64,000 bases of DNA from Thalassotalea sp. HSM 43 (lineage in GTDB: Bacteria > Pseudomonadota > Gammaproteobacteria > Enterobacterales > Alteromonadaceae): NCBI RefSeq assembly GCF_004752005.1, contig NZ_CP038493.1:3372302-3436301 (forward strand), in the 5' to 3' direction. The notes under the pieces are model-generated. The model ran no database searches, had not been told where the DNA came from, and saw only the letters and a list, made by a program, of their open reading frames with translations. Positions within the stretch are counted from its first letter, which is position 1. Every line of letters begins with the position of its first letter. A program made the translations under genes and the position numbers. Below, piece by piece: positions 1 through 64,000 of this stretch.

Positions 1-1082
1 ATTTAGTCGAATATCAGGTCGATGCGTTAATTATCGCTGGCGATGTCTTCGATCGTTCTGTGCCGCCAGCCGAAGCGGTGCAAATCCTTGATGACTTTAT
101 TAATGAAATTCAGCAGCTTAACGTGACCACTATAATGATCAGCGGTAATCATGATAGCGCCAAACGTCTTCGTTTTGGTGCTAAGCAAATGCAGCACGCT
201 GGCGTGCATATTCTTGCCGACTTAGCGGACATCGAACAACCTGTGATCGTCGAAAAAGCCGGTCAGAAAGTGGCTTTTTATGGCGTGCCATATCATGATC
301 CCAGTGAAGTGAGATTGACTTTTAAAGACGATGATAACGCACAAACAATTCGCAGTTACGATCAGGCTCACAGTTATTGCGCGCAACAAATATTAGCTCA
401 TAAAAATTTGCACCATAGTGATATGGCAGCGGTTTTAATTTCACATTGTTTTCTTGATGGCGCCAGTGAGTCTGATTCAGAACGACCATTATCGATAGGT
501 GGTGCAGACAGAGTGAGCTGGCAGCCTTTAGAGCCATTTGATTATGTTGCCCTTGGTCATTTACACGGACCACAATATAAGGGTAAGCCGCATATTCGCT
601 ACTCCGGCTCGTTATTAAAGTATTCATTTTCCGAATACAAACAACAAAAAGCGGTCACCTTGGTTGAATTAGAATCAGGCAAAGACATCGCCTTGACCTC
701 ACTACCATTAACCGCGAAACGCGACGTTAAAGTGCTCGAAGGCACCTTGCAACAATTAATAGAACAAGGCCAGAATCATATAACAGAGCATGGTAAAGCG
801 AGCGATGATTATTATCTTGCCAAACTAACCGATACTGAAATCATGCTTGATCCGATGGGGCAATTACGCTCTGTTTACCCAAATATTTTGCAACTCGAAC
901 GGGTTAATTTCGCTCAAAGTGAGCAGCAACATCAGCCAATTGCCTTTGACAATCAAAAATCCGAAGCCGATGTGTTCGCTGAATTTTATCAACAAGTGAT
1001 GGGCATGGATTTAAGTCAACCGCAACGTGACTTGTTACACAGCTGTATTGATCAAGCGAAACAACACCAGGAGGGCGAATAA
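1..1082 (+). CDS. sbcD: Exonuclease SbcCD subunit D, 5' end outside window
   Basis: Nuclease subunit of the SbcCD (Mre11-Rad50 type) complex, which opens hairpins and processes DNA ends. The reading frame is open from base 3, so the start codon lies upstream; an internal GTG at 60 is not the true start because the catalytic motif GDVFDR lies before it (fragment residues 13-18). Further calcineurin-like phosphoesterase motifs are GNHDS (about residue 48) and GHLHG (about residue 185), with a conserved SHCFLDG segment between them. About 360 residues are visible, against roughly 400 for the family, so only a short N-terminus is missing. The TAA stop overlaps the sbcC ATG by one base (TAATG), which implies translational coupling. 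Confidence 0.96.
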   Translation, partial: LVEYQVDALIIAGDVFDRSVPPAEAVQILDDFINEIQQLNVTTIMISGNHDSAKRLRFGAKQMQHAGVHILADLADIEQPVIVEKAGQKVAFYGVPYHDPSEVRLTFKDDDNAQTIRSYDQAHSYCAQQILAHKNLHHSDMAAVLISHCFLDGASESDSERPLSIGGADRVSWQPLEPFDYVALGHLHGPQYKGKPHIRYSGSLLKYSFSEYKQQKAVTLVELESGKDIALTSLPLTAKRDVKVLEGTLQQLIEQGQNHITEHGKASDDYYLAKLTDTEIMLDPMGQLRSVYPNILQLERVNFAQSEQQHQPIAFDNQKSEADVFAEFYQQVMGMDLSQPQRDLLHSCIDQAKQHQEGE

Positions 1083-4000
1083 TGAAACTGATTAATTTAA
1101 CCATCAGCGCATTCGGCCCTTTTGCAAAAACGCAGACAGTTGATTTTACCAGCCTAGGTGATAATCCGCTGTTTTTAATCGATGGTCCAACTGGCGCGGG
1201 TAAGTCTTCGGTGTTACATGCTATATGTTACGCCTTATATGGCGAAACGACCGACGAAGCGCGCAAAGAGCAGGGCATTCGCAGCGATCATGCCAGCGAT
1301 GATACCTTAACCTCGGTCGGTCTAGAATTTGCCATTAAAGACAAGCGCTATCGAATAACCCGCACACCTTCGCAAATGCGAGCGGGTAAACGCGGCGATA
1401 AATTGGTCAAACACAACGCCACCGCAGAATTATTGCAGTTGCTTGACGATGGCACAGAACAGCTGCTCGTCGCCAAAAAGAAAAAGGATGCCGACGAATA
1501 CATTTTGCAAATTGTCGGATTAAGCGTGGATCAGTTTCGCCAGGTCATGGTATTACCACAGGGCAAATTTCGCGAATTGTTACTGGCCAACTCAAGCGAC
1601 CGTCAAGCGATTTTATCGACGCTATTTGCCACTGACATTTATCAAAAAATTGAAACACAAATTAAAGAGCGTGCCCTGCAAATTGAACGCCAATACAGTC
1701 AATTTAAAAGTAAGATTGATGAAACCTTGAGCGAAGTGTTGGTCGACAGTAATGAACAACTGCAGGAAAAAATTGTACAGCAACAACAATTGTGCGAGCA
1801 GCAACAGCAAGCCAAACATATTGAAGACGCTAATCGTCAATTATGCTTAGGCCAATATAAAGATGGCGAAAGCCTAAGTAAGCAGTTTCAGTTGCATGCC
1901 ATAGCGACAGAAAAACTCACCGCAATCGAAAGCCAACGTGAGGCTATGCAGGCTTTAGCGCAGAAAATTGAACTGGCGTTAACCGCACAAAAAATTAAGC
2001 CGCAATTACAAGCGTTAGACCAGCTAAAGGCTGACGTTCAACAAATTGAAACGCAGAAAAAGGTGTGGCTAAACGAGCAACTTGAGCTTAACAAACAACA
2101 TCAACATGCCACACAGCAATGGCAATCGGCCAAACAACAACTGCAACAGCGGGATGAGATATTACATCGTATTGCGGGGTTAAAGTCCTTGCTACCAGTG
2201 CAGCAAAGCTTTGCCCAAACTCAGCAGTATTATCAAGACCACGATAAGGCATTGCAAGACGCACAATTATTACTGCAAAGCAAACAACAAGAGCATAAAT
2301 CCATTGCTGAGCGCAGTGAAAAAGGCCGTCTGTTAATTGAACAAAGCCAACAACAACTGGGCCAGCAAAACGAGTTAATGCTTGAATTGAAAAATTTACA
2401 GCAGCAAGCAATATTATTGGACGAACGAGATCAGCTCAATCAAAAGCTGATACGCACTCAAAACGATTTAACGCAAGCGCAACAGGCTTACCAGCAACAA
2501 TATCGACTATGGCAACAAGCTGAGCAGCATTATCATCAACAAGCGAGTCATTATCATGCCAATCAAGCGGCAGTATTGGCCGCTCAACTTGAGATAAACC
2601 AGCCATGTCCAGTGTGCGGTTCCGCTGTGCATCCTGCGCCATGTCAGGCAAGTGGCGATAACAGCGTTGATCAAGCAACGTTGGAGCAAGCACAAACAGC
2701 TTGGCAACAGCAGCAACAACGATTAGCAAAATCGGATACCAATCAACAGCAGCAACAGTTACTAAGTCAACAACTCGAACAACGTATTGCACAAATTAAT
2801 CAACAGCTTAAAGAGCAATTTGCTGATAGATTCTCCGCCGATAGGGTTGAGGTAAGGCAGCATGTTAGTCGGCTGGAGCTGCGTATTCAGGAGTTGACGA
2901 CGGTTGCCGATAACATCAAAAAATGGCAAATAAACCAGCAAAAAATGAGTGAATCATTAGCGCCGCTTGCCCAGAATATTGAACAATTAAACCAACAATT
3001 GCCTACGCTGGTTGCTGCCAAAGCCAGTGCCCAACAAGCACTGCAACAAGCCAGTGAGACGCTTGCTGAAAAATACCGTACAGCGGGCGTATTAGAGGCC
3101 GAAATAGCCGAATTGACAGCACAAATAGCTCAGTTAGAACAAACTCATGACGAGACTGAAAAAGCGGTGCAGGCACTGTTGCAACAAGTCACCGCAATCA
3201 ATGCACATATTGATCAGGGCAAGCAGAATATAGCGACGGTATCCGCACGTCTTAATACACAACAGCAAGTGTGGTTAGCGGCGCTAGAGCAACATGGTTT
3301 TGCTAATGAGCAGGCGTTTAAAGTGGTCGAACTCGATGAACAGCAGGTTGCTGCCTTGCAGCAACAACTTACCCAGCACAAAGAGCAACGCCAGCAAATA
3401 AAAGGCCAAATTAGTGCTCTGGCGCAACAGCTTGAGGACAAGCAACAACCCAATCTAGACGCATTGCAACAAAAGCTCGACCTTGCCCAGCAGAACTTAA
3501 TTGCCGCAGAACAGCTGCTTTCACAAACCACAATGCAGCATAACCGTTTACGTGATGCGCAACGTAAAATCAGCGCCATTGAAGATCAACAAAGTGACAA
3601 TAAACGTCAATATGAGGTGATAGGAAATCTGGCTTTGGCGGCGTCTGGTCGTGGCAACGTAAGGGTGTCATTAGAACGCTTCGTTCTCGCCGACTTACTC
3701 GACAGTGTGTTAGCCATTGCCTCGAAACGATTGCACCTGATGAGTCGTGGCCAATATCAATTAATACGTCAAGACGAAAGTGCGCAGAAGCGCAATGTCA
3801 CAGCGGGCTTAGATTTGGCGGTATTTGATAGTTACAGTAGCAAAGCAAGGCCGGTTGCAACCTTATCTGGTGGCGAATCGTTTATGGCGTCTTTGGCGCT
3901 GGCGTTGGCGCTAAGTGACGTGGTTCAGCAGCGCTCAGGAGGAATCGTGCTCGATACCTTGTTTATCGACGAAGGTTTTGGCAGCTTAGATCAAGACTCA

Positions 4001-4153
4001 CTGCAGTTGGCCATTCAAACCTTAGTTGATTTACAGGCAACGGGTCGCACTATCGGCATCATATCCCATGTCAGTGAGCTAAAAGAACAAATGGCTAAGC
4101 GAATCGATGTTAAGAGTCAGCGTGATGGCAGTGCTATTAGCATGACGGTGTAA
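1082..4153 (+). CDS. sbcC: Exonuclease SbcCD subunit C
   Basis: Rad50-like SMC-family ATPase that partners SbcD in DNA end processing. The 1023 residues show Walker A GPTGAGKS at about 35-42, a very long Gln-rich coiled coil, the zinc hook C509-P-V-C512 in the middle, the ABC signature LSGGE near 927 and a Walker B/D-loop segment (LFIDEGFGSLD) near 957. The length and the central hook are typical of the family. The many CAA/CAG codons reflect the Q-rich coiled coil. It is the second gene of the sbcDC operon and is followed by a strong bidirectional terminator. Confidence 0.97.
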   Translation: MKLINLTISAFGPFAKTQTVDFTSLGDNPLFLIDGPTGAGKSSVLHAICYALYGETTDEARKEQGIRSDHASDDTLTSVGLEFAIKDKRYRITRTPSQMRAGKRGDKLVKHNATAELLQLLDDGTEQLLVAKKKKDADEYILQIVGLSVDQFRQVMVLPQGKFRELLLANSSDRQAILSTLFATDIYQKIETQIKERALQIERQYSQFKSKIDETLSEVLVDSNEQLQEKIVQQQQLCEQQQQAKHIEDANRQLCLGQYKDGESLSKQFQLHAIATEKLTAIESQREAMQALAQKIELALTAQKIKPQLQALDQLKADVQQIETQKKVWLNEQLELNKQHQHATQQWQSAKQQLQQRDEILHRIAGLKSLLPVQQSFAQTQQYYQDHDKALQDAQLLLQSKQQEHKSIAERSEKGRLLIEQSQQQLGQQNELMLELKNLQQQAILLDERDQLNQKLIRTQNDLTQAQQAYQQQYRLWQQAEQHYHQQASHYHANQAAVLAAQLEINQPCPVCGSAVHPAPCQASGDNSVDQATLEQAQTAWQQQQQRLAKSDTNQQQQQLLSQQLEQRIAQINQQLKEQFADRFSADRVEVRQHVSRLELRIQELTTVADNIKKWQINQQKMSESLAPLAQNIEQLNQQLPTLVAAKASAQQALQQASETLAEKYRTAGVLEAEIAELTAQIAQLEQTHDETEKAVQALLQQVTAINAHIDQGKQNIATVSARLNTQQQVWLAALEQHGFANEQAFKVVELDEQQVAALQQQLTQHKEQRQQIKGQISALAQQLEDKQQPNLDALQQKLDLAQQNLIAAEQLLSQTTMQHNRLRDAQRKISAIEDQQSDNKRQYEVIGNLALAASGRGNVRVSLERFVLADLLDSVLAIASKRLHLMSRGQYQLIRQDESAQKRNVTAGLDLAVFDSYSSKARPVATLSGGESFMASLALALALSDVVQQRSGGIVLDTLFIDEGFGSLDQDSLQLAIQTLVDLQATGRTIGIISHVSELKEQMAKRIDVKSQRDGSAISMTV

Positions 4154-4186
4154 CCCATAAGCCGTTACGTCCGCCAGTGATAAAAA

Positions 4187-4208
4187 AAAGGGGCCACTAG
4201 GCCCCTTT
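4187..4208. terminator. Bidirectional intrinsic terminator, sbcC/dsbB
   Basis: A perfect 9-bp stem (AAAGGGGCC/GGCCCCTTT) with a 4-nt loop lies between the convergent sbcC and dsbB stops. A- and T-rich flanks make it usable from both sides. Confidence 0.85.
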
Positions 4209-4225
4209 GTCGTAATATATGACCA

Positions 4226-4747
4226 TTATTTTTTAAATAATTGGGACACTCTGCTGATAAAGAAAATCGCAAACAATACGGTGTAAACACCATAGACAAC
4301 GACCATCCATTGCGGCATCGAGTAGCCGAGGAATTGCCAGCTTATTTCACCACAGTCACCAGTGGCTTCGAATAATGATGGTATCCATTCGTGCAGTGGC
4401 ATCCAGCTTGGGAAATTAGGCACCAGATCACAGGTGTAAAACAGCGAGCCTGCATTGGCTTGAATTTCAACGTGCTCAACCGCCAGAGCTAAACCCCAAA
4501 TGGCACCAACCGCCCAGATAGCAAAGCCGATTAATCGTAGCAAGGTATATTTGTTGCCAACGGCACCAATGACACCGGCCACCATGATCGCCAAAATGGC
4601 AACGCGTTGATAAATACACATGATGCATGGTTCTAGCTTCATGCCGTATTGAAAGTAAAGAGCGCTAAGCTCGAGTCCAAGCGCCGATAACGCTAATAGC
4701 CACCAAGAAAGCGGGTTGAGAACAAAGTCGTTTAATTTTTTAAGCAT
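4226..4747 (-). CDS. dsbB: Disulfide bond formation protein DsbB
   Basis: Inner-membrane quinone reductase that reoxidises periplasmic DsbA. The 173-residue protein has four predicted membrane segments. Both redox cysteine pairs are in the expected loops: C41-I-M-C44 after the first helix, and C106/C132 in the second periplasmic loop, close to the E. coli positions. The conserved arginine follows the first pair (CIYQR). It lies downstream of nhaB on the same strand, an arrangement also seen in E. coli, but a terminator between them suggests separate transcription. Confidence 0.95.
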
Positions 4748-4862
4748 TAACTTCCTGCCTGTTAAGTATTTTTATATAACGATTATGTTAGAAAATTATC
4801 TCAGCAAACAATACGGTGATTGCTGATCTTAATCAACAATTTAACGGCATTTTAGCCATAAA

Positions 4863-4885
4863 AAAAGCGCCAATTAGGCGCTTTT
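4863..4885 (-). terminator. Intrinsic terminator after nhaB
   Basis: Stem AAAAGCGCC/GGCGCTTTT (9 bp, 5-nt loop), followed on the minus strand by a U-run. It lies 14 bp beyond the nhaB stop and separates nhaB from dsbB. Confidence 0.8.
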
Positions 4886-4898
4886 CTGTAAGTAATGA

Positions 4899-6485
4899 TT
4901 AATGGCCTGAGTCGCCACTGCCATCTACGATAGAATGATGCTCAATAATGCCCATCTCATAAAACAGGTCGGTATATTCAACCAACATCCCTGATTGAAT
5001 GGTAATCAAACCAACTATCGTTAAGACAATGGTATACGGTAAAGCCATGTAAACCATTCGGCCATATGACAAGCGAATCAGCGGCGCTAAGGCAGAGGTT
5101 AACAAGAATAAGAATGCCGCTTGACCGTTTGGTGTTGCAACCGATGGCAAGTTGGTACCTGTATTAATGGCAACCGCTAACATATCAAATTGGTCTCGAG
5201 TAATCTGGCCTTCAATTAAGGCATTCTTCACTTCGGTAATATAAACCGTACCAACAAAGACGTTATCACTGACCATCGACAAGAAGCCATTGGCGAGATA
5301 GAACATAACCAACTGCATATCGCCTTCAAAGGTTAGCACCCAAGCAATCACAGGCGTAAACAATTGCTGGTCAATAATAACCGCAACCACCGCAAAAAAT
5401 ACCGCTAATAGCGCGGTAAACGGTAGCGCCTCTTCAAAAGCGTGGCCGATTTGATGCTCTTCTATGACACCAGTAAATGCCGTGGCAAGAATAATGACCG
5501 TTAGACCAATCAGACCAACGGACGCCAAATGCAGCGCCAAAGCGATAACCAACCAAAGCGCAATAACACCTTGGGCAACCAATTTCATATTGTCCGCTCG
5601 GGTACGTGATGCCGTTTCATCTTCATCAAAATCTACCAGAATCTTGCGTACATTGTCTGGCAAATGAACACCGTATGAGAACCATTTAAACTTCTCAAGC
5701 AAAACACAGGTGAGCAAACCGGCAATCAATACAGGGATGGTCACAGGCGACATACGAATCGCAAATTCGATAAATTCCCAGCCCGACTGCTCAGCAATAA
5801 TCAAGTTTTGTGGCTCACCAACCTTGGTCATTACCCCACCTAACGCTGTACCAACACCCGCATGCATTAATAGGTTTCTTAGGTAGGCGCGAAATTGTTC
5901 TAGATCTTGACGAGAATAATCCGGCAATTCGTCATCGCTGGTTGAATCGTGATTATGGGAATGGTGCTTGCCTGAGGCGACTTTGTGATAGACCGAGTAA
6001 AAGCCTACGGCAACACTGATGATAACTGCGATAACGGTTAATGCGTCCAAGAAAGCCGACAAAAATGCACTGGCGAAACAGAACATAAATGACACCACAA
6101 TCTTAGAGCGAATTTTGGTTATGATTTTAGTAAACATCACCAGCAGCAAGTTTTTCATGAAATAAATGCCGGCAACCATAAAGATCAGTAGCAACAGTAC
6201 TTCAAGATTCACTTCAATTTCATGCAACACCTGACTGCTCGTCGTCATGCCAATTGCAACAGCCTGAATAGCTAACAAACCACCAGGTTGCAACGGATAA
6301 CATTTTAGAGCCATGGCCAAGGTAAAGATAAACTCAAGGACCAATGCCCAACCTGCTATATAAGGTGAGATAAAGAAAAACAGGATAGGGTTGAGGATTA
6401 AAAAACCGACAATCGTCAGCTTATACCATTGTGGTGCTTGCCCCAGAAAGTTCTTAAACAGAGCTTGTGAGTAGGATTGTTGCAT
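4899..6485 (-). CDS. nhaB: Na+/H+ antiporter NhaB
   Basis: Inner-membrane antiporter that expels Na+ in exchange for H+, important for pH and salt tolerance in a marine cell. The 528 residues match the NhaB family length and consist of about 10-12 hydrophobic segments. A His/Asp-rich cytoplasmic loop (about residues 170-190) is locally distinctive. The intact C-terminal half includes the conserved [17 protein letters not shown] block. It is divergent from fadR and upstream of dsbB, as in E. coli. The minus-strand ATG at 6485 begins with Met-Gln-Gln and no better start is seen. Confidence 0.95.
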
Positions 6486-6793
6486 GCCGCAGCCTCTAGT
6501 TACTCGGTACTAAATAAGTTTTGTACGAAATTTAATCACCAATTACAGTGTTTTACAGACATTTGTACAAATATAGGTGGTATTTTTTTAAAGCGCCCGT
6601 ATTTTAAAGTACTGATAGCATTCGGTAAACTGCTAATTAGCTTTTATTAACGAAATTTAACGAGATTTAACGAGTATTTTACCTTGACAGAGTCTGGTAC
6701 AATCAGTTTATATAAGCACTAACATATCAACAGTTTTTTGGGTCCAAGCAACATCCGTTGTTATTAAAGTTGGACCTAGCGATGGAATAATAA
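6486..6793. other. Divergent nhaB-fadR intergenic region
   Basis: This 308-bp A+T-rich space carries the fadR promoter with an embedded FadR-like site (annotated separately) and presumably the nhaB promoter. Short repeated AACGA(A/G)ATTTAACGA-type sequence occurs at about 6650-6673. No ORF is supported. Confidence 0.6.
6684..6714 (+). promoter_or_regulatory. fadR promoter with internal FadR-like operator
   Basis: A perfect -35 TTGACA (6684-6689) is followed by T/A-rich -10 candidates at 6707-6714. The spacer region 6692-6708 reads GTCTGGTACAATCAGTT, which matches the E. coli FadR consensus AACTGGTCGGACCAGTT at 11 of 17 positions (12 on the opposite strand). Binding there would block the promoter, consistent with autoregulation. 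This is inferred from sequence only; the -10 is not well defined. Confidence 0.5.
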
Positions 6794-7504
6794 ATGATTA
6801 TAAAAGCTCAAAGTCCAGCAGGGTTTGCAGAACAATATATTGTTGAATCTATCTGGAACGGTGGCTTCCCACCTGGATCTATATTGCCTGCCGAGAGAGA
6901 GTTATCTGAGCTGATCGGCGTTACTCGTACCACCTTGCGTGAAGTCCTACAGCGACTCGCTCGCGATGGTTGGTTAACGATTCAGCATGGTAAACCAACT
7001 AAAGTAAATAATTTTTGGGAAACATGTGGTCTAAATATCCTTGGCCGATTAGCCGAGCTAGACCAAGAAGGTATTCCTGATCTGGTTGAAAACTTATTGT
7101 CGGCTCGTACCAATATCAGTGCGATCTATATTCGTGGCGCGATAAAAAACAACCCTGATAAAGTGATTGAGTTGTTAGAAAATGCCATTGATGCATCCGA
7201 TGACGGCGAAACATTCGCTGAAAAAGATTACCAATTGCACCATGACTTAGCGCTGGCATCGAATAATCCAATCTATGTTTTGGTTCTTAATGGTTTTAAA
7301 AATCTATATTCGCGCTTGGGTGGTATTTATTTTGCCAACCAAAATGCACGACAAATCAGTATTGATTTTTATAAGCGTTTGATTGAACTCGCTAAGCAAG
7401 GTGAATTTACCGAATCAGTGTATGCGGTTCGTGAACACGGATTAATGCAAATTCCAGTTTGGAATGAAATTAAAGATCAGGTATTAACTGAGCTTGCCCA
7501 ATAA
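6794..7504 (+). CDS. fadR: Fatty acid metabolism transcriptional regulator FadR
   Basis: GntR-family regulator that represses beta-oxidation genes and activates unsaturated fatty acid synthesis; long-chain acyl-CoA releases it from DNA. The 236 residues show an N-terminal winged helix (about 8-75, with [20 protein letters not shown]) and the all-helical FadR C-terminal acyl-CoA domain. Length and divergence from nhaB match E. coli. A likely target site upstream of fadE is present in this same window at 56400-56416. Confidence 0.95.
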
Positions 7505-7545
7505 GCAGTTATTCAACTCTTATAGATAAAAGTGATCTAAAAAAT

Positions 7546-7577
7546 AACGACAATCGTTGAAAAGCGGTTGTCGTTTT
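7546..7577 (+). terminator. Intrinsic terminator after fadR
   Basis: An 11-bp stem (AACGACAATCG/CGGTTGTCGTT with one G-U pair) with an 8-nt loop is followed by TTTT. It lies about 40 bp after the fadR stop and before grxD. Confidence 0.75.
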
Positions 7578-7661
7578 ACCTTAAACCCTAGTAAACTAGT
7601 CAGACTTTTAATTGGTGCGCTTTCCTTGTGCCTGGCGCAGGCAAGATTGTTAGAGGAATCT

Positions 7662-7994
7662 ATGGAAACTATCGAAAAAATCAAACAGCAAATTGCTGAA
7701 AATCCTATTTTAATTTTTATGAAAGGTTCACCTAAGCTACCGAGTTGTGGTTTTTCATCGCAAGCCTCTCAGGCATTGATGTCATGTGGTGAGAAATTTG
7801 CTTACGTTGATATTCTTCAAAACCCAGATATTCGCGCAGAACTGCCAAAATATGCAAACTGGCCAACTTTCCCACAGTTATGGGTAGATGGTGAGCTTGT
7901 AGGTGGTTGTGACATTATTTTAGAAATGTTTCAACAAGGTGAACTACAGCCTTTGATCAAAGAAACAGCAGAAAAATATAAAGACGCAGAATAA
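7662..7994 (+). CDS. grxD: Monothiol glutaredoxin Grx4 (GrxD)
   Basis: Monothiol glutaredoxin that binds and transfers a [2Fe-2S] cluster with glutathione and BolA partners. The protein is 110 residues with the CGFS active site at C29-S32, a KGSPKLPSCGFS context, the WPTFPQLWVDGELVGG segment and the GGCDI motif. The frame is open further upstream from 7557, but those residues do not belong to the family; the ATG at 7662 is preceded by AGAGGA about 5 nt away and gives the normal length. rnt lies nearby, as in E. coli. Confidence 0.95.
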   Translation: METIEKIKQQIAENPILIFMKGSPKLPSCGFSSQASQALMSCGEKFAYVDILQNPDIRAELPKYANWPTFPQLWVDGELVGGCDIILEMFQQGELQPLIKETAEKYKDAE

Positions 7995-8125
7995 TTCAAT
8001 AAAGAGCTTGTAATTGCGATAATCATCGCCATATTTAATTACAGGTTTATTGCGCAATATATTGTTGCGCCAAATAATAATTTTATTTAGCTAAATCATT
8101 AGCGTTAACGAAAATGGAGAAAACC

Positions 8126-8731
8126 ATGAGTGTATTAGTAGGTCGTTCAGCACCTGACTTTACTGCTGCAGCTGTACTAGGAAGCGGTGAAATTGTTGAT
8201 AACTTTAACTTAAGCGAAGCCATCAAAGGCAAAAAAGCAGTTATCTTTTTCTATCCACTAGACTTCACCTTTGTATGTCCTTCTGAGTTGATCGCATTCG
8301 ATCACCGTATGGATGATTTCAAGAGCCGTGGCGTTGAAGTAATCGGTGTTTCTATCGATTCTCAATTCTCTCACAATGCATGGCGTAACACGCCAGTAAA
8401 CGAAGGTGGTATTGGTCCAGTTCAATACACTCTAGTTGCTGACGTTAAACACGAAATCTGTCAAGCATACGATGTTGAGCACCCAGAAGCTGGTGTTGCT
8501 TTCCGTGGTTCTTTCCTAATCGATGAAGAAGGTAATGTTCGCCACCAAGTGGTTAACGATCTTCCATTAGGTCGTAACGTTGACGAGATGTTGCGTATGA
8601 TTGATGCACTTTCTTTCCACCAAGAGCACGGCGAAGTATGTCCAGCGGGTTGGAACAAAGGTGACAAAGGTATGACGGCCTCTCCAGAAGGTGTTGCATC
8701 TTACCTTTCTGACAATGCTGACGAATTATAA
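8126..8731 (+). CDS. Typical 2-Cys peroxiredoxin (AhpC/Prx1 class)
   Basis: Thiol peroxidase that reduces H2O2 and organic peroxides. The 201 residues contain the peroxidatic cysteine C51 in FYPLDFTFVCPSE and the resolving cysteine C172 in GEVCPAGW, with the C-terminal YF-like region replaced by a SYLSDNADEL tail. An ATG also exists four codons upstream at 8114, but GGAG at 8116-8119 is well placed for 8126, so I chose the shorter start. It is monocistronic with a strong terminator. The regularised codon usage relative to its neighbours suggests high expression. Confidence 0.93.
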   Translation: MSVLVGRSAPDFTAAAVLGSGEIVDNFNLSEAIKGKKAVIFFYPLDFTFVCPSELIAFDHRMDDFKSRGVEVIGVSIDSQFSHNAWRNTPVNEGGIGPVQYTLVADVKHEICQAYDVEHPEAGVAFRGSFLIDEEGNVRHQVVNDLPLGRNVDEMLRMIDALSFHQEHGEVCPAGWNKGDKGMTASPEGVASYLSDNADEL

Positions 8732-8753
8732 GCATTAATTTAAACATTTTTGC

Positions 8754-8784
8754 AAAAGCTGCTTTTTTAAGCAGCTTTTTTTTT
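8754..8784 (+). terminator. Intrinsic terminator after peroxiredoxin
   Basis: An 11-bp perfect stem (AAAAGCTGCTT/AAGCAGCTTTT) with a TTTT loop, followed by a long T-run. It lies 22 bp after the stop. Confidence 0.88.
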
Positions 8785-8895
8785 GTAGACTAGAATAAGG
8801 AAGTAGGGAGTAATAACCTTCCTGCGCGTTTATTTACCTGACATTAGTTTCAATGTCGTAAGGGGTAAAATAATAACGGATCATGGAATGACAAT

Positions 8896-9285
8896 ATGAG
8901 ACTAAGTAAACCTATCTATGAAAAGCTACCGCTGATTTATTTCGGAGCCAGCGTTGCGCTTTTTTTTCGCTTCGATGATATCATCGCCCATATCTCGGCT
9001 TTATTGTTATATGTCGCTTCAGCAATGGTGTCGGTTATGCGTTCAGACTATCGACGTCAAACCCGTATAAGTAAAACTGTGCCTGGCTTGCGTTTGCCAC
9101 AATTCGTCTACGAGTATTATCCTTGGGCTTTTATTGCGGTATCGATTGTCTTGGTAAAATATAAGGCCGACGCCATTGGTATTGGCATCGCTTTACCATT
9201 GGCATTGTTTGCATTAAAAATTATGTATGTACGACGTCAATCTAGACGGATAAACTTGATGCGTTACGGCGCGAAAAGCTCTTAA
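8896..9285 (+). CDS. Small membrane protein of unknown function
   Basis: A 129-residue protein I do not recognise. It has about three to four hydrophobic segments: roughly 12-25, 30-48, 75-88 and 95-108. A basic connector (RSDYRRQTRISK) and a basic C-terminus (MYVRRQSRRINLMRYG) favour an inner-membrane location with those parts cytoplasmic. The ATG follows a weak ribosome site. It stands alone between the peroxiredoxin terminator and the convergent rnt gene, so context gives no function. Confidence 0.65.
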   Translation: MRLSKPIYEKLPLIYFGASVALFFRFDDIIAHISALLLYVASAMVSVMRSDYRRQTRISKTVPGLRLPQFVYEYYPWAFIAVSIVLVKYKADAIGIGIALPLALFALKIMYVRRQSRRINLMRYGAKSS

Positions 9286-9319
9286 CCAAATACGGTTAAT
9301 CACATATATAGAAGTGTAT

Positions 9320-9384
9320 ACCTATGCTTTGTTGTGGCCAATTTGTGCCCAGTTAGGCCCAGTTAGGCCCAGTTAGGCATAGGT
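9320..9384. repeat. Tandem 10-bp repeat enclosed by an 8-bp inverted repeat
   Basis: Three perfect consecutive copies of CCCAGTTAGG occupy 9348-9377. They lie inside a longer inverted repeat, ACCTATGC (9320-9327) and GCATAGGT (9377-9384). The element lies between the convergent small membrane gene and rnt, about 60 bp beyond the rnt stop. It may form a large stem-loop; no role is known. Confidence 0.7.
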
Positions 9385-9442
9385 GCATGATACGTACGGG
9401 TTTGGTTGCGTATGAGTTATTACATTGGTGAAACAGCTAATG

Positions 9443-10132
9443 CTAACTCGCGTCAGAACCGTCTTCAGGTTTCGTCTCTTGCTCTTGCTCTTGTTCTGCT
9501 TCTTCTGCAATCGGCCAACCACCAAGTTGTTGCCATTTATTGACGATAAAACAAAATAGCTCAGCGGTTTTCTCGGTATCGTATAACGCGCTATGTGCCT
9601 CTTTGTTATCAAAGCCCAAGCCGGCACTTTCACATGCTTTGGCTAATACGGTTTGGCCTAGCGCCAAACCTGATAAACTGGCTGTATCAAAGCTAACAAA
9701 TGGGTGGAACGGACTGCGCTTGATATTACAACGTTCCGTTGCGGCATTGACAAAGCCCAGATCAAAAGCAGCATTATGAGCGACCATAATCGCGCGCTTG
9801 CAACCATAGCCTTTCATTTCTTTGCGAATACGTTTAAAGATGGTTTTTAATACTTCCGCTTCATCGATGGCAGCGCGTAACGCACAGTGCGGGTCGATAC
9901 CTGTAAATTCAAGCGCCGCTGGCTCTAAGTTGGCACCTTCAAATGGCTTAACATTAAAACATAGGGTTTCTTTTATCGACATCAAACCGGTAACTTCATC
10001 CATGTGCAAGATACTGGCGGCGATCTCAAGCAAAGCATCGGTTTTGGCATTAAAGCCTGCGGTTTCAACGTCGATTACGACTGGGTAATAGCCGCGAAAA
10101 CGGCGGGCAAAAAGTGATTTTTCAGAATCCAT
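9443..10132 (-). CDS. rnt: Ribonuclease T
   Basis: 3'-to-5' exoribonuclease of the DEDD family that trims tRNA -CCA ends and matures 5S/23S rRNA 3' ends. The 229 residues show ExoI D21-V-E23, a middle HNAAFDLGF motif and the C-terminal [14 protein letters not shown] motif. It ends in an unusual acidic, Glu/Gln-rich tail (about the last 25 residues) that makes it a little longer than E. coli RNase T. The 3' end may be served by the tandem repeat element downstream. Confidence 0.95.
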
Positions 10133-10352
10133 AACAGCGAATGCAGTGCAAGCCTTGATTTAATTGAAGTATTTTTACTTAGGATGCAAAATTATCGCAA
10201 ATCTCCCGCAAAAATTCATCTGTTGTTTTCATTTCCAGCAAGGTTTTTACCACTATTATCAATTTATCTAGGCATTATCATGATTGGCCTTGCAAACAGT
10301 GGCTTGCCAAGTAGACTATCAGCGGTGATATAAATTATAACGATGGATAATT

Positions 10353-12200
10353 ATGATAAAGCTTTTCAATTCTTTGCTTTGTAGCATGTTGCTGCTGTCT
10401 TTTGCCTCAGTTGCCGAAGTTAAAGACAATTTAACCTATGCCAATTACGATCAAGTTAATGTAACTCACGCCTATCTTGACCTTGAAATAGATTTTCAAC
10501 AAAAAGCGGTCAAAGGGTTTACTGATCTGACATTAAATTGGTTGCAGGATGAACCGACCTTAGTGGTGCTTGATACCCGTGACCTTATTATCGACCGTGC
10601 GATGGCACAAGATGAGCAGGGCAAGTGGCATAACGTCGCACACCAATTAGCATCTCGAGATGACGTTATGGGCTCAAAATTAACCATAGACCCTAAGTTT
10701 CAAGCGAAAACGGTTAGAATTTACTATCAATCAACCGAAAAAGCATCGGGCCTGCAGTGGTTAGGTAAAGAACAAACCCAAGGTAAAAAATACCCGTTTA
10801 TGTTCAGCCAGAACCAAGCAATACATGCGCGAAGCTGGATCCCGATTCAAGATACCCCGGCGGTGCGTATGACCTATACGGCTCGCATTAAAACCGATCC
10901 GGCGTTACTCGCGGTAATGAGTGCCAATAATGAACCAAATGCCACAAAAGATGGCGATTATTTCTTTTCTATGCCACAAGCCATACCGGCCTATTTAATT
11001 GCTATCGGTGTGGGTGACCTACAGTTTAAAGCGATGAGTGAACAAACCGGCGTTTATGCGGAGTCGTATATCCTTGAACGCGCGGTTGCTGAATTCAACG
11101 ATACCCAAGATATGATTGACGTATCTGAAGCCATGTATGGCGAATATCGCTGGGGACGTTATGACTTGTTGATATTGCCACCGAGCTTTCCTTTTGGCGG
11201 CATGGAAAACCCGAGACTTTCATTTATTACGCCAACTGTAGTCGCCGGCGACAAATCATTAGTTAACTTGATTGCCCATGAACTCGCGCATTCGTGGTCT
11301 GGCAACTTAGTCACCAACGAAAGCTGGCGTGACCTTTGGTTGAACGAAGGTTTCACTTCTTATGTTGAAAACCGCATTATGGAGCGCGTATTTGGCAACG
11401 ACAGAGCCATTATGGAGCAAGTGTTAGGTGTTGCAGACTTGCAGACTGACCTAGCCGATTTGCCAGCCAGCGATTCGATACTGTACCTCGATTTACAAGG
11501 TCGAGACCCAGATGCGGCGTTCAGTGATGTGCCTTATGTTAAAGGCCAATTATTTCTAATGTTTTTAGAGCAGCGATTTGGTCGCGAAAAATTTGACCCA
11601 TTCGTGTTGGATTATTTTAATCACTTTGCGTTTAAATCAATCGGCACCAAAGAGTTTATCAGCTATTTAAATACGCATTTAATCCACAAATACCCGGGTA
11701 TTGTTGCCGATAAAGAAGTGAATGAGTGGATTTTTGGAACCGGATTACCCGCTGATGCACCACAACCACAATCCGATGTGTTTGTAAAAGTCGAACAGCA
11801 AAAGCGTCAATGGCAGGCGGGCGAGTTAACACTAAGTCAGTTACCAACCGCCAATTGGACCGTGCATGAATGGCTTTATTTCATTAATGGTTTGGATCGT
11901 GATTTAAATGAAGAGAAGATGGCAGAATTAGACAAAGCGTTTAATTTAACCAAGAGTCAAAACGCCGAAATTGCACATGCATGGTATTTATTGGCGTTGC
12001 ACTCTGGCTATGATGTGATTATGCCTGAACTAGAGCAGTATTTAATTGCCATTGGTCGCCGTAAGCTGATTGTGCCTTTGTATAAAAAGCTTGCTGAATC
12101 AGAGCAAGGTCATGTGTTTGCCAAACGTGTATTTGCCATCGCTCGCCCAGGCTATCATCCATTAGCGCAAGGTACTGTTGACGATATCCTCAGCAAATAA
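10353..12200 (+). CDS. Exported M1-family zinc aminopeptidase (LTA4H-like)
   Basis: Metallo-aminopeptidase removing N-terminal residues from peptides; an N-terminal signal peptide (about 1-21, ending VAE) places it in the periplasm or envelope. The 615 residues contain the substrate-anchoring GGMENP motif just before the zinc site H309-E310-x-x-H313 with the third ligand E332, exactly the M1 spacing. The sequence around [14 protein letters not shown] and the C-terminal helical domain resemble the leukotriene A4 hydrolase/cold-active aminopeptidase subgroup rather than PepN. It is monocistronic with its own terminator. The exact substrate preference is unknown. Confidence 0.9.
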
Positions 12201-12218
12201 AATGTATTTACCTTAATT

Positions 12219-12252
12219 AAAGCCCAAGTGCGTTGCTGACTTGGGCTTTTTT
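12219..12252 (+). terminator. Intrinsic terminator after aminopeptidase
   Basis: An 11-bp stem (AAAGCCCAAGT/ACTTGGGCTTT), 9-nt loop, and run of T residues 19 bp after the stop. Confidence 0.87.
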
Positions 12253-12301
12253 TTATGAAGTTTCTCGGTTGGCATAGTTTTTACTACACTTTGACGAGAG
12301 C

Positions 12302-12416
12302 TTTAAAATGAATACCGCAATAAATAATGTCACCAAGGCGTCACTGTACAGTGGATTAACTACACTGATGAACAAGTTCTTGAGTCTAGTAAGCCTAGAC
12401 TTTGATTCATTTTAAA
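12302..12416. repeat. 115-bp element with 12-bp perfect inverted ends
   Basis: TTTAAAATGAAT (12302-12313) is matched by its exact reverse complement ATTCATTTTAAA at 12405-12416. Inside lie a 12-bp palindrome CACTGTACAGTG (12342-12353) and an AGTCTAG-N5-CTAGACT hairpin (12383-12401). This fills most of the space between the aminopeptidase terminator and the next gene. It could be a small non-autonomous mobile element (MITE-like) or a regulatory structure; no clear target duplication is seen. Confidence 0.6.
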
Positions 12417-12459
12417 CTCGATAAACCATTACTGTGATGTGAATAGAGCGACTTTGAAT

Positions 12460-13011
12460 ATGACGGATACGACTATGAGCCTTAAATTAAGCGCAGGTAA
12501 TCACTTTCCAGCAATAGATGTTGTGCTAGAGAGTGGTGATACGGTACGACTGGGTCAATCGAGACAGGCTAACGCTGATTGGCAATTGGTGTTGGTTTAT
12601 CGCGGTCGGCACTGCCCATTATGCACAAAATATTTGAATAATCTGCAAAACTACCAACAAGCATTGCTTGATGTTGGCGTAGATATTATTGCGGTATCGG
12701 CGGACAGTTTAGAACAACTGCAGCAACACAAAACGCAGTTGTCTGTCAATTTCCCTTTTGCTTATGGTTTGAGTATCGCCCAAATGCAAACTCTAGGTTT
12801 GTATTTATCTGACCCACGCTCACCACAAGAAACCGATCATGTATTTGCTGAGCCTGGCTTGTTTGTGGTCAATGAACAAGGCAATTTGCACGTGGTTGAT
12901 ATCTCAAATAACCCATTTGTACGTCCTGAATTAGAGGCACTGGTTAATGGTATTGGTTGGATACGCAACCCAGACAATAACTACCCGATACGTGGTATGC
13001 ATGCACCTTAA
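12460..13011 (+). CDS. Peroxiredoxin-like (AhpC/TSA) family protein
   Basis: Thioredoxin-fold protein of the AhpC/TSA group. It carries a RGRHCPLCTKYL motif where peroxiredoxins have the peroxidatic Cys, and because the motif is C-P-L-C it may act as a disulfide reductase or as an atypical Prx. About 183 residues from the ATG at 12460. An in-frame GTG at 12439 and an ATG at 12475 are alternatives; no Shine-Dalgarno decides between them, so the start is uncertain. The strand ends with the conserved pattern FVRPELEALVNGIGWIR. The upstream palindromic element may bear on its expression. No specific physiological substrate can be named. Confidence 0.85.
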   Translation: MTDTTMSLKLSAGNHFPAIDVVLESGDTVRLGQSRQANADWQLVLVYRGRHCPLCTKYLNNLQNYQQALLDVGVDIIAVSADSLEQLQQHKTQLSVNFPFAYGLSIAQMQTLGLYLSDPRSPQETDHVFAEPGLFVVNEQGNLHVVDISNNPFVRPELEALVNGIGWIRNPDNNYPIRGMHAP

Positions 13012-13040
13012 GGCGGGCAATACCTAACCCCTTACAAGCA

Positions 13041-13066
13041 AAAAAGCCTGCAATTGCAGGCTTTTT
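13041..13066. terminator. Bidirectional intrinsic terminator
   Basis: An 11-bp stem (AAAAAGCCTGC/GCAGGCTTTTT) with AATT loop between the convergent peroxiredoxin-like gene and the small exported protein gene. Confidence 0.87.
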
Positions 13067-13088
13067 ATTTGTCTAAAAGATGCAGACT

Positions 13089-13478
13089 TTATTGCTTAGC
13101 AACCATGATCACATCGACTTCATGATGACTTTGTTGTTCGTCAACAATAACTCGTACGTCATTGCCTAAGTGATCAAAATGCAACTCTAGGCGACCGTAC
13201 TGGATTCTATCTGAACTTGGCGCGCCAAATTGCTCACTGTAAAACTGTCGAACTTGGTCAAAGTCTGACTTGGTAAAATAGGTCACCATCGCTGGCAATT
13301 CATCATTGAATTGAGAAAAAATATGAGCATCATTTAATACCGGAATATTTATGGTGGACTCACTGCCGACTTGCTCGCTATCAGATGATGTAGCAAGTGG
13401 TTGAGATTGCTCGGCAATCGCAGTGTTGATACCGAAACACAGTAAACTTAGCGCGGTCAATGTTGTTATTTTTTTCAT
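13089..13478 (-). CDS. Small exported protein of unknown function
   Basis: A 129-residue protein I do not recognise. A clear signal peptide (KK, hydrophobic core TLTALSLLCFGINTA, cleavage near AIA-E) is followed by a low-complexity Ser/Gln linker and an about 85-residue domain starting near INIPVLNDAHIFSQFND. That domain has charged beta-like segments (YGRLELHF, DVRVIVDEQ) and no cysteines, so it is probably a soluble periplasmic protein. It is divergent from the ATP-grasp gene. Confidence 0.75.
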   Translation of the reverse strand: MKKITTLTALSLLCFGINTAIAEQSQPLATSSDSEQVGSESTINIPVLNDAHIFSQFNDELPAMVTYFTKSDFDQVRQFYSEQFGAPSSDRIQYGRLELHFDHLGNDVRVIVDEQQSHHEVDVIMVAKQ

Positions 13479-13632
13479 GAACAGGTCCTGCTGTTATTAT
13501 CTTTTGTTAATTTACGTGGTTTCGGTTGTTGCGGTCAACTAAAACAGGTTAAACTCTGCCAACAATTTTACCTACCGTATTATTTTACGGTGATAAAAAC
13601 CACTTTTAATTCAATTTGTAAGGGGATGTCTG

Positions 13633-14520
13633 TTGAAACATTGCGCTATTTTAACCATGGATTGCCTAGATGATTTTGAGGCATACGATCATTTATTCGA
13701 TCAGCCATTGCTAGAACTTGGCTGGCAAACCCATATGGTGTCATGGCGCCAGAGCAACGTTGATTGGAACCAATACGACGTTGTGCTAATTCGCACCCCG
13801 TGGGATTATCAAGATGATGCGCCATTGTTCATGCAAGTACTTACTGATATTGAACAATCCCGTGCCGTGCTTGAGAACTCAATCAACATTGTCGAATGGA
13901 ACATCAATAAAAAGTACCTGCGAGAGCTAGAGCAGTATTCGGTAAACATCGTCCCGACTATCTGGGAAGAGCAATACAATGAAGCCCTGGTTGGTGAATA
14001 CTTTGCGCGCTTTGATACCCAACAAATTGTCATCAAGCCTTGTGTCAGTGCCAATGCCGACAACACCTTTTGGCTAACCACGCAAAACTGGCAAGAGTAT
14101 AAACAAGATTTAGCTAACGCATTTGCGTCACGTGATTTTATGGTGCAGCCGTTTGTTGAAAGCGTCATCAATGAAGGTGAATATTCGTGTTTTTACTTTG
14201 ATGGTCAATACAGCCACAGTATTTTAAAGACACCAAAAGAAAATGATTTTCGCGTTCAAGAAGAGCACGGTGGTCGACTTAAATTGGTTGATGCTGAACC
14301 TGTATTACGTGAGCAAGCAGAGCATGCCATGGCAAAACTTGCCCAGATTGATGAAATGCCAATGTACGCTCGTGTTGATTTTGTGCGAATCGGCGATAAA
14401 TTTGCCATGATGGAAGCAGAGTTAATTGAGCCGTCTTTGTATTTCAATATGGATGAAAATTCAGCTCCATTATTTGCCACGTTGTTTGCTGAGCGAATGG
14501 CGAGAAAGCACAATCTATAA
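13633..14520 (+). CDS. ATP-grasp domain protein (RimK/glutathione synthetase-like)
   Basis: A 295-residue protein with the three-part layout of ATP-grasp ligases: N-terminal pre-ATP-grasp (about 1-95, with VVLIRTPWDYQDD), ATP-binding lysine in IVIKPCVSANADNTF, and a C-terminal acidic metal site (MYARVDFVRIG ... MEAELIEPSLYFNMDENS). It would form an amide or thioester bond between a carboxylate and an unknown acceptor. I chose the TTG at 13633 because AAGGGG lies 8-9 nt upstream; the nearby ATG at 13626 is out of frame. The product is not predictable from context. Confidence 0.8.
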   Translation: MKHCAILTMDCLDDFEAYDHLFDQPLLELGWQTHMVSWRQSNVDWNQYDVVLIRTPWDYQDDAPLFMQVLTDIEQSRAVLENSINIVEWNINKKYLRELEQYSVNIVPTIWEEQYNEALVGEYFARFDTQQIVIKPCVSANADNTFWLTTQNWQEYKQDLANAFASRDFMVQPFVESVINEGEYSCFYFDGQYSHSILKTPKENDFRVQEEHGGRLKLVDAEPVLREQAEHAMAKLAQIDEMPMYARVDFVRIGDKFAMMEAELIEPSLYFNMDENSAPLFATLFAERMARKHNL

Positions 14521-14547
14521 GTCACTCAGATTGACGACAAGTGATAA

Positions 14548-14576
14548 AAAAAAGGACGCTATGAGCGTCCTTTTTT
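14548..14576. terminator. Bidirectional intrinsic terminator
   Basis: A 13-bp stem built around AAGGACGCT/AGCGTCCTT with A/T tails and a 3-nt loop, between the ATP-grasp gene and the convergent cmoB. Confidence 0.88.
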
Positions 14577-14590
14577 GTTGTTCATGTTTG

Positions 14591-14626
14591 CCTAATAGCT
14601 AATAGCTAATACCTAACGCCTAACGC
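14591..14626. repeat. Short degenerate tandem repeat
   Basis: Successive near-copies of CTAATAG / CTAATAC / CTAACGC (about 7-bp period) lie just beyond the cmoB stop. No function is apparent. Confidence 0.5.
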
Positions 14627-14647
14627 GGGTATCTGCCACAGATAACC

Positions 14648-15616
14648 TTAGGTGTTGGCCACTATGATGGCACGTAATGGTGCAGGGTGTCCTTCAATGG
14701 TTTTGTTGGCATCATTTGGATCAAGAAAGTCTTGCAATGATTCGGTATCTATCCAGTCGGTTTTGCGTTGCTCTTCAAATGCGGTTTGATCGATACTGAC
14801 CACGCGCACATTCTTAAAGCCTAAGCGCTGCATCCAGAACACTAAGGCATCACAACTTGGTAAAAACCACACGTTACGCATTTTTGCGTAGCGATCGCCC
14901 GGCACTAACACGGTATTTTTATCGCCCTCAATGACTAAGGTTTCCAACACTAACTCACCACCTTTTACCAGTTGTGCTTTAAGTTGTTGCAAGAAATCAA
15001 TCGGTGATTTGCGGTGATACAAAACCCCCATAGCAAACACTGTATCAAAGGCTTTTAGCTCAGGCAGATGCTCAACGCCCAGTGGTAATAAATTTACCGC
15101 AGGGTCTTGAATAAAGTGCTGCATCGATAAAAATTGCATCATAAATAATTGCGTCGGATCGATGCCAACCACAAACTTTGCCCCTGCGCCGCGCATGCGC
15201 CACAAGTGGTAACCGCTGCCACAGCCTATATCTAATACGTAGCGGTTACTAAGATCACTGATATGAGGTTGCAAACGATCCCACTTAAAATCGCTACGCC
15301 ATTCGGTATCTATGTGAATACCATGGACGTGATAGGGTCCCTTGCGCCAAGGTTTGAAATTCTTCAGTAACGCCTCTATGCGTTTTTGTTGGCCTAAAGG
15401 AATGTCATCTGCAGCGCCAATAGTCACACCGTCTTTAACGTCAATCATTGATGGTGTTGTTTGTGGCAGTGCCTCTAAAGTTTTCTGCCACTGCTTGAAT
15501 TCGCCGTGCAGTTCTTGTTTTTGCCAGTGCGCTAATTGCTCAGGTAATTGCGTAAGCCAATGCGCCAGACGGTTACCGGCGATTTGCTGATAGAATTGGT
15601 TAAATACGTTATTCAT
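14648..15616 (-). CDS. cmoB: tRNA U34 carboxymethyltransferase CmoB
   Basis: Transfers the carboxymethyl group of carboxy-SAM to 5-hydroxyuridine at tRNA position 34, giving the cmo5U wobble base. The 322 residues match the family. The Rossmann SAM motif is [15 protein letters not shown] followed by [12 protein letters not shown], and downstream [13 protein letters not shown] is characteristic. Its ATG overlaps the cmoA TAA by one base (TAATG), so the two enzymes of consecutive steps are translationally coupled. Confidence 0.96.
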
Positions 15617-16350
15617 TATTTTATGGCGATAAGTGAGAAAAAGTTAAAGCATTGAAACCAGCTTGTGGCATGACTAAAGCCGGCTTGGCGTAAACGCTGA
15701 TAATGGGTTTCTAGAACATCTGGTCGCATGACGTTTTCAATGGCCGCACGTTTTTGGGCGATTTCTAGGTCACTGTAACCATTCGCTCGTTTAAAATCAT
15801 GATGCAAATCATTGAGCAACTCTCGGCAGGTTTCATCGCCATCATATATTTTTTCCGACAGGATCAATATACCGCCAGGCAATAATGACTCCGCGATTTT
15901 ATCCATCAATTGTTGTCGTTTATCTTGTTCAATAAACTGTAGGGTGAAATTGAGTACCACGACCGAGGCATTCTCCATTGGGAACTCTAATATATCACCT
16001 TCATGAACCTCGCATGGGGTTGCTGCTTTAAAAGCATTAACGTGCATTTGACAGCGCTGCACCATATCTTTGGAGCTATCGATGGCGATAATTTTACAGT
16101 TGTTGGCATCTATGTTTTGACGCATCACCAAACTTGCGGCACCAAGTGAACAGCCTAAATCGTATATGTTACTGTTGCTCTGTGCATAGCGCTTACTCAG
16201 CTGGCCTATGGTTTCTATGATGTTGGAGTAGCCAGGAACAGATCGTTTGATCATATCCGGGAATACTTCAACGACCTGTGCATCGAAACGGAAATCGCCT
16301 ACCTTTGCTTGCGGCTTTGAATAAATTATATCGGTCTGTTTATCTGTCAT
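15616..16350 (-). CDS. cmoA: Carboxy-S-adenosyl-L-methionine synthase CmoA
   Basis: Makes carboxy-SAM from SAM and prephenate, the methyl-group variant used by CmoB in wobble uridine modification. The 244-residue methyltransferase fold has the SAM motif [14 protein letters not shown] near residue 60-73 and a conserved N-terminal [20 protein letters not shown] block. It is first gene of the cmoAB operon and is divergent from aspS. In E. coli cmoAB is also near aspS-ruvC. Confidence 0.96.
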
Positions 16351-16600
16351 TAACTGTTTGTTGAATCTTTAATTGATTGGCTGCGCTATACACTTTGCAT
16401 GAAACCACACGGATGATATCGCAATCTTTTATTGAGTCTAGGCAAATTATACCAGATAAACAAAAGCTTAAACGAGTATTAACGACGTCTTTTTGTTCGT
16501 TTTATCAGCTTTGCGAGCCAAAAAGCCTGAATTTTTATGTTTGTGGCTGAACAGCAAGCAAGTTGTGTCGATTTATTCTCGTAAAATATCGAGCCAATAG

Positions 16601-16628
16601 GTGACATTGCACCGCTATTCGCTATAAT
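16601..16628 (+). promoter_or_regulatory. aspS promoter
   Basis: -35 GTGACA (16601-16606), 16-bp spacer and a perfect -10 TATAAT (16623-16628). It would give a leader of roughly 130 nt before the aspS ATG. Confidence 0.65.
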
Positions 16629-16703
16629 ATCCGCCTTTGATTTTTGTCTTGTTCCTTATGGCGTTATACGCGAGGAGCTGAGCTAGAGAAAAGGCTTAGC
16701 GCA

Positions 16704-16724
16704 GCAGTGTCATAATAACACTGC
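16704..16724 (+). promoter_or_regulatory. Hairpin in aspS leader
   Basis: A 7-bp perfect stem (GCAGTGT/ACACTGC) with a 7-nt loop in the 5' untranslated leader, ending 42 bp before the ATG. There is no T-run after it, so it is not a terminator. Confidence 0.45.
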
Positions 16725-16766
16725 AAAGGATCAGACCAGTAATAGACATGAGCAGGATAAATTATA

Positions 16767-18539
16767 ATGCGTAGCGTATTTTGTGGTGAGGTAAATGAGT
16801 CTCACATCGGTGAAGAAGTTACATTATGTGGTTGGGTTAATCGTCGTCGTGATTTGGGCGCGGTAATCTTTCTTGATATGCGAGACCGTGAAGGTATTGT
16901 ACAAGTAGTTTTCGATCCGGATTTGCCAGAAGTTTTGGAAGTGGCGAACACGTTACGTAATGAATTTTGCGTACAAGTTAAAGGTAAAGTTCGCGCTCGT
17001 CCTGAGTCGCAAGTAAACAAAGATATGGCAACAGGTGCGATTGAGGTATTAGGTTTAGAGCTTAATATCCTGAACAAAGCAGCGCCATTGCCAATCGACT
17101 TTAACCAAGAAAACAGCGAAGAGAATCGTTTAAAGTATCGTTACTTAGATCTTCGCCGCCCAGAAATGACTGAGCGTTTACGTTTTCGTGCCCAAGTTAC
17201 ATCAGCCGTGCGTCGTTCATTGGAAAGCCAAGGTTTCATGGATATTGAAACACCAATCCTAACCGCGGCAACACCTGAAGGTGCGCGTGATTATCTTGTA
17301 CCAAGCCGTACGCACAAGGGTAACTTCTTTGCCTTGCCGCAATCGCCACAGTTGTTTAAGCAATTGCTTATGATGTCTGGTCAAGAGCGTTATTACCAAA
17401 TCGTAAAATGTTTCCGTGATGAAGATTTGCGTGCTGACCGTCAGCCTGAATTTACCCAAATCGATATCGAAACATCATTCATGACCGCCGACCAAGTTAT
17501 GCAAGTAACTGAAACCATGATCAGCGAATTGTTCAAAGACTTATTAAATGTTGATCTGGGCACATTCCCGCACATGAGTTACCAAGAAGCGATGACCCGT
17601 TATGGTTCAGATAAGCCTGATTTGCGTAACCCATTAGAGATGATTGATGTTGCGGATATTTTGAAAGACGTAGAATTTAAAGTATTTAATGGCCCTGCAA
17701 ATGATCCTAAAGGCCGCGTGGCGGTAATTTGTGTGCCAGGTGCGGCAGCGACGTTCTCTCGTAAAAACATTGATGAATACGGCAAGTTTGTCGGTATTTA
17801 TGGTGCCAAAGGTTTGGCATGGATGAAGGTTAATGACATCGATGCTGGCATGGACGGCATCCAGTCGCCAATCTTAAAGTTCTTGCCAGAAACCGCAGTA
17901 GCGGCGTTACTTGAACGTACCAATGCAAAATCTGGTGACATCATTTTCTTTGGTGCCGATGACTACACCGTCGTAACCGAGGCGCTTGGCGCATTGCGTT
18001 TGAAGCTTGGTGAAGACCTTGGCATCGTTAGCGATGAATGGAAGCCACTATGGGTCGTTGATTTCCCAATGTTTGAAGAGGCCGATGGTCACTTGCATGC
18101 ATTGCACCACCCATTTACTGCACCAACCAAATTAACCGCACAAGAGCTAGAAGCAAATCCAATTGGCGCGCTATCTAATGCGTACGACATGGTTCTTAAC
18201 GGTGTCGAGTTAGGTGGTGGTTCAGTACGTATCCATAGCCAAGAAATGCAAGCTGCGGTATTTAGAATTTTGGGCATCTCTGATGAAGAAGCGCAAGAGA
18301 AGTTTGGTTTCTTATTAGAAGCATTACGCTACGGTACGCCACCACATGCCGGTTTGGCATTCGGTCTGGATCGTTTGGTTATGCTAATGACGGGTGCGAC
18401 ATCAATTCGCGACGTTATGGCGTTCCCTAAAACAACAACCGCGGCGTGTCCATTGACTAACGCACCAGGTCAAGCAAACCCAGAGCAGTTGAAAGAACTG
18501 GGTATCGCATCTGTTGTTGAGCCTAAAGAAGAGCAGTAA
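16767..18539 (+). CDS. aspS: Aspartyl-tRNA synthetase
   Basis: Class II synthetase charging tRNA-Asp with aspartate. The 590 residues include the N-terminal OB anticodon-binding domain (about 1-105), motif 2 [18 protein letters not shown], the bacterial GAD insertion domain in the middle, and motif 3 [15 protein letters not shown] near the end. Length matches the bacterial type. The long leader with a hairpin may allow post-transcriptional control. tRNA-Asp genes are elsewhere in this window at 50345-50754. Confidence 0.98.
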
Positions 18540-18564
18540 TCTTTAGTCACTAAAGCGAGTTAAT

Positions 18565-18592
18565 AAGCCTCGAGCATTCGAGGCTTTTTTAT
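18565..18592 (+). terminator. Intrinsic terminator after aspS
   Basis: A 9-bp stem (AAGCCTCGA/TCGAGGCTT) with GCAT loop followed by a T-run, 25 bp after the stop. Confidence 0.85.
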
Positions 18593-18713
18593 GTTCGAGC
18601 ATAAGTCGCGGTCAACCGCAGCACATAATGCTGCGATACATTGGTTGGCATCACACCTATTTGCGTTTATGCTAACTCTAACCGTCGTCATTCATCGGTA
18701 AAATAATATCAGT

Positions 18714-19241
18714 ATGAGCATCATTCTTGGCATCGACCCCGGTTCTCGCATCACCGGATACGGTGTGATCTATAAACAGGGCCGTAAGTTTCAATACCTT
18801 GGCAGCGGTTGCATCAAAACCTTGTCTGCCGGCGATGATATCGCGTCGCGTTTGCAAGTCATTTTTGCGGGGGTGAGTGAGCTCATTACCCAATTTAAGC
18901 CAGATATGTTTGCCATTGAGCAAGTCTTTATGGGCTTGAACCCTGCCGGCGCTTTGAAATTAGGTCAGGCGCGTGGAGCCGCTATCGTTGCGGCAACGAA
19001 TGCTGAACTTGATGTTGCCGAATACTCCGCAAGACAAATTAAACAAGCCGTTGTTGGCACAGGTGCGGCAAAAAAAGAACAAGTCCAACATATGGTTACC
19101 TCGATATTGAAGTTACCGTCGATACCACAAGCGGACGCTGCTGACGCCTTAGCGGTCGCTATCTGTCACGCCCATAGTTATGACTCTTTAATAAAGATGG
19201 CCGGTCAGGCAAAGAAAACCGTACGCGGACGTTTGCGATAG
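18714..19241 (+). CDS. ruvC: Holliday junction endonuclease RuvC
   Basis: Resolves Holliday junctions in recombination repair with RuvAB. The 175 residues contain the catalytic acidic residues in [13 protein letters not shown] (D7), AIEQVF (E near 68) and [14 protein letters not shown] (two Asp near 138-141). yebC, often present between aspS and ruvC, is absent here. A 114-bp gap containing a LexA box separates it from ruvA, so ruvC is probably outside the SOS-regulated transcript, as in E. coli. Confidence 0.97.
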
Positions 19242-19292
19242 TTTTCCAAAACGCAGGTCTGTATTGACTTGCCGAATAGGGAAAATAGTTTA

Positions 19293-19308
19293 CTATATAT
19301 TTATACAG
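19293..19308 (+). promoter_or_regulatory. LexA (SOS) box upstream of ruvAB
   Basis: CTATATATTTATACAG matches the E. coli consensus CTGTATATATATACAG at 14 of 16 positions and lies 47 bp before the ruvA start. It overlaps a second perfect palindrome, TATACAGT-GTT-ACTGTATA, at 19302-19320. SOS control of ruvAB is established in E. coli; here it is inferred. Confidence 0.75.
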
Positions 19309-19355
19309 TGTTACTGTATAACCCATAGCAATAAAGAATAACATCAGGATACAAA

Positions 19356-19982
19356 GTGATAGGAAGATTGCGCGGCTTGCTTGTTGATAAACAGGCACCG
19401 GAAATATTATTGGAATGTGCCGGCGTTGGTTATGAAGTCACCTTACCGATGACCAGCTTTTATCATCTACCTCAGCTCGGTCAAGAAGCGATTATCTATA
19501 CCCATTTTGCGGTTCGCGAAGACGCGCAGCAATTATATGGTTTTGCCAATCAAACAGAACGTAAGCTATTTCGTTTACTGATTAAGGTCAATGGCGTCGG
19601 GCCAAAACTGGCGTTAGCTATCTTATCAAACATGTCGGCAAATCAGTTTGTTCATTGCGTAAATCTTGATGACGTCACTACCATAGTAAAAATTCCTGGG
19701 GTAGGTAAGAAAACCGCAGAGCGCCTGCTCATTGAAATGCGCGATAAATTAAAAGACTGGGGACTCGATATTGAAACGCCGGTCACTGATGCCATTAGCT
19801 TAGATATGATGGACGGCGAAGTAGCTATTGCGACGGTAACAACAGCGAAAGAAGATGCCATTACCGCACTGGTGTCGCTGGGCTATAAACCGGCACAGGC
19901 TGATAAAGCGGTAAAAGCGGTATATCAGCAAGAAATGAGTTCTGAAGAGCTTATTCGTGATGCCTTGAAATCGATGTTATAA
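19356..19982 (+). CDS. ruvA: Holliday junction branch migration protein RuvA
   Basis: Tetrameric junction-binding subunit that loads RuvB. The 208 residues begin MIGRLRGLL and contain the two helix-hairpin-helix motifs ([13 protein letters not shown] and [16 protein letters not shown]) and a C-terminal RuvB-binding domain after an acidic linker. The start is GTG, with AGGA about 9 nt upstream. It forms an operon with ruvB 11 bp downstream. Confidence 0.97.
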
Positions 19983-19993
19983 GTTAAAGAATT

Positions 19994-21001
19994 ATGATTG
20001 AAGCGGATCGTTTAATACAACCTACGTTAAGTAAAGAAGAAGAAACCATCGATAGGGCAATACGCCCGAAAATGCTTGCCGATTACACTGGTCAAGACCA
20101 TGTAAAAGAGCAGATGGAAATCTTTATTCAAGCAGCAAAAAAGCGCGAAGAGCCGCTTGATCATCTGCTGATCTTTGGGCCTCCAGGCTTAGGTAAAACC
20201 ACGCTTGCCAATATCGTTGCTAATGAAATGGGCGTTAATATACGTACCACCTCGGGCCCGGTATTAGAAAAGGCCGGTGACTTAGCGGCATTGTTAACCA
20301 ACCTTGAAGAGAACGATGTTCTTTTTATTGATGAAATTCACCGTTTAAGCCCAATGGTGGAAGAAATTCTTTATCCCGCGATGGAAGATTATCAACTCGA
20401 CATCATGATTGGTGAAGGTCCGGCAGCACGTTCGATCAAACTTGATTTGCCACCGTTCACATTGATTGGCGCGACAACCCGTGCCGGCGCATTAACGTCG
20501 CCATTACGAGACCGTTTTGGTATCGTGCAACGTTTAGAATTTTATAAAGTAAGTGACTTAAAGCACATCATTTCCCGTAGCGCGCATTTCTTAAATGTAG
20601 AAATGGATGACGATGGTGCTTTAGAAGTTGCCAAACGCTCTCGCGGCACCCCTCGAATTGCCAACCGATTGTTACGTCGTGTGCGTGATTATGCCGAAGT
20701 CAAAGCCGATGGTGTTGCCAATCAAGACGTTTCAGCTAGAGCGTTAAATATGCTTGAGGTTGACTCGGAAGGTTTTGATTTAATGGATCGCAAGTTATTG
20801 CTGGCCATTATGGAGAAATTTGATGGTGGACCGGTAGGGCTCGATAATATCGCTGCGGCAATTGGTGAAGAACGAGAAACCATTGAAGACGTTATTGAAC
20901 CTTTCTTGATTCAACAAGGCTTTTTGCAACGCACCCCAAGAGGTCGTATTGTCACGTCCAAGGCGTATTTGCATTTTGGTCTTGATATGCCGGAACGCTA
21001 A
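19994..21001 (+). CDS. ruvB: Holliday junction helicase RuvB
   Basis: Hexameric AAA+ motor that drives branch migration on RuvA-bound junctions. The 335 residues show Walker [12 protein letters not shown], Walker [10 protein letters not shown], sensor 1 [10 protein letters not shown], arginine finger region SPLRDRFG and a C-terminal winged helix ([22 protein letters not shown]). It is last gene of ruvAB and converges on the MocA/XdhC pair. No strong terminator hairpin is seen after it. Confidence 0.98.
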
Positions 21002-21036
21002 TTGGTTTTTACGCGTTAGCGCAAAACTTGTTAAGC

Positions 21037-21092
21037 GTCTCTTTTATTGAGCTTGTTTAGATACTTATTTAGAGACTTTATTTAGACTTTTG
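21037..21092. repeat. Imperfect direct repeats at the ruvB/mocA junction
   Basis: Three near-copies of TTTAGA(G)ACTTTA spaced about 13 bp occur between the convergent ruvB and MocA-like genes, the last running into the end of the latter. No clear hairpin terminator is present in this 76-bp gap. Confidence 0.4.
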
Positions 21093-21668
21093 AGAGAGTT
21101 GCTCAGGGCGATCATAGTCGGTTATGGTGCCCTTATCGTCGACTTCCACAGTGATCAACTGTGCACTATTAGCTTTTATAATATGTGCCGCGCCACTATC
21201 TCCACAAAGCTTAATCAACTGCTGAAAATACGGTTTAGAAAACCCCACAGGGTGACCATGTTGTGCCCGATATGTTGGCCGAATGATATGCTCAGGCAAC
21301 ACCGCCTGTTTTAATGAAATAATGCTTTGCCCACGAATGTCTGGCATATCCGCTAGAAACACCCATACCCAAGCAACCGCCGATTGTTGAGTGATGCGCG
21401 ACATTGCCGCCGCTAGACTGCTACCCAAACCTATATCGACCGCCGGTGCTGCGATTAATTGAATTGCCTTATCGTCTATTAATTCGATAAGTTTTGCATC
21501 CTCGTGACGATGCACTAAATAGACAGTGTCAAAATGGCACTTTACTGTTGCCAGTGTTTGCAACAGCAATGGTGGTTCACCAACAAAACGTTTATCTGCA
21601 CCAAATCGTCTGGAATAACCGGCGGCTAAAATGATCGCAACGTGTTGCTCTGGCAGGTCTGTCATCAT
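21078..21668 (-). CDS. MobA-like nucleotidyltransferase (MocA family)
   Basis: NTP-transferase-fold protein, probably a molybdenum cofactor cytidylyl- or guanylyltransferase. The 196 residues show the N-terminal nucleotide-binding motif ILAAGYSRRFGADKR, FLADMPDIRGQSI with the metal-binding Asp, and GHPVGFSKPYF. Its start overlaps the XdhC-like stop by 4 bp (ATGA), so they form a coupled operon. No molybdoenzyme gene is in view, so the served hydroxylase (xanthine dehydrogenase-type) must be elsewhere or absent. Confidence 0.85.
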   Translation of the reverse strand: MMTDLPEQHVAIILAAGYSRRFGADKRFVGEPPLLLQTLATVKCHFDTVYLVHRHEDAKLIELIDDKAIQLIAAPAVDIGLGSSLAAAMSRITQQSAVAWVWVFLADMPDIRGQSIISLKQAVLPEHIIRPTYRAQHGHPVGFSKPYFQQLIKLCGDSGAAHIIKANSAQLITVEVDDKGTITDYDRPEQLSQKSK

Positions 21669-22660
21669 AACTCTTGTTTACTTACACCGTGTCGCACACG
21701 AATAATATCAGCCATGGTGGCAATGGCGATTTCTACTGGTGTTTTACTGCCGATGTGCAAACCAATTGGCGCATTAAGGCGGCTTAATTGCTGGTCATTA
21801 AAACCGCATATACGTTTTAATCGTTCTAAACGTTTCTCTGTGGTGCGCACGGAGCCCATGGCTCCGATATAAAATGCTTTGCTTTCAAATACCGTCATTA
21901 ATGCGACATCATCTAATCTTGGATCGTGGGCTAAGGCCAATACTGCACTATTGGCTGTCGTGTATTGACTGACAAAGTCATCTGGGGACATCCAGGTAAT
22001 ATCCACACCGCCGCGTTTCTTGTCGAACTGCCAGGTATTGCTGAGTTCTTTGCGCATGTCACACACTTTGACGTTAAAACCACTTAATAACCCGAGGCGA
22101 GCGATTTGTTCGCTAACCAAGCCTATACCAATTAACAATAATTGAAATATCTCCTGATAATGCAGCGTAATGTCATCGCCAATTTGTTCAACGTTTTGCA
22201 AAGGCTTAGCGTCAGTGTCGATAGCGCACAGTTGCCGCGATTGGGAGTCTAAGCGTACCATTCTTTGATAGGGGCGCTGGGCATGTGCTAAGTCTAACCA
22301 TTGTTGAAAGTAAGCCCGCTCAATTTGGTTGGCGTCAACGTATTCAATAAGCAATTGGATCCGTCCACCACAAGGCAGTTCAGCATAACTGGCGGCTTGT
22401 TGGCCATGTTCGCCGTAAACAAAGGTTTGATTACATTTGTTAAAATAATCGTTATTTAGCATATCAACAAATGCGTCTTCTAGGCAGCCACCAGATATGG
22501 AACCAAACCGTTGTACACCGTCAGTGATAAATAGTGAGCCTATAGGGCGGGGGGCTGAACCATAAGTATTAGTAATCGTACACAACCAAAAGCTGTGATT
22601 ATTGCTTAATAAGGTATTGGCATGTTCTAAAACGGTTATATCGGTAAGTTGCATGAGCAT
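21665..22660 (-). CDS. XdhC/CoxI-family molybdenum hydroxylase maturation protein
   Basis: Factor that binds modified molybdenum cofactor and inserts it, after sulfuration, into xanthine dehydrogenase-type enzymes. The 331 residues include the N-terminal XdhC/CoxI domain with GSAPRPIGSLF and SGGCLEDAF, and a C-terminal Rossmann domain with LLIGIGLVSEQIARL and a YIGAMGS segment near NAPIGLHIGSKTPVEIAIATMADI. It heads a two-gene operon with the MocA-like protein. The upstream minus-strand terminator at 22711-22741 lies between it and the proposed sRNA promoter. Confidence 0.88.
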   Translation of the reverse strand: MLMQLTDITVLEHANTLLSNNHSFWLCTITNTYGSAPRPIGSLFITDGVQRFGSISGGCLEDAFVDMLNNDYFNKCNQTFVYGEHGQQAASYAELPCGGRIQLLIEYVDANQIERAYFQQWLDLAHAQRPYQRMVRLDSQSRQLCAIDTDAKPLQNVEQIGDDITLHYQEIFQLLLIGIGLVSEQIARLGLLSGFNVKVCDMRKELSNTWQFDKKRGGVDITWMSPDDFVSQYTTANSAVLALAHDPRLDDVALMTVFESKAFYIGAMGSVRTTEKRLERLKRICGFNDQQLSRLNAPIGLHIGSKTPVEIAIATMADIIRVRHGVSKQEL

Positions 22661-22710
22661 ATTAAGTTGAAAGCATTGCTTATAACTTACTGATTAATTG
22701 TTTATTTGGC

Positions 22711-22741
22711 AAAAAAAAAGCCCACTTGAATTCAAGTGGGC
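22711..22741 (-). terminator. Minus-strand intrinsic terminator upstream of xdhC
   Basis: Palindromic stem GCCCACTTGAA/TTCAAGTGGGC followed on the minus strand by nine T residues. No protein gene lies upstream to be terminated, which is why a small RNA is proposed. Confidence 0.85.
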
Positions 22742-22814
22742 ACAACAATAAGAGTTGATAGTAGGAAGTTAAATAAATCCAGGAACAATAAATAACAAGA
22801 GATGTTTCTGAGAT
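22711..22814 (-). ncRNA. Candidate small RNA, about 104 nt
   Basis: On the minus strand a -10 TAGAAT (22826-22821), a TTGTTG -35 (22849-22844, 17-bp spacer) and a GCGCGC discriminator of stable-RNA type are followed, about 70 nt later, by a perfect 11-bp hairpin (22720-22741, sequence centred on GAATTC) and nine U residues. No ORF lies between. The body is A+U-rich with two UUCCU segments that could pair with Shine-Dalgarno sequences, as in Hfq-dependent sRNAs. I do not recognise a known family. An alternative is an attenuated leader of xdhC. Confidence 0.55.
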
Positions 22815-22820
22815 GCGCGC

Positions 22821-22849
22821 ATTCTATAGAGATTTTTTTTCAGCAACAA
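22821..22849 (-). promoter_or_regulatory. Promoter of candidate sRNA
   Basis: Minus strand: -35 TTGTTG, 17-bp spacer, -10 TAGAAT, then GCGCGC. The G+C-rich discriminator resembles that of the two tRNA promoters in this window. Confidence 0.5.
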
Positions 22850-22980
22850 ACAAGATTTTTTTGATTTTCACATAAGAAAATCTAATGTGAAATGGGTGGT
22901 GTGAAAAAAATGACTAAATATGCAGTTGTTGCCGTAATGTATGCGTATAAAGCCTGATTGTTAAATATTTATTAACGTTT

Positions 22981-23001
22981 TAGGTCACCCAAAGTGACCT
23001 A
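22981..23001. promoter_or_regulatory. Hairpin upstream of ybgC
   Basis: Perfect 8-bp inverted repeat TAGGTCAC/GTGACCTA with a 5-nt spacer, about 170 bp before ybgC. It lacks a T-run, so it is an operator or RNA structure rather than a terminator. Confidence 0.4.
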
Positions 23002-23171
23002 TTATGGATAACAAAAATTTGCGCTAATTCTTGCCTTCGCATTTTTTCGCCATTTTTTTTGTTGTATTGCTTATAAAATCTGCAAAAAATAACCGCCTGC
23101 ACTTGAGGCCAAGGCCAGATATGACGTAAGATAGGGCCTTATAGTTGTGGTAGCCACTCAAAGAACCATTC

Positions 23172-23585
23172 ATGGATAAAAATAATAATTTTACCTATCA
23201 GCTCCGAGTTTATTACGAAGACACCGATGCCGGTGGCATAGTTTATTATGCAAACTATTTAAAGTTTGCTGAACGTGCGCGCACAGAATGGTTACGAGCC
23301 TTAGGTATTAACCAATCTTTTTTTCTTGAACAAAAACTTGGCTTCGTGGTCAGAAAAGTAGAAATGGATAACAAAGCGTCCGCAAAACTGGATGACTTAC
23401 TAACCATAACAACAACAATTTCGAATTTAAAAAAGGCAAGTTTGCAATTTAAGCAAGATATACACAACCAAGACGGTGTGCTGTTGTGCAGTATCTCTGT
23501 GTTGGTTGCTAGTGTGAATTTAGAAAAAGCCCGACCTTGCCCGATTCCTCAAGTCATATTAGGAGCATTAACCAGTGCACGCTGA
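23172..23585 (+). CDS. ybgC: Tol-Pal system-associated acyl-CoA thioesterase
   Basis: Hot-dog fold thioesterase that starts the tol-pal operon in most gammaproteobacteria. The 137 residues have the family's catalytic Asp and motif [19 protein letters not shown] near residue 14-32. Its stop overlaps the tolQ GTG start by 11 bp. The function is linked to the inner-membrane phospholipid side of the Tol system, but the physiological substrate is not settled. Confidence 0.95.
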
Positions 23586-24276
23586 ACTATCGTTTTTTGA
23601 TTTATTTTTGCAAGCCAGTTTACTCGTAAAAGCAGTAATGTTGACCTTACTAGGTTTCTCTATTGCTTCATGGACCATGATCATTCAGCGTTCAAAAGTT
23701 TTAAATAATGCCAAGAATCATGCCCAATCATTTGAAGATAAATTCTGGTCAGGCGCTGATCTAAGTAAGTTATATAAAGAAATCAATTCTCGAGGCAATT
23801 TTGTCGGCCTAGAAAGTCTATTTGTTTCCGGCTTTAAAGAATTTGCCCGCATTCGTAAAAACCCAGGCGCGTCGTCTCAGGAAGTCGTTGATGGTACTCA
23901 CCGCGCCATGCGCGTCGCCTTATCTCGCGAGGTTGACGAATTAGAAACCCACCTATCATTTTTAGCGACAGTTGGTTCAATCAGTCCATATATTGGTTTG
24001 TTTGGTACGGTTTGGGGGATCATGAATTCATTTATTGCCTTAGGTGCTGTACAACAAGCAACCCTAGCCATGGTTGCACCTGGTATTGCCGAAGCCTTGA
24101 TCGCAACGGCGATGGGATTATTTGCTGCGATTCCTGCGGTAATGGCGTTTAACCGTTTCTCACACAGCGTTGAAAAGCTAGAGAACAGTTACGGTAACTT
24201 TATGGAAGAGTTTTCCAGCATTTTACAACGTCAGTCTGTGGCTATGTCACAACAATCTCAGCAACCTGCTCAGTAA
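23575..24276 (+). CDS. tolQ: Tol-Pal protein TolQ
   Basis: Inner-membrane proton-channel subunit homologous to ExbB/MotA that energises TolA with TolR. The 233 residues have three membrane segments (about 15-36, 135-155 and 170-190), including conserved [17 protein letters not shown]. The start is GTG at 23575, inside the end of ybgC, with a purine-rich TTAGGAG site about 7-8 nt upstream. TolR follows after 15 bp. Confidence 0.97.
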
Positions 24277-24291
24277 TTCGGGAGAGCGACT

Positions 24292-24714
24292 ATGTATGTT
24301 CGTTCCAAACGCAAACGCGTAGCTGAGATCAACGTTGTTCCTTATATTGACGTGATGCTGGTCTTGCTGATTATTTTTATGGTAACAGCACCTTTGATTA
24401 CACAAGGGGTAAAGGTCGACTTACCAAAAGCGGATTCAGAGGCACTATCGGAAGATTCTAAAACACCTTTGGTAGCCAGTGTTGATGCTAATGGTCGTTT
24501 TTATCTAAACGTTGGTGAAAGCAAAAGTGAGCCGTTAGAGCCTGATGAGCTCGCGACCTTGGTTAAGGCGCGACTCACCGTAGACCCTGAAACACCCGTG
24601 GTGGTTAATGGTGATGGTAATGTTAATTACAATTCCGTTATTCAGCTTATGGTGTTGTTGCAAAACGCTGGTGTGCCTTCGGTTGGTTTGATGACTGAGT
24701 CACCGGAGAGTTAA
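24292..24714 (+). CDS. tolR: Tol-Pal protein TolR
   Basis: ExbD-like stator subunit with one N-terminal membrane helix and a periplasmic domain. The 140 residues show the conserved INVVPYIDVMLVLLIIFMV helix, in which the Asp carries protons. GGGAGAG precedes the ATG. TolA begins 4 bp downstream. Confidence 0.97.
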   Translation: MYVRSKRKRVAEINVVPYIDVMLVLLIIFMVTAPLITQGVKVDLPKADSEALSEDSKTPLVASVDANGRFYLNVGESKSEPLEPDELATLVKARLTVDPETPVVVNGDGNVNYNSVIQLMVLLQNAGVPSVGLMTESPES

Positions 24715-24718
24715 TCGC

Positions 24719-25711
24719 GTGAACGTTATCAAGAAGATGATTGCTAATTTAGTCGATAGATGTATGGGCATATTTACCTATCTACCCGACGGCAAAACCA
24801 TCAAGCAAAATTACCTAATCGCCCTTGGTGCAGCGGTGGTTGTTCATGCGGTATTTGCGATTATTTTGATGGCAAACACTGATTTTTCGCCAAAGCAAAA
24901 GCCGACACCGAAACCGCAATTGCAGGTTATTGATGCGGTGGTTGTTGATCAATCGAAGTTGCAGCAACAGGTAGATAAGCTCAAACGCGAACAACAAAGA
25001 GCGAAAGAGCGTGAGCAAAAACGTATTAAGGATCTTGAACGCCGTGCTGACGATGCGCGCAAGAAGCGTCAAGCCGAAGCGGATCGCATTAAAAAGTTAG
25101 AAAGCGATCGTAAGAAAAAAGAAGTTGAACGCAAAAAAGCTGAAGACGCTGCGAGAACGGCGAAAGCCAAAGCAGCCGCTGCAGAAAAAGCGCGACAAAA
25201 GAAAGTTGCTGAGCGCAAACAGGCTGAAAAAGCGGCAGCTGATGCAAAAGCGAAACGTGAACGTGAAGAAGAAGCGGCACGTCAAGCTGAAGCGGAGCGA
25301 CGTCGTAAGAAAGCCGAGCAAGAGCGCAAGCAAAAAGAAGCGGCAGAGCGAGCCGAGCAAGAACGTTTGTTAGAACAACAAATGCAAGAAGAGATGGCGG
25401 CGCGTCAAAGCGCTCGAAGCCAACAGGTGATGAGCGAAGTTGATAAATACAGTGCCTTGATTGTGCAATCTATTGAGCGCAACTTTATTCAGGACGAGGC
25501 CACAATGCGCGGTAAATCCTGTAAAGTACGTATTAAGCTGGCTTCTAGCGGCTTTGTTATTAGCGCATCTGCGGTCGAAGGCGATAGAGCGGTTTGCCAA
25601 GAAGCGGTTAAAGCAGTTAATAAGGCCGGAACTTTGCCTGTATCGAAAGATCCGTTAGTGTTTGAACAACTAGAAAACATCATCATTACTTACGCACCAG
25701 AGTTTAATTAA
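24719..25711 (+). CDS. tolA: Tol-Pal protein TolA
   Basis: Links inner membrane to Pal and the outer membrane during cell constriction. The 330-residue protein has an N-terminal membrane helix (about 32-52), a long Ala/Lys/Glu/Arg-rich helical rod (about 78-245) and a C-terminal globular domain containing the two cysteines in [10 protein letters not shown] and RAVCQEAV. The start is GTG. The rod's repetitive codons make the gene's composition unusual, which is normal for tolA. Confidence 0.96.
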
Positions 25712-25719
25712 AGAAGACT

Positions 25720-27075
25720 ATGCTAAAAAAATTATTATTAACCTTATCTTTATGTTGCTTGGCTTTAACGAAAGCCCATGCTGAACTGGAGTTGGTGATC
25801 ACCGGCGGTGTTAATACCGCAAGACCGATTGCCGTATTGCCTTTTTCGTATGATGGCGCAGAGCCATTGCCGCAAGACATCGCTAAAATTATCAGTGAAG
25901 ATTTATTGCGCAGTGGCAAGTTTAACCCAGTAGCCACTATGAACATGCCACAGGCACCATCTAAGGTTGAAGACATTGACTACCAAGCGTGGGCGTCAAT
26001 GGGCGTAGAAGCCTTGGTGATGGGCGAGATTGAAAAGACCGACGATGGTCGCTTTTTGGTTTCATTCAAATTGGTCGACATTATTCGTGGTCAAATGACC
26101 GGCGGCGAAGGGCAAGCATTGCAAAATGGCCAGTTAGTGCAAGGTAATTCCCATGTATTAGTTAATTCTCGTCCAACCCAGTACATCACAGCCAATTTAT
26201 TGCGTCCTAAAGCGCATCAAATTTCTGATGTTGTCTATGAAAAACTAACTGGTACACGTGGTGCCTTCTTAACCAAAATTGCGTACATTGTCGTACGCGA
26301 TAGTGGCGCTAAGCCATATCAGTTAGTTATGGCGGATTATGACGGTTATAACGAACAAGTCTTATTAAGCTCGTCTGAGCCTCTGATGTCACCAACTTGG
26401 TCTCCAGATGGCACAAAGTTGGCTTACGTGACCTTTGAAAAACGTCAAGCGCAAATATATATTCAGAATATTTACACCGCTGAACGCGAGGTTCTTTCTA
26501 GCTATAAAGGCATCAATGGTGCACCTCGTTGGTCGCCTGATGGCAAAAACATGGCACTGGTATTATCTAAAGATGGTAACCCAGAAGTTTATGTTATGGC
26601 ATTGGAAACTAAAAAGTTACGTCGTATTACCCGCCACAGAGCGATTGATACTGAACCAAATTGGTCGCCTGATGGAAAATCTTTGATTTTTACATCAGAA
26701 CGGGGTGGAAAACCGCAACTATATCGCGTAAATTTAGCTGATGGTAAAGTGAGACGTCTGACGTTTGATGGTGAGATGAATCTAGGCGGTTCAATCACTC
26801 CAGATGGCAGTCAGCTGGTTATGGTGAACAGAACACAAGGACAATACCATCTTGCCAAACAAGAGCTAAGCTCGTACGCGCAAGTTCAGGTGCTAACCAA
26901 AACGCGCCTGGATGAATCACCAAGTATTGCGCCCAATGGCGGCATGATAATTTACAGTACCCTGCACGGTAATCGTCAGGTACTGGGACTTGTGTCTGTG
27001 GACGGTCGTTTTAAGGCCCGCTTACCGGCTAAAAATGGCCAGGTAAAATCACCGGCATGGTCACCGTTTTTATAA
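25720..27075 (+). CDS. tolB: Tol-Pal protein TolB
   Basis: Periplasmic protein that binds Pal. The 451 residues start with a signal peptide ([17 protein letters not shown], cleavage about residue 21). An N-terminal alpha/beta domain follows, then a six-bladed propeller visible as repeated W-SPDG motifs ([39 protein letters not shown]). It lies 8 bp after tolA in the same operon. Confidence 0.97.
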
Positions 27076-27123
27076 GAACAATAAATTTAAAATAATAAAA
27101 TTTATATTAATTAAGGAAACATA

Positions 27124-27666
27124 ATGCGTTTAAATAAATTAGTAAAAAGCATGGCAGTAGCTTTGCCAATGTTGGCTCTAGCAGCCTGTTCTTCAAACGA
27201 TACCACTGATGAAGAAGCACAAATTGCAGCAAATAATGCAGCGGCTCAAGCACAAGCTGAGCAAGAAGCTGCAGAAGCGGCAAAAGCAGCTGAAATTGCT
27301 CGCCTAGAGCAAATCAAGCAAGAAGAAGCTGAAAAGCTTTCTGCTTCTAACACAGTTTACTTCGATTTCGATACTGCGAAATTAGACACGTCTGTAACGT
27401 CTATCTTAGATATGCACGCTACATTTTTAGTGAAAAACTCTAACACTAAAGTTGTTATCGAAGGTCACGCCGATGAGCGTGGTACGCCTGAATACAACAT
27501 CGCTCTTGGCGAGCGTCGTGCACAAGCCGTACAAAAATACCTAGAAAACTCTGGTGTACTTTCTTCACAAATTGAAACTGTATCTTACGGTGAAGAAAAG
27601 CCAGCGGTTAACGATCGCTCAGAAGGTGCGTTCGCTAAAAACCGTCGCGCTGTATTGGTATACTAA
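27124..27666 (+). CDS. pal: Peptidoglycan-associated lipoprotein Pal
   Basis: Outer-membrane lipoprotein that binds peptidoglycan and TolB. The 180 residues start with a lipoprotein signal ending in lipobox LALAAC (C22), then an acidic Ala/Glu-rich linker with coiled-coil character, and a C-terminal OmpA-like domain (VVIEGHADERGTPEYNIALG). An AAGGAAAC site precedes the ATG. Confidence 0.97.
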   Translation: MRLNKLVKSMAVALPMLALAACSSNDTTDEEAQIAANNAAAQAQAEQEAAEAAKAAEIARLEQIKQEEAEKLSASNTVYFDFDTAKLDTSVTSILDMHATFLVKNSNTKVVIEGHADERGTPEYNIALGERRAQAVQKYLENSGVLSSQIETVSYGEEKPAVNDRSEGAFAKNRRAVLVY

Positions 27667-27683
27667 TTCAGGCGGAATAATCG

Positions 27684-28445
27684 ATGAAATCGTATAAACT
27701 TCTTTTAGGTTTTGCGGTTGCAGCAGGTGCCAATAGTGCACTTGCTGCTGAACCTGCCCCTGTCCTCGACATTAACGAGCAATCGGCTAATGTTAATCAA
27801 TCTCAACCTACCGATGTCGAATCATTGCAGCGCATGTTGCAAGTACGAAATCGAGCGCTGATCGATATGCAACAGCAAATCGATGACTTACAAACGGAAG
27901 TCAGTGAGCTAAGGGGTGTAACCGAAGAGCAAGCCTATACGATTAATCAAATCCTGCAGCGTCAACGTGAGCTATATCAGGAGATTGATCGTCGATTATC
28001 ACAAGCACCAGCAGCTGCTGCATCGAATGCAGGTGGTGCTTCTCAATCGTCAATAGATTACTCTTCCAATCTAACTGAGAATCAGTCCTATGATCGTGCC
28101 GTTAATCTGGTCTTAAAAGAGAAACGCTATGATCAAGCGATTGCTGAGTTCAAAAACTTTACTCAACAGTATCCGAACTCGAGTTATTCAGCGAATGCCC
28201 ATTATTGGTTAGGGCAATTGTTGTTTAATAAGGCCGATCTAAGCGGTGCAGAAGCAGAATTTAATATAGTTATCAATAACTATGAAAGTTCTACTAAGCG
28301 CAGTGATGCGATGTTGAAACTGGGCATGGTCGCACAAAAACAAGGAAATAATGCAAAAGCAAAATCCCTGTTCGAACGTGTTATCTCAGAATATGCCGGA
28401 TCTTCGGCAGCTCAATTGGCAAAAGCACGTTTAGCCAGTCTATAA
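27684..28445 (+). CDS. cpoB: Cell division coordinator CpoB (YbgF)
   Basis: Periplasmic protein that couples Tol-Pal action with PBP1B peptidoglycan synthesis. The 253 residues have a signal peptide (cleavage after ALAA), an N-terminal trimerising coiled coil (about 45-110, LQRMLQVRNRALIDMQQQID) and a C-terminal TPR domain (YDRAVNLVLKEKRYDQAI, SANAHYWLGQLLFNK, AKARLASL). It is last gene of the Tol-Pal operon and is followed by a terminator. Confidence 0.95.
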   Translation: MKSYKLLLGFAVAAGANSALAAEPAPVLDINEQSANVNQSQPTDVESLQRMLQVRNRALIDMQQQIDDLQTEVSELRGVTEEQAYTINQILQRQRELYQEIDRRLSQAPAAAASNAGGASQSSIDYSSNLTENQSYDRAVNLVLKEKRYDQAIAEFKNFTQQYPNSSYSANAHYWLGQLLFNKADLSGAEAEFNIVINNYESSTKRSDAMLKLGMVAQKQGNNAKAKSLFERVISEYAGSSAAQLAKARLASL

Positions 28446-28469
28446 TAATTTGGCAACGTAGGAATTTTT

Positions 28470-28502
28470 AAGGGCAATATCTAAGGATGATTGCCCTTTT
28501 TA
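28470..28502 (+). terminator. Intrinsic terminator after Tol-Pal operon
   Basis: A 9-bp stem (AAGGGCAAT/ATTGCCCTT), 11-nt loop, then T-rich tail, 25 bp after cpoB. Confidence 0.8.
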
Positions 28503-28628
28503 TTCTTATAGGGGAAATAATTAATAGAGCGCTGATGACATATCTTTACAAAATGTGATTATAACTTGCTCTGTTTGCTGACTTTTTGTGCTAACAAACA
28601 GTTTTTTTCAAAAATCTAGAAATTGTTG

Positions 28629-28656
28629 TTGCACTAAAATTTATTATCAGTATCAT
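28629..28656 (+). promoter_or_regulatory. tRNA-Lys operon promoter
   Basis: -35 TTGCAC, 16-bp spacer and -10 TATCAT, followed by a G+C-rich ATGCCCCGCG discriminator typical of stringently controlled stable-RNA promoters. It lies about 40 bp before the first tRNA. Confidence 0.55.
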
Positions 28657-28699
28657 ATGCCCCGCGTTGAGGCGCCAAGCCTTAACTCAAACCTTATGT

Positions 28700-28775
28700 C
28701 GGTCGTTAGCTCAGTTGGTAGAGCAGTTGGCTTTTAACCAATTTGTCGAAGGTTCAAATCCTTCACGACCGACCA
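28700..28775 (+). tRNA. tRNA-Lys (UUU), copy 1
   Basis: A 76-nt cloverleaf with 7-bp acceptor stem (CGGTCGT/ACGACCG), anticodon loop CTTTTAA (anticodon TTT) and encoded CCA. It is first of four identical copies. Confidence 0.97.
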
Positions 28776-28849
28776 CTTTCTTCACCAAGGAAAGTGACTG
28801 TTAACACTACGTTCTCAATAAACCAATATGAGAATGTGAAAATATATAT
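28776..28849 (+). repeat. tRNA-Lys spacer repeat, copy 1
   Basis: About 74 bp (starting CTTTCTTCACCAAGG) that recurs almost unchanged at 29025-29099 and 29176-29250, showing that the tRNA plus its spacer were amplified in tandem. Confidence 0.85.
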
Positions 28850-28925
28850 CGGTCGTTAGCTCAGTTGGTAGAGCAGTTGGCTTTTAACCAATTTGTCGAA
28901 GGTTCAAATCCTTCACGACCGACCA
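28850..28925 (+). tRNA. tRNA-Lys (UUU), copy 2
   Basis: Same sequence as copy 1, anticodon TTT and encoded CCA. Confidence 0.97.
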
Positions 28926-28967
28926 CTTTCTTTATTTCAGAGAGTGATTGTTAGCATTAAAAGCCAA

Positions 28968-29024
28968 GGCTTTTAACCGTTAACATCAAGTTTGGTCGAA
29001 GGTGTCAATCATCATCACCGGCCA
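28968..29024 (+). pseudogene. Decayed tRNA-Lys remnant
   Basis: GGCTTTTAACC followed by an 11-bp insertion and a mutated T-arm/acceptor (TTTGGTCGAAGGTGTCAA ... CCGGCCA) aligns with the 3' two-thirds of the real tRNA, and the flanking bases match the array spacer. The acceptor and T-stem pairing is lost and no 5' half exists, so it cannot be a working tRNA. Confidence 0.75.
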
Positions 29025-29099
29025 CTTTCTTCACCAAGGAAAGTGACTGTTAACACTACGTTCTCAATAAACCATTATGAGAATGTGAAAAATCTATAT
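29025..29099 (+). repeat. tRNA-Lys spacer repeat, copy 2
   Basis: Near-identical to the spacer at 28776-28849 with one or two base differences. Confidence 0.85.
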
Positions 29100-29175
29100 C
29101 GGTCGTTAGCTCAGTTGGTAGAGCAGTTGGCTTTTAACCAATTTGTCGAAGGTTCAAATCCTTCACGACCGACCA
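29100..29175 (+). tRNA. tRNA-Lys (UUU), copy 3
   Basis: Same sequence as copy 1, anticodon TTT and encoded CCA. Confidence 0.97.
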
Positions 29176-29250
29176 CTTTCTTCACCAAGGAAAGTGACTG
29201 TTAACACTACGTTCTCAATAAACCATTATGAGAATGTGAAAAATCTATAT
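29176..29250 (+). repeat. tRNA-Lys spacer repeat, copy 3
   Basis: Identical to the spacer at 29025-29099. Confidence 0.85.
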
Positions 29251-29326
29251 CGGTCGTTAGCTCAGTTGGTAGAGCAGTTGGCTTTTAACCAATTTGTCGA
29301 AGGTTCAAATCCTTCACGACCGACCA
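29251..29326 (+). tRNA. tRNA-Lys (UUU), copy 4
   Basis: Same sequence as copy 1, anticodon TTT and encoded CCA. It ends the intact array. Confidence 0.97.
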
Positions 29327-29348
29327 CTTTCTTAATATCTCCTTTATT

Positions 29349-29400
29349 CAAAACATCAAAACATCAAAACATCAAAACATCAAAACATCAAAACATCAAA
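29349..29400 (+). repeat. Octamer tandem repeat (CAAAACAT)
   Basis: Six consecutive perfect copies of CAAAACAT plus a partial one, directly after the tRNA-Lys array. The related AACATCAA also occurs in both decayed tRNA segments nearby, so slippage may have started there. Confidence 0.9.
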
Positions 29401-29447
29401 GCCAAGGGTTTTAACCTTTAACATCAAATCTAATCCAAGGTTTAAGT
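29401..29447 (+). pseudogene. Second, more decayed tRNA-Lys remnant
   Basis: This segment (GCCAAGGGTTTTAACC, then TTAACATCAA and AAGGTTTAA) aligns with the remnant at 28963-29010 rather than with an intact tRNA. It appears to be an older duplicate of that remnant. Confidence 0.5.
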
Positions 29448-29573
29448 TTTTAACGACCTCTTTGTCTATGTTTGGTTTTATCGCAAATACAAACACTCCT
29501 TGTAATTACCCAGTCATATTGATTTAATCAAAACTTATCCAGTACGCAAAAGTGCCGTAAAAAGGAAAGTAAT

Positions 29574-29828
29574 ATGGGATTTCTAGATAAAGCCAAACAA
29601 TTCGGCGATAAAGTAAATGAGCAAATGACCGCATTTAGCAGTGATGAAGTTATCGCCAATACCATCATCAAGGCAGTAGAGAAACAAGAAAAGGTAAATA
29701 AGCTGCTAAAAGAAAAAGGCTCAAATTACCGTGTAGCAGATATTGATTTAGGTATGGGTGTTCCACCTAGCGTTATTTTTGGTGTTCGCCGTGTGGGTGA
29801 AAAAGACGATGAGTTGCAAGACCTGTAG
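29574..29828 (+). CDS. Small soluble protein of unknown function
   Basis: An 84-residue acidic/basic protein with no signal peptide or membrane segment. The N-terminal half is helical (FLDKAKQFGDKVNEQM, then VIANTIIKAVEKQEKVNKLLKEKG), the C-terminal half beta-like (YRVADIDLGMGVPPSVIFGVRRVG). The ATG is preceded by AAAGGAAAG about 5 nt away, a good ribosome site. I do not recognise the family. It stands alone between the tRNA-Lys array and an exported protein gene. Confidence 0.7.
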   Translation: MGFLDKAKQFGDKVNEQMTAFSSDEVIANTIIKAVEKQEKVNKLLKEKGSNYRVADIDLGMGVPPSVIFGVRRVGEKDDELQDL

Positions 29829-30075
29829 CATATAAGGTTCATTATAACTCACTAATACCCGCCATTGATGTGACAATAGTTTCTCTGCATTCTATTGTCT
29901 CAACAAAACCCTTAACCTTGTTGTCATCAACAATCAACAGCCTATGCCGCTATTCGAGTTTCTCTTGCGGTTCGATTGCCACTCACCTTGGCTGATTTTT
30001 ATTAATTGCCTAACTCATTTTATTATTTATCTACTATATTAAAATCAATAGGTTATTAATGTGGATTGATAAAAG

Positions 30076-30846
30076 ATGAAAATAAAAACACTTATCTCTG
30101 CGCTGTCATTGTTGAGCTTGTTGTTTATCACAGCAGTAAAGGCTGAAGAAGAGGTTGCGCCATTAACGGATATATTCGTTGTCACCATCAAAGATTTAGA
30201 TAGAGAAGCATTTGAGGCAGCTCTGAGAACCCACATGCAGTTTCGGGTGAATCAAGGCGAACCAAACAAGTGGCACGTGTATACGCAAGTCGTAGGAGAA
30301 GAGCTGGAAACCTACATTTTACGTTCATGTTGTACCAATTGGGATAAAATAGCCGAACACGCAGATTGGTCAAAAAATGCTAAAACCACACCGCACTGGC
30401 GCAAACACGTTGGTAAGTACGTGGTAGATTCTGCGCATTACTACAGTCGCTACGATACAGAGAACAGTTCTTGGGACAATGACAAGCAATTTAAGTACTT
30501 TGGTGTTGAGTCTCTTAAAATAGCGCCTGGTAAAGGCATACAAGCTCGTGAGGCGATTAAACAAGTCAGTGATGTAGCAAAACAGATGCAATGGCAAGAT
30601 AGTTGGTCTTGGCATACTCGTATCGGCGGTGAGGCTCAGGTTCAATTAGTGTTTGGTTATGAAGCCTATGAAGATATGATGCCCCCAGAAAAATCGTTCT
30701 ATCAGCGATTGGCAGAGCAGCTTGGCTCCGATGATGAGGCAAGAGCTATGATTGAAAACTATGGCAGTGTTTTTTCATCGTCAAATTATGCCATATATGT
30801 ATTGCGAAAAAGTCTATCTTCACCGGCCAGTCGCTCTAAACAATAA
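30076..30846 (+). CDS. Exported protein with two possible ferredoxin-like barrel domains
   Basis: A 256-residue protein with signal peptide (cleavage near residue 23, AVKA-E). The mature part looks like two related halves (about 28-125 and 133-245), each with the beta-strand/helix order of dimeric alpha-beta barrel (ABM/EthD-like) proteins: TDIFVVTIKDLDREAFEAAL in the first and FKYFGVESLKIAPGK in the second. A CC pair (RSCCTNW) lies in the first half. I do not recognise a named family and the domain reading is inference. Confidence 0.7.
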   Translation: MKIKTLISALSLLSLLFITAVKAEEEVAPLTDIFVVTIKDLDREAFEAALRTHMQFRVNQGEPNKWHVYTQVVGEELETYILRSCCTNWDKIAEHADWSKNAKTTPHWRKHVGKYVVDSAHYYSRYDTENSSWDNDKQFKYFGVESLKIAPGKGIQAREAIKQVSDVAKQMQWQDSWSWHTRIGGEAQVQLVFGYEAYEDMMPPEKSFYQRLAEQLGSDDEARAMIENYGSVFSSSNYAIYVLRKSLSSPASRSKQ

Positions 30847-30850
30847 CCAC

Positions 30851-30877
30851 AAAAAAGGCGCTTAAAGCGCCTTTTTT
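30851..30877. terminator. Bidirectional intrinsic terminator
   Basis: A 12-bp stem (AAAAAAGGCGCT/AGCGCCTTTTTT) with 3-nt loop between the exported protein gene and the convergent rhombosortase gene. Confidence 0.88.
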
Positions 30878-30888
30878 GTAGCCGTAAT

Positions 30889-31497
30889 TTATTCGCTTTC
30901 TGCCTCTGGCTTATGGCGATTTGTAACTCTTTCCCATAACGGCAATAGCAATCCACCAATGGCGCCGTACAAATGCGCTTCAATGGCAACCCGAGCATTA
31001 ATAAGCTTTTCAACATCAGCGCTTGAGCCAGCCAATTGCTCATAGGCTATTTTCGCCCAGACGCCGATTAATAACAGGTATCCTGAGCGCCAACCTTTGT
31101 GAATATCTTTTATTGCGCCCCAAACAAAAATACCGTGCAACACCCCAGACAGACCAACGTAACGAATGGTGTCTGGAGATAAGAAATACATGCCTATACT
31201 GCAAACCAAAGCTGCCACGGTAATACTAATCGCATATGTGTGATGACGATAGTGCTCACCATGCAAAGCCCACAACATAGTTAAACCGGCTAGGTTGAGC
31301 AGTAAGTGGTTCGTATTTGTGTGCGCAAAATGGCCCGTTAGCAAGCGCCACCATTCACCTTGAGCGATAAGCTCTCGATGGTAAATTAGCTGGTCGATTA
31401 TCGGCTTTGGAAGAAAATGGACAATAACGGCAATGACAAACACAATCGCAGGTAGCAACCATGCTTGACGATTTGTTGGTAATGATAGCTTCAACAT
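30889..31497 (-). CDS. rrtA: Rhombosortase (rhomboid-family intramembrane protease)
   Basis: Membrane serine protease of the rhomboid fold that in this subfamily processes proteins bearing a C-terminal GlyGly-CTERM tail. The 202 residues have about six membrane segments, the helix-1 motif HFAHTNTNHLLLNLAGL, catalytic Ser in GLSGVLHG and catalytic His in EAHLYGAIGG. The frame extends to a TTG at 31530, but the ATG at 31497 begins directly before the first membrane segment. No protein with an obvious GlyGly-CTERM tail is in this window. Confidence 0.82.
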   Translation of the reverse strand: MLKLSLPTNRQAWLLPAIVFVIAVIVHFLPKPIIDQLIYHRELIAQGEWWRLLTGHFAHTNTNHLLLNLAGLTMLWALHGEHYRHHTYAISITVAALVCSIGMYFLSPDTIRYVGLSGVLHGIFVWGAIKDIHKGWRSGYLLLIGVWAKIAYEQLAGSSADVEKLINARVAIEAHLYGAIGGLLLPLWERVTNRHKPEAESE

Positions 31498-31547
31498 AGA
31501 ATTTGCTTTACTTATAATGCACGTATGCAAACAATTTTGATTTTTTT

Positions 31548-32144
31548 ATGAGCCGACAGTATTGCACAAGGTGCGAGCGACCGCTAGTCACATGTATTTG
31601 TAAGTTTGTCCAAACTATCGATAATCATGTTCAGGTGTGGTTTTTACAGCACCCCAAAGAGCAACATCATAGCAAGGGCAGCGCCAAACTTGCGCATTTG
31701 TCTTTGCGCAATTCACGCATATTGATAGGCGAAGATTTCAGTGATTGCGACGCACTTAATCAAGCAATCCAAGATGACCAAGTTAACGTGCGTTTACTGT
31801 ACCCAAGTAACGACGCCGAACTTGCTCGGCCTATAAGTGACGAACAACAAGCTAAGTTGGTTATCGTTATTCTTGATGCAACATGGAAAAAAGCCTATAA
31901 AATGTTGCAGTTATCTAAAAATTTACAGGCATTGCCAACAATAACGCTGGATGCTGAGATAAAAAGCCAGTATGTTATCCGTAAACACCATAAGGTGAAT
32001 GATGTCTCGTCCTTAGAAGCCTGTGCACATGCACTGATAGCGCTTGAGGACAACCCGACTAAGTATCAAGGGTTACTCAATGCCTTCACATCATTTAATC
32101 AATGGCAACTTGAGTTATCCGGCCGTCACCAGCAACAAAAATAA
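31548..32144 (+). CDS. DTW-domain tRNA aminocarboxypropyltransferase (TapT-like)
   Basis: SAM-using enzyme of the family that places the acp group on tRNA uridine 47 (acp3U). The 198 residues begin with a zinc-binding Cys set (YCTRCERPLVTCICK) and contain the family signature as LDATWKKAYKML (DATW in place of the eponymous D-x-T-W), plus YVIRKHH and SSLEACAHALIAL. It is divergent from rrtA and 9 bp upstream of ggt, so co-transcription with ggt is possible. Confidence 0.85.
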   Translation: MSRQYCTRCERPLVTCICKFVQTIDNHVQVWFLQHPKEQHHSKGSAKLAHLSLRNSRILIGEDFSDCDALNQAIQDDQVNVRLLYPSNDAELARPISDEQQAKLVIVILDATWKKAYKMLQLSKNLQALPTITLDAEIKSQYVIRKHHKVNDVSSLEACAHALIALEDNPTKYQGLLNAFTSFNQWQLELSGRHQQQK

Positions 32145-32153
32145 GGAATTATC

Positions 32154-33908
32154 GTGTTCAATCTGAAAAAGCTGCTTCTAACATCTGCGCTATTATTGCC
32201 ATTAACAGCCTGTACTCTCGATGGTACCTCATCTGAGGTACGCGAAGACAGAGAGCCTGAAGCGGCAACCGGTATTGAACAAAAAGCGCTGCATACCGCG
32301 CAAAAGTTTATGGTGGCTGCGGCCAATCCATACGCGTCTCAAGCGGGATACAATGTGCTTGAGAAAGGCGGTAGCGCAATCGATGCGGCGATCGCAGTTC
32401 AGTTAGTGTTAACCTTGGTTGAGCCACAATCATCAGGTATCGGTGGCGGTGCCTTTATATTGCATTTTGATAATCAAGCACAAAAGTTAACCAGCTTTGA
32501 TGGTCGAGAAACGGCGCCGGCTAAATCATCTCAAGATATGTTTTTACAAGAAAATGGCCAACCTGTCCGTTGGATTGACGCAGTGGTTGGTGGTCGAAGC
32601 GTTGGTGTCCCTGGTGTATTAAAAGCACTGGAAGATGCCCATAACAAATACGGTATCTTGCCTTGGGCTGCTCTGTTTGAGGATGCCATTACGCTTGCCG
32701 AAGAGGGCTTTATCGTTTCGCCTCGTATGGCAAAGTTGGTGGCCATGGGCTTTAATCCAGGCGTTAAAAAGTTATCCAATGCCAGTAATTATTTTTACCC
32801 TAATGGCCAACCTCTGGCACAAGGCAGCCTGTTAAAAAATCCACAACTGGGTAAAGTCTATCGAGCCATTGCCGAGCAGGGCACTGAGGTGTTTTACCGT
32901 GGCTGGATTGCTGAAAACATCGTCGCAGCGGTAAATAATGCCGCTATCGCACCGGGCACCTTGAGTATGGCTGATATGAAAAACTATCAAGCACAACAAA
33001 AGTCAGCGGTTTGCGCACCATATAAAGCCTACAAGCTATGCGGCATGGCACCGCCAAGCTCTGGTGGCGTAGCGGTTATTCAAATTCTCAAACAACTTGA
33101 GCAACATAATTTAGCGCAAGTTGACCCTATGTCGGAAAAGGCAGTTCATTTATTCGCACAAAGCTCACGTTTAGCGTTTGCTGATCGCAATCATTATATT
33201 GCCGACCCGGACTTTATCGATGTACCTGTCGAACAGCTTATTACTGATAACTATACCGCTCGACGCGGTGAGTTAATCGAACAACAAGATTTAGGCAAAG
33301 TGAGCCATGGCCGATTTGATCCAATGGTACGCGCCGCGGATAACGCCATTGAAATGCCATCAACATCACACATTTCCATTGTTGATGCCAAAGGCAATGC
33401 GATTTCGATGACCACCAGTATTGAAATGGCGTTCGGCTCGGCAGTGATGGTAGATGGCTTCTTGCTAAATAATCAGCTCACCGATTTTTCATTAGCCCCA
33501 GAAGTTGATGGTAAACCGGTTGCTAATGCCTTAGCGCCTCTAAAGCGTCCTCGCAGCTCTATGGCTCCTATGATGGTATTCAACGCCGATAATAGCTTAC
33601 GCCTTGTGGTTGGCTCTCCTGGTGGCAGCCGCATCATTAATTATGTTGCACAAACCATGATTGCGGTGTTGGATTGGGATATGGATATTCAAAGCGCGAT
33701 TAACTTGCCAAAAGTGACCAACCGTAATGATGTGACATCGCTTGAAAAAGGCACCGAGTTAGAAGCTCTGCAAGGCGGGTTAGAGCAACGCGGACACAAA
33801 GTATCTATTCGCAACTTAAACAGTGGTATCCAAGGTATCGAAGTATTTGATAGTCAACTGGTTGGTGGGGCAGACCCGCGCCGCGAAGGTAAGGTTATGG
33901 GTCAGTAA
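32154..33908 (+). CDS. ggt: Gamma-glutamyltransferase
   Basis: Hydrolyses or transfers the gamma-glutamyl group of glutathione. The 584-residue precursor autocleaves before catalytic Thr404 (TSHISIVDAKGNAISMTTS), giving large and small subunits. The N-terminus carries a lipoprotein signal with lipobox LTAC (C20), so it is probably membrane-anchored in the periplasm, unlike the soluble E. coli enzyme. Other landmarks are SGIGGGAFILH and GSPGGSRIINYV. It starts with GTG, preceded by AAGGAA. Confidence 0.94.
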   Translation: MFNLKKLLLTSALLLPLTACTLDGTSSEVREDREPEAATGIEQKALHTAQKFMVAAANPYASQAGYNVLEKGGSAIDAAIAVQLVLTLVEPQSSGIGGGAFILHFDNQAQKLTSFDGRETAPAKSSQDMFLQENGQPVRWIDAVVGGRSVGVPGVLKALEDAHNKYGILPWAALFEDAITLAEEGFIVSPRMAKLVAMGFNPGVKKLSNASNYFYPNGQPLAQGSLLKNPQLGKVYRAIAEQGTEVFYRGWIAENIVAAVNNAAIAPGTLSMADMKNYQAQQKSAVCAPYKAYKLCGMAPPSSGGVAVIQILKQLEQHNLAQVDPMSEKAVHLFAQSSRLAFADRNHYIADPDFIDVPVEQLITDNYTARRGELIEQQDLGKVSHGRFDPMVRAADNAIEMPSTSHISIVDAKGNAISMTTSIEMAFGSAVMVDGFLLNNQLTDFSLAPEVDGKPVANALAPLKRPRSSMAPMMVFNADNSLRLVVGSPGGSRIINYVAQTMIAVLDWDMDIQSAINLPKVTNRNDVTSLEKGTELEALQGGLEQRGHKVSIRNLNSGIQGIEVFDSQLVGGADPRREGKVMGQ

Positions 33909-33980
33909 ACCAATACAGTATGCCGGTATAAGCGTATACAAAGAGCTGCGCGAATAATCTCATGGAGCTTATGTAATTCA

Positions 33981-34008
33981 AAAAAGGCGACCCTATGGTC
34001 GCCTTTTT
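33981..34008. terminator. Bidirectional intrinsic terminator
   Basis: A 12-bp stem (AAAAAGGCGACC/GGTCGCCTTTTT) with CTAT loop between convergent ggt and cysK. Confidence 0.88.
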
Positions 34009-34033
34009 GTTATTCGATTAAGGAGTATGTTCG

Positions 34034-35002
34034 TTATTGCACAAGCTCATCGTCACTAAACGTGTCAGCGAATAATGGACTCGTTAAATAACGCTCTGCC
34101 GAGCTTGCCAAAATAACGACAATGTTTTTGCCTTCATTTTCAGGGCGCTCTGCAATACGCTTAGCAGCAACGGCCGCCGCACCAGAAGAAATACCCGCTA
34201 GAATACCTTCTTCTTTCATTAAACGGTGAGCCATTGCCATTGCTTCATCATTACTAACACGCTCAACACCATCAACCACAGATAAATCAAGGTTGCCAGG
34301 AATAAAGCCTGCACCGATACCTTGGATTTTATGTGGACCAGGCGTTAGCTCTTCACCTGCCATCTTTTGACCGATAACTGGCGAATCTGTTGGTTCTACG
34401 GCGATTGATTGGATCGCTTTACCTTTTTCATTTTTGATGTAACGACTAACGCCGGTGATAGTACCGCCTGTGCCAACACCGGCAACAAACACGTCGATGT
34501 TACCATCGGTGTCTTCCCAGATTTCAGGACCAGTGGTTTTTTCATGAATCGCTGGGTTTGCTGGATTATCAAATTGACCAAGAATTAAATGCGTTTCAGG
34601 ATCTCGGGCTTTAATTTCTTCTGCTTTTTCAATCGCGCCTTTCATGCCTTTAGCACCTTCAGTTAGCTCAAGTTTCGCACCAAGTGCGATCAAAAGCTTA
34701 CGACGCTCAAGACTCATGGTATTTGGCATGGTCAGTATCAGTTTGTAGCCTTTAGCGGCTGCAACAAAGGCTAATGCAATACCGGTATTACCACTGGTTG
34801 GCTCTACAATGGTGATGTCTTTAGTCAATTTACCTGATTCTTCAGCGTCCCAAATCATGCTCGCACCAATGCGGCATTTAACACTAAAGCTTGGGTTTCT
34901 TGCTTCAATTTTGGCGTAAACATTACCTGAAGTAACTCGGTTTAATTTGACCAGCGGTGTGTTACCAATGGTTTGTGGATTGTCTTGATATAAGTGTGAC
35001 AT
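34034..35002 (-). CDS. cysK: Cysteine synthase A (O-acetylserine sulfhydrylase)
   Basis: PLP enzyme that makes cysteine from O-acetylserine and sulfide. The 322 residues align closely with E. coli CysK: PLP lysine in [17 protein letters not shown], substrate loop [10 protein letters not shown], phosphate-binding [10 protein letters not shown] and C-terminal GISSGAA. It is divergent from the MoxR gene. No specific CysB site is claimed. Confidence 0.96.
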
Positions 35003-35170
35003 TGTTTATTCCTAGGAAATGCGTTTTAAAAGCGTTAATATTTCGTTAATTATAGATAAGATTACTGACCTTTTTCGATTTAGCCAAGAAACAGAAAGCT
35101 ATAACTAATAACTTAATTTTTTATAACCTCTATTTCTATTTGGAATAACGAATTTACCAATGGATATACT

Positions 35171-36016
35171 ATGACTTCTTTTAAAGGTACTGATAATTAT
35201 ATAGCCAGCAATGATTTACAGCTCGCTGTTAATGCTGCCGTTGCATTAGAAAAGCCTCTGTTGATCAAAGGTGAACCCGGTACGGGCAAAACCATGCTGG
35301 CAGAAGAGTTAGCTAAAGCGCTTGATACCGAGCTGTTGCAATGGCATATCAAATCCACAACGCGAGCACAGCAAGGCCTGTACGAATATGATGCAGTGTC
35401 GAGATTAAGAGACTCGCAATTGGGCAAAGACGGTGTTAAAGACATTAGCAATTACATTGTTAAAGGTAAGCTGTGGCAAGCATTTGCAGCCGGCAAACGC
35501 CCGGTGCTATTGATTGATGAAATCGACAAGGCTGATATTGAATTTCCCAATGATTTGCTACTCGAGCTCGATAAAATGGAGTTTTATGTGTATGAAACTC
35601 AGCAACGCGTGGTTGCCAAACAACGTCCGATTGTGATCATTACCTCAAATAATGAAAAAGAATTGCCTGATGCGTTCTTACGCCGTTGCTTCTTTCACTA
35701 CATTAAATTTCCTGACAAAGACGAAATGCAACGTATCGTCGATGTCCATTTTGAAAACCTAAAACAAAGCTTACTGGATGAAGCGCTTGCGGTATTTTTC
35801 AATTTAAGAGACATACCAGGTCTGAAGAAAAAGCCATCGACGTCTGAATTAATCGATTGGCTTAAATTACTTGTCGCCGAAGATATTCCTGAACAGGTAT
35901 TGCACGAAACCAGTGTTAACAAATCGATACCGCCGTTACACGGTGCCTTATTAAAAAATGAGCAAGACATACATTTGTTTGAGAAACTGGCGTTTATGCA
36001 TCGCGGAGAACGCTAA
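35171..36016 (+). CDS. MoxR-family AAA+ ATPase
   Basis: AAA+ ATPase of the MoxR group, which acts with VWA-domain partners in protein or cofactor maturation. The 281 residues show Walker A GEPGTGKT at 34-41, Walker B LLIDEIDKAD, sensor 1 IITSNNEKELPDAFLRRCFFH with arginine finger, and a helical lid. Its stop overlaps the next gene's ATG by one base (TAATG). The substrate is unknown; ATPase function is confident from motifs. Confidence 0.92.
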   Translation: MTSFKGTDNYIASNDLQLAVNAAVALEKPLLIKGEPGTGKTMLAEELAKALDTELLQWHIKSTTRAQQGLYEYDAVSRLRDSQLGKDGVKDISNYIVKGKLWQAFAAGKRPVLLIDEIDKADIEFPNDLLLELDKMEFYVYETQQRVVAKQRPIVIITSNNEKELPDAFLRRCFFHYIKFPDKDEMQRIVDVHFENLKQSLLDEALAVFFNLRDIPGLKKKPSTSELIDWLKLLVAEDIPEQVLHETSVNKSIPPLHGALLKNEQDIHLFEKLAFMHRGER

Positions 36017-37188
36017 TGCTGATTGATTTTTTCTTTAAGCTTCGTGAGTATCGGGTGCCCTGTACTCTGCGAGAGCTTTTAGATTTGCTCAATGCCATGA
36101 AGCAGCGGGTCATCTTTTGTTCTATTGATGACTTCTATGCGCTATCGCGGGTGATTTTAGTAAAAGATGAAAGTCATTTTGATAAATTTGACCGCGCTTT
36201 CGCCGATTATTTTGAAGGGGTTGAAAGCATTGACTTGGATCTGTCTTCAATCCCGAAAGATTGGTTGGAAAAACGTTTTGAGCGTCATTTAAGTGACGAA
36301 GAAAAAGCCCAAATCAAACAGATGGGTGGTCTTGAAGAGATGATGAAGACCTTGCAAGAGCGCTTAAAAGAGCAGCAGGAGCGTCATCAAGGAGGCAACA
36401 AATGGATAGGCACTGGCGGCACCTCTCCATATGGCGCGCACGGCTATCATCCCGGTGGCTTTCGCATTGGCCAAGATGGCAACCGTAACTATTCGGCCAG
36501 CAAAGTTTGGGATAAACGCGAATTTAAAAATCTTGATGCCAATGTAGAGCTCGGCACGCGCAACATTAAAGTGGCGCTGCGCAAACTGCGTCAATTTGCT
36601 CGCAGTGGCGCCGATACCATACTCGATCTTGACGATACCATACGTGCAACCGCCAAAAATGCTGGTTATCTGGATATCAAAATGCAACCAGAGCGGCACA
36701 ATGCAATCAAGGTCTTAATGTTTTTTGATGTAGGTGGTTCAATGGATCCCTACATTAAAGTCTGTGAAGAGTTGTTTTCCGCGGTGCACACCGAATTTAA
36801 ACATTTGGAGTATTTTTATTTTCATAACTGCGTCTATGAAAAAGTATGGCAAGACAACAGTCGCCGCTATCAGGAAACCATTGATGTATGGGATATCCTG
36901 CATCGCTTCTCAAAAGACTATAAAATCATTTTCGTCGGTGATGCCACTATGGGGCCTTACGAGATTGCCTACCCAGGCGGCAGTGTCGAACATTGGAATG
37001 AAGAACCGGGTAATGTGTGGATGGAACGAATACTAAATCATTTTGATAATTGCATTTGGTTAAACCCGCAACCACAAAATTACTGGAGTTATTACCAATC
37101 TATTGATTTAATTAAGCAAATCATGTCATCAAGAATGTACCCTATGACCATAGCAGGGCTTTCTGATGCGATAAAAGAGTTACTATAA
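36016..37188 (+). CDS. VWA-domain protein (CoxE/YehP-like) paired with MoxR
   Basis: A 390-residue cytoplasmic partner of MoxR ATPases. The N-terminal half (about 1-170) is helical and charged. The C-terminal von Willebrand factor A domain starts with MIDAS-like D238-V-G-G-S, in which the first Ser of the classic D-x-S-x-S is Gly. No signal peptide is seen. An intervening Gly-rich stretch (GTGGTSPYGAHGYHPGGF, residues about 131-151) links the two parts. Coupling to the MoxR gene is by a TAATG overlap. Confidence 0.9.
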   Translation: MLIDFFFKLREYRVPCTLRELLDLLNAMKQRVIFCSIDDFYALSRVILVKDESHFDKFDRAFADYFEGVESIDLDLSSIPKDWLEKRFERHLSDEEKAQIKQMGGLEEMMKTLQERLKEQQERHQGGNKWIGTGGTSPYGAHGYHPGGFRIGQDGNRNYSASKVWDKREFKNLDANVELGTRNIKVALRKLRQFARSGADTILDLDDTIRATAKNAGYLDIKMQPERHNAIKVLMFFDVGGSMDPYIKVCEELFSAVHTEFKHLEYFYFHNCVYEKVWQDNSRRYQETIDVWDILHRFSKDYKIIFVGDATMGPYEIAYPGGSVEHWNEEPGNVWMERILNHFDNCIWLNPQPQNYWSYYQSIDLIKQIMSSRMYPMTIAGLSDAIKELL

Positions 37189-37205
37189 CAATAAAATAAT
37201 TAGGT

Positions 37206-38582
37206 ATGGCTATGAAAAAACTTTTTGGTAAAACCAGAAAAAAATTAACCTTTGATGAGACTCAGGAAATCATCACGCCATTTGCTTTCACCATGAATGA
37301 AGGCTTGTTTGGTACGCCTATTGCCAGTCCATACAAACGTGGTATTGCCATCCTAATCGATTTATTACTGATTGCCATGCTCAGCAATGCTGGCGGTGAA
37401 TTTTTGGCGATTGCGATATCCATTATGGCGTTTCGCTTGGGCAGTCGCAAGCGAGCGCAAAAACAAGGCAAAGTTAAAGGCAATAAACGTCGAGCGTTAA
37501 TGCGCTTAATCGGGGCTTTTATTGTCTTGGTGGTATTGCTCGACAATTTTGCTCCTATGGTTAATAAATTTACCGCCGATAGCTCCGAATCTGAATGGCA
37601 GGAATACACACAGTGGCAAGAAGAAAATAACGGCGCTAATTGGCAAGATAAAGTTGCTAAGGGCAAGAACAATAACGGTCAAGATATTGGCAAAGAAGTC
37701 GGTGTTGGTACGGCCTTACAGGTTACCGGTTACATCATCAAAGTCGCATCCGAAGCATCGGAAAAACAATGTAAAGATCGCCAGTGTTGGTACGACATAT
37801 TGCAAGATGTACCTAAGCATGCGCTTAAATTGGATTTAAATAACCAGCAAGCATCAGAACTTATTGGCGACATTATTGATAGCTTAGATATCGATGCTGG
37901 TATACGCCCTGACTTGCAAACACAACTCTCTAACGACTTTGATGCCCTATATGCAGAGCGTGCAGAGCGCCATGGGGCTGAGACGGCGTCAAGTACACCG
38001 CAAACAATCGCTACCGAAAATGAGCAGGGCAATGACATGCAAAGTAGTGATAACAGTCAAACTGCAAGAGAGCCTGCTGCTACTGAGCACGACCAAGCCA
38101 AACCAGAAGATGTCAGCAGCGCCATTGAAAACACTGAGTTAGGCCAATTGCGTCAAGCTAAGGCGGAGGCGGGCGATGATCAACCGCGTAAACCTATCTA
38201 TTCGATGATGCAGTATATTAAAGCGATTATCGATGACCTTGGCTTAGGCTTTGGTTGGGCTGCCTTTTATTTCACTGTGTTTACCAGTTGGTGGAAAGGA
38301 CAGACGCCAGGTAAACGTTTAATGGGAATAAGGGTGTTACAACTCGATGGTACGCCATTGTCGATATGGGATAGCTTTGGTCGTTATGGTGGTTATGGTG
38401 CAGGCTTGGCAACCGGTTTATTGGGCTTTTTCCAAATTTATTGGGATCCTAATCGCCAGGCAATTCATGACAAAATATCGGCTACGGTGGTCATTGATGA
38501 GCGTAAAAAGGTTGATGAAGCCGTCATTGCCATGGCGAGAGAGAAGTTAGAAAAGAAAGGACAAGCTAGCGCCGAGTCTTGA
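37206..38582 (+). CDS. RDD-family membrane protein with a large internal insertion
   Basis: A 458-residue inner-membrane protein. The RDD domain seems to be split. Its first part (about 36-70, YKRGIAILIDLLLIAML) carries the R and D; its second part (about 335-435, WWKGQTPGKRLMGIRV and WDPNRQAIHDKIS) carries the last conserved segment. Between them lies about 250 residues with another membrane helix (about 97-118) and a long acidic, Gln/Glu-rich non-membrane stretch. It follows the VWA gene by 17 bp. The role is unknown; a membrane partner for the MoxR-VWA pair is an inference. Confidence 0.82.
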   Translation: MAMKKLFGKTRKKLTFDETQEIITPFAFTMNEGLFGTPIASPYKRGIAILIDLLLIAMLSNAGGEFLAIAISIMAFRLGSRKRAQKQGKVKGNKRRALMRLIGAFIVLVVLLDNFAPMVNKFTADSSESEWQEYTQWQEENNGANWQDKVAKGKNNNGQDIGKEVGVGTALQVTGYIIKVASEASEKQCKDRQCWYDILQDVPKHALKLDLNNQQASELIGDIIDSLDIDAGIRPDLQTQLSNDFDALYAERAERHGAETASSTPQTIATENEQGNDMQSSDNSQTAREPAATEHDQAKPEDVSSAIENTELGQLRQAKAEAGDDQPRKPIYSMMQYIKAIIDDLGLGFGWAAFYFTVFTSWWKGQTPGKRLMGIRVLQLDGTPLSIWDSFGRYGGYGAGLATGLLGFFQIYWDPNRQAIHDKISATVVIDERKKVDEAVIAMAREKLEKKGQASAES

Positions 38583-38640
38583 TTCGGCAGCTATAATCTC
38601 AGTGTAAGATGATCACCATTCACACAGCTGAGGAATCAAA

Positions 38641-38847
38641 ATGAAGCATTTGCTTTTGTTGTTAATCAATATGTCGTTTGTGCTTACCTTATTTGCCTGT
38701 GCATCAAATAGTGCAGATAACTCAGCTAAAGCAAACGGCAAGACATACAGCGAAGCAGATAGTGAATCGCAACGGTGTGCAGAATTGGACTATCTCGAAC
38801 GTCAGGCGTGCTTAAGCGAAACCTTGTATGCCGACAAATCCAACTAA
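38641..38847 (+). CDS. Small lipoprotein of unknown function
   Basis: A 68-residue precursor with lipoprotein signal and lipobox LFAC (C20), then a short Ser/Ala/Glu-rich mature part ending in a Cys-containing segment (QRCAELDYLERQACLSE). A TATAAT at 38592-38597 may give it its own transcription, although it is 58 bp after the RDD gene. AGGAATC precedes the ATG. Function unknown. Confidence 0.75.
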   Translation: MKHLLLLLINMSFVLTLFACASNSADNSAKANGKTYSEADSESQRCAELDYLERQACLSETLYADKSN

Positions 38848-38872
38848 AAATGGAGCCTAAGGGCTCCATTTT
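38847..38872. terminator. Bidirectional intrinsic terminator
   Basis: An 11-bp stem (AAAATGGAGCC/GGCTCCATTTT) with 4-nt loop directly after the lipoprotein stop, facing the convergent DUF5916 gene. Confidence 0.85.
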
Positions 38873-38931
38873 ATTTTCTACTTTTGTATCGACATTGTAT
38901 TAAGCCCACGTACTCAACAGCGCACTAACTG

Positions 38932-41292
38932 TTACATCCAAGCGTAACTCATTTTCATAAATACGTTGCGTTGGTTTTGCTTTAACGAACCGACTTCTCG
39001 GTTATCAATAGAATTATCAGAATAACCTAAAAAGAATACGGTTTGTGGGTTGAGCTTATAGGAATAAATTAACTCGGTGGCGAGATTATCTTCATCACCA
39101 TCGATGCCGAACAACTGCGGATTATTGTTTTGATTATACTCAGCACTGGTATAAACCATACTCAGTCGCAGCAGGTTGTTGATATCAAACGCATAAGTCA
39201 TGCGCAAATCAGCGATGTTTTCACGGTAAACAAAATCGCCATCTGCTTCTAACTCGGCATACACCAAAGTAAGTTCGGTTTCTAAGTGAGCGGTAACGTT
39301 CCAGCTTATAAATGGCGCTAACTCGTAAATGTCACCTTCACGATCATTTAAATAATCAATACCTTCACCAACTCGACCAGACAAACCAACAAACACGTTA
39401 GGCAGTGGCTGTGCTTCGGCAATAAAGTCGGCATAACTTAATGAAAAACGAGTGGTGTTATCATCAATACTCGCATCGTTACTGTCATAACGCAGGCCAA
39501 CACGATCCTCATGAGTCAGTACTAAATCAAAGAATGACTGCCACGGGCCTTCAGCGCTCGCACTGACGCTTTGCGTCTTACTGATTAATTCATCGTCATC
39601 GTTATGAGAAATGCTGTATTGCGCACCAAAAGTAAGCGTTGACCACCAATGTTGATCGCTATAATAAAAACGGTTTAGCGTACTGGAAAACTTGTTGTAA
39701 TCGCTGTGCACCTGAAAGCCAAGATCTGAGCGAAACTCTTTACCAATGTCTTCGTATTTGTTGTGAAAACGCCAATCTTCTGTACTGTGTTCGTACTCTA
39801 TCTGATAAGCGATATCATCAAATTCGTCATCGTCAATTCCCACCAAAGAGGCAAGGTAACAATTACCACCAGGACAATAGCTATCAAGCAGTTGTTGCGG
39901 GTAAGTTGTTTGAGAATGCAGCAACTGGGCGATGATGGTATCACTCTGGGTAATTTTGTACTTAGTGTCGATACCAGCGACTAGGTTTTCATAATTATCT
40001 GAATCTCGAATGGTGGTGATGGCACCAAACGACAAATCATCATTGACGTCGTAGCGATAACGAAATGCGCCTGAAAAACTCTCTTCATCGATATTGGCAA
40101 CGGTCGAAAATAAATTACCCGGCATAATTAAACTGGTGCTGTCATCATTGGTTACAAAACCTGCAAATGAATGATTGCCAGAGCGACCGGTTAATTTTGC
40201 CCCCCAATCAGGGTTGATGATGTTTCGGGTATAGACCAGATTAAACGGTGTTGAAAAATATTCTGAGTTATCAAGAAAGAAAGGGCGCTTTTCAGCAAAG
40301 AATAACGCCGAGGTTTTGTTAACCGATAGTTGACCATTATCTGCTTCGACCGTTGAAAAGTCGGGATTAATCGTCGCATTCAGGAGAATATCTGGGGTGA
40401 TGCCCCAACGCACGTTAACACCGACATCCGTATCGTCGCTGTCTTGCCACTCTTGTCCTACATCATCAGGGGCATATAAATCGCGCTCTTCTTCATAGCT
40501 ATATACCAGTGACGGTGTAACTAACAAATTTTTACCGAGCTTGGCGTCTTGAAAACCGCGCAGATCATCCATTTGGCAGACCCAGCAATAATCATTTTTA
40601 TCGATAGGCATATTGGATATGCGTAATATGGTGTCTCTAGGGTAAATACGGATCAGTTCAAAACCCCAGGTTTTAATATCGATATTTTCATCGAAATTAA
40701 GCTCACGATAAGGGATGGCCATTTCCACTTGATACCCTTTGTCGGTGATCTTGCCATACGCAGGCCATATACCATCCCAAAGGTTGTTTTCATCGCCGGT
40801 CATCTCATTGGTGATACCATCATTTTGCACACCAAGAGGATTGACAAAGAACTTATACGCCAGCCTATCATCATTAAATGTATCTAGCTTGATACCGACA
40901 ATATCATCGGAGAAAGCATCGTCACGGTCGCGATAGAAGCCTTGAATTTTTTCAGGATGAGGATCTTCAGCGATAAAACCGATATACAGGTTTTCGCCAT
41001 CTTCAAATAGGTATGCCGTCGTTTTTACTGGGCTTTTGGTATTGTCATAAGGGTAATTAACGATATCCATATCGATTTTTTTAGCTTGCCGCCAAACCGA
41101 CTCATCCAATTCACCATCAAAGGTGATTTCGGCTGTTACGTTGGGGATATCATAGGTGATAGGGTCTTGCTTGGCTTTGACAGTAGCACTTAACGAAAAG
41201 AACAACGCCGTAACGATTGATAGCGTTTTTAACCAGCCTTGATGGCCTACCTTGGCCTGTGGGTGTTGCGTTTTGCGAACCGGCAAAATCAT
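38932..41292 (-). CDS. DUF5916-type outer-membrane protein with CBM9-like N-domain
   Basis: A 786-residue exported protein. After a signal peptide (about 1-41) comes a carbohydrate-binding family 9-like domain (about 50-240; ITFDGELDESVWRQAKKID, KTTAYLFEDGENLYIGFIAEDPH). A long C-terminal part follows that is rich in alternating aromatic/charged strands and ends in an aromatic-hydrophobic strand (NVFMKMSYAWM), as in outer-membrane beta-barrels. The family is common in marine bacteria and often lies near carbohydrate or peptide utilisation genes, but no such partner is adjacent here. Function is not established. Confidence 0.82.
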   Translation of the reverse strand: MILPVRKTQHPQAKVGHQGWLKTLSIVTALFFSLSATVKAKQDPITYDIPNVTAEITFDGELDESVWRQAKKIDMDIVNYPYDNTKSPVKTTAYLFEDGENLYIGFIAEDPHPEKIQGFYRDRDDAFSDDIVGIKLDTFNDDRLAYKFFVNPLGVQNDGITNEMTGDENNLWDGIWPAYGKITDKGYQVEMAIPYRELNFDENIDIKTWGFELIRIYPRDTILRISNMPIDKNDYCWVCQMDDLRGFQDAKLGKNLLVTPSLVYSYEEERDLYAPDDVGQEWQDSDDTDVGVNVRWGITPDILLNATINPDFSTVEADNGQLSVNKTSALFFAEKRPFFLDNSEYFSTPFNLVYTRNIINPDWGAKLTGRSGNHSFAGFVTNDDSTSLIMPGNLFSTVANIDEESFSGAFRYRYDVNDDLSFGAITTIRDSDNYENLVAGIDTKYKITQSDTIIAQLLHSQTTYPQQLLDSYCPGGNCYLASLVGIDDDEFDDIAYQIEYEHSTEDWRFHNKYEDIGKEFRSDLGFQVHSDYNKFSSTLNRFYYSDQHWWSTLTFGAQYSISHNDDDELISKTQSVSASAEGPWQSFFDLVLTHEDRVGLRYDSNDASIDDNTTRFSLSYADFIAEAQPLPNVFVGLSGRVGEGIDYLNDREGDIYELAPFISWNVTAHLETELTLVYAELEADGDFVYRENIADLRMTYAFDINNLLRLSMVYTSAEYNQNNNPQLFGIDGDEDNLATELIYSYKLNPQTVFFLGYSDNSIDNREVGSLKQNQRNVFMKMSYAWM

Positions 41293-41515
41293 GACTACAA
41301 CCTATGTTTGCTCTTGTTATTATGAAAATGTCTGGAAAACCAATAAGCAATAATAAAGATTGGCTTATTGTTACAAAAATATTAACATTTATTTACAAAT
41401 GATTTATAACGCAAACAGGCTTGGTATGTCAACGTTTAAAGCATAGCGTTAACTTAGTTTTTTGGTGTAACGTTATGATTTTAGTTGATATTTTTATGCG
41501 TAGAAGGGGTTGGTA

Positions 41516-42223
41516 GTGATATTAAGTGTAATGGATATTTTAGCGATAATTATATTTCTCAGCTGTTGGATCGGCTATACCCAGTTTTCGCGCATAAAAG
41601 CTAAGGATACCGCTTGTTTGTCACGGGTTTTACATCAGCACCGTATTCATTGGATGCGTCAGATATTTGATAACGACGTCAGGGTCTCGCATGCGGGGTT
41701 GCTCGCTAACCTTGAACGTCATGTGGCGTTTTTTGCATCAACCACTTTGCTTGTTTTAGCCGGTGTGCTGACCTTATTCACGCAAATTGACAAGGTTAAT
41801 GCGGTATTGCAAACCATCCCCATTACGCCAACGCAATTAGCGGTAACCATGCAAATTAAACTGAGCTTATTAGCGTTAATATTTGTGTTGGCCTTTTTCC
41901 AATTTACTTGGTCAATGCGCCAATATGGTTTTCTTAACATCATGATAGGTGCAGCCCCGGTTGCCTATCAAACCGAAGAAGCCCATTTACTCGATTACGC
42001 CAGACAAATGGGGATCCTTCAGGATCAGGCGGGACACTCCTATAACTATGGATTACGCTCTTATTACTTCTCATTAGCGGCACTGTCATGGTTCTTTCAC
42101 CCGCTGATATTTATCGCTGCTAGTATAATGGTGGTATGGGTTTTGTATTATCGTGAGTTTCATTCAAAAACATTACGTGCGATTCAACGCGGTATCATTG
42201 ATTTGGAAAAACACTGCCAATGA
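41516..42223 (+). CDS. DUF599-family membrane protein
   Basis: A 235-residue protein of the DUF599 family with four membrane segments (about 5-22, 75-95, 115-135 and 180-205) and the conserved basic N-terminal loop (HWMRQIFDNDVRVSHAGLLANLERHVAFFAST). I chose the GTG at 41516 because AGAAGGGG lies 6-7 nt upstream; a TTG at 41510 is too close and the ATG at 41531 too far. Its stop overlaps the GFA gene start (ATGA). Function unknown. Confidence 0.82.
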   Translation: MILSVMDILAIIIFLSCWIGYTQFSRIKAKDTACLSRVLHQHRIHWMRQIFDNDVRVSHAGLLANLERHVAFFASTTLLVLAGVLTLFTQIDKVNAVLQTIPITPTQLAVTMQIKLSLLALIFVLAFFQFTWSMRQYGFLNIMIGAAPVAYQTEEAHLLDYARQMGILQDQAGHSYNYGLRSYYFSLAALSWFFHPLIFIAASIMVVWVLYYREFHSKTLRAIQRGIIDLEKHCQ

Positions 42224-42603
42224 AAACGTTAACAGGCGGCTGTCACTGTCAAACAGTGCGATTTGAGATTGAGGTTGAAGAGCAACCGTATCTCACCGAT
42301 TGCAATTGTTCTATGTGCAATAAAACCGGCTTTATTCATCTGATCATACCCAAGCAACAGTTTAACTTACTATCTGGCGAGCAAGACTTGCAGTTGTATC
42401 GGTTTAACAGTAAGGTCGCTAAACATTATTTTTGTAAACATTGCGGTGTTGAATCCTTCTATATACCTCGGTCTAATCCCGATGGTTATAGTGTCAATGC
42501 GCGGTGTTTAGATACTGATGATTGGCAGAATTGGCCCATAGATAAATTTGATGGTCAAAATTGGGAACAAAACGCTGCCAAGCTATCGCATTTAAGTAAG
42601 TAG
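42220..42603 (+). CDS. GFA-family zinc-binding protein
   Basis: A 127-residue protein with the glutathione-dependent formaldehyde-activating/CENP-V fold. Zinc-binding cysteines are visible in GGCHCQTVRF, CNCSMCNKTGF and CKHCGVESFY. Members are mostly of unknown activity; formaldehyde activation is demonstrated only for a few. It is translationally coupled to the DUF599 gene. Confidence 0.88.
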   Translation: MKTLTGGCHCQTVRFEIEVEEQPYLTDCNCSMCNKTGFIHLIIPKQQFNLLSGEQDLQLYRFNSKVAKHYFCKHCGVESFYIPRSNPDGYSVNARCLDTDDWQNWPIDKFDGQNWEQNAAKLSHLSK

Positions 42604-42624
42604 TATTGGATTTTTGTTGCTGCA

Positions 42625-43116
42625 ATGACTCATCCGTTTTCACACTTTTCGGTTAAAGACTTCGACAAGCATAACTGTTTAAAGATATCGATTTGGTATT
42701 ACCTAGCCTTGGCATTTTTAGTTAAAGGTTACGTTGTAGCGTTGCTTAGCTTAAGCAATATGCGCGATAAACTCGGTTTTATTCGTTATGTCTATCCTGA
42801 CCCGCAAGTTTTTTATACCAGTTTATTAGTGGGCATACCGGGACTTTTACTGTTCGCACTTTTAATGGCACGACGTCCTAATGCCGCCAATTGGGTACAA
42901 CGTATATGGCCCAAATTTTATTGGCTCGTAGCGATTGCTATGTTGATAGATATGGCACTTACTTGGGGTATGTATGCCTTGCTAGGTTGGGGGGATAGTA
43001 GCCAAGCCTTGATACAAACCGCATTAGCTATATTACTGTTAGTGATACTAAAGCGAGATCGCCGCGCGAATATTAATTTACAAGAGTTCCCTGAACTTAT
43101 CGAAGAAGAAAAATAG
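42625..43116 (+). CDS. DUF2919-family membrane protein
   Basis: A 163-residue inner-membrane protein with four predicted helices (about 25-43, 65-82, 95-118 and 128-142), resembling the DUF2919 (YfeZ) family by its SVKDFDKHNCLKISIWYYLALAF-type N-terminus and WPKFYW loop. It is 21 bp after the GFA gene and probably ends this three-gene operon. Function unknown. Confidence 0.78.
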   Translation: MTHPFSHFSVKDFDKHNCLKISIWYYLALAFLVKGYVVALLSLSNMRDKLGFIRYVYPDPQVFYTSLLVGIPGLLLFALLMARRPNAANWVQRIWPKFYWLVAIAMLIDMALTWGMYALLGWGDSSQALIQTALAILLLVILKRDRRANINLQEFPELIEEEK

Positions 43117-43236
43117 CGCCGTCACAAATAAAACCTTCATCCATAAGCTATTTGCATTAGCACATTCTGTTCTCATCCCATCGTGTTTTTGAATGGGAGC
43201 ACCATCCGATTCGAAGTGACCATTGGCCATTAAAAT

Positions 43237-43275
43237 GAAAGACGCGCTCACATCAATGGAGCGCATTCTTATTTA
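43237..43275. repeat. Terminator-like hairpin repeat, copy A
   Basis: Contains AATGAAAGACGCGCTCACA and a GCGCTC-N9-GAGCGC stem. About 40 bp align with the copy at 44487-44526. On the minus strand it lies about 50 bp after the gene remnant's stop and is followed by a T-rich stretch, so it could terminate minus-strand transcripts. Confidence 0.7.
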
Positions 43276-43326
43276 ATGTGAAAGATTCTTACTTAAATAG
43301 AAATATAACAAGCCTTAAATAGTATT

Positions 43327-43464
43327 TCACTTATACGAAATATCGAACCAATTAGCTTTTTGTATATTCCACTCTAAACGGCCGCCTTTACAATCAAACA
43401 ACGCCACCTTTCCATACAGAATTTGCCACGATTCCGATAAGAAATTGCCGTTAATAATGGATGT
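43327..43464 (-). pseudogene. 3' remnant of a gene
   Basis: Minus-strand frame open for 45 codons between an in-frame TAG and a TGA stop, without an ATG. The translation (ending LEWNIQKANWFDISYK, with LFDCKGG before it) has protein-like composition, unlike a chance ORF in such DNA. The family is not recognised with confidence. The short repeat overlaps its 5' edge. Confidence 0.5.
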
Positions 43465-43475
43465 CTAGTTTAATT
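43455..43475. repeat. Short direct repeat, copy 1
   Basis: Matches the motif AATGRRTGTCTAGTTTA shared with the copy about 110 bp to the right. Confidence 0.6.
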
Positions 43476-43564
43476 ATGTGCCTTCCTCTAGGGAGGGCAG
43501 AATTCCCTCCTTGGAATTGAATTGCTCAACTATTAGAATAGGGGATTTATAGTAATCTAAATAT

Positions 43565-43585
43565 TAACAATGAGTGTCTAGTTTA
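43565..43585. repeat. Short direct repeat, copy 2
   Basis: Second copy of AATGRRTGTCTAGTTTA, about 30 bp beyond the stop of the minus-strand exported protein gene. Confidence 0.6.
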
Positions 43586-43613
43586 TTTTGGGAGCTATTT
43601 TAGTTTTTAGTGG

Positions 43614-44264
43614 TCAACTAGGTGCTTTTTCAAAACACTCTAAATAGCCATCTTCAAGCGTTGAACTTATTCGGTATACCCAGCCAGAAGAACCAGCCAA
43701 TAAATATGTGACACCTTTAGTTTTGGCATTTTGATGTATGACATCGCTTTCTGTCCATATCCAGGATATAGGTCCATCAAATGTTTTTTCCACACTCATT
43801 GTAAAGTCGAGGCTTGAAAGTTTACTTAAACTAGACCACTCTTTGCCTTCATTGCTTTGGTTCTCAATTACCATCGCTTCACCATCTAGTTCAAAGACAG
43901 CTACGACATGTCCCTTTTTAATTAATATGTCTTCTTGTAACGAATTATCGTAATAATATAACCCCATCCTATGCTCTTGATGGAATCCTTGCCAAATATA
44001 GCCGGTATTTAATTCAACAATTGTAAGAGGTAATCGGTCTATTTTTTTTAATGGCAAATAATTCAAAAAAAAACCACCTTGAGAAATAGAATATTTTTTT
44101 CCTCTCATCATCACTTCGACATACCAAGGGGCTTGTTGATTCTCACTGTATTTTAATTGGCATATTTGTTTTTCTTGTGACGCAGCGAAGCTTTGGTGGC
44201 TAACCATAATAAAGACACACCAAGTTGTTAATACTTTCCATATCATTTTTATTAAAAGCTCCAT
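43614..44264 (-). CDS. Exported protein of unknown function
   Basis: A 216-residue protein with signal peptide (cleavage about residue 28, SFAAS). The mature part has an N-terminal Cys (ICQLKYSENQ) and a C-terminal Cys (YLECFEKAPS) that could pair, and beta-rich segments (PWYVEVMMRGKKYSIS, WVYRISSTLEDG). GGAGGG lies 7 nt before the ATG. The gene begins 12 bp after the small ORF at 44277, so they form a pair. Base composition is more A+T-rich than the neighbours, suggesting acquisition. Confidence 0.7.
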   Translation of the reverse strand: MELLIKMIWKVLTTWCVFIMVSHQSFAASQEKQICQLKYSENQQAPWYVEVMMRGKKYSISQGGFFLNYLPLKKIDRLPLTIVELNTGYIWQGFHQEHRMGLYYYDNSLQEDILIKKGHVVAVFELDGEAMVIENQSNEGKEWSSLSKLSSLDFTMSVEKTFDGPISWIWTESDVIHQNAKTKGVTYLLAGSSGWVYRISSTLEDGYLECFEKAPS

Positions 44265-44276
44265 TTTGACCCTCCA

Positions 44277-44468
44277 TTATCCGACTCTTGGATTGAAATC
44301 GTTAATCATTTTATTATTTATATGATATTGCTTTAAGATGTTATTTGTTATCTCCATGGCTTCTACTTCTTGCGCTTCTCTTTTAGCATGATATTTTTTG
44401 TCGTGAAAACTAATTTCTATATGCGCTTTTACATAGTGAACAGCTTCAAAATAAGTATTTATTTCCAT
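44277..44468 (-). CDS. Small protein of unknown function upstream of exported protein
   Basis: A 63-residue ORF from the ATG at 44468 (a GTG at 44504 would add 12 residues encoded by the repeat, which I reject). It is highly charged with His/Lys/Glu (KAHIEISFHDKKYHAKREAQ) and helical, with no signal. No clear ribosome site precedes it, so it may be a truncated 3' end of a former larger gene. It is kept because it closes just before the next gene. Confidence 0.45.
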   Translation of the reverse strand: MEINTYFEAVHYVKAHIEISFHDKKYHAKREAQEVEAMEITNNILKQYHINNKMINDFNPRVG

Positions 44469-44486
44469 GTGATATTTCGCTGCCAA

Positions 44487-44526
44487 AATGAAAGACGCGC
44501 TCACACCATAGGAACGCGTTCTTAAC
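44487..44526. repeat. Terminator-like hairpin repeat, copy B
   Basis: About 40 bp aligned to copy A at 43237. Minus strand: AAGA(A)CGCG...CGCGTCTT stem followed by TCATTTT, about 40 bp after the Sel1 gene stop, consistent with a terminator. Confidence 0.7.
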
Positions 44527-44567
44527 TATCTTCAAATATTCTGATAATGTTTTGCATTACTGCACGC

Positions 44568-45356
44568 TCAGTTCGGAATGATGTTTTCAACATCAAGATT
44601 GCATCCATCAACTTGTTTACAAAGTTCATTGTAATCCTTATTGGCGCTACTTATGCCTTGCTTAATGGCTTCTGCAAACCAATATAACGCTTTATTTTCA
44701 TCTGCTGCTACCGCTTCACCATCTCGATACATTTGCGCTAAGCTGATTTGTGCATAAGGATGGCCACTTTTCGCTGCCTGTTCGAATAGGCGAAAAGCTT
44801 CATCTAGGTCTTTTTCGTATCCCATATTGCCTTGATAAAGCGAAATAGCTTTCTGATTAGCTTCTTCTCCCTTTCTAGCTTTTCTCTCTTTTTTAACGGG
44901 CTGACGTGACTTTGCAATGACAACACCACCAAATAAATGCATTCCATTGGCTGAACGCCCAACTTCAGCTATGCTGCCGTCTTGCCAATATCTAATAATT
45001 TCAGCGTTATTTAAACTTGTTAAATTATTAGAGAAAAAATTCCTTGTTAAAAGTTTATCTGAGCGAATTCCTTTAACAGCATCAGACACTTTCGCGTATA
45101 CATAATTGCTCAACTTGAACGATACTGAGTTATCATTTATTGAGTTAATCTGCGCTATTAAGTATTTTTCTCGTGACGGGGTGTTCTGATTTAGCAATTG
45201 TTTTTCTAATATATAAACATCGTTAATCTTTGGAGACTGGATTAATTGTCGTGTTTTCTCTTTCTCCGTCATTTTATAATTAACCACAAAGGCGATTATC
45301 AAAATGAATGTTAAGATTGCTAAAACAACTTTCGATAAGGCTAACGTTAGTTTCAT
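44568..45356 (-). CDS. Membrane-anchored Sel1-repeat protein
   Basis: A 262-residue protein with one N-terminal membrane helix (about 8-27), an unrecognised middle domain (about 55-165) and C-terminal Sel1-like TPR repeats (GNMGYEKDLDEAFRLFEQAAKSGHPYAQISLAQMY, then GEAVAADENKALYWFAEAIKQG). The ATG at 45356 has GGGAG 6-7 nt upstream; the frame extends further but without family support. Sel1 repeats bind proteins; the target is unknown. It is in the A+T-rich accessory patch. Confidence 0.78.
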   Translation of the reverse strand: MKLTLALSKVVLAILTFILIIAFVVNYKMTEKEKTRQLIQSPKINDVYILEKQLLNQNTPSREKYLIAQINSINDNSVSFKLSNYVYAKVSDAVKGIRSDKLLTRNFFSNNLTSLNNAEIIRYWQDGSIAEVGRSANGMHLFGGVVIAKSRQPVKKERKARKGEEANQKAISLYQGNMGYEKDLDEAFRLFEQAAKSGHPYAQISLAQMYRDGEAVAADENKALYWFAEAIKQGISSANKDYNELCKQVDGCNLDVENIIPN

Positions 45357-45502
45357 AATAACTCCCTGTAATTTTATGAGTAACAGCTGTTCACCCTCAA
45401 CAGACCTTAACCTTTTCAATCGGTTAACGTCAAATCGTTGTAAATAATTTAAAAGCGTCACTGAAATGAATCCAGATTGATTATGTTATCAAGATACACT
45501 TG

Positions 45503-45530
45503 GTTTACAAATCCATCCTGATATGTAAAC
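45503..45530. promoter_or_regulatory. Candidate TetR operator
   Basis: Inverted repeat GTTTACA-N14-TGTAAAC about 140 bp upstream of the TetR-family gene. A second hairpin, GCCTCAT-N3-ATGAGGC, is at 45570-45586. Either could be the operator for autoregulation. Confidence 0.45.
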
Positions 45531-45669
45531 TAATGGTTGACCTTTAACCTTGCTTTTGTTTATTCTGGTGCCTCATAACATGAGGCTAACTGTATGGCTT
45601 TGCGCCGCATGTTTAACGAGCAACAGGCGAAATATCTGCAGGCTTTTAGGGTAGAGAAAAATCCAAATC

Positions 45670-46224
45670 ATGACAGACGTTAAAAGTGACACCATTACAA
45701 TGGCGCAGAATATACTGATTGCGTTTTCCCATAGTGGTTTCAAAAAAACATCGATGCAAGATATTGCTAACGCCGCTGCGGTATCAAGGCAATCCATCTA
45801 TAAAAAATTTGGTTCTAAAGAGCGTTGTTACCAGTGGGTTATTCACACCTATTTGGCTGATATGTACGTTAGAGTGTTTGCCGAGTTAGACAATAAACAG
45901 CAACAAGCCGCAGAAACACTATTCAATGTGTTTAACATCTTTATTGGTGAACCTATGCAGGTTGTGACCAATGCCCATGGCACCGAAGTCTTTGATGATT
46001 GTTTAAAAGCGACACATGCATCAAAAGAAGATTGGCCACTAAGGTTTCGTGCAAGACTTGCCGATTTCCTGGTCAGTCAAAACATGGTAGGCGCACAACG
46101 CTCTAATGGCGTAGCGTTTACCCTTATATCTGCCGGTAAAGGCTTGATGTTAGAAAGACGCAGTAATGAGCAGTTTGATCACGATTTAAGGCTGATGATC
46201 GAAAGCATTTCCACAGAGGTTTAA
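45670..46224 (+). CDS. TetR/AcrR-family transcriptional regulator
   Basis: A 184-residue repressor with N-terminal helix-turn-helix (about 8-55, KKTSMQDIANAAAVSRQSIYKKFGSKERCYQ split over that region) and a divergent C-terminal ligand domain. It is 10 bp upstream of the aldehyde dehydrogenase gene, so it probably controls its own operon in response to an aldehyde or related compound. Confidence 0.88.
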   Translation: MTDVKSDTITMAQNILIAFSHSGFKKTSMQDIANAAAVSRQSIYKKFGSKERCYQWVIHTYLADMYVRVFAELDNKQQQAAETLFNVFNIFIGEPMQVVTNAHGTEVFDDCLKATHASKEDWPLRFRARLADFLVSQNMVGAQRSNGVAFTLISAGKGLMLERRSNEQFDHDLRLMIESISTEV

Positions 46225-46234
46225 AGAGAGTTTT

Positions 46235-47647
46235 ATGACGATTGCAGAAAATATAACGAGCCATCAGCTTCAGGCAAACTTTGCGCAATTACAGTCGGCT
46301 TATCGCCAGCACCCCGCGCCGTCATTAGCAGAGCGTAAGGTTGTTCTCAACAAACTAAAAGCCGCGATCATTGCCAACGAACAGGCCATTTACCAGGCCA
46401 TGAAACAAGACTACGGTTATCGCAGTGAATTTGATAGTTTAATTGCCGACATCTTGCCAAGTGTTGCCGGCATCAATTATGCCCTTAAAAACCTGAAAAA
46501 ATGGATGAAACCGTCCAAGCGTCATGCCGGTTTAATGCTCGCACCGTCTAAGGTAAAAGTTCACTATCAACCGCTAGGCGTTGTTGGCGTTATTACACCA
46601 TGGAATTTTCCATTCTTTTTGGCGCTTGGGCCAACGGTGCAAGCCTTAGCGGCAGGCAATCGGGTAATGATTAAAATGAGCGAATTTACGCCTAATGCCA
46701 ATAAGGTATTGCGTAATATTGTCTCCAGCATTGCCGAGCATGTGCAAATCGTTGAAGGTGAAGCGGAGGTTGGTGCGGCTTTTTCACAGCTCGCTTTCGA
46801 TCATTTAATCTTTACCGGCTCATCTGCAGTTGGAAAAATGGTGGCCAAGTCGGCGGCCGAAAACTTAACGCCAGTGACCTTGGAGTTAGGCGGTAAGTCA
46901 CCAACCATTATTGATGACAGTATTGATATCAATATCGCCGTTGATGCCATTATCGTCGGCAAGTCGCTTAACTCTGGGCAGATTTGTGTAGCCCCTGATT
47001 ACGTGTTTGTACCGGTAGATAGAGAACAGGAGTTTATCTATACCTTTCTCAAACGCTATGGTGAATATCATCTATCAAATGGCGACGTGAATAGTCAGAC
47101 TCACATTATAAACGACAGACAACATAGTCGTTTAATGGGCTTTTTAGAGGATGCTAAACAAAAGGGCGGCGAGATCCACTCGGTAAAAGAGGTCGAGGCA
47201 GATCAAGGTCATCGTGTATATCCGCACTTAGTGACTAACGTGACACCAGAGATGGATATATTACAGCAAGAGATATTTGGTTCTATCTTGCCGGTAATGA
47301 CCTATCAAAACATTGAACACGTCATCAGCTATATTAATGAGCGTCCACGTCCATTGGCGCTGTATATTATGTCGACCAATGACACGGTGATTAACACCTT
47401 GCTAGAACAAACCCACAGTGGTGGTGTCTCGATTAATGACACGGCATTGCATGTCGCGGCGGATGATGCGCCATTTGGTGGTGTCGGTAATTCGGGTATC
47501 GGACATTATCATGGTCATGAAGGCTTTTTAACGTTTTCAAAAGCGAAAACGGTGCTGCATTCAAGTTCATGGCTACCGAAGAACCGTTTTATATTGAAGA
47601 ATAGGGACTTGATGCATAAATTGTTGCGCAAGTTTTTCTTAAGATAA
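46235..47647 (+). CDS. Aldehyde dehydrogenase (coniferyl aldehyde dehydrogenase-like)
   Basis: NAD(P)-dependent aldehyde oxidation. The 470 residues lack the usual N-terminal extension and end in a basic C-terminus, as in the class 3/coniferyl aldehyde dehydrogenase group. Catalytic Cys251 is in NSGQICVAPDYVFV and general base Glu217 in LELGGKSPT; cofactor motif is IFTGSSAVGKMV. Its substrate is not predictable; a TetR regulator upstream suggests an inducible detoxification role. Confidence 0.9.
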   Translation: MTIAENITSHQLQANFAQLQSAYRQHPAPSLAERKVVLNKLKAAIIANEQAIYQAMKQDYGYRSEFDSLIADILPSVAGINYALKNLKKWMKPSKRHAGLMLAPSKVKVHYQPLGVVGVITPWNFPFFLALGPTVQALAAGNRVMIKMSEFTPNANKVLRNIVSSIAEHVQIVEGEAEVGAAFSQLAFDHLIFTGSSAVGKMVAKSAAENLTPVTLELGGKSPTIIDDSIDINIAVDAIIVGKSLNSGQICVAPDYVFVPVDREQEFIYTFLKRYGEYHLSNGDVNSQTHIINDRQHSRLMGFLEDAKQKGGEIHSVKEVEADQGHRVYPHLVTNVTPEMDILQQEIFGSILPVMTYQNIEHVISYINERPRPLALYIMSTNDTVINTLLEQTHSGGVSINDTALHVAADDAPFGGVGNSGIGHYHGHEGFLTFSKAKTVLHSSSWLPKNRFILKNRDLMHKLLRKFFLR

Positions 47648-47788
47648 GCCTAGCCATATGACGCCAATATATAGCGCTGAGCAATGCATGTTCCACACTT
47701 CGCTTATGCTAATCAGCTTGTGAGGTTCTCAACACCTGCTCATGAAAAATCGCGTAGAGTAACCTGCCCACAGCAGCTCTTATAAACA

Positions 47789-47818
47789 AAAAAATCGAAG
47801 CCAGTGCTTCGATTTTTT
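47789..47818. terminator. Bidirectional intrinsic terminator
   Basis: A 13-bp stem centred on ATCGAAGC/GCTTCGAT with A/T tails and CAGT loop, between ALDH and the convergent MBL-fold gene. Confidence 0.85.
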
Positions 47819-47835
47819 ATTGCCTGAGAAAACAA

Positions 47836-48708
47836 TTAACTTAGCTTATCAATGCCTTGTATTGGCGTCTTAAAGTAATGCTGTTCGTCTTCTTCTGCTT
47901 GTGGCAAATCACCAGCTTGAATGTTGCATTGTAAAGACGGGAAAATTAACTTTGGATTTGCCAAAGTCGCATCACGTTGTTGGCGAACTTTAACGTAATC
48001 TTGCTCGCTTACGCCGTCACTGATTTGAATGTTGTCCGCTTTTTGTTCGGCAACGCTGGTGACAAAACGCAAATCACGACCACCGGGTTGGTAATCGTGG
48101 CACATGTACAGCTTGGTATCGTCACCGAGCGCGTATATTTTTTGAATTGAACGATACAATAGGGCGGCATCACCGCCAGGGAAGTCACAGCGCGCTGAAC
48201 CAGAATCAGGCATAAACAACGTATCACCAACAAAGGCATGGCCGGCGATAACATAGGTTAATGAGTCCGCTGTATGACCTGGAGTTTCCAATACGTCAAT
48301 TTGATATTCACCTAAAGGTAAGCTATCACCCTCTTTTAGTAACTGGTCAAACTGCACACCGTCGGTATTAAAATCTTTTGCTAAATTAAACACCGTTTTA
48401 AAGGTTTTTTGGATACTGCGAATATTGGCACCAATGCTAATGTCCCCACCAATCTTTTGTTTCAAGTAAAAGGCACTGGAGATATGGTCTGCATGAGCAT
48501 GCGTTTCTAAGATATAGCGAACGGTTAACTGTTGCGCATCAACATAATCGATTAATTGTTGGCTATACACGGTATCGACTCGACTGGCTACAGGGTCGTA
48601 ATCGAGTGCTGGGTCAATGATGGCGCATTCTTTACTGCTATCGTCAAAAACGACATAGGTCAGCGTAAACGATGCGTTATGGAAAAAGTGTTGGATTTGT
48701 AATGCCAT
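47836..48708 (-). CDS. MBL-fold metallohydrolase, persulfide dioxygenase/glyoxalase II-like
   Basis: A 290-residue metallo-beta-lactamase fold protein with metal-binding motif THAHADH, then ETPGHTADS, FVGDTLFMPDSGSARCDFPGG and MCHDY. The SARCDFPGG segment is typical of the ETHE1/Blh persulfide-handling group rather than true glyoxalase II. It contains no rhodanese domain. Substrate remains to be shown. Confidence 0.85.
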   Translation of the reverse strand: MALQIQHFFHNASFTLTYVVFDDSSKECAIIDPALDYDPVASRVDTVYSQQLIDYVDAQQLTVRYILETHAHADHISSAFYLKQKIGGDISIGANIRSIQKTFKTVFNLAKDFNTDGVQFDQLLKEGDSLPLGEYQIDVLETPGHTADSLTYVIAGHAFVGDTLFMPDSGSARCDFPGGDAALLYRSIQKIYALGDDTKLYMCHDYQPGGRDLRFVTSVAEQKADNIQISDGVSEQDYVKVRQQRDATLANPKLIFPSLQCNIQAGDLPQAEEDEQHYFKTPIQGIDKLS

Positions 48709-48873
48709 AATCTGCTCTTGTTGTATCGTTGCGTGATTTATGTTTTTTCACGGATATTGCATTATTGTTCAATGTTGAGCAAGAGCATTGCGCTTAAAAA
48801 CCGGTAATTATCGCAGTAAAATGGCAATTTATTGTTCCAGCGCAAGCCATACCTATATATAGGTGCGCTCTAT

Positions 48874-49341
48874 TTAGCTCGGCTTGTAGCCGCTATCTTC
48901 AAGTAAATCGCTTTGCTCAGCAGCGGTTCTTGCTAAATCATCGCATCGCTCATTTTCGGGATGGCCACTGTGTCCTTTAACCCATTTCCACTCGATTTTA
49001 TGCTTTTGCGTTTGCTCATAAAGCGTCTTCCATAAATCGACATTTTTTACTGGTTGTTTGCTGGCGGTGCGCCAATTGTTCTTCACCCAGTTATGGATCC
49101 AGCTGGTGATGCCCTGACGTACATATTGGCTGTCCGTTGTTAATGTCACCTGACACGGTTCTTTTAGAGCTTTTAAAGCGATAATGCAGGCCAACATTTC
49201 CATTCGGTTGTTGGTGGTCAGTTTATAACCTTGGCTGAGCTCTTTACGATGCTTGTTATAAATTAACACCGCACCATAACCACCTGGTCCAGGATTTCCC
49301 AGACAGGAACCATCGGTATATATTTGCACGACTTTGCTCAT
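48874..49341 (-). CDS. rnhA: Ribonuclease HI
   Basis: Cleaves RNA in RNA:DNA hybrids. The 155 residues contain the catalytic acidic residues in [14 protein letters not shown] (D), NNRMEMLA (E), LTTDSQYV (D) and C-terminal NERCDDLA (D). The frame extends to a TTG at 49353; the ATG at 49341 gives the family N-terminus. It is divergent from dnaQ, as in E. coli. Confidence 0.96.
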
Positions 49342-49435
49342 ATTGTTTTGCAATCCTTGTTTTTTAAAGCCAGTTTATCAGGTAACATGGCAAGGATATA
49401 GCATCGTTAATAAATAAACCTGATACCTAAACATT

Positions 49436-50161
49436 ATGCAAGAGCAAGCAGAACGACTCATCGTACTCGATACGGAAACCACCGGTATAGACCCGAAACA
49501 AGGCCATCGCATTGTTGAAATTGGTTGTGTGGAACTTATTGACCGTAAGTTCACCGGACGTACATATCATGCCTACGTTAACCCGCAGATGCATATGGAC
49601 CAAGAGGTTATCGACGTTCACGGATTGACCAACGAGTTTTTAACCGACAAACCACTGTTTAACAAAGTCGCAGATGAATTTATCGAGTTTATTCGTGGTG
49701 CCGAATTGATCATCCATAACGCCCGATTTGACGTTGGCTTTATGGATCATGAGTTTGCTATGACTCGTCGTGGTTTGCCGATGACGGCAGATATATGTAC
49801 CGTGACCGATACCTTGAAAACATCAAGAGATGAGTTTGGTTCACCAAAAACACTCGACTTTCTTGCAAGGCATTATGGCGTCGAAAAGCTCGTCGACCGT
49901 ACCTATCACGGCGCTTTGATTGATGCCCAGTTATTAGCATACGTTTACATTGAAATGACGCGCTACCAAAACACTCTGTCTTTACAAGAAGACAAAGATG
50001 GTAGCGACGGTTTAAGTGTTCGTCGTTTAGACAGCAATCGTCCGGCTTTACGTGTCGTCAGCGCCAGTAATGACGAGCTGCAAGCACACGATGAGCGCTT
50101 GGCGATTGTAGAGAAAAAAGCGGGTAAAAGTATTTGGCGTGGTGAAGTCGCCAGCGAATAA
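49436..50161 (+). CDS. dnaQ: DNA polymerase III epsilon subunit (proofreading)
   Basis: 3'-5' proofreading exonuclease of the replicative polymerase. The 241 residues show ExoI VLDTETTGIDP, ExoII HNARFDVGFMDHEF and ExoIII HGALIDAQLLAYVY, and a C-terminal polymerase-alpha-binding tail. Its divergence from rnhA and the tRNA-Asp genes after it match the E. coli rnhA/dnaQ-aspV order. Confidence 0.97.
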   Translation: MQEQAERLIVLDTETTGIDPKQGHRIVEIGCVELIDRKFTGRTYHAYVNPQMHMDQEVIDVHGLTNEFLTDKPLFNKVADEFIEFIRGAELIIHNARFDVGFMDHEFAMTRRGLPMTADICTVTDTLKTSRDEFGSPKTLDFLARHYGVEKLVDRTYHGALIDAQLLAYVYIEMTRYQNTLSLQEDKDGSDGLSVRRLDSNRPALRVVSASNDELQAHDERLAIVEKKAGKSIWRGEVASE

Positions 50162-50238
50162 CCATTTCGGGCTGCAGAGCGCTAAATGCTTGCTTAAAAA
50201 TGCAACTTTCTGCGTTTAAAAGCGCCTGATTGTATGAC

Positions 50239-50258
50239 AAATGTTCAGTTGAACATTT
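50239..50258. promoter_or_regulatory. 20-bp palindrome upstream of tRNA-Asp promoter
   Basis: AAATGTTCA-GT-TGAACATTT, followed by TTTTATT. It may weakly terminate dnaQ or act as an operator for the tRNA-Asp promoter. Confidence 0.45.
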
Positions 50259-50274
50259 TTATTCAAAAAAGTTG

Positions 50275-50303
50275 TTGACTCGTGCGAACAGTACCCTTAT
50301 TAT
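50275..50303 (+). promoter_or_regulatory. tRNA-Asp operon promoter
   Basis: -35 TTGACT, 17-bp spacer, -10 TATTAT, then a G+C-rich discriminator (TCGCTCCGC), 41 bp before the first tRNA. Confidence 0.65.
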
Positions 50304-50344
50304 TCGCTCCGCATTCAACGACAGCATGTTGAAGAAAGTGCAGC

Positions 50345-50421
50345 GGAGTGGTAGTTCAGTTGGTTAGAATACCGGCCTGTCACGCCGGGGGTCGCGGGTT
50401 CGAGTCCCGTCCACTCCGCCA
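50345..50421 (+). tRNA. tRNA-Asp (GUC), copy 1
   Basis: A 77-nt tRNA with acceptor stem GGAGTGG/CCACTCC, anticodon GTC in loop CTGTCAC and encoded CCA. Confidence 0.97.
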
Positions 50422-50461
50422 ACATTTTCCTCACATATTTGATTGCGCGTTTTATCGATGC

Positions 50462-50538
50462 GGAGTGGTAGTTCAGTTGGTTAGAATACCGGCCTGTCAC
50501 GCCGGGGGTCGCGGGTTCGAGTCCCGTCCACTCCGCCA
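50462..50538 (+). tRNA. tRNA-Asp (GUC), copy 2
   Basis: Identical to copy 1; the spacer of 40 bp is unrelated to the other spacers. Confidence 0.97.
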
Positions 50539-50564
50539 ACGATATAAACAAACAAATCCTATGC

Positions 50565-50641
50565 GGAGTGGTAGTTCAGTTGGTTAGAATACCGGCCTGT
50601 CACGCCGGGGGTCGCGGGTTCGAGTCCCGTCCACTCCGCCA
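50565..50641 (+). tRNA. tRNA-Asp (GUC), copy 3
   Basis: Identical to copy 1. Confidence 0.97.
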
Positions 50642-50677
50642 CGATTTGTCAAAGCTGCGTTGAAGTATCCCTGTTGC

Positions 50678-50754
50678 GGAGTGGTAGTTCAGTTGGTTAG
50701 AATACCGGCCTGTCACGCCGGGGGTCGCGGGTTCGAGTCCCGTCCACTCCGCCA
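50678..50754 (+). tRNA. tRNA-Asp (GUC), copy 4
   Basis: Identical to copy 1; last in the array. Confidence 0.97.
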
Positions 50755-50784
50755 CTTATCTTCACAAAAGATTGAAGATAATCG

Positions 50785-50810
50785 AAAATCGCTGAAAGGC
50801 GATTTTTTTG
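50785..50810 (+). terminator. Intrinsic terminator after tRNA-Asp array
   Basis: An 8-bp stem (AAAATCGC/GCGATTTT), 6-nt loop, and T-run. Confidence 0.82.
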
Positions 50811-50968
50811 TTTCTGCAACAATATAATTTCTCTTCTCTTTTACTTACTGTTTTTTCTCCTTACTTATTAACTGCTTATATTTGCATCACTTGCTCCAGT
50901 CAGCTAAGTTAAATCAGACTGGCTTTCAAAAATGAAAGCAAGATAATACTAATAATTAAGGATGTGTT

Positions 50969-52864
50969 ATGAAGCAAACCATCATGCGGAGCATGGCTTT
51001 CGCGACTTGTGCAACATTATTGTTCGCCTGTACGAGTGGCAATGAAGAGCCTGCACCTGTAAAATTTAGCAGTTATAGCGCCAAACAATTTTTTGAAACC
51101 ACGACCATTAGCGGTACCAGTATCAACCATGATGGCAGTGCCATATTAGTGCACAGTGACAAGACGGGTATTTTTAATGCCTACCGATACCCAACCGACG
51201 GGGCAGAGCCGGTCCAATTGACGCATTCAACAGAAGAGTCCGTTTGGGTTATTGACTGGTTTCCTAATGATGATCGCTTTCTTTATGCACAAGATAAAGG
51301 CGGTGATGAACTCGATCATGTTTTTGTGCAGGAGCTTGATGGTAAGGTTGTCGACCTAACCCCAGGTGACAATGTCAAAGCCTACTTTTCTGGCTGGCAT
51401 CAAGATGGCAGTCACTTTTATGTGGCAACCAATGAAAGAGACAATAAACAGTTTGATTTATACCGCTATGCGAGCGACGACTATCAACGTGAAATGGTGT
51501 TTGAGAACAAAGATGTGATGTCGTTAAATACCTTGTCCCGTGACGGTCAATGGCTGGCATTGTCTAAAAACATCAGCAACACCGATGACGATATCTACCT
51601 ATACAATATTAATGAGCAAAAGCTGGTTAATGTATCTGAGCCTGATCTTGATGCCTCACATTCTGCGGTGACTTTCACGAAAGACAATAAATCGTTGATC
51701 TATTCATCAGATCAACAAGGTGAATTTAGGCAATTATTTGAGTACGTTATTGCTAACGGTGAGCATAAACAGCTGAGCAATTTCAAGTGGGATGCTCGAG
51801 GCACCATGTTTTCACCAAACTATGGTTACCAAGTTACCTACATCAATCAAGATGCAAAAACAGTGGCAAAAATTGTCAACACCAGAACCGGTAAGAAGGT
51901 TGATATAAATGGCTTACCACCGGGCGATGTATTGCGTGTTAATTTTTCTAATGATGAACAACAGATGTCGTTCATGATCAACTCCGATACCTCACCATCA
52001 AACTTGTATGTTTATGATCTTAGTAGGGAGCGCTTAAGTCGATTAACAGACTCTCTTAACCCAGCCATTGATGAGTCGGTACTGGTTAACAGCCGCGTCG
52101 TGCGTTATGAAAGTTTCGATGGTTTGCAGATCCCAGGGTTATTGTTTAAACCAAAACAAGCGTCTAAGGACAGTAAAGTACCAGTGTTGATCATGATTCA
52201 TGGTGGCCCTGGTGGACAATCTCGCACCGGTTACAGTGCCTTGCGTCAGCACCTTATCAATAATGGTTATGCCATTTTTGCCGCCAACAACCGTGGCTCA
52301 TCAGGCTATGGTAAAACCTTCTATCATTTAGACGATCAAAAACATGGTGAAGATGACTTGCAAGACATTGTCTATGCGAAAAAATATCTACAAACGTTAG
52401 ATTGGGTAGACTCTGAAAAAATAGGTTTGATAGGCGGCAGTTACGGCGGTTACCTAACGATGGCCGGCATGGCGTTTACCGATGAGTTTGCGGTTGGTAT
52501 TAATATTTTTGGTGTTACCAATTGGGTTCGTACCTTAGAGAGTATTCCGCCGTATTGGGAAGCATTTCGCAAGTCTCTGTATGAAGAGCTTGGCGACCCA
52601 GCTACAGACAAAGAGCGTTTAACACGGATATCACCATTGTTTCATGCTGACAAAATAAGCAATCCAGTGTTGGTTGTGCAAGGTGCAAATGACCCACGGG
52701 TGTTGCAAATTGAAAGCGATGAAATGGTTGCTGAAATGGAGAAAAACGGTGTTGCGGTTGAATACGTTTTATTTGACGATGAAGGTCATGGTTTTGCGAA
52801 AAAAGAAAACCGTATTAGCGCCTCAGAAGCGTACCTGAAGTTTTTACAAACCTACTTAAAATAA
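50969..52864 (+). CDS. S9-family (prolyl oligopeptidase type) lipoprotein peptidase
   Basis: Serine peptidase of 631 residues. An N-terminal lipoprotein signal (lipobox LFAC, C21) anchors it in the envelope. A beta-propeller follows (WD-like YSSDQQGEFRQL, DRFLYAQDKGGDE). The C-terminal alpha/beta-hydrolase domain has catalytic Ser491 in GGSYGGY, Asp575 in NDPRV and His607 in DEGHGF. It is most like dipeptidyl/acylaminoacyl peptidases. Upstream TAAGGA precedes the ATG. Confidence 0.92.
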   Translation: MKQTIMRSMAFATCATLLFACTSGNEEPAPVKFSSYSAKQFFETTTISGTSINHDGSAILVHSDKTGIFNAYRYPTDGAEPVQLTHSTEESVWVIDWFPNDDRFLYAQDKGGDELDHVFVQELDGKVVDLTPGDNVKAYFSGWHQDGSHFYVATNERDNKQFDLYRYASDDYQREMVFENKDVMSLNTLSRDGQWLALSKNISNTDDDIYLYNINEQKLVNVSEPDLDASHSAVTFTKDNKSLIYSSDQQGEFRQLFEYVIANGEHKQLSNFKWDARGTMFSPNYGYQVTYINQDAKTVAKIVNTRTGKKVDINGLPPGDVLRVNFSNDEQQMSFMINSDTSPSNLYVYDLSRERLSRLTDSLNPAIDESVLVNSRVVRYESFDGLQIPGLLFKPKQASKDSKVPVLIMIHGGPGGQSRTGYSALRQHLINNGYAIFAANNRGSSGYGKTFYHLDDQKHGEDDLQDIVYAKKYLQTLDWVDSEKIGLIGGSYGGYLTMAGMAFTDEFAVGINIFGVTNWVRTLESIPPYWEAFRKSLYEELGDPATDKERLTRISPLFHADKISNPVLVVQGANDPRVLQIESDEMVAEMEKNGVAVEYVLFDDEGHGFAKKENRISASEAYLKFLQTYLK

Positions 52865-52901
52865 CCAAAAAACGCTCAAACGTTACAATGGTTTAAAGAC
52901 T

Positions 52902-52939
52902 GGCCCTGATTTGTGATTAACATGAATCAGGGCCTTTTT
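52902..52939 (+). terminator. Intrinsic terminator after S9 peptidase
   Basis: A 10-bp stem (GGCCCTGATT/AATCAGGGCC), 13-nt loop, and T-run 37 bp after the stop. Confidence 0.87.
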
Positions 52940-53010
52940 GTGTGTTCTGCAAACTTGTAATTACAGTGATCTATCTTATAGTGTAGATACCCTATTTAGC
53001 GGACCTCTGT

Positions 53011-53448
53011 ATGAAATATACGGTCGAGATTGACATCGCAGTGCCTATTGAGAAAGTCATCGATTTATTCGATAGCAGCGAAAATATGCGACACTGGCAA
53101 CCTGACTTGCTTAGCTTTGAAACCATCAGCGGCAAGCCGGGACAAGTTGGTAGTGAAGCACGTTTGGTGTACCAAATGGGCAATCGAGAAGTCGTCATGA
53201 CCGAAGTCATTACTCGAAAAGATTTACCGCAAATATTTGCCGGTGTGTACGAAACAGACAATGTCTGGAATTTGGTTGAAAACTCTTTTATCGATTTGGG
53301 TAATGGCAACACCCGTTGGGTTTGCACAAATGAATTTAAATGCAGCGGTTTTGTTCGACTCATGGCATTATTAATGCCAGGAATGTTTAAAAAACAATCT
53401 GTTAAGTATCAAGAACAATTTAAGAGTTTTGCAGAAACGGCGTACTAA
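53011..53448 (+). CDS. SRPBCC-family protein
   Basis: A 145-residue START/polyketide-cyclase fold protein (YTVEIDIAVPIEKVIDLFDSSENMRHWQPDLLSFE split over its first strands) with the typical C-terminal helix (MFKKQSVKYQEQFKSFAE). Such proteins bind small hydrophobic ligands; the ligand here is unknown. It is followed 2 bp later by an ABM-domain gene, forming a small operon. Confidence 0.85.
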   Translation: MKYTVEIDIAVPIEKVIDLFDSSENMRHWQPDLLSFETISGKPGQVGSEARLVYQMGNREVVMTEVITRKDLPQIFAGVYETDNVWNLVENSFIDLGNGNTRWVCTNEFKCSGFVRLMALLMPGMFKKQSVKYQEQFKSFAETAY

Positions 53449-53450
53449 TT

Positions 53451-53738
53451 ATGACAATAACAAGAGTAAATCATTTAAAAGCTGCAGATGGAAAGCAGCA
53501 GCAAATGTTCAATTTCCTAACTGAATTAAAAAACTATATAGCCAATAGTCCAGGCTGTGTTGAATGCCAACTGTTGCGCAATCAGGATAATGATTGTGCC
53601 TTTGTGGTTATTGAATTATGGCAAGATGTAGAGTCGCACAGAGCCTCGTTAGCCAACTTTCCCCAAGAAGATATGCAAGCGGCAATGAGCTTGTTTGGCG
53701 AGCCACCAAGCGGCGCATATTATCAAACCATTGATTAA
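53451..53738 (+). CDS. Antibiotic biosynthesis monooxygenase (ABM)-fold protein
   Basis: A 95-residue dimeric alpha-beta barrel protein with the ABM pattern (TRVNHLKAADGKQQQMFNFL, GCVECQLLRNQDND, FVVIELWQDVESHRAS). It starts 2 bp after the SRPBCC stop. Its activity is unknown; the fold is shared by quinol monooxygenases and small detoxification enzymes. Confidence 0.85.
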   Translation: MTITRVNHLKAADGKQQQMFNFLTELKNYIANSPGCVECQLLRNQDNDCAFVVIELWQDVESHRASLANFPQEDMQAAMSLFGEPPSGAYYQTID

Positions 53739-53807
53739 CAAAGAGCCGTTGAGTGCATAGGATAGGGCACTGCAACCAATATCGAAAACAAGATAAAAAC
53801 GAAGATA

Positions 53808-53837
53808 AAAAAGCCGAATCACATGATTCGGCTTTTT
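53808..53837. terminator. Bidirectional intrinsic terminator
   Basis: Perfect long inverted repeat (AAAAAGCCGAATCA/TGATTCGGCTTTTT) between the ABM gene and the convergent fadE. Confidence 0.87.
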
Positions 53838-53899
53838 GTTTGCTGTGACGTACGAGGTAATTCAAGCGGTAACTTGTGTCGTAGTCTTATAAGCGTTAT

Positions 53900-56368
53900 T
53901 TAAGCAGCACGCTCACCTTTATTTGCTTCAAGGTTTGCTAAGTGCTTTTCTTTATTCGCGACAAGCTCATATGGGTCAAAGTCATCAACGTTAATAACAG
54001 CTTTACGTTGTGCTTCAGTTTCTATAAGCAGCTTCGCTTCATCTTCACCGATAAAGCCTTTCTCTAACGCCATTTCTGCCAGTTGATCAAGGTTAATGAT
54101 GCGGTGACGTTCGCCGCTTGCAGCATTGATTTTATCGACAATCACTTCAGCTTTGATGATGTTCTCAAGGGTTAACTCAAGTTGACCAAACAAAGAACCA
54201 TCGGTTTTATTCAAGTATTGGCCTTGACCTAATCGAGTTCGAGCTTCGCCTGGCACTTGCAGAATACGTGATACTTTGTGATCAAGTCTATCTGAAGGTT
54301 TACGTAATGAGGTGCCAAATGGCATAACCATCAATTTAAACGCTTTACCGATGAATCGGTTAGGGAAGTTCTCACAAAGCTCTTTAATCGCTTGCTCACA
54401 CTTGTATAGGCTATCTTCAACGGCCCACATCATAAGTGGTTTGTCAGCAAGTTGACGGCCTTCGTCGTCATAGCGTTTCAATGTTGCTGAGGCAAGGTAT
54501 AGGTAACTTAATACATCACCTAAACGCGCAGACATGCGTTCACGACGTTTTAAATCTCCACCAAGCACTGCCATAGACAAATCTGACAACAACGCTAAGT
54601 TTGAACTGAACTTGGTCATTTGACGATAGTAGTGACGCGTTTCATCTTTGAACGGCGCTTTGATATAACTGGTGCCGAATATGGCAAACAGTTTAGAGCG
54701 GATCAAGTTTGAAATAGTGAAACCAATGTGACCGAATAGCGCTTCATCAAAATCATGCTGACCTTGCAACATGTCTTTGTTACTTGCCGCTTCCATTTCT
54801 GCCAATACATATGGATGACAGCGGATAGCACCTTGACCGTAAATAATCATATTTCGGGTTAGGATGTTAGCGCCTTCAACGGTAATTGCGATAGGAGCGC
54901 CTTGATAGCCGCGTGCCAAATAGTTACTTGGCCCCATACAAACACCTTTACCACCATGGATATCCATAGCGTCGATAATACACTCACGCATTTTTTCGGT
55001 TAGGTGGTACTTACAAATAGCGGATACAACAGAAGGCTTCTCACCTAAGTCAACGGCACCAGTAGACATGGTCGTTACGGCATCCATAAGGTAAGCATTA
55101 CCGCCAATACGCGCTAGTGCTTCTTCAATACCTTCCATTTTACCGATAGGTAGCTTAAATTGACGGCGAATGTGACTGTAAGCACCGGTCGCTAACGCGG
55201 TTTGCTTGATGCCACCAGCGGAGTTTGAAGGTAAGGTGATAGCACGGCCAACAGACAAACATTCAACCAGCATACGCCAGCCTTGACCGGCCATTTTAGC
55301 GCCACCGATGATGTAGTCTAATGGTACAAATACTTCTTCACCTTGCGTCGGACCATTTTGGAACGGCACGTTCAATGGGAAATGACGACGGCCGGTAATT
55401 ACGCCGTCAATATCTGTCGGAATCAATGCGCAGGTGATACCTAAATCGGTTTCTTCGCCGATCAGCTTGTCTGGATCGTAAAGCTTGAATGCTAAACCTA
55501 AAATCGTGGCAACCGGTGCTAGGGTGATATAACGTTTATTCCACGTTAGGCGCATACCCAACACTTCTTTACCGTCAAACTCACCTTTACAAATGATACC
55601 AAAATCAGGAATGGCACCAGCGTCTGAACCCGCTTCAGGGCTAGTTAGTGCGAAACAAGGGATTTCTTCACCCGTCGCTAAACGTGGTAAGTAATGGTCT
55701 TGTTGATCTTTGGTACCATAGTGTTGCAACAATTCGCCTGGGCCCAAAGAGTTTGGAACACCAACCGTACTGGCCAAAACAATTGACACACCACTTAACT
55801 TTTGCAGAACACGTGACTGTGCGTATGCACTGAACTCTAAGCCGCCGTATTGCTTTTTAATGATCATCGCGAAGAACTTATTGTCCTTCAGATACTGCCA
55901 AATATGTGGCGGCATATCGGCTAATTCATGGGTTACTTCCCAATCATCAACCATGCGGCAGACTTCTTCTACCGGACCATCCATAAAGGCTTGTTCTTCT
56001 TGCGTTAGTCGAGGTTGTGGGAATTTATGTAACTTATCCCAACTTGGAGCGCCTTTAAATAACTCTGCTTCATACCATGTGGTACCAGCATTTAATGCTT
56101 CGCGCTCAGTCGAAGACATTTCAGGCATAACCTTTTTAAAGGCCTGCAGTAACTTGTTACTGATCAGTTGACGACGTAAGCTCGCCACATTGAAAACAGC
56201 GGCTACCGCGATAAACAATAACCAGCCAATAAAACCGACTAGGGAAAAAGCAGTCGCAATGACCATCAGTGCGGTATAAGCGGCAGTGAATAAACCTAGA
56301 GAGGCCCGAGCATATGCCAGATAACTCGTTACCACTATAAGGACGAGTAAGCCAATTAAAAATTCCAC
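53900..56368 (-). CDS. fadE: Acyl-CoA dehydrogenase FadE
   Basis: First step of fatty-acid beta-oxidation, FAD-dependent. The 822 residues match the large FadE type: two N-terminal membrane segments (about 2-58), then the dehydrogenase N-, middle ([20 protein letters not shown]) and C-terminal domains and an FadE-specific extension. The start is GTG, with AGGAG about 6 nt upstream. A sequence close to the FadR operator lies 32 bp upstream, so repression by FadR is likely, as in E. coli. It is divergent from a YafJ-like amidotransferase. Confidence 0.96.
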
Positions 56369-56724
56369 GTTAACTCCTGTTGTATTTTTAGTTTATGGTA
56401 AGAGGTCGTACCAGTTTTACTTAAGCATAAATACAATTGCAAACATTTTCAAATGTTTTCATCGGTATTTACGTTTTTTTGCTTGCGGTAGAATATGTTG
56501 GATAAGGGGAGAGGCGTTTTTTTACGTCGGTGATCCCTGGATTATTGCTGCCAACACATACTTGCCAAGCCGAGAAAATCCTTTGCCATATACTTAATTA
56601 GTATAATTTACTCTAAATTTATTTCGAATTTATGACGGGAATTTATTGGTAAAAGTTTCGAATTGAATATAATGGTTATTAAAATAGTATTTTAATTTCG
56701 TTTAGTTATAACTGGTGGTTGTGT
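56369..56724. other. Divergent fadE-yafJ-like intergenic region
   Basis: A 356-bp A+T-rich non-coding stretch. It contains the FadR-like operator at 56400-56416 and promoter regions for both genes. No ORF is supported; E. coli has gmhA in this position, which is absent. Confidence 0.6.
56400..56416 (-). promoter_or_regulatory. FadR operator upstream of fadE
   Basis: Minus strand AACTGGTACGACCTCTT matches the E. coli FadR consensus at 13 of 17 positions, including the complete left half-site AACTGGT. It lies 32 bp before the fadE GTG. FadR repression of fadE is established in E. coli; here it is predicted. Confidence 0.7.
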
Positions 56725-57558
56725 ATGTGTGAATTGTTGGCGATGAGCGCTAATGTTCCGACAGATATTTGCTTTAGTTTTGCCGGCTTAATGCAGCGCG
56801 GTGGTAATACTGGGCCACATAAAGATGGTTGGGGCATTACCTTTTATGAAGGTAAAGGTTGTCGCAGTTTTAAAGACCCAAAACCAAGCTTTGAATCAGA
56901 GATCGCTAACCTAGTCAGTAATTACCCTATTAAAAGCAAAGCGGTTGTTTGTCATATACGCCAAGCAAATGTCGGTAATGTCTGTCTGGAAAACACCCAC
57001 CCGTTTATTCGCGAGTTGTGGGGCAGTAATTTTACCTATGCTCATAATGGTCAACTTGCTGACTATCAGCAGACTTTGCAGACACAAAAACTAAAAGCGG
57101 TTGGTTCGACCGATAGTGAACAGGCATTTGTGTGGATATTGGAGCAACTTCGTCTTCATTTTGGCGACGAGCGACCTGATGACCAAGAGCTTTACCAATA
57201 TTTAGCGCAATTGAGTCTGCGCGTTAACCAATTTGGTGTGTTTAACTTGATCTTGTCCGACGGTGACTTTGTGTTTGCGTATTGCTATAACAATTTACAC
57301 TGGATAACCCGCAGGGCGCCTTTTGGCCCCGCCAAGCTTATTGACACCGATGTCGCGATTGACTTTAAAAAGGAAACCACAGAAAAAGACATCGTTACCG
57401 TAATAGCCACTCAGCCGCTTACCTGTGATGAGGCATGGCACAAAATGTCTCCGGGTCAATGGGTGGCATTTGTCGGGGGCGAAGTGATGGCGCAAGGGCA
57501 ATTACAAGCACCTAAGGTGAAATCACACGCGCAATTAATGGGCGAGAAAAACGGTTAA
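56725..57558 (+). CDS. Class II glutamine amidotransferase (YafJ-like)
   Basis: A 277-residue Ntn-hydrolase glutaminase domain. The start at 56725 leaves Cys2 (MCELLAMS) as the N-terminal nucleophile; upstream TTG-TGT codons would bury it, so they are rejected. Other motifs are HIRQANVG, ENTHPF, TYAHNGQL and GSTDSEQAF. No synthetase domain is attached, so the acceptor is unknown. It lies beside fadE, as yafJ lies near fadE in E. coli. Confidence 0.88.
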   Translation: MCELLAMSANVPTDICFSFAGLMQRGGNTGPHKDGWGITFYEGKGCRSFKDPKPSFESEIANLVSNYPIKSKAVVCHIRQANVGNVCLENTHPFIRELWGSNFTYAHNGQLADYQQTLQTQKLKAVGSTDSEQAFVWILEQLRLHFGDERPDDQELYQYLAQLSLRVNQFGVFNLILSDGDFVFAYCYNNLHWITRRAPFGPAKLIDTDVAIDFKKETTEKDIVTVIATQPLTCDEAWHKMSPGQWVAFVGGEVMAQGQLQAPKVKSHAQLMGEKNG

Positions 57559-58331
57559 TTTTTTTTGTCAGCGGTGTCGGTTTGACTGTCAGTATTAACC
57601 GCAGCATTGCCTTTACTGGCAACGCCAACCAATTCCGCTTGAAACTGTTGGAAACTACCGTCAATTTGATGCAATTTAACCATTAAGTAATTTAACTTGG
57701 GAGCGAACCAGGCATAGGTTGTCTGTTTGCTGCCAGGTTTTCTGCGCACCAACTTTACGGTATCGACCACACCATATGGCAGCATCAACTCTTCTTTACC
57801 AACATATTCGTAGTTGTAATCTTTGACTTTACCCGAGGTGCTTAGGGTTTTAAATTTGAAGTCTTTGACGTCGTTTATAAGGTTGAAACGCGACTGCAAA
57901 TGGTAGCTTAACTTACTTTGCAAACCGTCAGGCCATTCAATGTCTTTGGTTTTTTTCTTAAGTAAATTAATTGCTTGAGACTTTTCTTGATCGAACGACC
58001 AATGATAGTACTTATCTTTACCGGTGCCTTCTCGATCGGATTTATAGCTCAATGGTATAACTTGGCCATCGACGATACGGTTGGTGGTGAACTCTTTGCG
58101 ATGATCGGAAAAAATCATCCATTCAATGTCGGTTTTATAGCTAAATTCGACGGTGCCGTCAGGAAGGTTTTTTAATACTCGCTTGGCTTTACCAACAATG
58201 TCACCATCGTGAACGATATTATAGTTGGCAGTAAAGTCAGGAATAAATGATACCGGCGCTTGCTCGGCAAACGCGGAGCTCATCGCCAAACTGGATGTGA
58301 TAACGAGTGTAGATAAAAACTTGCTGCCCAT
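57555..58331 (-). CDS. DUF3108-family exported protein
   Basis: A 258-residue periplasmic protein with signal peptide (cleavage after AFA, about residue 22) and a beta-rich body typical of DUF3108 (FTANYNIVHDGDIVGKAKR, YSYKTDIEWMIFSDHRKEF across strands). The 3' end overlaps the convergent amidotransferase gene by 4 bp, and it lies downstream of purMN on the same strand. Function is not established. Confidence 0.82.
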   Translation of the reverse strand: MGSKFLSTLVITSSLAMSSAFAEQAPVSFIPDFTANYNIVHDGDIVGKAKRVLKNLPDGTVEFSYKTDIEWMIFSDHRKEFTTNRIVDGQVIPLSYKSDREGTGKDKYYHWSFDQEKSQAINLLKKKTKDIEWPDGLQSKLSYHLQSRFNLINDVKDFKFKTLSTSGKVKDYNYEYVGKEELMLPYGVVDTVKLVRRKPGSKQTTYAWFAPKLNYLMVKLHQIDGSFQQFQAELVGVASKGNAAVNTDSQTDTADKKN

Positions 58332-58417
58332 AAACGTCCCTTGACTTACTTTTATTGATTGTCAGTTGGAGTGAACAGGCAGAGCTAAGTTCAATTTTTG
58401 CCGATTGAAGGTACCTG

Positions 58418-59065
58418 TTACTCGCTGGCGTAGCCGTTAGCCGGTAACACTTTATCATCAAGTGTGGCACAATCTTCGCGCATTGTTAAGCGATCGGTAC
58501 AAAACCAGTCAACAACAAGAGGGTAAATGCGGTGTTCTTGCTCGTGTACTCGAGCTTGTAGGTCAGCCGCCGTATCCCCTGCAAATACAGGGATCTTAGC
58601 TTGCAATATGACCGGACCACCATCAAGTTCTTCGGTGACGAAATGCACGCTTACGCCGTGCTCTTCATCGCCTGCATCGAGTGCTCGTTGATGGGTGTTT
58701 AAGCCCTGATACTTAGGCAGTAGAGAAGGGTGAATGTTTAATAAACGCCCTTTGTAATGCTGCACAAATTCCGGGGTTAAAATGCGCATAAAGCCGGCAA
58801 GTACAACAAGGTCTGGTTGCCAAGCATCAATCTTTGCAATCAATGCCTGATCGTATTGCTCGCGTGAATCAAACTCTTTGTGTGATAGTACCTGAGCGTC
58901 GATACCCGCGGTTGCCGCGCGCTCTAGTCCAAATACATCAGCTTTGTTTGATAACACGCCTGTTATTGAGCCTGCGACTTTTCCGTCATTGCAGGCGTCA
59001 ATAATCGCCTGCAAATTACTGCCGCTACCAGAAATCAGAACAACAATATTTTTGTTCTCTGACAT
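58418..59065 (-). CDS. purN: Phosphoribosylglycinamide formyltransferase PurN
   Basis: Third step of purine synthesis, transferring formyl from 10-formyl-THF to GAR. The 215 residues show the N-terminal ISGSGSNLQAIIDA loop and the catalytic LLNIHPSLLPKYQGLNTHQ block with Asn/His, then DEEHGVSVHFVTEELDGGPVI. Its ATG is 2 bp after the purM stop. Confidence 0.97.
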   Translation of the reverse strand: MSENKNIVVLISGSGSNLQAIIDACNDGKVAGSITGVLSNKADVFGLERAATAGIDAQVLSHKEFDSREQYDQALIAKIDAWQPDLVVLAGFMRILTPEFVQHYKGRLLNIHPSLLPKYQGLNTHQRALDAGDEEHGVSVHFVTEELDGGPVILQAKIPVFAGDTAADLQARVHEQEHRIYPLVVDWFCTDRLTMREDCATLDDKVLPANGYASE

Positions 59066-59067
59066 GA

Positions 59068-60108
59068 CTAGTTGATTTCCACTTGCTCGTCGCCGTCATT
59101 GGCGTTTTCGATATGACCAATGTGCCATGCATTTTCGCCATGCTCAGCCAATATCTGTAAAGCACGATCTTTTTGTTCCGCTGGTACAACGATGATCATA
59201 CCAACACCACAGTTGAAGGTGCGGTACATTTCATGAGTAGTAATGTTGCCGTTTTCTTGTAACCAATTGAACACTTCAGGCCACTGCCAGCTGTTACCAT
59301 CAATAACCGCTTTGCTGCCTTCAGGAAGTACACGAGGAATGTTCTCCCAGAAACCACCACCGGTAATGTGCGATAGTGCGTGGGCTTTAACGTCTTTAAG
59401 CATGGCTAATACAGGCTTAACGTAAATACGTGTTGGTTCAAGTAGGTGTTCGCCAATGCTCTTGTCGCCTAGCATTTCTGCTGGATCAGTATTGTTTACT
59501 TCAAGAACTTTACGAATCAAAGAGAAACCATTTGAGTGAGGGCCAGAAGACGCTAGAGCAATCAATTGGTCGCCAGCTTTAACATCGTCACCGGTGATAA
59601 GCTCTGATTTTTCCGCAACACCGGTACAAAAACCTGCGATATCGTAATCACCTGAGTGATACATACCTGGCATTTCAGCGGTTTCACCACCAACTAAGGC
59701 ACAACCAGATTGAATACAACCTTCAGCAATACCTTTAACAACGTCTGATGCAACATCAACGTCTAGTTTGCCTGTGGCGTAGTAGTCTAGGAAGTATAGA
59801 GGCTCAGCGCCCAATACAAGCAAATCGTTAACACACATTGCCACCAAGTCGATACCTACGGTGTCGTGCTTTTTCAAGTCGATTGCTAAACGTAATTTGG
59901 TGCCTACACCGTCAGTACCTGAAATCAATACTGGCTCTTTGTAACCAGATGGCAATTGGCATACTGCGCCAAAACCACCCAAGCCGCCCATAACCTCTGG
60001 ACGAGTTGTCTTTTTCACAGCACCTTTAATGTTTTCAACCAAGGCATTACCTGCATCAATATCAACACCTGCATCTTTATAGCTTAATGATTGTTTTTGC
60101 TCGCTCAC
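59068..60108 (-). CDS. purM: Phosphoribosylformylglycinamidine cyclo-ligase PurM
   Basis: Makes aminoimidazole ribotide in purine synthesis. The 346 residues show the ATP-binding start [41 protein letters not shown] and [12 protein letters not shown]. It is first gene of purMN and divergent from the DUF2066 gene, with a possible PurR site upstream. Confidence 0.97.
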
Positions 60109-60209
60109 GATGAACCCTTAAAATGTTTTACTGTCAAAGCGGCATAATCGCCAAACTGAGACATTTGTCGAACTTTTACTGGCGCGTATTCTACCAGTGC
60201 TTAGAGAGA

Positions 60210-60225
60210 TATAAAATGTTTGCGA
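60210..60225 (-). promoter_or_regulatory. Possible PurR box upstream of purM
   Basis: Minus strand TCGCAAACATTTTATA matches the E. coli PurR consensus ACGCAAACGTTTGCGT at about 10 of 16 positions, with the GCAAAC half intact. A TAGAAT -10 lies just downstream at 60193-60188. Only one half-site is good. Confidence 0.35.
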
Positions 60226-60279
60226 GAAAATATTTTTTTTCTAGCCTAAATGGCTAATCTTTATGATAATATTCGCCCT

Positions 60280-61383
60280 ATGAAATTAAGAAAAATACTA
60301 ATACCTTTTGTCAGCAGTTGTGCTTTCGCTTTTTCGATGTCGTCTTTTCATGCTCAAGCCATTGAAATTGACGATCTTTATCAAGCAAAAGTAGCATATT
60401 CTGGAGACAACGGTGGACGTGAAAAAGCGTATCGACAAGCGTTTAAGCAGGTCTTGGTTAAGCTCGCCGGTAGTGATTTTGTTAACGATAGCGCTGAGCT
60501 AAAAAAAGCCATTAATAAACCGAATGCGTATTTAAGTGAATATCGCTTTGATAGCCAAGATGAGCAAACGTTTTTATTTGCTAATTTTGAGTCCGCCAAA
60601 GTCGACCAGTTATTGCAACAAGTCAACGCTGGTATTTGGGGAAAGCATAGACCACTGCTTACGGTTTGGATGATTGACGAGCAGGGCAGCCAACGCACGC
60701 TTATCGACGACTCCAATGAGGAAACCAAAAAGCAATTGCAGCTTTGGTTTAATCAGCGTGGTATTGCGGTTAACTTTCCGATTATGGATTTAACTGACGC
60801 TATGGCCATCAGTAATAGTGATGTTTGGGGGCGATTTGAGCAAAGTTTATTGCCTGCGTCCGAACGCTATATGGCCGAAGCGGTATTGGTCTTAAGAATA
60901 TCTGATTCAACCTTAATTAATGAGCCGGACATCACCGCGTGTGGTAACAATTGTCAAACCCCGCCATTAGCTGGCGATTGGCAACTGTGGAGTGGTGATT
61001 TAAACCTTGCCAACAATAAACAAGGTAAGGATAAAGACAAGCTGTTGCAGTCCTTGGTATTTGACGTTGCTGAAAATCTCCACCAACAATATTCGGTGAT
61101 TGTCAGCAGCGACAGCGATGCCTATATTGATATTGAAATAGCCAATGTCACAACGATGAAAGACTTTGTCGCCGTAAGTGATTTTTTTAGTAATGTCAGT
61201 TTGGTCGACGATGTTGTCATGATTAAAGTCTCAGGCACGAAAATGCTGTTTCGCTTGCACACCAAAGCGAATGTTGATGCCATTATGCGGGCTCTTAATT
61301 TAGAGCAAAACTTAGTGGTTAATCAAGATCCATTGGTTTCTCAAGATACGAGTGAACCGGTAAGTTTTTATTGGAAAGGTTAA
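60280..61383 (+). CDS. DUF2066-family exported protein
   Basis: A 367-residue exported protein of the DUF2066 family (start at 60280, where the signal peptide begins; an upstream ATG at 60250 is less likely). The signal is KLRKILIPFVSSCAFAFSMS, cleaved near HAQA. The mature part is alpha/beta (AYRQAFKQVLVKLAGSDFVN) with conserved RPLLTVWMIDEQG. Divergent to purM and overlapping hda (TAATG), as in related bacteria. Function is unknown. Confidence 0.85.
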   Translation: MKLRKILIPFVSSCAFAFSMSSFHAQAIEIDDLYQAKVAYSGDNGGREKAYRQAFKQVLVKLAGSDFVNDSAELKKAINKPNAYLSEYRFDSQDEQTFLFANFESAKVDQLLQQVNAGIWGKHRPLLTVWMIDEQGSQRTLIDDSNEETKKQLQLWFNQRGIAVNFPIMDLTDAMAISNSDVWGRFEQSLLPASERYMAEAVLVLRISDSTLINEPDITACGNNCQTPPLAGDWQLWSGDLNLANNKQGKDKDKLLQSLVFDVAENLHQQYSVIVSSDSDAYIDIEIANVTTMKDFVAVSDFFSNVSLVDDVVMIKVSGTKMLFRLHTKANVDAIMRALNLEQNLVVNQDPLVSQDTSEPVSFYWKG

Positions 61384-62084
61384 TGCCAAACACTGAACAA
61401 TTGCCTTTGGCAGTACACCTGCCTGATGATGAAACCTTTACGAGTTTTTATTCTCTCGATAGCGGTGCGATCGTCAGTCAATTAAAAGCCTTTATTAAAA
61501 GTGACGACCATAGCACCCATGGCTTTTATCTGTTTGGCCAACACAGTGTTGGTAAGTCTCATTTATTGCATGCCAGCTCAGCGTTTGCCTCACAGTTAGG
61601 CAAGTCGAGTCTGTGTGTGTCATTAAGTGAGATAAAACACTTGTCTGTTGAGGTGCTTAATAACCTCGAACAAGTAGACTTGATTTGTCTCGATGACTTG
61701 CACTTAATTGCTGGCAACAAAGCTTGGCAGCAAGGTATTTTTGATTTGTACAATCGAGTCATCGAAAACAATAAAAAGATCATCCTTGCCGGTAACAATG
61801 CTGCGAACAGTTTATTGATCACTTTACCTGATTTAGTCTCTCGCATTAGTTGGGGCTTTACTGAACAGGTGAAACCTCTACCAGATGAAGATAAGGTGCA
61901 GGCGTTTCAACATCGTGCCCGTGGTCGTGGTATTGAAATGCAAGATGAGACGGTGAAGTTCTTATTAAATCGCGTATCGCGTGATATGAACTCGCTATTG
62001 GAAAGTCTCGATGTCTTAGATAAGGCGTCTATTACAGCGCAGCGAAAAATCACTATTCCGTTTATCAAAGAAGTATTATTTTAA
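61383..62084 (+). CDS. hda: DnaA inactivator Hda
   Basis: AAA+ protein that, with the beta clamp, triggers hydrolysis of DnaA-ATP after initiation. The 233 residues include an N-terminal clamp-binding peptide (EQLPLAVHLP), Walker A GQHSVGKSHLLHA, Walker B LICLDDLHLI and sensor/lid elements near LVSRISWG. The start is ATG at 61383 overlapping the DUF2066 stop, with GGAAAGG 4-5 nt upstream. Confidence 0.95.
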   Translation: MPNTEQLPLAVHLPDDETFTSFYSLDSGAIVSQLKAFIKSDDHSTHGFYLFGQHSVGKSHLLHASSAFASQLGKSSLCVSLSEIKHLSVEVLNNLEQVDLICLDDLHLIAGNKAWQQGIFDLYNRVIENNKKIILAGNNAANSLLITLPDLVSRISWGFTEQVKPLPDEDKVQAFQHRARGRGIEMQDETVKFLLNRVSRDMNSLLESLDVLDKASITAQRKITIPFIKEVLF

Positions 62085-62190
62085 AGCAGATTTATTGCTG
62101 TGCTTTGTTCATTAAGCACCGAGCGGTAAACAGCATAAGTACCTAGTCACTTACAAAAAAGTCACATACAAAAAAAGTTACAGACAAAAG

Positions 62191-62226
62191 AAAACCCGGT
62201 ACACATAGTGTCACCGGGTTTTTTAT
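62191..62226. terminator. Bidirectional intrinsic terminator
   Basis: A 10-bp stem (AAAACCCGGT/ACCGGGTTTT) with an inner ACAC/GTGT pairing and T-runs, between hda and the convergent metalloprotease gene. Confidence 0.85.
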
Positions 62227-62238
62227 TGGGTGTGGATG

Positions 62239-64000
62239 TTAGTTACGCGTTGGTAAGGCTTTTATATGGCCTTGACGGTAGCTCGACATCTTCGGTTGCA
62301 AGGCTCCACTACTTGGCAGTTTAGAACCAGCCATTGATTTCAATGGAGCTGGTGGTTGTGGGCTGATGCCTAGATTGTCCCACCAGTTTTGTCCTGCGTT
62401 CATCTCTAAAGGCTCTGGCAGACTGTCTATCAATGACAAATCAACTTCTGGTAGCAGACGCTCAGTAATGTATTCTGCGCGAGCACTGACACTGTCTTCT
62501 GCAACACGGCCACGTTGTCCCCATGAGACAATGTAGCTTTGGCTACGAATCAAGTCGCCGCTGTTATCGTATACCGGCACACTGGTTACTGCCGTATCAC
62601 GCTGGATACCAAATCGAACAGACATCATTAGCTCTTCAAATAAAATCGCTAAATCTTCTTTTTCATTGGTGTAATTGTAAAAGCCATTAGAGCGATCTGG
62701 ACGATAAAAACCGACCACGTCGTCAGGCATGTAACTGCGTTGTGTGGCGTTAGAGTCGCCGGTAAGGAAACGTACCTCAGCCAAATCACGCATATCATCA
62801 CTTAATAATGGGTATAAACGGTCTAAGTCATCTGAGATTTCATCTTCTTCAACGGCAGCGTTTAAGAATCGAGTCGAGTCACCGTAGGAATCCCATTCAG
62901 CCGGTGGCATGTAATCATTGGCGTGAGCCAGCTCATGATACAATAAGTCGGTTAGCTCAAAACGCATATCGCTTAAATCACGGCTTAACCCATCTTCTGG
63001 CGGATAATATAGTGATACGTAATCGTTGTCTTTTACGTAGCGCCACGGGATAACAAATTGTAAGTCATTACCAAAATCACTACGATAATCCGGTGCTTCG
63101 TTTATGGTTTCGCGTTGCGCCGCAGCAAGCCATAAATTTTCCGGGTCAAGATAAATTGCCCCGGTTGCTGCCCAGTAAAAAGAAGGGCGGATATCATAAG
63201 ATAAGACAATACCTGTTGTTGCTCTTAACAGGTTTTTAAAATCATCGTTATCATCGTACGCTTCAAGAAACGCTCTAAAATTCACCGCCATCCAGTCATG
63301 GGATACGACGACGCGATCCATGATTTGGTCAATGGTTGGCGTCGCACCGTTACTGTCAGTGGCTAATAAAGGTAAATCGCCTAATCGACATGAGTCTTCT
63401 AATTGATTTGAGTAAACACACTCAACCAAAGTGTCTTTGTATGGCGAGTCTTGGTTATAGACGTAGACGTTAGCTAATTGGCCATCATCAAAATAGGCTC
63501 CACCGGCGATACTTGGGCGATCTTCAACAAGTATACTGGCCTTGTCTCTATACACGTCACCGTCACGGGTTTCTGCCGTGACTTCAATTTCAATGATTTG
63601 ATCTTGATTGACCACGGGCGCGGTAAATATAGCCAATAATGGGTCGATGTTGTTTTCATCAAAGCTGATGTTCGGGCCCGATAATTGACGCCAGTTTATG
63701 GTATCGGTTTCGATGTCAGAATCAGCGAACAAGCGCAATGAGACATTGCCTGTTTCAACAACAGAGTGACCTCGAGATAAACGCAGTTTTGGTGACGCTT
63801 CGCTTACCGAAATTGTTGCGCTTTCATTTACTGAGGTGCCATTGCTTTTATAACTGACTGAAAAGGTGTATTGACCGGCATTTTCAGCTTCAAAGGAGAT
63901 AGCTTTGCTTTTATCGGCTAGTAACGTTACTGCCGGGCCTGAAGTTTGTGACCACTGAATATCGGTGATTTCATCCCCTGGGGCAAATAATAACAAGTCA
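62239..64000 (-). CDS. Putative metalloprotease with PKD/Ig-like repeats, 5' end outside window
   Basis: C-terminal 587 residues of a longer protein. Its N-terminal visible part has PKD/Ig-like beta-sandwich repeats (TISVSEASPKLRL, WSQTSGPAVTLLAD, WRQLSGPNISFD). The C-terminal half carries HELAHAND, a zinc HExxH motif, preceded by an acidic, aromatic-rich domain (DWMAVNFRAFLEAYDDND) and followed by FEELMMSVRFGI, whose Glu could be a third ligand. The first Met of the track is not a true start; the frame stays open to the window end. I do not recognise a named peptidase family. Confidence 0.7.
   Translation of the reverse strand, partial: DLLLFAPGDEITDIQWSQTSGPAVTLLADKSKAISFEAENAGQYTFSVSYKSNGTSVNESATISVSEASPKLRLSRGHSVVETGNVSLRLFADSDIETDTINWRQLSGPNISFDENNIDPLLAIFTAPVVNQDQIIEIEVTAETRDGDVYRDKASILVEDRPSIAGGAYFDDGQLANVYVYNQDSPYKDTLVECVYSNQLEDSCRLGDLPLLATDSNGATPTIDQIMDRVVVSHDWMAVNFRAFLEAYDDNDDFKNLLRATTGIVLSYDIRPSFYWAATGAIYLDPENLWLAAAQRETINEAPDYRSDFGNDLQFVIPWRYVKDNDYVSLYYPPEDGLSRDLSDMRFELTDLLYHELAHANDYMPPAEWDSYGDSTRFLNAAVEEDEISDDLDRLYPLLSDDMRDLAEVRFLTGDSNATQRSYMPDDVVGFYRPDRSNGFYNYTNEKEDLAILFEELMMSVRFGIQRDTAVTSVPVYDNSGDLIRSQSYIVSWGQRGRVAEDSVSARAEYITERLLPEVDLSLIDSLPEPLEMNAGQNWWDNLGISPQPPAPLKSMAGSKLPSSGALQPKMSSYRQGHIKALPTRN

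Follow-up and report, generated by a model that had tools for sequence, protein, structure and literature searches.

If the gap between xdhC and the divergent ybgC-type gene of Thalassotalea sp. HSM 43 encodes a small RNA (sRNA), what kind of RNA is it, and what switches it on? We analysed this question in the window, the whole 64,000-nucleotide stretch of DNA that contains the gap, and in related genomes. An earlier note on this DNA had proposed a minus-strand RNA gene of about 104 nt in the xdhC-ybgC gap, and all sequence parts named for it are present.

Parts of the locus

The features of the locus, in window coordinates, are as follows.

22711..22814, minus strand: predicted non-coding sRNA of 104 nt, from sequence and fold, without ATG; start at about 22814
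22821..22849, minus strand: promoter predicted from sequence, TTGTTG (22844-22849), 17-nt spacer, TAGAAT (22821-22826)
22815-22820, minus strand: discriminator GCGCGC, from sequence
22871..22887, minus strand: palindrome CATTAGATTTTCTTATG, a GcvA-type LysR box; ATTAG-N5-CTAAT (22872-22886) with one mismatch; centre 22879, which is -65 from the predicted start
22763..22786, minus strand: core GUUCCUGGAUUUAUUUAACUUCCU, conserved in the alignment of homologues; contains UUCCU twice (anti-Shine-Dalgarno-like)
22743..22757, minus strand: small hairpin CAAC-N7-GUUG, predicted fold
22711..22741, minus strand: intrinsic terminator, palindromic hairpin (22720-22741) followed by nine U (22711-22719)
21665..22660, minus strand: xdhC (Pfam domains XdhC_C and XdhC_CoxI), co-directional and downstream, outside the sRNA unit
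23172..23585, plus strand: ybgC-type thioesterase gene (Pfam 4HBT_2), lies upstream in divergent orientation and precedes tolQ; used as synteny marker

The gene names ybgC, tolQ, ruvB and mobA are presumptive, recognised from the translations. In the window, xdhC lies 50 nt past the U-tract of the sRNA and has the same direction. The terminator hairpin comprises 11 bp when counted as a palindrome, and 9 bp with a 4-nt loop when counted as an RNA hairpin. It ranks first among the 10 terminator-like sites found in a scan of 20500-25500 (mean of shuffled sequences: 5.6). The sRNA promoter is absent from the list of a promoter scan of the same region, because TTGTTG matches the consensus at 3 of 6 positions only. 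Folding of the 104-nt RNA gave -23.6 kcal/mol (z = -4.67), a value that none of 200 shuffled sequences reached and to which the terminator was the main contributor. The A/U-rich stretch between the start and the terminator carries both UUCCU segments, which, as the earlier note suggested, may pair with ribosome-binding sites. The promoter had been described there as stable-RNA-like. While all its elements were found, this description was incomplete, as the LysR-type GcvA box at -65 had gone unreported. We therefore suggest widening the sRNA interval to 22887, so that it covers the regulator box.

The claim that the RNA belongs to no known family held: an Rfam scan of the whole window returned no match for the sRNA at gathering score. 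A scan of ten homologous loci (E<=1), with one of them, L013, viewed in detail, gave sub-threshold matches to CU-rich families only. The window scan also recorded two four-tRNA clusters (28700-29323 and 50345-50751, both plus strand) with identical Rfam scores within each cluster. A literature search, with a coverage that leaves out most subscription journals, found no publication on this sRNA.

Conservation and neighbouring genes

We regard conservation as a stronger test of the sRNA's reality than the fold or the terminator scan. A covariance search of relatives, suggested in the earlier note, was performed with a model (R1) of the 3' part of the sRNA that was built from 18 homologues and matches the window at 22712-22789 with 91 bits. 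Of the 295 genomes that represent the GTDB family of the window, Alteromonadaceae, R1 matched 265, in 50 of 52 genera (E<=0.1 per genome). At this threshold about 30 matches would be expected by chance, and the 18 model sequences match by construction. Among the 15 genomes of the same genus, no R1 match was found in two (G007 and G011). A 191-nt region was 84% identical over its full length in G005, and matched partially in most same-genus genomes and in some from other genera. All named sequence records with the exact core (n=4) belong to Thalassotalea, which NCBI taxonomy places in the Colwelliaceae, Alteromonadales. The window itself contains a second, weak R1 match (8702-8784, plus strand; 25.2 bits, E 0.019), which is probably an ordinary terminator.

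The loci then read numbered 58: the first search supplied 18, and the better-scoring R1 matches listed supplied 40, mostly of different genera. Divergent ybgC and/or tolQ were located upstream in 55 of the 58 loci (38 of the 40 R1-derived ones). Downstream, a convergent ruvB was found in 35/58, and xdhC adjoined the sRNA in 11/58. Promoter and terminator were retained next to ruvB as well as next to xdhC. This pattern of neighbours argues that the sRNA is a gene of its own, and since the linkage to xdhC is confined to 11 of 58 loci, it is not an xdhC leader. Thus, the free-standing non-coding RNA proposed at the outset is borne out by its conservation across relatives.

For structural comparison, an alignment of 56 of the 58 homologues was used, without L157 and L169. 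Pairs one to seven of the terminator stem are standard in all 56 sequences, and at four of these pairs both sides have changed; the eighth pair is gapped or broken in 18/56. At the CAAC/GUUG position, a hairpin with four or more base pairs was predicted in 42/56 folds, and 47/56 predicted folds contain a small GGA/UCC hairpin. The earlier note had named absence of hairpin and promoter from relatives as evidence against the RNA; both are conserved. Within the genus, UUUAACUUCCU of the sRNA is nearly invariant. In other genera, the 5' part of the RNA is longer and often carries CUGAGCUAGCGC close to the start.

A GcvA-type box and the search for GcvB

Upstream of the sRNA, ATTAG-N5-CTAAT is exact in 38 of the 58 loci, has one mismatch in 15 and two mismatches in five. 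With at most one mismatch, the box was thus present in 53/58 homologues, compared to 106 of 2,900 composition-shuffled upstream sequences. A TANNNT hexamer follows the box after 43-47 nt in 58/58 loci, although this is a loose pattern that was sought at 38-52 nt only. The distance from box to core ranges from 90 to 179 nt, that is, the 5' part varies by about 90 nt. Given its fixed spacing to the hexamer and its variable spacing to the core, the box belongs to the promoter rather than to the core.

Both the motif and its position have a counterpart. According to the accessible text of a phylogenetic-footprinting study, a 15-bp repeat has its centres at -65 and -43 relative to the start of gcvB and overlies sites protected by GcvA in earlier DNase I work; gcvB transcription is raised by GcvA when glycine is present (PMC5002191). 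The GcvA consensus is given as T-N11-A with CTAAT in the accessible part of another source (PMC3658693). Of 14 gcvA-gcvB loci of other families that we searched, 13 have a box (<=2 mismatches) no more than 130 nt ahead of the RF00022 start, the exception being L083. In six loci (L079, L080, L082, L090, L095 and L096) it is located at -65 to -67; for the remaining ones, the start of the RF00022 model is possibly not the true transcription start. At -43 of the sRNA promoter, no clear second copy of ATTAG-N5-CTAAT was seen; its -35 region is conserved and TTTGTT-like. Based on the motif and position shared with published gcvB promoters, we predict that the sRNA box is a GcvA site. Comparison among relatives shows an independent conserved RNA gene, with what sequence indicates to be a fixed GcvA-type box at -65.

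Among 21 LysR genes over the cut-off in the window's own genome, the one at about 436 kb was identified as GcvA (NCBIfam, 437 bits versus 288). A near-identical palindrome, CATTACTATTTCTAATG, is located about 18 nt before the likely gcvA start supported by the NCBIfam model; the longest gcvA reading frame would begin within CATTACTATTTCTAATG. Among the first ~100 sites listed for this one genome of the family, gcvA is the one LysR gene with a box just before its start, and we estimate that 0.08 box sites would be expected within 100 bp before the 21 LysR genes. However, the genome contains 153 sites at <=1 mismatch versus 240 in the reversed control, so any single box, that of gcvA included, is weak evidence on its own. 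gcvA (G000:C1, ~436 kb) and the sRNA (~3395 kb) are not adjacent.

The upstream sequences of gcvT contain no box at 0 or 1 mismatch in any of the 15 genus genomes, and a wider GcvA regulon is therefore not seen. The gcvT upstream region is long, and in many of the 15 genomes (L188-L202) similar AAATTTAATTCGG-like stretches are located about 300 nt upstream; together with the missing box, this suggests another control of gcvT. Sites with an exact box were fetched from 13 of the 15 genus genomes, and 14 box loci plus the gcvA locus L057 were inspected. No recurrent gene was detected among the neighbouring frames of the 14 loci, eight of which have the box inside a long frame; for an exact box in a gap (L061), only downstream tRNAs were found.

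In the order, 25 of 119 genomes have an RF00022 match over the cut-off (42 bits), and gcvA adjoins GcvB in all 14 over-cut-off loci that were checked, which belong to other families. Within the window's GTDB family, none of 98 genomes has such a match, under strict filters that lose weak matches. Weak matches (E<=0.001) in 12 of the 98 were taken as chance; the one that was read (L174) is a repeat beside a tRNA gene. The GcvB match in the window's own genome (23.7 bits) is at the end of an apparently unrelated frame. GcvB was not found beside its gcvA either, where a 95-aa frame with no Pfam match lies divergently.

Three loci with sub-threshold GcvB matches are of note. In L093 (G074:C1:909300-912500, from another family, f16), a match of 30.6 bits at 1470-1670, plus strand, coincides with a weak R1 match (23.3 bits); ATCAG-N5-CTCAT is located upstream, and the adjoining LysR gene is 27% identical to GcvA. 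Possibly, this is another GcvA-type sRNA. In L089 and L099 (genus g35, family f15; matches of 38.2 and 26.7 bits, no gcvA alongside), a conserved intergenic stretch at about 1490-1640 comprises CCCCC, UUCCUGUGU and then a strong terminator, and is perhaps another sRNA.

Targets, mechanism and known RNAs

We searched the 15 genus genomes for the target pattern AGGAAGTT-N1-10-ATG. From the matches listed, 118 loci were used (10 own, 28 given, 80 fetched), 50 of which have a frame of at least 60 aa. In the own genome, AGGAAGTT before ATG was not enriched (10 versus 8). Among the matches listed, two protein groups occurred in five genomes each, a POT peptide transporter (Pfam PTR2) and a Yip1-domain protein. 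In 12 Thalassotalea genomes, five of which had been chosen by the AGGAAGTT pattern itself, the POT leader contains AGGAAGTT in eight, AGGAAAGTT in two, AGGAAGAT in one (G004) and AGGAATT in one (G009, where the gene is the less similar one). Compared to shuffled RNAs, the POT duplex reached z < -2 in 7/12, whereas gcvT leaders ranged from -1.46 to +1.13. By raw duplex energy, POT ranked 23rd among 107 own leaders. Outside the genus the POT leader differs, in G015 as well, although its RNA keeps UUUAACUUCCU. We therefore propose the POT transporter as a tentative sRNA target, predicted from sequence. GcvB itself is a repressor of peptide and amino-acid transporters. For the Yip1-domain protein gene (PF04893, 29.7 bits versus 28.6), AGAGGAAGTTA was observed before the ATG in L215, L238, L268, L275 and L289. 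It is disfavoured as a target, because one of its five genomes, G007, is without R1 match.

The best explanation, which we consider probable, is that the locus encodes a GcvA-activated, trans-acting base-pairing sRNA that stands in for GcvB in the window's GTDB family. By analogy with gcvB promoters, the LysR-type regulator GcvA would bind the site at -65 and activate transcription, and, if E. coli is a guide, the RNA would be made while GcvA acts as an activator, with glycine present. The transcript would stop at the intrinsic terminator. Its CUUCCU segments may then pair with ribosome-binding sites and repress the mRNAs, probably assisted by Hfq, whose binding the U-tract and the A/U-rich stretch would permit. 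In Thalassotalea, the POT transporter, and with it presumably peptide uptake, would be the first candidate target, its leader being predicted to pair with the sRNA at AACUUCCU. Thus, the sRNA may do the job of GcvB from a different RNA at a different locus. As to how this came about, we tentatively suggest, at somewhat less than even chances, that the family lost GcvB and that a non-homologous sRNA elsewhere came to be controlled by the same GcvA operator, positioned in its promoter as in that of gcvB; an anti-Shine-Dalgarno seed would have replaced the GU-rich one.

Could the RNA instead be a genuine GcvB, heavily reduced and relocated, which kept the GcvA promoter, the terminator and, near the 3' end, a segment like UUCCUGUAUUUAUUU but lost the GU-rich region and the adjacency to gcvA? 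Promoter architecture is shared, and R1 matches the 3' end of all 14 over-cut-off GcvB loci, scoring best in L086 (31.9 bits, E 0.0011) and in L095 (29.4 bits), where the match runs through UUCCUGUAUUUAUUU, aligned with UUCCUGGAUUUAUUU. However, the other 12 GcvBs score 15.6-24.7 bits, compared to 25.2 bits for a chance place in the window, and R1 also matches four of eight loci below the RF00022 cut-off (22.9-24.6 bits; no match in the other four). Moreover, RF00022 does not match the sRNA, and TGTTGTGTTTGC is missing. Since the sub-cut-off loci and the chance place score alike, we consider a reduced GcvB rather improbable, and replacement likelier than common descent. It is also unlikely that a different LysR-type regulator, recognising a similar box, controls a conserved sRNA that has nothing to do with glycine or GcvB. 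ATTAG-N5-CTAAT does have the general T-N11-A shape, the genome encodes 21 LysR genes, and gcvT has no box. Yet gcvB promoters, as given in the accessible literature, have the same motif at the same -65 position, and among the sites listed gcvA alone of the LysR genes has a box just before its start.

Two further explanations were considered. The earlier note had allowed for an attenuated xdhC leader; in favour of this, or of a terminator without an RNA gene, xdhC lies in the same direction 50 nt beyond the U-tract in the window. We rejected this as highly unlikely, as promoter, box, core and terminator are all kept although xdhC adjoins the RNA in 11/58 loci and a convergent ruvB lies downstream in 35/58. 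The GGA within the small hairpin in 47/56 predicted folds would suit a CsrA-binding sponge RNA. This, too, was rejected and is hardly probable: the 104-nt RNA of the window has one fitting GGA, too few compared to the 25, 21 and 9 GGA motifs of the Pseudoalteromonas fuliginea Csr RNAs reported in the accessible text of PMC11882849.

The GcvA-activated sRNA that we favour reaches the gathering score of no Rfam family; it would extend the set of conserved sRNAs in a large marine bacterial group. In the same group GcvB could not be found, and a likely regulator of the sRNA can now be named. If true, this would be a natural experiment in the replacement or remodelling of an sRNA under a conserved transcription factor.

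Among known RNAs, Csr RNAs Pf1-Pf3 of Pseudoalteromonas resemble the sRNA in that they are intergenic and come from a related marine genus (PMC11882849, accessible text), but CsrB and CsrC contain many GGA motifs, unlike the window RNA. anti-hemB (RF02837), suhB/mmgR (RF00519) and the Betaproteobacteria toxic sRNA (RF02278) resemble it in having CU-rich segments ahead of a strong terminator. The matches are weak, at best 28.5 bits for anti-hemB in L013 and 30.7 bits for suhB in L021, far under the respective gathering scores of 49.5, 41 and 50, and consist of CU runs plus terminator. In the fetched GcvBs we observed TGTTGTGTTTGC, an element absent from the window RNA that we take to be the GU-rich pairing region named R1 (distinct from our model R1). 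GcvB (RF00022) and the sRNA are both single non-coding RNAs with an intrinsic terminator, and the UUCCUGnAUUUAUUU segment near the 3' end of the sRNA resembles that of one GcvB, L095. The sRNA is shorter (104 nt in the window) and without RF00022 match at the locus or in ten homologous loci. Both promoters carry an ATTAG-N5-CTAAT box at -65, as far as the accessible text on gcvB describes it, but the sRNA sits at ybgC-tolQ/ruvB, whereas GcvB sits beside gcvA.
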